DNA from: Candidatus Thorarchaeota archaeon SMTZ1-83
GTDB lineage: Archaea > Asgardarchaeota > Thorarchaeia > Thorarchaeales > Thorarchaeaceae
Direction of reading: 5' to 3'
NCBI GenBank assembly: GCA_001563325.1
Contig: LRSK01000185.1
Location: forward strand, 1 to 15,716
Length of the DNA stretch: 15,716 bases
Numbering within the stretch: position 1 is the stretch's first letter; each line of letters starts with the position of its first letter. Shown one piece after another: positions 1-15,716 of this stretch. The position numbers and the translations under genes were made by a program. The notes below the pieces were generated by a model. It was given only the letters and a program-made list of their open reading frames with translations, did no database searches and was not told the origin of the DNA.

Positions 1-108
1 TCCTTCATGCACAACATAGGAGTGGGCCCTATGGCCCTTCCATTCTTCGGAAGCCTTTTTACACTCAATGGCGTTGCATATCACACTCATCCATATTGGA
101 GGCTATAG
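1..108 (+). CDS. C-terminal end of an unidentified gene (partial)
   Basis: Frame 1 is open from the first base of the window to a TAG at 106-108, giving 35 residues rich in Phe, Leu, Gly and Pro that end in HTHPYWRL. The stop lies 3 bases before the ATG of the next gene, and the Shine-Dalgarno of that gene sits inside these last codons. Such tight packing is normal for an operon and is the main reason to call this coding. The hydrophobic composition suggests the end of a membrane protein, but no family is recognisable. A second frame is also open through the same stretch, so the reading is only moderately sure. Confidence 0.45.
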   Translation, partial: SFMHNIGVGPMALPFFGSLFTLNGVAYHTHPYWRL

Positions 109-111
109 GAG

Positions 112-336
112 ATGGTGTCAGTCGTAGTCCTAATCAAAGCCGAGGCCGGAACAATCTGGGACGCCTGCAAGCATATCACGGAAATTGACGGCATTACCAG
201 AGCCGATGTCGTAACGGGTCCCTATGATGTCATTGCGTATGCGGAACTACCATCTGTGGAGGACTTGAGACGCCTGATGAAGTCAGTCCACGAAGTGGAA
301 GGCATCAACCGTACCGAAACATGTGTTTCAATCTAA
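112..336 (+). CDS. Stand-alone Lrp/AsnC ligand-binding (RAM) domain protein
   Basis: The 74 residues match a single AsnC_trans_reg/RAM domain: a beta strand (VSVVVLIKA), a helix, a strand ending in the conserved turn VVTGPYDVIAYAEL (about residues 34-47), a second helix, and a last strand ending in ETCVSI. The N-terminal helix-turn-helix of full Lrp regulators (about 150 residues) is absent, so it cannot bind DNA by that route. In the family this domain forms dimers or octamers and binds amino acids or other small effectors. Stand-alone copies are common in archaea and may pair with full-length Lrp proteins. The ATG is preceded by GGAGG at 98-102 with 9 bases of spacing. It probably shares a transcript with the gene ending at 108. 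The effector cannot be told from the sequence. Confidence 0.88.
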   Translation: MVSVVVLIKAEAGTIWDACKHITEIDGITRADVVTGPYDVIAYAELPSVEDLRRLMKSVHEVEGINRTETCVSI

Positions 337-428
337 GTCCACCCAGTTGTACCTCCAACCCACATACGAGAGTGCCTTATTCCACCTCGCGTTAGTTTTG
401 GTGAGTTTAGTTGATATGAGGTCGCTGA

Positions 429-875
429 ATGAACGAGATTATAGAAGCTGAGATCATACAGTCAACCCTAATCCGTGCGACTCCAGAGAAGGTCTATGAT
501 GCATTTGCCACAGGAGCCGGTCTGGACAGCTGGTTCACTTCCGGGTCTGAGGTGGATGCTCGTTCAGGTGGTACAATCAAGTTCAGTTGGAAGGATTGGG
601 GTCCAGACAAATATACACAAGTGTCCAAGGGGCAGGTGCTGGAGGCTGAGAGGGGTAAGCGGTTTGTGTTTCAATGGAGCCCTGACAATCCCGACTATGT
701 CACAACCATCGAGATTGACCTCGAAGCAACAGAGGAGGGTACAGTCTTTCGTCTACGAGAACATGGCTACCGCAATACACCAAGCGGCAGAGCTGCGATG
801 GCTGAATGTGCAGCCGGTTGGGGTGAGGCTGTCACCCTCTTGAAGTTCTATGTAGAGCATGACATCGTATACTGA
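429..875 (+). CDS. SRPBCC / AHSA1-like START-fold protein
   Basis: The 148 residues have the marks of the AHSA1 (activator of Hsp90 ATPase homologue) branch of the SRPBCC/START fold. There is an opening strand followed by IRATPEKVYDAF (about 15-26), the GG turn at 47-48, the strand pair GQVLEAE...RFVFQW (68-83), and the C-terminal signature of HGYRN followed by GW and LLKFYVE (112-143). These proteins form a deep hydrophobic pocket. Known relatives bind lipids or polyketides, act in stress responses, or have no assigned ligand. Length is normal and there is no signal peptide, so it is cytoplasmic. The ATG is chosen because GAGGT sits 6 bases before it. The gene is separated from both neighbours by 90-215 bases and may be transcribed alone. 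The ligand is unknown. Confidence 0.88.
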   Translation: MNEIIEAEIIQSTLIRATPEKVYDAFATGAGLDSWFTSGSEVDARSGGTIKFSWKDWGPDKYTQVSKGQVLEAERGKRFVFQWSPDNPDYVTTIEIDLEATEEGTVFRLREHGYRNTPSGRAAMAECAAGWGEAVTLLKFYVEHDIVY

Positions 876-1090
876 TTCTACTTAGTCGCTAGAGCAGACC
901 TAGTCTGAGCTTCCGTATGATGAGGACGCCCAGAGCTGTCTATGGGCCGTAACTCAAGAAATGCAAGGACTCGATTAGAGCCTACCGGGATCACTAGCCT
1001 ATCTGTCCGTATGAAATCAGCTCATATGCATTAGACACCTTGATTCTTCTCGAAACCTGACCAAAACGCACCTTCTATTCTGGTGGAAGC

Positions 1091-1675
1091 ATGACTGATA
1101 ATGGAAGACTTCGCGAAGAGGCCGAGCAAATAGTCGAGGCACTTGATATCCTAGATCTTCTGAATGCCTATGGTCATGCCCGCATAGTTGGCAGCGTTGC
1201 GCTGGATCTGATCGTCAAGAGGGATATCGACATTCATACGCTAGTCCTGCTCAACGATTTACTTGAGGTAGCACAGCATCTTCTTCGTGTGCTGCTACGT
1301 ACGGACGGTATTAGAGAGGTAAGAGTGACAGACTTCCGAGAGAGAGACTCGATGAAGCTGACTGTCGACGAGTATCAGGGGGTTTCGGGTAAATGGACCA
1401 TCGACTTCTGGCTTACAACGAATGTAAGCACTACAGGGTTCGAGGTGGTAGAAGCATTGGAAGGAAACCTAGATGAAGAACAACGAGAAGCGATTCTCAA
1501 CATCAAAAGACACTACCACATTCGTGGTCTTCTTCAGAATGGCATCAGCAATCTAATCTACCGCGCAGTGGCAGAGGACGACGTAAGGGACCTCAATCAT
1601 TTTGAACAGTGGCTATCTAAGACTCGAATAAAGAGAATGGATATGGACAGCAGGGTATGGTCTCGTGACCGCTGA
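1091..1675 (+). CDS. Nucleotidyltransferase-fold protein
   Basis: The 194 residues carry the core of the polymerase-beta-like nucleotidyltransferase superfamily: a GS pair (residues 34-35, in ARIVGSVALDLIV), an acidic pair eleven residues further on (D46 and D48 in RDIDIH), and a third acidic residue in a later strand (D105 in WTIDFWL). Together these would form the two-metal site. The GS-to-DxD spacing is close to that of MNT-type and aminoglycoside-type transferases. The C-terminal helical part (from about 125) is unassigned. No partner toxin or HEPN gene is next to it, which argues against a classic MNT/HEPN toxin-antitoxin pair. The start has a weak GGTGG 4 bases before the ATG. The substrate is unknown; it could modify a small molecule, a protein or RNA. 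Confidence 0.7.
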   Translation: MTDNGRLREEAEQIVEALDILDLLNAYGHARIVGSVALDLIVKRDIDIHTLVLLNDLLEVAQHLLRVLLRTDGIREVRVTDFRERDSMKLTVDEYQGVSGKWTIDFWLTTNVSTTGFEVVEALEGNLDEEQREAILNIKRHYHIRGLLQNGISNLIYRAVAEDDVRDLNHFEQWLSKTRIKRMDMDSRVWSRDR

Positions 1676-1714
1676 ACCCTGCATTCCAGAAAGGTCGAGT
1701 GAGGAGTCTAATAA

Positions 1715-1726
1715 CCTTAAAATAGG
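1715..1726 (+). promoter_or_regulatory. TATA-box promoter of the iron-sulfur operon
   Basis: CCTTAAAATAGG contains an archaeal TATA-like core (TTAAAATA, 1717-1724). Counting about 27 bases downstream puts transcription start near 1748. That leaves a short leader before the ATG at 1774 with AGGGA in it. It also means the earlier in-frame GTG at 1741 would fall before the transcript begins. Confidence 0.45.
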
Positions 1727-1773
1727 CTGCAGCCAGTCGCGTGATTCTAGCGAACGGACAGCAGGGACATCTC

Positions 1774-2643
1774 ATGTGCAAATGGTGTTTCAAACACGGT
1801 GACGGCGGCAAGTGGTACAATAATGCTAGGCTCTACTCAGACGAGCTGGCTGACGAGTACAATGCCCGCGAGTACTTGGAAGAACAATGGAAGCATATGG
1901 AAACCCTCTTCATTCGCAAGATACTTGGGTTCAACTCTATTGGCCTAGGATACAAGATGCAGATGCCCATTATTGGCCGCATTATCAGATGGAAGGTTGA
2001 GAATCAGATCCACAGCGAAAGCCCTAGGCGTAATCCTGTTCGTGCTGATGGTCATTTCGGACAGGTGATTCCCCTAGAGGATGCCCAGCACATAATGGGC
2101 AATCTTGCGGCAGAGCCAATAATCAAGAACTACTGTGTATGTCGATGGATGCAGAGAGGAGTAAAGGACGCTGTCTGTATCAACTTTGGGCAGCTATCAG
2201 GTGTGATTGAGAAGCACGTTCGATACATTCCTGACAACGTGAAGTACAAGCTAGACCGAGAGGAAGCCATCGCTGCACTTGAGGAACAGAACAAGAGAGG
2301 ATACGTCGCAACAGTGTGGTTCCAACCAGTACCCTACATCAGTGCAATCTGCTCTTGTGAAACGCCTGAGTGTGGCGGCTTGCGACTGAGAAACGACTTC
2401 AACCTTGAAACAGTCTACAAGGCAGAGTATGTGATAGACGTGAGCAGAGACAACTGTCAGGGCTGCAAAGCGTGCATTAGGATGTGTCAGTTTAATGCGC
2501 TACGGTATCTGCCATCTATACAGAAGGTCGTTGTGGACTTGGACAAGTGCTTTGGTTGTGGCGTGTGTCGTCATGCATGCAAACATGACGCACTTCAGCT
2601 TGTGCCGAAGGAGTCTGTTCCCGGCATGGCAGGTAGGTTCTAG
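1774..2643 (+). CDS. Cysteine-rich 2x[4Fe-4S] iron-sulfur protein
   Basis: The protein has 289 residues from the ATG chosen here. The C-terminal 65 residues are a two-cluster ferredoxin domain: cysteines 228, 231, 234, 238 (CQGCKACIRMC) and 259, 262, 265, 269 (CFGCGVCRHAC). The part before it is not plain ferredoxin. It has an N-terminal CKWC (C2, C5), a CVCR pair (C121, C123) with a further Cys at 135, and a CSCETPEC group (C193, C195, C200), so a third metal or cluster site is likely. There are no membrane segments or signal peptide. The ATG at 1774 is preferred over a GTG at 1741 because AGGGA precedes it and the predicted TATA box fits it. It is followed 15 bases later by a second ferredoxin gene, so the two products probably work as one electron-transfer unit. 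The redox partner is not in the window. Confidence 0.82.
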   Translation: MCKWCFKHGDGGKWYNNARLYSDELADEYNAREYLEEQWKHMETLFIRKILGFNSIGLGYKMQMPIIGRIIRWKVENQIHSESPRRNPVRADGHFGQVIPLEDAQHIMGNLAAEPIIKNYCVCRWMQRGVKDAVCINFGQLSGVIEKHVRYIPDNVKYKLDREEAIAALEEQNKRGYVATVWFQPVPYISAICSCETPECGGLRLRNDFNLETVYKAEYVIDVSRDNCQGCKACIRMCQFNALRYLPSIQKVVVDLDKCFGCGVCRHACKHDALQLVPKESVPGMAGRF

Positions 2644-2658
2644 ACCAGGTGGTGTCAG

Positions 2659-2946
2659 ATGAGAAAGACAAGCATTACATTCGATTATTCCAAGTGTCAT
2701 TCTGGGGCAAGTACGGACCCTCGGGATTGCAGGCAGTGTCTATATGTCTGTGACCCTGCAGTTCTTCTCATGCATCCAACGCTCAATGACAATCATCCTG
2801 ATCCTCACAATCCAGAGATTTGGAGAATCGATGCAATCTGGCTCTCAAAGTGCACGGGGTGCATGAAATGTGTGGAAGTCTGTCCGGAAAAGGCGATAAC
2901 TGTAGTACCTGGGAAAACACTCCACGAGATAAGGACTGGCTACTGA
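2659..2946 (+). CDS. Small 2x[4Fe-4S] ferredoxin-like protein
   Basis: The 95 residues contain eight cysteines in two groups: C13, C24, C27, C31 and C65, C68, C71, C75. The second group, CTGCMKCVEVCP, is a textbook [4Fe-4S] site. The first is unusual because ten residues, not two, separate its first and second cysteines (C-x10-C-x2-C-x3-C). That suggests a modified or differently folded cluster. About 33 residues between the groups form an insertion rich in Asn, Asp and Pro. The gene starts 15 bases after the previous stop with AGGTGGTG in the gap, so it is co-transcribed and well translated. Together with its neighbour it would pass electrons to an unidentified oxidoreductase. The ferredoxin call is firm, the partner unknown. 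Confidence 0.82.
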   Translation: MRKTSITFDYSKCHSGASTDPRDCRQCLYVCDPAVLLMHPTLNDNHPDPHNPEIWRIDAIWLSKCTGCMKCVEVCPEKAITVVPGKTLHEIRTGY

Positions 2947-3059
2947 CAGAGGGCCGCTATCGACCTCAATTGAAGTATGTGTGTGTTTCTATCAATGCAC
3001 AATTCTGCATCTCTTATAGAGTTCGAACCTTCTTCTAAAGCGACTATTCTGAAGCAATT

Positions 3060-4745
3060 TCAGAACGCGATTGGAAGCATTGATGCCATGACCCAACTGA
3101 AGAGCACGGCACTCACTATGGCGCCGAGCCAGTATCGACCAGTCAGATGATGTCCCCACACAAGTACTATCGTCGAAATCACAAACCAGGGAGCAAAGGC
3201 ATAGAAGAACAGAAATGAGAAACCCAGCATTCCTGGAACGAGCGCGAGCCCCGTAATCATTCCAAAACCATAGTGCATTAGTAATAGAATGAAGTACGGA
3301 CTGCATTTTATGAGAATCGCCTTCAGAGTCCAGTCGATTTGAGTTCTTGCCCATGTTTCTTTGACTTCGGTTCGCATTGCACCTATCAACCATCCACTCT
3401 CTACATAGAAATAGACTAGGAAGGGGATGAAGTAGACGGGAACCATCAATGCACGTGATGCAGTCAAGTCATTGAATCCAGGAAGGAAGCAGCGGAAATC
3501 GAGAGCTAATCCTAGATCAACAACGAGAGTCCAAACATATACCCAGACTGTGATGAGCAGAGCCAGTAGAGTAGCCCACATCACATGTTTGGGAGTGTCG
3601 CTGGCTACAGCTCTGACTTCAGAAACCATCTGCGGTCGCTTTCGTCTTATCAGCTTCAGAATCAAGAAAGACAACAGACCACTCCCTAGAAACCATAGGG
3701 CTATGGAGAGTCCGTACGTCTGTGGGAAGGGCAGAAACAGACCTACTGCGAGCAAAGGATAGAATGTCCCAAGCCCGATTGCTGCGTATAGAATGCCCAA
3801 ACTGAGGAATGATCGATTGCCAATCACCTGATCAGTTGAGTACGCATCCCTTAGCTTTCGAAACGGCGAGAACCCGAGCAGAATCACCAGTAGAGGGAAC
3901 TGAGTAAGGACTAATCCCAATAGGCCAATGAACCCACCAGCAAGCCAGAGAGGGTATATCTGCTCCCCAGACGGAATCCAGTACGAGTCCTCTACACCAT
4001 CCTTGAGGCTCTCCTTCATCCATTCAACACTCTCTGCCACTATTACTGGGTCTACTGTTTCGAACAGATGGTTCGTTCTTGGAAGGATTACTCTACGCGC
4101 CGAATTATCACTGAAACTTCCGTAAGTGACTCCCGCCTCGACTCCTGTGATTCCAAAGAAGTCCTCTAACACAGTCAGATTCTGAGTGTACGGGGAGAGG
4201 GCGTCGAATTCTCCTACGGCCAACAATGTGCTTGGGATGTAGGGCATCTCAGTACGATTAGTCCAACTTCCTACTAGCACAAGTGCATCCACATTGACAG
4301 ACGACTCCTCAATGGCACTCCAAGATATCCCCCCTCCCATGCTGTGCCCAATGAGGCCTATGGCGGTACTATCAACGTAGTCAAGACCTGCAAGATATTC
4401 TAAGGCTGCAGCACCGCTTCCTGAGCCTGGTTCTGAGTTGCCGTGTGAGTTAGCATCTATCGTCAATACCACAAAGCCTCGTCTTGATAGCTCAATCCCA
4501 AAGGCCATGAGCCATTCCTTGCACTGTATGACACCATGTATTACTACTACACCCGGCAGCGTGTTCGTGTCTGTGGCGTAACTTGGTCGTTGTAAGGTGC
4601 TATGAATCCATGAGTCATCTGCAGCCTGAAAGTCAACCTCTGTCACGATAACAGTTCCAAATCCACTCTGAACGCTGAATGCCAGAGCGATTCCAGATAC
4701 CGTCAAGAGTATACTCAGCAGAAGTACTACGTATCTCGGCCTCAT
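3060..4745 (-). CDS. Membrane-anchored alpha/beta hydrolase with C-terminal multi-helix membrane domain
   Basis: The protein has 561 residues. An N-terminal hydrophobic segment (about 4-23) acts as signal anchor and the hydrolase domain follows (about 35-255). The oxyanion region is VVIHGV and the nucleophile elbow GHSMGG has Ser135. The likely acid is Asp181 (VGEFDALSPY) and the likely base His226 (RTNHLFE). From about residue 265 to the end there are eight to nine strongly hydrophobic helices, so half the protein is membrane-embedded. The topology would place the hydrolase outside the cell. The substrate is unknown; an ester, lipid or peptide are all possible. An in-frame TTG at 4766 would add 7 residues, but the ATG at 4745 is preferred because AGGTG stands 8 bases before it. 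The gene converges with the ferredoxin operon and diverges from a methyltransferase. Confidence 0.85.
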   Translation of the reverse strand: MRPRYVVLLLSILLTVSGIALAFSVQSGFGTVIVTEVDFQAADDSWIHSTLQRPSYATDTNTLPGVVVIHGVIQCKEWLMAFGIELSRRGFVVLTIDANSHGNSEPGSGSGAAALEYLAGLDYVDSTAIGLIGHSMGGGISWSAIEESSVNVDALVLVGSWTNRTEMPYIPSTLLAVGEFDALSPYTQNLTVLEDFFGITGVEAGVTYGSFSDNSARRVILPRTNHLFETVDPVIVAESVEWMKESLKDGVEDSYWIPSGEQIYPLWLAGGFIGLLGLVLTQFPLLVILLGFSPFRKLRDAYSTDQVIGNRSFLSLGILYAAIGLGTFYPLLAVGLFLPFPQTYGLSIALWFLGSGLLSFLILKLIRRKRPQMVSEVRAVASDTPKHVMWATLLALLITVWVYVWTLVVDLGLALDFRCFLPGFNDLTASRALMVPVYFIPFLVYFYVESGWLIGAMRTEVKETWARTQIDWTLKAILIKCSPYFILLLMHYGFGMITGLALVPGMLGFSFLFFYAFAPWFVISTIVLVWGHHLTGRYWLGAIVSAVLFSWVMASMLPIAF

Positions 4746-4770
4746 TCTGTACGCACCTTTCTTCAAGGAC

Positions 4771-4808
4771 CGGACGAGAATCTCTCTGCCCTCCTTTTAT
4801 TTCGTCCG
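4771..4808 (-). promoter_or_regulatory. TATA box flanked by a 7-bp inverted repeat
   Basis: On the minus strand AAATAAAAGG (4793-4802) is a good TATA-like element about 50 bases before the hydrolase ATG. It implies a leader of about 25 bases containing the AGGTG Shine-Dalgarno. The element is bracketed by CGGACGA (4771-4777) and TCGTCCG (4802-4808), which are perfect inverted copies. They could be an operator where a bound repressor would block TATA-binding protein. The promoter is moderately supported; the operator role is inference. Confidence 0.4.
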
Positions 4809-4861
4809 AATCATGGTGAGCACAATGCATATCATAGTCTGTTTCATCACAAATATCACTG

Positions 4862-5491
4862 ATGCCAGACTGGGACGACATCTTTGCAGAGCAGGGAAGG
4901 GTCTTCACGGAACCCCACTCTTATTTCGATAGAGTTTTGGGAGTCTTCCGTGACCGCCATGTGAAGAGAGTTTTGGACCTGGGTTGCGGAACGGGTCGCC
5001 ATCTCATCCATCTGTCTAAGCTGGGATTCGAAGTCTACGGCTTTGACGTGTCGCCCATGGCCCTATCATTGGCTCGCGAGTGGTTGACCGAGGAAGGTCT
5101 GGCGGCAGAAATCAGAGAACATAGAATGGAAGACCCATTCCCGTACGCGGACGACTTCTTTGATGCAGTGATTTCAACTCAAGTGATTCATCACAACCTT
5201 ATCGCTGACATCATGATTACCGTGAACGAGATTGAAAGAGTCCTGAGAAGCATGGGTGTGATATTCGTAACATTCCCGATCTACTCCTATGTTCCATCTG
5301 AAGGTGACAGGGACTGGAGGCTTGAACAGATAGAACCAGGTACCTACATCCCTCGAAACGGACCTGAGGCTGGGATTCCTCATCACTACTTCACCCTGGA
5401 AGAGGTTGATTCTGTCTTCAGCGGCTTTGAGATCCTAGACATATTCACTGATGAAACAAAGCACAGGTGTGTCTTGGGAATCAAGAAGTGA
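4862..5491 (+). CDS. Class I SAM-dependent methyltransferase
   Basis: The 209 residues show the Rossmann-like methyltransferase core. Motif I is VLDLGCGTGRHL (37-48), the acidic residue ending strand 2 is D62 in VYGFDVSP, the motif after strand 4 is FDAVISTQVIHH (100-111), and ERVLRSMGVIFVTFP follows at 125-139. This is the Methyltransf_11/25 type, usually acting on small molecules, lipids or quinone-like substrates. The acceptor cannot be read from the sequence. No Shine-Dalgarno precedes the ATG. A TATA-like GCATATCAT lies at 4828-4836, about 27-30 bases upstream, so the mRNA may be leaderless. The stop is only 3 bases from the stop of the converging deacetylase gene, so the 3' ends of the two transcripts must overlap. 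Confidence 0.88.
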   Translation: MPDWDDIFAEQGRVFTEPHSYFDRVLGVFRDRHVKRVLDLGCGTGRHLIHLSKLGFEVYGFDVSPMALSLAREWLTEEGLAAEIREHRMEDPFPYADDFFDAVISTQVIHHNLIADIMITVNEIERVLRSMGVIFVTFPIYSYVPSEGDRDWRLEQIEPGTYIPRNGPEAGIPHHYFTLEEVDSVFSGFEILDIFTDETKHRCVLGIKK

Positions 5492-5494
5492 GAT

Positions 5495-6679
5495 TCACTC
5501 AAGCCCGAATGTCGGGAAGATCAGCTCCTTGACTCTCTCGATAGTCTCGTCCACTGCTCTCTTTACCTTCGATTCGTGCTCAGCGTACATCCGGGTGGGA
5601 CGGTCTGTCCAACCTCCGCGTTTCACTTGCAACCCATATTTGTGGCACATCTCAATCCATTTAGCCGGAAGTAGTGGTGGTAGAGCAATGTCTGCGAGGT
5701 CGGCCAGCAGAACGGTCCATACTCTAGCCGCTGCAACAGCATTGTAACCACCTCCTCCAACAATCACTAGTTTCTTGTTCCCGAGATGCACGAGTTGGCG
5801 AACTGTCTTGGACAGACGGTGGTAGGTATCGAGGTTGAGAAGAAGATCCGCCAGAGGGTCATCCATGTGGCCGTCAGCCCCGACATTCCATAGAACAATG
5901 TCTGGCTTGTAGGCCAGCCATATGGGTACAACCAGTTCCTCAAAGGCCTTCCAGTACTCGAAGTCATCAGTGAGTGGAGGCAAGGGAATGTTCACAGAGT
6001 ATCCTTTTCCCTCTCCGATTCCGACCTCCTCAGGCCTTCCTGTTCCAGGGAAGAAACCCATGCTCAGCTCATGAGTGGATATCGTGAGCACCTTCGGATC
6101 GTCGTAGAACGCTTGCTGAGTCGCGTCACCGTGGTGCACATCGGTGTCCAGATAGAGCACCTTCCTACTCGGATATTTCTCCTTGAACTTCTTGATCGCA
6201 ACAACCGTATCGTTGAGGTAACAGAAACCTCCAGCGTTGGAGCTATAGGCGTGATGAAAACCACCGATTATTGACATAGCATCCTCAAACTTGCCATCGG
6301 CAACCCCCATTATCGCATCGGTCGTTGCGCCAACTGGATAGCTCGCATACTTGTCCATCTGATAAAAGACGGGGCACTCATCCGTATCAAGCCCAAATCG
6401 CGAAGCGAACGCCGATCCCATGTTCCCGAACAGCTCTATAGTCTCAATGTAGGAGGGATCATGGTACAATCCAAGCTCATCACGAGTAGCAAGGCGCATT
6501 TGCTGAATGGCTATTCTGTCACTCTTCAGCAGTCCTGACATTACAGGAAGACTCCAAGTGATTTCGAAACGTGGTCTGTTCCAAAAGGGATTTGGCTCCG
6601 TTCGCATAGTATCCAGCTCGTCAATCCCGTCCAGCTTCAGGATTCTCTCGGGACTGAACACAGCTGTCAAGTGAGACAA
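5495..6679 (-). CDS. Histone deacetylase-family protein (AcuC-like)
   Basis: The 394 residues belong to the zinc-dependent arginase/deacetylase fold, matching bacterial and archaeal AcuC-type enzymes and class I HDACs in length. The catalytic parts are intact: the His pair in GGFHHAY (H142, H143), the zinc ligands D180 and H182 in LDTDVHHGD, D274 in GADGHMDDPL, and the transition-state Tyr312 in GGGGYN. It should remove acyl groups from lysines or small amines. Candidate substrates are acetylated enzymes such as acetyl-CoA synthetase, chromatin proteins such as Alba or archaeal histones, or polyamines. The start is a TTG, supported by a strong GGAGGAG (6685-6691 on +) 5 bases upstream. The gene follows the large ATPase gene after 96 bases on the same strand. 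The specific substrate is unknown. Confidence 0.93.
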   Translation of the reverse strand: MSHLTAVFSPERILKLDGIDELDTMRTEPNPFWNRPRFEITWSLPVMSGLLKSDRIAIQQMRLATRDELGLYHDPSYIETIELFGNMGSAFASRFGLDTDECPVFYQMDKYASYPVGATTDAIMGVADGKFEDAMSIIGGFHHAYSSNAGGFCYLNDTVVAIKKFKEKYPSRKVLYLDTDVHHGDATQQAFYDDPKVLTISTHELSMGFFPGTGRPEEVGIGEGKGYSVNIPLPPLTDDFEYWKAFEELVVPIWLAYKPDIVLWNVGADGHMDDPLADLLLNLDTYHRLSKTVRQLVHLGNKKLVIVGGGGYNAVAAARVWTVLLADLADIALPPLLPAKWIEMCHKYGLQVKRGGWTDRPTRMYAEHESKVKRAVDETIERVKELIFPTFGLE

Positions 6680-6684
6680 GTTTT

Positions 6685-6691
6685 CTCCTCC
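6685..6691 (-). promoter_or_regulatory. Shine-Dalgarno deciding a TTG start
   Basis: The minus strand reads GGAGGAG followed by AAAAC and then TTG at 6679. There is no ATG near the expected N-terminus (SHLTAVFSPE), so this site fixes the rare start codon of the deacetylase gene. Confidence 0.7.
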
Positions 6692-6775
6692 GCGGACGAA
6701 CAGAGTGTCAGGACTATTCTTTGAGTTGATATGATTTCTGGTATAGAGCTCTCGATTACAAAGAGCTACTAACGA

Positions 6776-9658
6776 CTACTTGAGCGATTGAATGGCTGAC
6801 AGCATCTCTTCCTTGTGGATACTCTCCCCATTCAGCTTCTGGACTGTGCCAGCAGCAGTCTTCCAAGATTTCTCGATACCAATCTTCCTGAGTGTATCGA
6901 CCACAGAGAGTACAAGCGGTTTGATGCTCTCGTGCAACAGTGGATAGACGGCCTCTGCGGCTATCGACTTCCCAGATCGTTTGACAAATCCATCCATGAA
7001 CGGCACGGTTGAGGCCAGCAACACATTGCACAATCCCGCTGCAGTGTCATTTCTTGGAAGCAGGCCTCCACCCTCAAGAACCTTGATTATGTCAAGGAGT
7101 TCTTGATGACAGATTCCGACTGCTCTGTTGAAATCACCTCTCTCTGTAACCGTTGCCTTTGATAAGCCCCGGAACGCTTGCTGAGTCATCCCCAGTCTGT
7201 GCTCAATCTGAGTTTCATCAAAGCTGCTGTTCAGCTTGATGAGATTCTCCAATGCAAAGACTGTTCTGCCGAGTTTCATCAGTCTATTCACGCTGCGGGC
7301 CGCGAAATCCAAGTCCTTAGGATCAATTCCGAAAAGACTCCATTTCCCTACGAGATGCGCCTGCATTCCGTCATAGTCCCCCGACTTCTGGGAACGTCTT
7401 ATTCCCCCGTCAAAGACCTTGATGATCTGCTTGCGTGACTTCTCGTCCAGCATTGACACAGCTATGTTGTCCGTAAGTTTCGCTAGGGTTTCTGCGGTGC
7501 GTGATTCTCCTAGAGTGGCTGAGAGTCCCGATGATATCTCCTCGAGTATCTCAAGATAGAGCGCCGAGTCCAGAAGGACGAGGCGACTAGACGCCTCAAC
7601 AAGTAGCTCTCCCTTTTGTGCCGCATCAGTCAACTTGCCGTCCTCACGAAGATCATATGCCCTCTCGGACGCCCGTTCAAGGGCCCTTTGGAGTCTGCTT
7701 GGACTTACGGAGTCCTGCTTGAGGAGTTCTCTAAGCTCATCATATCGGGACTTCCTGACGACACCTGCTTCTGCTAGTCCCGCTTTGGCCAGGTTCGACT
7801 GTACGAGATCATAGATCTTGGTTCCAAAATCACCCATGTCTTGTAGCTGTTCGAGCTCCGCTAGACCTCTTCGCACTTCATTCATGACTGACTCCGTAAG
7901 CTCGATGCCATCCTGTTCCAGCATGACTCGGACATCATCCGGAATGAACTGATCCCCACTTGGTGCCGCCGGCATTCCTGGACTCTTTACCTTGGGTTCA
8001 GCGGGCTCTATAGCTCTCATCGAGTCTGCCTCCGTCACAGGTCCTGTCATTGCCAATAGCCCCTGGCTCAACGGATTCTCGATGTGCCGATTTGCCAGGT
8101 CTATTGCCAACTTGTCTAAGTGGTCAATACCGAAGTTCTTCGTCGCGAAGTAGCCGTAAGCAAGCAATGGCTCCAGCCCTCCCGCATGGTCCATCTCATA
8201 CTCCGCCTTGACATGTTGCCACCCGTCGACGAGTGCTTCTGTTTCAACGATTCGCCTGCCTGACGCGCCCATCTCCTGAGCAAGCATCCTGATGTCTCCT
8301 ACAATCGGATGGTCCACTCTCCCTCGTAGCACGTCCGCAAGAGTGTCATGCATGAACTTGAGAGAGAAGAAGCTTGGATCACGTGACAGGTACTGCTTGA
8401 TTGCATTGAAGGGGCCCGGTGAATCAGTCGGTGATTTCAACTTGAAGAACATCTGATTGAGATGCGCTTCATGAGTCTCATAGTTTGGCATGTCTGCTAG
8501 GCAGAGCAGAGTCTTGATGACAGGCAGGGCGCCCTCTCTTGGTGTGTAGATTGTACCATCTAGACTAAATAGAATCCTTGTCAGGATTCCTGCAACGTAG
8601 TCCGTCATGCCTTTGGGTGCCTCTCGAACCCGCGTTTCTGTAAGCTTCTTGGATCCTCCCGCCTTGACATCTGCTGCAATCTCCTCTATCATGTATCTCA
8701 CGTATATCGGACTGCCTTGGGCTTTCTCGGCCAATTTGGCTACTGCCTGCTCACTATACTTGACATTTTGACTCTCAAGGTGCTTCACAGCAATCTTACG
8801 CATTACTTCGTCCTGAACCATCGGGAGACTGACGGACGTGAACTTCACTCGTAGCTCAATCGGTAGCCTCGCCCAGTCCTGCTCCCTGGCCGTCGTCACT
8901 AATCCCCGCACATCTCTCTCAATTACCGCCTTGACCAACTTGCGTGTTTCAGGGATGTCGTCGTTGAATAGAATCACACCATCTTTCTCGTGGACTCTCC
9001 CTACATCCTTGGTGTCCCATACTATGGCTGCATTGGATTCCTCATCCAGCTCCTTCCAGATAGCATACAAAGCCGTGGTCTTCCCGGAACCCGGCGCTCC
9101 CAAGATGACAACGTTCTTTCCATCTTCAATGTGCCCAATTGCAGTGTCTAGCACGCTTCTCAGTGACGAATCAATTACAATCACACTGTCAATGTAAGAT
9201 GGCAATCTCCAGACGTTCTTCACTCTGTCAAGCGAGTCAGGTATCTCATAGTACGAAACCAGGTCGCGAATGATGCCCATCTGTTGTGCTATCACCGAGA
9301 TTTCAGACTTCATTGTGTCAACGTACTGGCCCGCGTCTGGACGAACTGCACTAAGCTGGTTCATTGATGTGTTTACGTTGGATGCAACATTTACCCCGCC
9401 CTCCCTGACAGCATCCTTGATTGACTCTCGCACAGCTGGGTCTTGTATCGCGTCTTTGAAGAAATCCATCAGCTCGTCGGATTTCACCTTACTCTTCTCT
9501 TCTTGGTGCTTTACGATCGTTCCAGCAGCAACCGCGAGTACTGCTGAACCGGATCCAAGCATTGCGAAGTTTGCTGCAATGGCTGATGCTACGCCGAGAG
9601 CTTTCTTCGCTCTGGGATGAGAATCAAAGTAGTTCCGAATGGAGTCTGCTAGGCCCAT
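6776..9658 (-). CDS. Large STAND-like P-loop ATPase with N-terminal hydrophobic segment
   Basis: The protein has 960 residues. Residues 20-49 are a hydrophobic Ala/Gly-rich stretch between basic residues (KK at 18-19, K50), a possible membrane hairpin or membrane-inserting element. A polar helical region (50-140) follows. The ATPase module (about 160-330) has Walker A GAPGSGKT (187-194), Walker B GVILFNDD (227-234), a sensor strand LVTTAREQDW (253-262) and GSPIYV (315-320), which resembles the GxP motif of STAND/NB-ARC proteins. A helical or winged-helix region ends in FFSLKFMHDTLADVL (430-444), as in many STAND proteins. After a Pro-rich linker (about 550-575) come about 385 residues of helices, perhaps a sensor or scaffold. 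No effector enzyme or clear repeat family is recognisable. In known STAND proteins ligand binding drives oligomerisation and an output such as signalling or defence. ATG at 9658, preceded by a G-rich AGGGGAT. Confidence 0.75.
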   Translation of the reverse strand: MGLADSIRNYFDSHPRAKKALGVASAIAANFAMLGSGSAVLAVAAGTIVKHQEEKSKVKSDELMDFFKDAIQDPAVRESIKDAVREGGVNVASNVNTSMNQLSAVRPDAGQYVDTMKSEISVIAQQMGIIRDLVSYYEIPDSLDRVKNVWRLPSYIDSVIVIDSSLRSVLDTAIGHIEDGKNVVILGAPGSGKTTALYAIWKELDEESNAAIVWDTKDVGRVHEKDGVILFNDDIPETRKLVKAVIERDVRGLVTTAREQDWARLPIELRVKFTSVSLPMVQDEVMRKIAVKHLESQNVKYSEQAVAKLAEKAQGSPIYVRYMIEEIAADVKAGGSKKLTETRVREAPKGMTDYVAGILTRILFSLDGTIYTPREGALPVIKTLLCLADMPNYETHEAHLNQMFFKLKSPTDSPGPFNAIKQYLSRDPSFFSLKFMHDTLADVLRGRVDHPIVGDIRMLAQEMGASGRRIVETEALVDGWQHVKAEYEMDHAGGLEPLLAYGYFATKNFGIDHLDKLAIDLANRHIENPLSQGLLAMTGPVTEADSMRAIEPAEPKVKSPGMPAAPSGDQFIPDDVRVMLEQDGIELTESVMNEVRRGLAELEQLQDMGDFGTKIYDLVQSNLAKAGLAEAGVVRKSRYDELRELLKQDSVSPSRLQRALERASERAYDLREDGKLTDAAQKGELLVEASSRLVLLDSALYLEILEEISSGLSATLGESRTAETLAKLTDNIAVSMLDEKSRKQIIKVFDGGIRRSQKSGDYDGMQAHLVGKWSLFGIDPKDLDFAARSVNRLMKLGRTVFALENLIKLNSSFDETQIEHRLGMTQQAFRGLSKATVTERGDFNRAVGICHQELLDIIKVLEGGGLLPRNDTAAGLCNVLLASTVPFMDGFVKRSGKSIAAEAVYPLLHESIKPLVLSVVDTLRKIGIEKSWKTAAGTVQKLNGESIHKEEMLSAIQSLK

Positions 9659-9807
9659 TGTACCAATCCCCTTGTCAGCGTCAAGTGAGCATTCTTCGGG
9701 CTAATGACCTTTCCGAAATCACGTGCGTTTTCGTCTGTTTCGTTAAGTCCTCTGGACAAGGACCAGTTCGAAACCCTCATTATCCGATGGTCCGTCTTCC
9801 CAGTACC

Positions 9808-10836
9808 ATGTCTAAGTTCGACCTCCTCAAGCAGACTTTCCTAGGAAATCTGGGTGAAACAATCCCAGTCTCGGTGTGGAAGCATCATCCCAACAGAGAC
9901 CGCACTCCGGAGTGGCTGGCAGAGGAAGAAATCGCATTCCACCAGCAATTCGATCATGATCTGCTCAAGATTTCCTTTCACGGAAGGTATCCCGTAGTGG
10001 ACTGGGGATGTGAAGTAGTCTATGACGGAGCTATCACTGGTTCTACGACGTGCAAGAACTGTGTTGTACGGCATTCCAGTGATTGGGAAGTGCTAGAACC
10101 ACTGGATGTCAGCGACGGAGAGTTCGGAAGACAGGTCCGTGCGGTCGAGCTGATTCGTGGGTACGCTCAAGAGAAGGTCCCAACGATGGCTACTGTCTTT
10201 GACCCGGCCATGGTTGCAGAGAAGCTGTCAGCAGAGCCATTGACCGAGTTTATGGAGAGTAGTCCAGAAGTTCTGGAGACAGTTCTAGAGATGATTACTG
10301 ACGTTATGATTGACTTTGGAAGAGCAACCATAGAGGCTGGTGCAGATGGAGTGTTCTTGGCGACACAACACTCCACTCATTCTACTGTGACAGAGGAGCA
10401 GTACCAGCGCTTTGTCTACCCATTCGACCTCAAGCTGATATCGAAGCTTCGTGGAAAAGCAAAGTTCCTTGTCATGCATCTGCATGCCAAGGAACAGAAC
10501 GAGGAGATTCGGTTTGACAAGATTGCTCATACTCCCGGTCTGGACGCTTTGAACTGGGAAGACCAGAGTGTTGAGCTGAGTCTCGCGGAGGGAAAGAGAA
10601 TATCTCGAAAGACTGTCTTAGGCGGCATTGACCACAATGGGGTACTGAGAAGTGGCACTCCTGACGAGGTGAAGGCACAGATCTACGAGGCAACACGTAA
10701 GGCGGGTCTCAAGAACCTAATCATAGCGCCTGGCTGTGTTATCACAGTCGATACCCCCGAAGAGAATATCAGTGCTGTTGTGGATGCGACTAGGTCGATA
10801 GTTCCGTGGGCGAAAGAGTGGGAGGCATACTCTTGA
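9808..10836 (+). CDS. Uroporphyrinogen decarboxylase-superfamily (URO-D/MtaA-like) protein
   Basis: The 342 residues match the URO-D/MtaA TIM-barrel superfamily in length and layout. There is an N-terminal PVSVWKHHP region, the helix-rich middle ending in GADGVFLATQHS, the strand LVMHLHAKEQ, GGIDHNGVL, and the C-terminal APGCVITVDTPEENI. True HemE has an RQAGR motif for porphyrin binding, and that is absent. The terminal PGC...TPxEN resembles the corrinoid-protein methyltransferases MtaA/MtbA, where this Cys binds zinc. However, the H-x-C partner is H-x-H here. A methyl or other one-carbon transfer role is more likely than heme synthesis. The open frame continues upstream into the ATPase gene on the other strand. 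The ATG at 9808 (MSKFDLLKQ) is preferred because family members begin there. It has no Shine-Dalgarno but a TATA-like CATTATCC 23-30 bases before it, suggesting a leaderless mRNA. An ATG at 9787 is the alternative. Confidence 0.82.
   Translation: MSKFDLLKQTFLGNLGETIPVSVWKHHPNRDRTPEWLAEEEIAFHQQFDHDLLKISFHGRYPVVDWGCEVVYDGAITGSTTCKNCVVRHSSDWEVLEPLDVSDGEFGRQVRAVELIRGYAQEKVPTMATVFDPAMVAEKLSAEPLTEFMESSPEVLETVLEMITDVMIDFGRATIEAGADGVFLATQHSTHSTVTEEQYQRFVYPFDLKLISKLRGKAKFLVMHLHAKEQNEEIRFDKIAHTPGLDALNWEDQSVELSLAEGKRISRKTVLGGIDHNGVLRSGTPDEVKAQIYEATRKAGLKNLIIAPGCVITVDTPEENISAVVDATRSIVPWAKEWEAYS
10821..10825 (+). promoter_or_regulatory. Shine-Dalgarno inside the upstream gene, setting a TTG start
   Basis: GGAGG lies in the last codons of the URO-D-family gene, 7 bases before the TTG at 10833 of DNA polymerase X. 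The TTG overlaps the TGA stop at 10834-10836, so the two genes are likely translationally coupled. Confidence 0.65.
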
Positions 10837-12545
10837 CCAAGAATGTGGAAGTGGCTCGTGCACTGAAAGAGATTGCAATCCTGATTGAAGTGGAGGGCAA
10901 GGACAAGTTCAAGCCGAAGGCCTACATGCGGGCTGTACGGTCTGTCAGTTCGTTGGGGGAAGACATTGAGGCCATTGCACGACGTGGTGAGCTCGAACAG
11001 ATACCCGGTGTGGGGAAGGCAATTGCAGAGAAGATTCAGAGCTACCTGGAAACCGACACTATAGATCTTCTAGAGGAACTTCGAGAGAAAGTGCCTGTCA
11101 AGGTGATGGAGATTGAAGCAATTCCCGGCGTTGGGCCAAAGACAATCAGACTAGTGTACGACCAGCTTGGAGTAACAGACCTAGAGTCACTAGAGATGGC
11201 TGCAAATGATGGTCGGCTTGCTACTCTGAAGGGCATGGGGAAGAAGACTCAGGACCAGATAATTGAGGGAATAAAGCTCGTCAGAGTGGGAATGCGTCGA
11301 AGTCTGCTGGCTGACGCAATGGAAGTTGCAGAGAAGATCGAGCAACACCTCCAAGCTCTACCTCAAGTCAGAAGAGTAGAAGTCGCTGGCTCCTACAGAC
11401 GCAGACGCGAAACCGTTGGAGACCTAGACTTTCTTGTGGATGCAGATGATGTCGAGCCCGTAATGGAGGCATTCGTGACCTACGGAGATGTTGCTGATAT
11501 CATTGCCAGAGGTTCGACAAAGTCTTCAATTCGACTGAAGAGCAATCTCCAAGTCGACCTCAGGATAATCCCCACTGAGAGCTATGGTGCGGGTCTACAA
11601 TACTTCACAGGAAGTGTTGACCATAATGTGCACCTCCGTGCAATCGCGCAGAAGAAGGGGCTTCTACTCAATGAATACGGTCTCTTCAGAGGCGACAAGA
11701 AAGTTGCTGGAGAGAACGAACAGGGCATCTACGAGAAACTGGGTCTTCAGCTAGTTCCCCCAGAGCTACGTGAGGACAGAGGCGAGGTGGAGGCCGCTCA
11801 GGAGGGGAAGCTACCTACTCTTCTCGAACTTGAGAATATCCGCGGAGACCTTCATAGTCACACAGACGCGTCAGACGGCAAGAACACGCTTGAAGAGATG
11901 CTCGAGGCCGCATCAAAGAAGGGCTATGAGTACTATTGCGTTTCAGACCATACCCAGAGCCTGACCATCGCCAATGGGATGGATGAGGAACGCGTTCTGA
12001 AACGAATCGCAGAGATTGACGAGATCAATGAATCAGGTAAGTACAAGATGCGTGTTTTGAAAGGTGCAGAAGTTGACATACTGAGAGGAGGCAAGCTTGA
12101 CCTTGATGACTCGGTCTTGGAGCAACTTGATGTTGTCACATTGTCCGTTCACAGTATGGGGAAGGACAAGAAGGAAATGACAGAGCGCGTCTGCCACGCA
12201 CTAGAAAGCAAGTATGCTCACATACTCGGTCATCCGACTGGTCGTCTTCTACTCAGGAGGCTTCAGCTAGAGATTGACCTAGAGGCTGTCTTTGAGGCTG
12301 CAAGACAAAACAAGGTCATTATGGAGCTCAATGCCCATCCTGAACGCCTTGACCTGAATGATGGCAATCTCAGAGCAGCAACGAGAATGGGACTCAAGAT
12401 TGCCATAAACACAGATGCCCATCGCATTGACCATCTGGACTACATGAGATTCGGTGTGTATCAAGCACGTAGAGGATGGATTACGAAGGAAGACGTTGTG
12501 AACACATATCCGCTTGAAGAACTGTTAAGCATGATTAGGAAATAG
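10833..12545 (+). CDS. polX: DNA polymerase X with C-terminal PHP exonuclease domain
   Basis: The 570 residues equal the usual length of bacterial and archaeal PolX. Residues 1-150 form the 8-kDa-like and helix-hairpin-helix part, with hairpins IPGVGKAIAEKI (57-68), IPGVGPKTIRLV (97-108) and LKGMGKKTQDQI (132-143). The polymerase palm follows: GSYRRRRETVGDLDFLV (186-202) with catalytic D197 and D199, and a third Asp at 242 (LQVDLRI). The PHP metal-dependent phosphoesterase/exonuclease domain starts at about 335, with metal ligands in GDLHSHTDASDG (H341, H343), SDHT (372-375), E413, H440, GHPTGR (H467) and NTDAH (D528, H530). The enzyme fills short gaps in base excision repair, with proofreading or AP-site processing from PHP. 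A TTG start at 10833 is chosen over a GTG at 10806, because GGGAGG is correctly spaced and the start overlaps the previous stop. All catalytic residues are present. Confidence 0.95.
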   Translation: MTKNVEVARALKEIAILIEVEGKDKFKPKAYMRAVRSVSSLGEDIEAIARRGELEQIPGVGKAIAEKIQSYLETDTIDLLEELREKVPVKVMEIEAIPGVGPKTIRLVYDQLGVTDLESLEMAANDGRLATLKGMGKKTQDQIIEGIKLVRVGMRRSLLADAMEVAEKIEQHLQALPQVRRVEVAGSYRRRRETVGDLDFLVDADDVEPVMEAFVTYGDVADIIARGSTKSSIRLKSNLQVDLRIIPTESYGAGLQYFTGSVDHNVHLRAIAQKKGLLLNEYGLFRGDKKVAGENEQGIYEKLGLQLVPPELREDRGEVEAAQEGKLPTLLELENIRGDLHSHTDASDGKNTLEEMLEAASKKGYEYYCVSDHTQSLTIANGMDEERVLKRIAEIDEINESGKYKMRVLKGAEVDILRGGKLDLDDSVLEQLDVVTLSVHSMGKDKKEMTERVCHALESKYAHILGHPTGRLLLRRLQLEIDLEAVFEAARQNKVIMELNAHPERLDLNDGNLRAATRMGLKIAINTDAHRIDHLDYMRFGVYQARRGWITKEDVVNTYPLEELLSMIRK

Positions 12546-12599
12546 AACGTCTACTGCCCACTCCACACTCACCATGACTCTCTCAGAGGGGCAACTCGT

Positions 12600-12616
12600 A
12601 GTCACAATTTGTGACT
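12600..12616 (+). promoter_or_regulatory. 17-bp palindrome, probable operator
   Basis: AGTCACAATTTGTGACT is a perfect inverted repeat with 8-bp arms and one central base. A related half-site, TTCGTGACCC, follows at 12621-12630, exactly 13 bases after TTTGTGACTC at 12608-12617. The group ends about 18 bases upstream of a clear TATA box at 12648, the usual place for an archaeal activator or repressor site. The binding protein is unknown. Confidence 0.5.
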
Positions 12617-12647
12617 CTAATTCGTGACCCTCTGTTGTGGCTCCGCA

Positions 12648-12654
12648 TTATATA
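12648..12654 (+). promoter_or_regulatory. Strong TATA box for the micro-ORF pair
   Basis: TTATATA followed by CT is the best TATA match in the window and stands in GC-richer surroundings. Transcription start is expected near 12678, less than 10 bases before the ATG at 12687. The first micro-ORF would then have almost no leader. That explains why it lacks a Shine-Dalgarno while the second micro-ORF has a perfect one. Confidence 0.55.
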
Positions 12655-12686
12655 CTCATTCTGCGTGTTGTTCATTGTGAAATATC

Positions 12687-12794
12687 ATGGCTCTAGCAAC
12701 CAACTCTCATGAATCATCATCACTGAAGGACCACGCTTACGCGAAGGTCATGACAACTCAGGCTCTCTACTATGAGTACATGTCCCGGAGGTGA
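12687..12794 (+). CDS. Micro-ORF 1, 35 residues, unknown function
   Basis: ATG to TGA encodes 35 residues: a polar Ser/His-rich start (SHESSSLKDH), then a helix-prone, Tyr-rich end (TTQALYYEYMSRR). No family is recognised. Coding is supported by position: a strong TATA box lies at the right distance for a near-leaderless mRNA, and its last codons CGG AGG TGA form the Shine-Dalgarno of the next ORF. Against it is its short length, which chance can produce. It could be a regulatory leader peptide or a functional microprotein. The sequence alone cannot decide. Confidence 0.45.
   Translation: MALATNSHESSSLKDHAYAKVMTTQALYYEYMSRR
12787..12794 (+). promoter_or_regulatory. Perfect Shine-Dalgarno overlapping a stop codon
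   Basis: GGAGGTGA is fully complementary to the archaeal 16S rRNA tail and is the strongest ribosome-binding site in the window. It lies 4 bases before the ATG at 12799. Its last three bases are the TGA stop of the preceding micro-ORF, so termination there would put a ribosome directly on this site. Confidence 0.65.
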
Positions 12795-12798
12795 AAGA

Positions 12799-12891
12799 AT
12801 GAATCAAGTGAAGAACGTCGATGTTCGGCTGTTCAAGCTACGTCAGGCCCGACTCCACGCTGCAGCATCCGCTCGTGCATACATGGCCTAG
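12799..12891 (+). CDS. Micro-ORF 2, 30 residues, basic and Ala-rich
   Basis: ATG to TAG encodes 30 residues with eight or nine positive charges depending on histidine (Lys, Arg, His) and only one acidic residue. An Ala-rich helical end reads RLHAAASARAYMA. It would form an amphipathic basic helix suited to binding nucleic acid or an acidic protein surface, but no family is recognised. The GGAGGTGA 4 bases upstream makes translation likely. The ends of both micro-ORF products share Tyr-Met followed by a small residue (EYMS and AYMA), a weak hint of common origin. It is followed by a hairpin at 12913. Confidence 0.55.
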   Translation: MNQVKNVDVRLFKLRQARLHAAASARAYMA

Positions 12892-12912
12892 ATCAGGCCC
12901 AAGTACTCTGAG

Positions 12913-12940
12913 GTGCTCACGTATCAAGATGCGTGAGCAC
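12913..12940 (+). terminator. 9-bp perfect hairpin between convergent units
   Basis: GTGCTCACG (12913-12921) and CGTGAGCAC (12932-12940) are exact inverted copies around a 10-base loop. On the + strand a pyrimidine-rich CTCTTTCTCC follows shortly after, as expected for an archaeal terminator. The minus side has no T run. It lies 22 bases after micro-ORF 2 and 56 bases beyond the stop of the converging oxidoreductase gene. It could instead be a structured end of a small RNA or a protein-binding site. Confidence 0.5.
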
Positions 12941-12996
12941 ATCGTGCTCTTTCTCCAACAAGACCAACTGTAACGCCAATCCAGAAGAACGTGGCA

Positions 12997-13851
12997 TCAC
13001 AGTTCTGGAGGCCCTGCAGATATCCGCTTCCGGACATCATCTGGTTTCACCGACGAGAGTATGAGATCCAACCACCAGGTGGCGCCGGCCTCATGATATC
13101 CTGCCACATACTCCCTTCTCTTCTCTGGTTTCTTACCAGATGTTATTCCCATTGCCACAACATCAAATGGAGTCTTTGCGGTCCGTTTCGCCTCTATGAA
13201 ATTGAGTATGTCTTTGAAGTCACTCGGAAACAGTCTTTTCCAAGATCCTGCACGCAAGGGGAAGATTCCATCAAGGGTAGCAGCCCTGAGGAACGGCTTC
13301 TTGTTAGGCCACGTCCCTGCAACCCAGATCGGTATCCGAGGCTTTTGAAAGGGCTTCGGGTAGAACTTTGCGTTGTCAATCTTGTAGTACTGACCATCAA
13401 AACTGAATGGTTTGCCACTCCATAGGCCCAGCAGAACCTCTATTCCCTCGTCTAACATTCTACCTCGTATCTTTGTGTCAGACACCTCTCCGAACACTCG
13501 AAACTCTTCTTCCGGTGGGGATCCTAGACCTACTCCCAGAGTCAGTCTCCCGTGTGATAGATGATCCACAGAAACTGTTTCCCTCGCCAATTTCCAAGGT
13601 CTTCGGCGCGGGATGGGTGTGACTGTTGTACCCAGTCCTATGCGTTCGGTGGCTGTCGCCATGGCTGCTAGGCCAATCCATGGGTCCACCATGGGTACTG
13701 GTTTGGTCTTATCCATCTGGATGTGATCCCATATGAAGAAACCGTCCCATCCAGAATCCTCAGCAGTTCTAGCCAAGTCTGCAAGCGTTTCAGCGTAGCC
13801 AAAGGACTTTCCGAAGTTGGGCACATACAGTCCAAATCTCATCTTCCCCAT
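12997..13851 (-). CDS. LLM-class (luciferase-fold) F420/flavin-dependent oxidoreductase
   Basis: The protein has 284 residues from the start chosen. It is a bacterial-luciferase-like TIM barrel. Its opening is MRFGLYVPNFGKS, followed by LARTAEDSGWDGFFIWDHI (about 26-44), the core IGLGTTVTPIPRRRPWKLARE with the DHLSHGRLTLGVGLGS cofactor-phosphate region, and PRIPIWVAGTWPNK near residue 180. In archaea most members use coenzyme F420, as in methylenetetrahydromethanopterin reductase (Mer) and F420-dependent alcohol or sugar dehydrogenases. This one is shorter than Mer-type enzymes and its substrate cannot be assigned. The start is uncertain. The ATG at 13851 has AAGGAG 9 bases before it (CTCCTT at 13861-13866 on +). 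ATGs at 13896 (15 residues longer, no Shine-Dalgarno) and 13842 are alternatives. It converges on the micro-ORF unit. Confidence 0.9.
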   Translation of the reverse strand: MGKMRFGLYVPNFGKSFGYAETLADLARTAEDSGWDGFFIWDHIQMDKTKPVPMVDPWIGLAAMATATERIGLGTTVTPIPRRRPWKLARETVSVDHLSHGRLTLGVGLGSPPEEEFRVFGEVSDTKIRGRMLDEGIEVLLGLWSGKPFSFDGQYYKIDNAKFYPKPFQKPRIPIWVAGTWPNKKPFLRAATLDGIFPLRAGSWKRLFPSDFKDILNFIEAKRTAKTPFDVVAMGITSGKKPEKRREYVAGYHEAGATWWLDLILSSVKPDDVRKRISAGPPEL

Positions 13852-13966
13852 GTCGGGCTTCTCCTTACTCTCTGAAGTGACTATGTCCACCTGCATGAAG
13901 ATAATCTAAGGTAAAAGTTGTGGTTCCTAGGACAGTCAGACTAGCATAAGGAATCAGAATAGTGCT

Positions 13967-14176
13967 CTATTTTCCCCTTATCCCGCTACCGGTGACCGCC
14001 CTCTCATACTCCTTTGATTCGAGAGGGAAGAAGGCGCTGTCCACGACCTTTGAGCAGAAGATCTCTTGTGCGAAAGAATCCCTCTTCCTGCAGTCTGGAA
14101 GTACTTCTCGACGCCTGTCAATCACCAAAGCAGTGACGACCACAGTCGCAACGGCCACCAATAAGACCCAGATCAT
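13967..14176 (-). CDS. Small single-pass membrane protein, 69 residues
   Basis: The ATG at 14176 opens a 69-residue frame with an N-terminal membrane helix (IWVLLVAVATVVVTALVI, residues 2-19) followed directly by DRRR. That fits a short outside end and a cytoplasmic tail of about 50 polar residues holding two cysteines (C29, C41). By positive-inside logic the tail faces the cytoplasm. Frequent AGG and GAG codons resemble the neighbouring genes. GGGGA stands 6 bases before the ATG, and a TATA-like TTTAAA at 14244-14249 (minus strand) would give a leader of about 40 bases. The open frame on the other strand here is judged a shadow. No family is recognised. It fills most of the gap between the oxidoreductase and the tRNA. 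Confidence 0.5.
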   Translation of the reverse strand: MIWVLLVAVATVVVTALVIDRRREVLPDCRKRDSFAQEIFCSKVVDSAFFPLESKEYERAVTGSGIRGK

Positions 14177-14327
14177 CGAGATTCCCCGTCCATTCAGACA
14201 TGAAGCGAGTACATATCCTCACATACCTTTGCCGCCTTTTTGATTTAAACCTTCTTTGACACGGCCTCTTGGAGTCTTGGACCTGCAATGATCCGACAGA
14301 AGAAAGGTGAACCAATCTAACAGGAGA

Positions 14328-14445
14328 TGGTGCCGAGGATGGGATTTGAACCCACGAACTCCTACGAGAACGGATTTCTCAGCGGAGTCTGGCGACTCTG
14401 TTTAGATCTTGAGTCCGTCGCCTTTGGCCACTTGGCTACCTCGGC
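14328..14445 (-). tRNA. tRNA-Leu(CAA) with 32-nt archaeal intron and encoded CCA
   Basis: On the minus strand the acceptor stem is GCCGAGG (14445-14439) with CCTCGGC (14338-14332), discriminator A at 14331 and an encoded CCA (14330-14328). The D stem is GCC/GGC and the anticodon stem is ACGGA (14418-14414) with TCCGT. The loop CTCAAG|A gives anticodon CAA (14411-14409). A type II variable arm (CTC/GAG) and T stem GTGGG/CCCAT around TTCAAAT complete a leucine tRNA that decodes UUG. A 32-nt intron (14376-14407) sits after position 37. Its loop-side CTCA pairs with TGAG near the intron end, leaving 3-base bulges AGA and AAA, a bulge-helix-bulge site for the splicing endonuclease. The mature tRNA has 86 nt with CCA. 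Confidence 0.95.
14376..14407 (-). other. tRNA intron at position 37/38 (BHB-spliced)
   Basis: The 32-nt intron lies between G37 and A38 of the tRNA-Leu. The central helix pairs CTCA (C32-A35) with TGAG inside the intron, and each side has a 3-base bulge cut after its second base. Within the intron GAGTC and GACTC form a 5-bp hairpin with a GCCA loop. The second outer helix of a strict BHB is weak, so this is closer to a relaxed hBH form. Confidence 0.88.
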
Positions 14446-14473
14446 GAATCTCAGAGGAAGCTGCATCATGTTG

Positions 14474-14481
14474 CTATTTAG
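14474..14481 (-). promoter_or_regulatory. Probable TATA box of tRNA-Leu
   Basis: CTAAATAG on the minus strand lies about 29-36 bases before the mature 5' end of the tRNA, in the short gap after the winged-helix gene. The spacing fits an archaeal tRNA promoter with a transcript start a few bases before the tRNA. The match to the TATA consensus is moderate. Confidence 0.4.
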
Positions 14482-14495
14482 CCCTTCCCGTTCTG

Positions 14496-14807
14496 CTAGT
14501 CAAGATGGGGCCTGAGCTGTTCATAGAAGTCAGCAAGTATCTTGCTCTTGGTATCCTCGGTTTCCAGAATGAAGAGGCGTATTTGCTGACCTACCTTTAT
14601 CTCCTTCACCAACCCCATGTCAACTAGGGGCTGCATAACACGATGGATGGTTGAATGCGCCAAACCAGTTTCCTTGGCGATTCTACTAAGATTGAAGAAC
14701 TCCTTCGGCCGGTCCAGAAAATGCTGAACCACCCTTGTCTGAGCGCGGGATGCAAACACCTTCTCAAGTAGCCTCTTCAACTTGTACTGTCTCCTTTCTG
14801 GAATCAT
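14496..14807 (-). CDS. Winged helix-turn-helix transcriptional regulator
   Basis: The 103 residues form one winged-helix domain. Helix 1-2 is TRVVQHFLDRPKEFFN, the HTH pair is LSRIAKETGLAHSTIHRVMQPLVDMGLV (40-67) with AHSTIHRV as recognition helix, and the wing is KEIKVGQQIRLFILE (68-82). A C-terminal helix (88-100) probably dimerises. It resembles archaeal MarR/ArsR-like or IclR-N-type regulators and has no ligand-binding domain. The ATG overlaps the stop of the UMP kinase gene by 4 bases (ATGA), so the two are translationally coupled. Its targets are unknown. It may be autoregulatory or simply share the kinase promoter. Confidence 0.85.
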   Translation of the reverse strand: MIPERRQYKLKRLLEKVFASRAQTRVVQHFLDRPKEFFNLSRIAKETGLAHSTIHRVMQPLVDMGLVKEIKVGQQIRLFILETEDTKSKILADFYEQLRPHLD

Positions 14808-15499
14808 TTGCCCGGTTCATGTACGATTCTGCTTCCCACATCCTTCCCCTTCACAATACGGAGAAGGTTGTCTGGATCATTTCCATTGAATATCACAGTA
14901 GGAATTCTCGACCGTCCCACTACTCTGATTGCCACAGGATCGAAGAGCTTGTACTCTCCAGCGCGAGTGCCAGTTCCTGAGAGTATCTGGTTGAGTTCAT
15001 CAACCGTGACACTATCCAGCTTCTTTGCACCTGGTTCTTTTGGGTCGCGGTCGTATATCCCATCAACATTCGTCGCGTTGAGTAGCATATCAGCTTGTAC
15101 AGTTTCTGCAGCTAGAGCTGCTACTGCGTTGGTCGACTGGCCCGGTGTTAGCCCTCCCATGAGGACAACCTTGCCTGGGCAGATTGCGGTTTCAAGCTCA
15201 TCGAGGGTCTCCACTATCTTGGGATATGCGACGTTTCCGAGGGCCGCACACAGGAGCTCAGCGTTGTTTCTGGCTATCTTGATTCCTAACCAGTCACATT
15301 GGGCCTCACTGGCCCCAAGCTCTCTGGCGGCTGCGATGAAGAGCCTTGCAGGCTTACCACCGCCGACCACAACGACCATGCTGTGCCCATCATCCACGAA
15401 GGAGTTCACTACCTTGGCATAGGCTCTCACTCGGTCTGTGAGAATCTGGCCCATGTCGTCGTAGAGGAGTGAACCTCCTAGTTTCAGAACGGCTCGCAT
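14804..15499 (-). CDS. pyrH: Uridylate (UMP) kinase, archaeal type
   Basis: The 231 residues form an amino-acid-kinase-fold enzyme that phosphorylates UMP to UDP in pyrimidine nucleotide synthesis. Signatures are the N-terminal VLKLGGSLL (4-12) for phosphate binding, VVVVGGGKPAR (42-52), ASEAQCDWLGIKIARNNAELL from about 63, GGLTPGQSTNAVAALAAE (115-132) for the UMP site, TNVDGIYDRDPK (143-154) for ATP binding, and YKLFDPVAI (183-191). The pattern and shorter length match archaeal PyrH (about 225 residues) rather than bacterial PyrH (about 240). An upstream ATG at 15535 would add 12 residues, but the family begins at MRAVLKLGG, so 15499 is used. AGGGGA precedes it. The winged-helix gene overlaps its stop. 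Confidence 0.95.
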   Translation of the reverse strand: MRAVLKLGGSLLYDDMGQILTDRVRAYAKVVNSFVDDGHSMVVVVGGGKPARLFIAAARELGASEAQCDWLGIKIARNNAELLCAALGNVAYPKIVETLDELETAICPGKVVLMGGLTPGQSTNAVAALAAETVQADMLLNATNVDGIYDRDPKEPGAKKLDSVTVDELNQILSGTGTRAGEYKLFDPVAIRVVGRSRIPTVIFNGNDPDNLLRIVKGKDVGSRIVHEPGK

Positions 15500-15545
15500 G
15501 TTTAGTCCCCTGAGACAATCTCCGAACAGGGACACCTTCTCGATT

Positions 15546-15554
15546 CAATTAAAG
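15546..15554 (-). promoter_or_regulatory. Possible TATA box of the pyrH operon
   Basis: CTTTAATTG on the minus strand would place the transcript start near 15523, with a leader of about 24 bases before the ATG at 15499. That also argues against the longer start at 15535. The match is only fair. A second AT-rich stretch (TTGATATATTTC at 15609-15620) overlaps the end of the next gene and lies too far upstream for a short leader. Confidence 0.3.
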
Positions 15555-15618
15555 AAGCTTTCTTGAATGGACAGGTTTGCCGATATTTCGAAAGTCGATT
15601 GAGTTTACTAGAAATATA

Positions 15619-15716
15619 TCAACGTGCTAGGAAGTCCATCTCCTCCCAGTTGGACACTTCGTGCAAACTTCCTAGGTCATCATCGGAGAGTTTGATGTCA
15701 AGCGCACCCAAATTCT
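15619..15716 (-). CDS. C-terminal end of a gene running off the window, possibly aldo/keto reductase
   Basis: On the minus strand one frame is open from the window edge to a TGA at 15621-15619, giving 31 residues with the pattern NLGALDIKLSDDDLGSLHEV and then SNWEEM. The other two minus frames stop within about 50 bases. The alternation 'ALDIKLSDDDL..L.E.S' resembles the last helix of aldo/keto reductases, where a similar LSDEDL motif is common. That assignment rests on very little sequence. The coding call is firmer than the family call. Confidence 0.45.
   Translation of the reverse strand, partial: NLGALDIKLSDDDLGSLHEVSNWEEMDFLAR

Follow-up and report, generated by a model that had tools for sequence, protein, structure and literature searches.

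Tiny proteins encoded or co-regulated with an exporter are known as efflux-pump partners, AcrZ being an example, and rRNA and tuf genes are dispersed families under concerted evolution. Very small proteins are known in archaea, among them zinc-finger micro-proteins in Haloferax volcanii, some of which are reported as stress related (PMC6562870, PMC10716476), and a review treats termination-reinitiation coupling and leader peptides, in which short coupled ORFs are separated by gaps of a few nucleotides and stop codons overlap Shine-Dalgarno sequences (PMC12548453). Here we describe a dispersed micro-operon family of Thorarchaeota, apparently undescribed, of which one copy lies in the window, the 15,716-nucleotide stretch of DNA analysed in this study. 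The Thorarchaeota products share their very small size with the Haloferax proteins, but they have no zinc motif, are encoded by tandem ORFs in a dispersed operon and, among the 227 phylum genomes searched, occur in a single family of Thorarchaeota; the short gaps and the stop-Shine-Dalgarno overlap are those of coupled leader peptides, whereas most units carrying the third ORF (gamma) have no same-strand gene next to them. The microproteins are tiny and exporter-linked like AcrZ-type partners, yet hydrophilic, basic and stand-alone in many copies. As with rRNA and tuf genes, paralogs in two genomes (G019 and G020) are more alike than orthologs, the homogenised tract here being the micro-operon including its operator. 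Searches of open-access full text (most subscription papers lay outside their reach) turned up no account of these operons, and the retrieved portions of PMC11364881 and PMC9258230 contain nothing on it. The family is too short for usual gene finding, occurs in archaea related to eukaryotes and shows coding selection, a stretch of DNA that serves at once as coding sequence and as terminator hairpin, and concerted evolution of dispersed operons (two genomes); it also gives small-protein proteomics definite ORFs to look for.

The unit in the window follows a PolX gene that matches three Thorarchaeota records, which assigns the contig to Thorarchaeota; the best match (94% identity over residues 130-568) is at locus L001, in the chromosome of isolate bin8 (CP070658.1). 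An initial annotation, made from the letters of the window, had read a self-contained micro-ORF transcription unit in the 451-base gap after PolX, and this reading was correct: the palindrome, the TATA box, the ORFs of 35 and 30 codons, GGAGGTGA and the 3' hairpin with its pyrimidine tract all lie where it placed them (Table 1). Its view that the full set is unlikely by chance was borne out by 2000 dinucleotide-preserving shuffles of the gap, none of which contained every part; a palindrome with 8-bp arms arose in 2.9%, a 9-bp hairpin in 1.5%, a TATA box in 3.4%, GGAGGTGA in 0.05% and tandem ORFs of at least 29 codons in 7.8%, and a single ORF of at least 29 codons is expected by chance (83% of shuffles). 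The comparative data below are the stronger evidence that the unit is real, and together with the shuffles they rule out chance alone as the origin of its parts. From the spacing, transcription would start about 22-25 nt past the TATA box, and the GTGAA block of the short leader that results is kept in the units of many relatives. The units of relatives that were inspected open with a matching GTnACA-n3-TGTGAC palindrome, with some variants.

Table 1. Features of the micro-operon and of its neighbours in the window.
Feature	Sequence	Position	Strand	Remark
PolX gene		10839-12545	+	upstream neighbour of the micro-operon
Operator palindrome	AGTCACAATTTGTGACT = AGTCACAA-T-TTGTGACT	12600-12616		read in sequence
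Operator core	GTCACAATTTGTGAC	12601-12615		read in sequence
Extra half-site and TATA-flanking block	TTCGTGACCC...GTGGCTCCGC	12622-12646	+	similar block in relatives
TATA box	TTATATAC	12648-12655	+	read in sequence
Predicted short 5' leader	GTGAAATATC	12677-12686	+	placed from spacing
Alpha micro-ORF	MALATNSHESSSLKDHAYAKVMTTQALYYEYMSRR-stop	12687-12794	+	35 codons plus TGA
Shine-Dalgarno	GGAGGTGA	12787-12794	+	overlaps the RR and stop codons of alpha
Beta micro-ORF	MNQVKNVDVRLFKLRQARLHAAASARAYMA-stop	12799-12891	+	30 codons plus TAG; C-terminal family motif eroded, RR lost
Gamma stub	...SEVLTYQDA-stop	12892-12936	+	lacks start codon and N-terminal half; compared with 32 gamma ORFs
Predicted terminator hairpin	GTGCTCACG-N10-CGTGAGCAC	12913-12940	+	9-bp perfect stem, arms 12913-12921 and 12932-12940
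Pyrimidine tract	CTCTTTCTCC	12947-12956	+	many relatives have T-rich tracts after the hairpin
Luciferase-like oxidoreductase gene		12997-13896	-	downstream neighbour of the micro-operon
tRNA-Leu(CAA) gene with intron		14331-14445	-	beyond the oxidoreductase gene; Rfam and intron-allowing tRNA scan

A full unit of the family consists of the operator and TATA box, alpha (~34 aa), beta (~30 aa) and then either an acidic gamma ending in EVLALEAT-stop or an MFS exporter in its place. Promoter matches, from the palindrome to the first codons, were found in 4 of 4 genomes of the genus, and the corresponding stretch of L034 matched 38 of the 47 family genomes at E ≤ 0.01, a few of these matches being short or operator-only and the sole match of one genome (G038, 23 bases) being chance. 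The window promoter, with its ATGGCTCTA-like start, aligns to 10 listed copies at 73-90% over about 100 bp. Nearly all promoter copies run into alpha, usually then into beta and often into gamma. Profiles built from 13 alpha, 14 beta and 10 gamma members (threshold E ≤ 0.01) matched 43, 46 and 28 of the 227 phylum genomes, respectively, several matches being weak (E 0.001-0.01); all of these genomes lie inside the 47-genome family, each member of which is matched by alpha or beta, and no profile matched the other 180 genomes. The alpha profile gave up to 12 matches per genome, with alpha and beta partly counted separately.

With L079, L117, L129, L136, L143, L147, L148, L150, L151, L152 and the second promoter match of L001 excluded, the micro-ORF sets comprised 92 alpha ORFs, 32 gamma ORFs and 96 candidate beta ORFs, 3 of which were dropped at a later stage. 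The window and L001 were left out of the alpha statistics, and L026 and the later ORFs of L071 and L146 out of the beta statistics as not beta. In 93 promoter-found units, the first ORF has 28-42 codons in 90 and is cut by a contig end in 3; seven loci were dropped from this count, namely promoters without a motif ORF (L117, L129), loci with no ATG at the expected place (L143, L148) and other genes or chance matches (L150, L151, L152). Alpha and beta have a common C-terminal motif, (I/V)ST[DEK]A(I/L)xxAYx(Y/F)RR-stop (ISTDAITYAYFRR), with variants such as AYxTVVR-stop, and gamma ends in EVLxLEAT-stop. Median net charges are +5 (alpha), +5 (beta) and -2 (gamma). Gaps between the ORFs are mostly 4-9 nt, and the stop codon of alpha commonly lies inside the Shine-Dalgarno sequence of beta.

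Searches of protein databases gave no match in Pfam (alpha and beta of the window, five relatives), in NCBIfam (five relatives) or in PADLOC and PHROGs (alpha and beta of the window; alpha, beta and gamma of L066), and alpha and beta had no relative in the PDB that gives a functional hint. Among 5.8 billion predicted proteins, one 40-residue gamma matched just one entry, identical to it, in a search that finds close relatives only. None of the proteins searched matched a curated family of toxin-antitoxin or phage-defence genes.

The pN/pS ratio was calculated over non-overlapping, nearest between-genome pairs at 3-35% divergence, excluding the first codons (7 in alpha, 4 in beta, 2 in gamma) and the last two of alpha and beta. 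It was 0.42 for alpha, 0.39 for beta and 0.54 for gamma, with pN below pS in 32 of 33, 30 of 30 and 7 of 7 pairs. Strongly conserved residues each use 2-6 synonymous codons: among the alpha ORFs, an alanine column (89/92) uses four and a serine column (66/92) six. The first codons of alpha are instead conserved as DNA (GCT in 81 of the 88 codon-2 alanines), and its last arginine codon is mostly AGG across the 92 ORFs. Gamma has conserved residues of its own. By these measures alpha, beta and gamma look translated, with clear coding selection family-wide.

Covariation was assessed in an alignment of 32 sequences including the window (31 distinct rows), in which the last codons of gamma make up a 12-pair stem with 88% of cells paired. 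Seven pairs have changes on both sides, giving 21 such cells against 6.5 in shuffles; none of 500 shuffles reached 21 (kinship among the sequences keeps this count from being a probability), and slid versions of the stem reached at most 11. Two divergent copies (L144, L145) were left out of this alignment for their different hairpin, which makes its stem from other bases and retains the LEAT residues. The hairpin is thus a real, predicted terminator of dual use, read as codons and as stem. At the 3' end of the window unit (12887-12955) the fold z was -3.25. The alpha and beta region of 11 units had z from -1.2 to +2.0, which is no fold signal, and Rfam matched neither the window unit nor those at 5 further loci; structured RNA beyond the terminator is disfavoured on these grounds, as is the initial annotation's suggestion of a small RNA with ORFs. 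The same two results, along with the family-wide coding selection and the codon freedom, weigh against a wider reading in which the unit acts as DNA or RNA, as an operator decoy or a small regulatory RNA whose ORFs are incidental. That reading would account for the window and L001, where synonymous and nonsynonymous sites are equally conserved (see below), and for within-genome promoters in G021 and G002 that are far more alike than the ORFs, but we consider it quite improbable.

Genomic context was counted for 95 units (L143, L148, L150, L151, L152 dropped). The loci group into recurrent sites. One lies between PolX and tRNA-Leu: PolX precedes the unit at 12 loci, among them the window and the divergent L144-L146, and in the window, L001 and others a tRNA-Leu follows in antisense orientation. 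Another is beside cluster-2 and GNAT-like genes, with cluster 2 at 13 loci. At the remaining recurrent sites an MFS-like gene lies downstream, by clustering in 37 of the 95 units, and one representative of each of two clusters is MFS_1 by Pfam. The next feature (an ORF of at least 90 codons or a tRNA) has the opposite orientation in 25 of the 32 gamma-type units, and the other 7 have a same-strand ORF that starts 59-252 nt after gamma. Other copies adjoin tRNA-Leu or tRNA-Ser, and one copy in G020 (L119) has the RNase P RNA gene close by on the other strand. Spread by integration beside tRNA genes was considered and dropped, the tRNA-Leu(CAA) neighbours looking like one shared site.

These contexts bear on a model of cis-acting leader cistrons, in which alpha and beta, as leader peptides or as starters of translational coupling, would control a downstream MFS gene, for example by ribosome stalling at the conserved C-terminus, and the stand-alone copies would be orphaned leaders. 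In L068, L073, L120 and L130 the exporter starts 5-8 nt after the end of a beta-like ORF, the conserved residues directly precede the stop codon, the gamma stop falls within the terminator hairpin, an arrangement possible in attenuators, and the seven gamma-type units with a same-strand ORF fit as well. MFS-type units do have the same-strand gene that a leader or attenuator needs. However, the predominance of opposite-strand features after gamma speaks against a cis leader in gamma-type units, gamma carries conserved residues of its own, and three of the most divergent copies (L144-L146) are gamma-type at the PolX site, as the ancestral state would be. We regard the model as unlikely. At the window itself, the peptide-regulated leader offered by the initial annotation finds no same-strand gene to regulate, the next gene being on the minus strand.

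As to function, we favour microproteins that act in trans and are controlled by stress or export. Microproteins are the best-fitting reading because coding selection is family-wide, the codons are free, the ORFs give no fold signal and the next features lie mostly on the opposite strand. Of the three readings in the initial annotation, the microprotein pair was thus the best at the family level, although the unit in the window is not just a pair but a worn three-ORF operon: gamma follows in many relatives, only its stub is left in the window, and the hairpin noticed there is the end of the lost gamma. In the model we propose for intact copies, a putative regulator would bind the GTCACA-n3-TGTGAC palindrome and the half-sites beside the TATA box, transcription would start about 10 nt before alpha and end at the hairpin formed by the last codons of gamma, and the three ORFs would be translated in order by reinitiation across the short gaps. 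The products, two paralogous basic microproteins (alpha, beta) and one acidic one (gamma, EVLALEAT), most likely act together in trans, either in a small complex with one another or as partners of one shared target; the stress or export response they serve would also include the MFS exporters found in gamma's place, and the MFS company suggests induction by stress or toxic compounds. We give an even chance to the whole of this account, a worn copy of a dispersed micro-operon whose products act jointly in trans in such a response.

The operator pattern (≤2 mismatches) was found at 23 places in four genomes, some of the two-mismatch places being weak and chance-like and one overlapping another on the opposite strand, versus none for the reversed pattern. 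The operator also lies upstream of genes for a repeat-rich protein and for a membrane protein (L160, L171, L174, L170, L173); the repeat-rich protein of L160 has no Pfam match. Operator targets beyond the micro-operons may possibly form a wider stress regulon. At further places taken from profile matches, 58 of 60 have a motif ORF, a count that is circular by choice. Related micro-ORFs occur by eye behind GGTTTG...CAAACC-like promoters in L220, L224, L229, L233, L235, L246, L254, L256, L257 and L259, six of these ten having a LEAT- or WEAT-type gamma, and behind TAATAC-like promoters in L222, L225, L228, L236, L245, L247 and L252, seven copies in which no gamma of either type was found. Several regulons thus seem to own a micro-operon copy. 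A more ambitious form of the trans-acting reading, which we hold only tentatively, is that Thorarchaeota use one output cassette, made up of two or three coupled microproteins, under the control of at least three different operators, and that gene conversion keeps it alike across sites in some genomes; the peptides would make a new regulatory or effector complex shared by several regulons, in which an exporter could take the place of the third. In L089, L098, L114 and L118 a second promoter-like start lies ~260-500 bp into the unit and is followed by a further alpha-beta pair, with GGTCAC repeats at that start in several of the four.

Copies within single genomes appear to have been homogenised in some lineages. 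G019 has five copies and G020 four; within either genome they are 88-98% alike over the whole unit, operator through terminator, while their flanks are unrelated. Four copy pairs sit at orthologous sites common to both genomes, and these orthologs are only 82-85% alike. As likeness within each genome exceeds orthologous likeness between them, the pattern is that of old copies homogenised as a block, that is, concerted evolution, probably by gene conversion. For promoters at two unrelated sites within a genome, compared in five genomes, those of G021, G002 and G026 are 98%, 93% and 96% alike, above any same-site copy elsewhere, and the corresponding ORFs are 50%, 46% and 88% alike; the promoters of G029 and G030 (87% and 80%) are no more alike than orthologs. 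Homogenisation is not general across genomes.

The sharp start of G019 and G020 copy homology at the operator, and its end just past the terminator, would also suit a mobile or selfish repeat, a DNA element of roughly 400 bp that spreads and keeps ORFs only for its own upkeep. The near-identical copies, however, include the four orthologous-site pairs with long shared flanks, which are therefore old copies kept alike, not fresh insertions; no terminal inverted repeats or target-site duplications were seen by eye in the flanks of nine copies, and L066 alpha had no tblastn match in plasmids or phages. The sole pattern match in a viral contig sits within a phage gene, without a micro-ORF, and a viral origin was likewise rejected on that account. 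We find such a repeat hard to credit.

The window copy was compared base by base with L001. The whole unit differs at 37 of 342 bases (11%), against 36% in the 50 bases just upstream (12546-12595, 18/50) and a PolX pS of 0.36. Mismatches number 3 of 37 in the operator (12596-12632), 1 of 29 in the TATA region (12633-12661), 9 of 108 in alpha, 13 of 93 in beta and 6 of 50 at the 3' end, and the L001 hairpin has one mismatch. L001 keeps both reading frames open over their full, unchanged length, as the initial annotation expected of a real unit, but the synonymous-biased change that it proposed as a test fails in this pair: differences fall at 6 of 45 synonymous and 16 of 150 nonsynonymous sites, pN/pS is 2.29 in alpha and 0.52 in beta, and over both ORFs pN and pS are not different from a ratio of 1 (Fisher p 0.6). 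Neither plain decay nor protein constraint explains equal rates together with low divergence in this pair; low divergence that lacks codon bias would be compatible with a recent exchange of the block and equally with constraint at the level of bases.

Window alpha retains T, A, L, Y and RR of the family motif with a net charge of +1, against +3 to +9 in 90 relatives, and window beta retains part of the motif. Where other gamma ORFs have EVLxLEAT-stop overlapping the terminator, the window has the stub and the hairpin. In the sister genome G001 the beta profile finds nothing at E ≤ 0.01, whereas it matches the other 46 of the 47 family genomes. With gamma lost and alpha and beta drifted in this lineage, the window copy has probably been reduced or no longer works at the protein level. 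The extreme form of this, compatible with the other readings and applying to the window copy only, is a dead remnant in which promoter and terminator matter and alpha and beta drift. Loss of the gamma start and of the beta RR, the low alpha charge, the silent beta profile and the near-equal pN and pS all suit a remnant, but both frames are open in two lineages and the unit is far less diverged than the bases upstream; we rate it as less likely than not.

Homology between the window and L001 stops directly after the hairpin and restarts at the tRNA-Leu gene, and 12942-14326, which includes the luciferase-like oxidoreductase gene, has no match in L001. The tRNA-Leu(CAA) gene was overlooked by the default tRNA scan and detected by Rfam and the intron-allowing scan. 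The L001 genome has one further strong promoter match, upstream of an MFS-like gene, and the ORFs there are atypical too.
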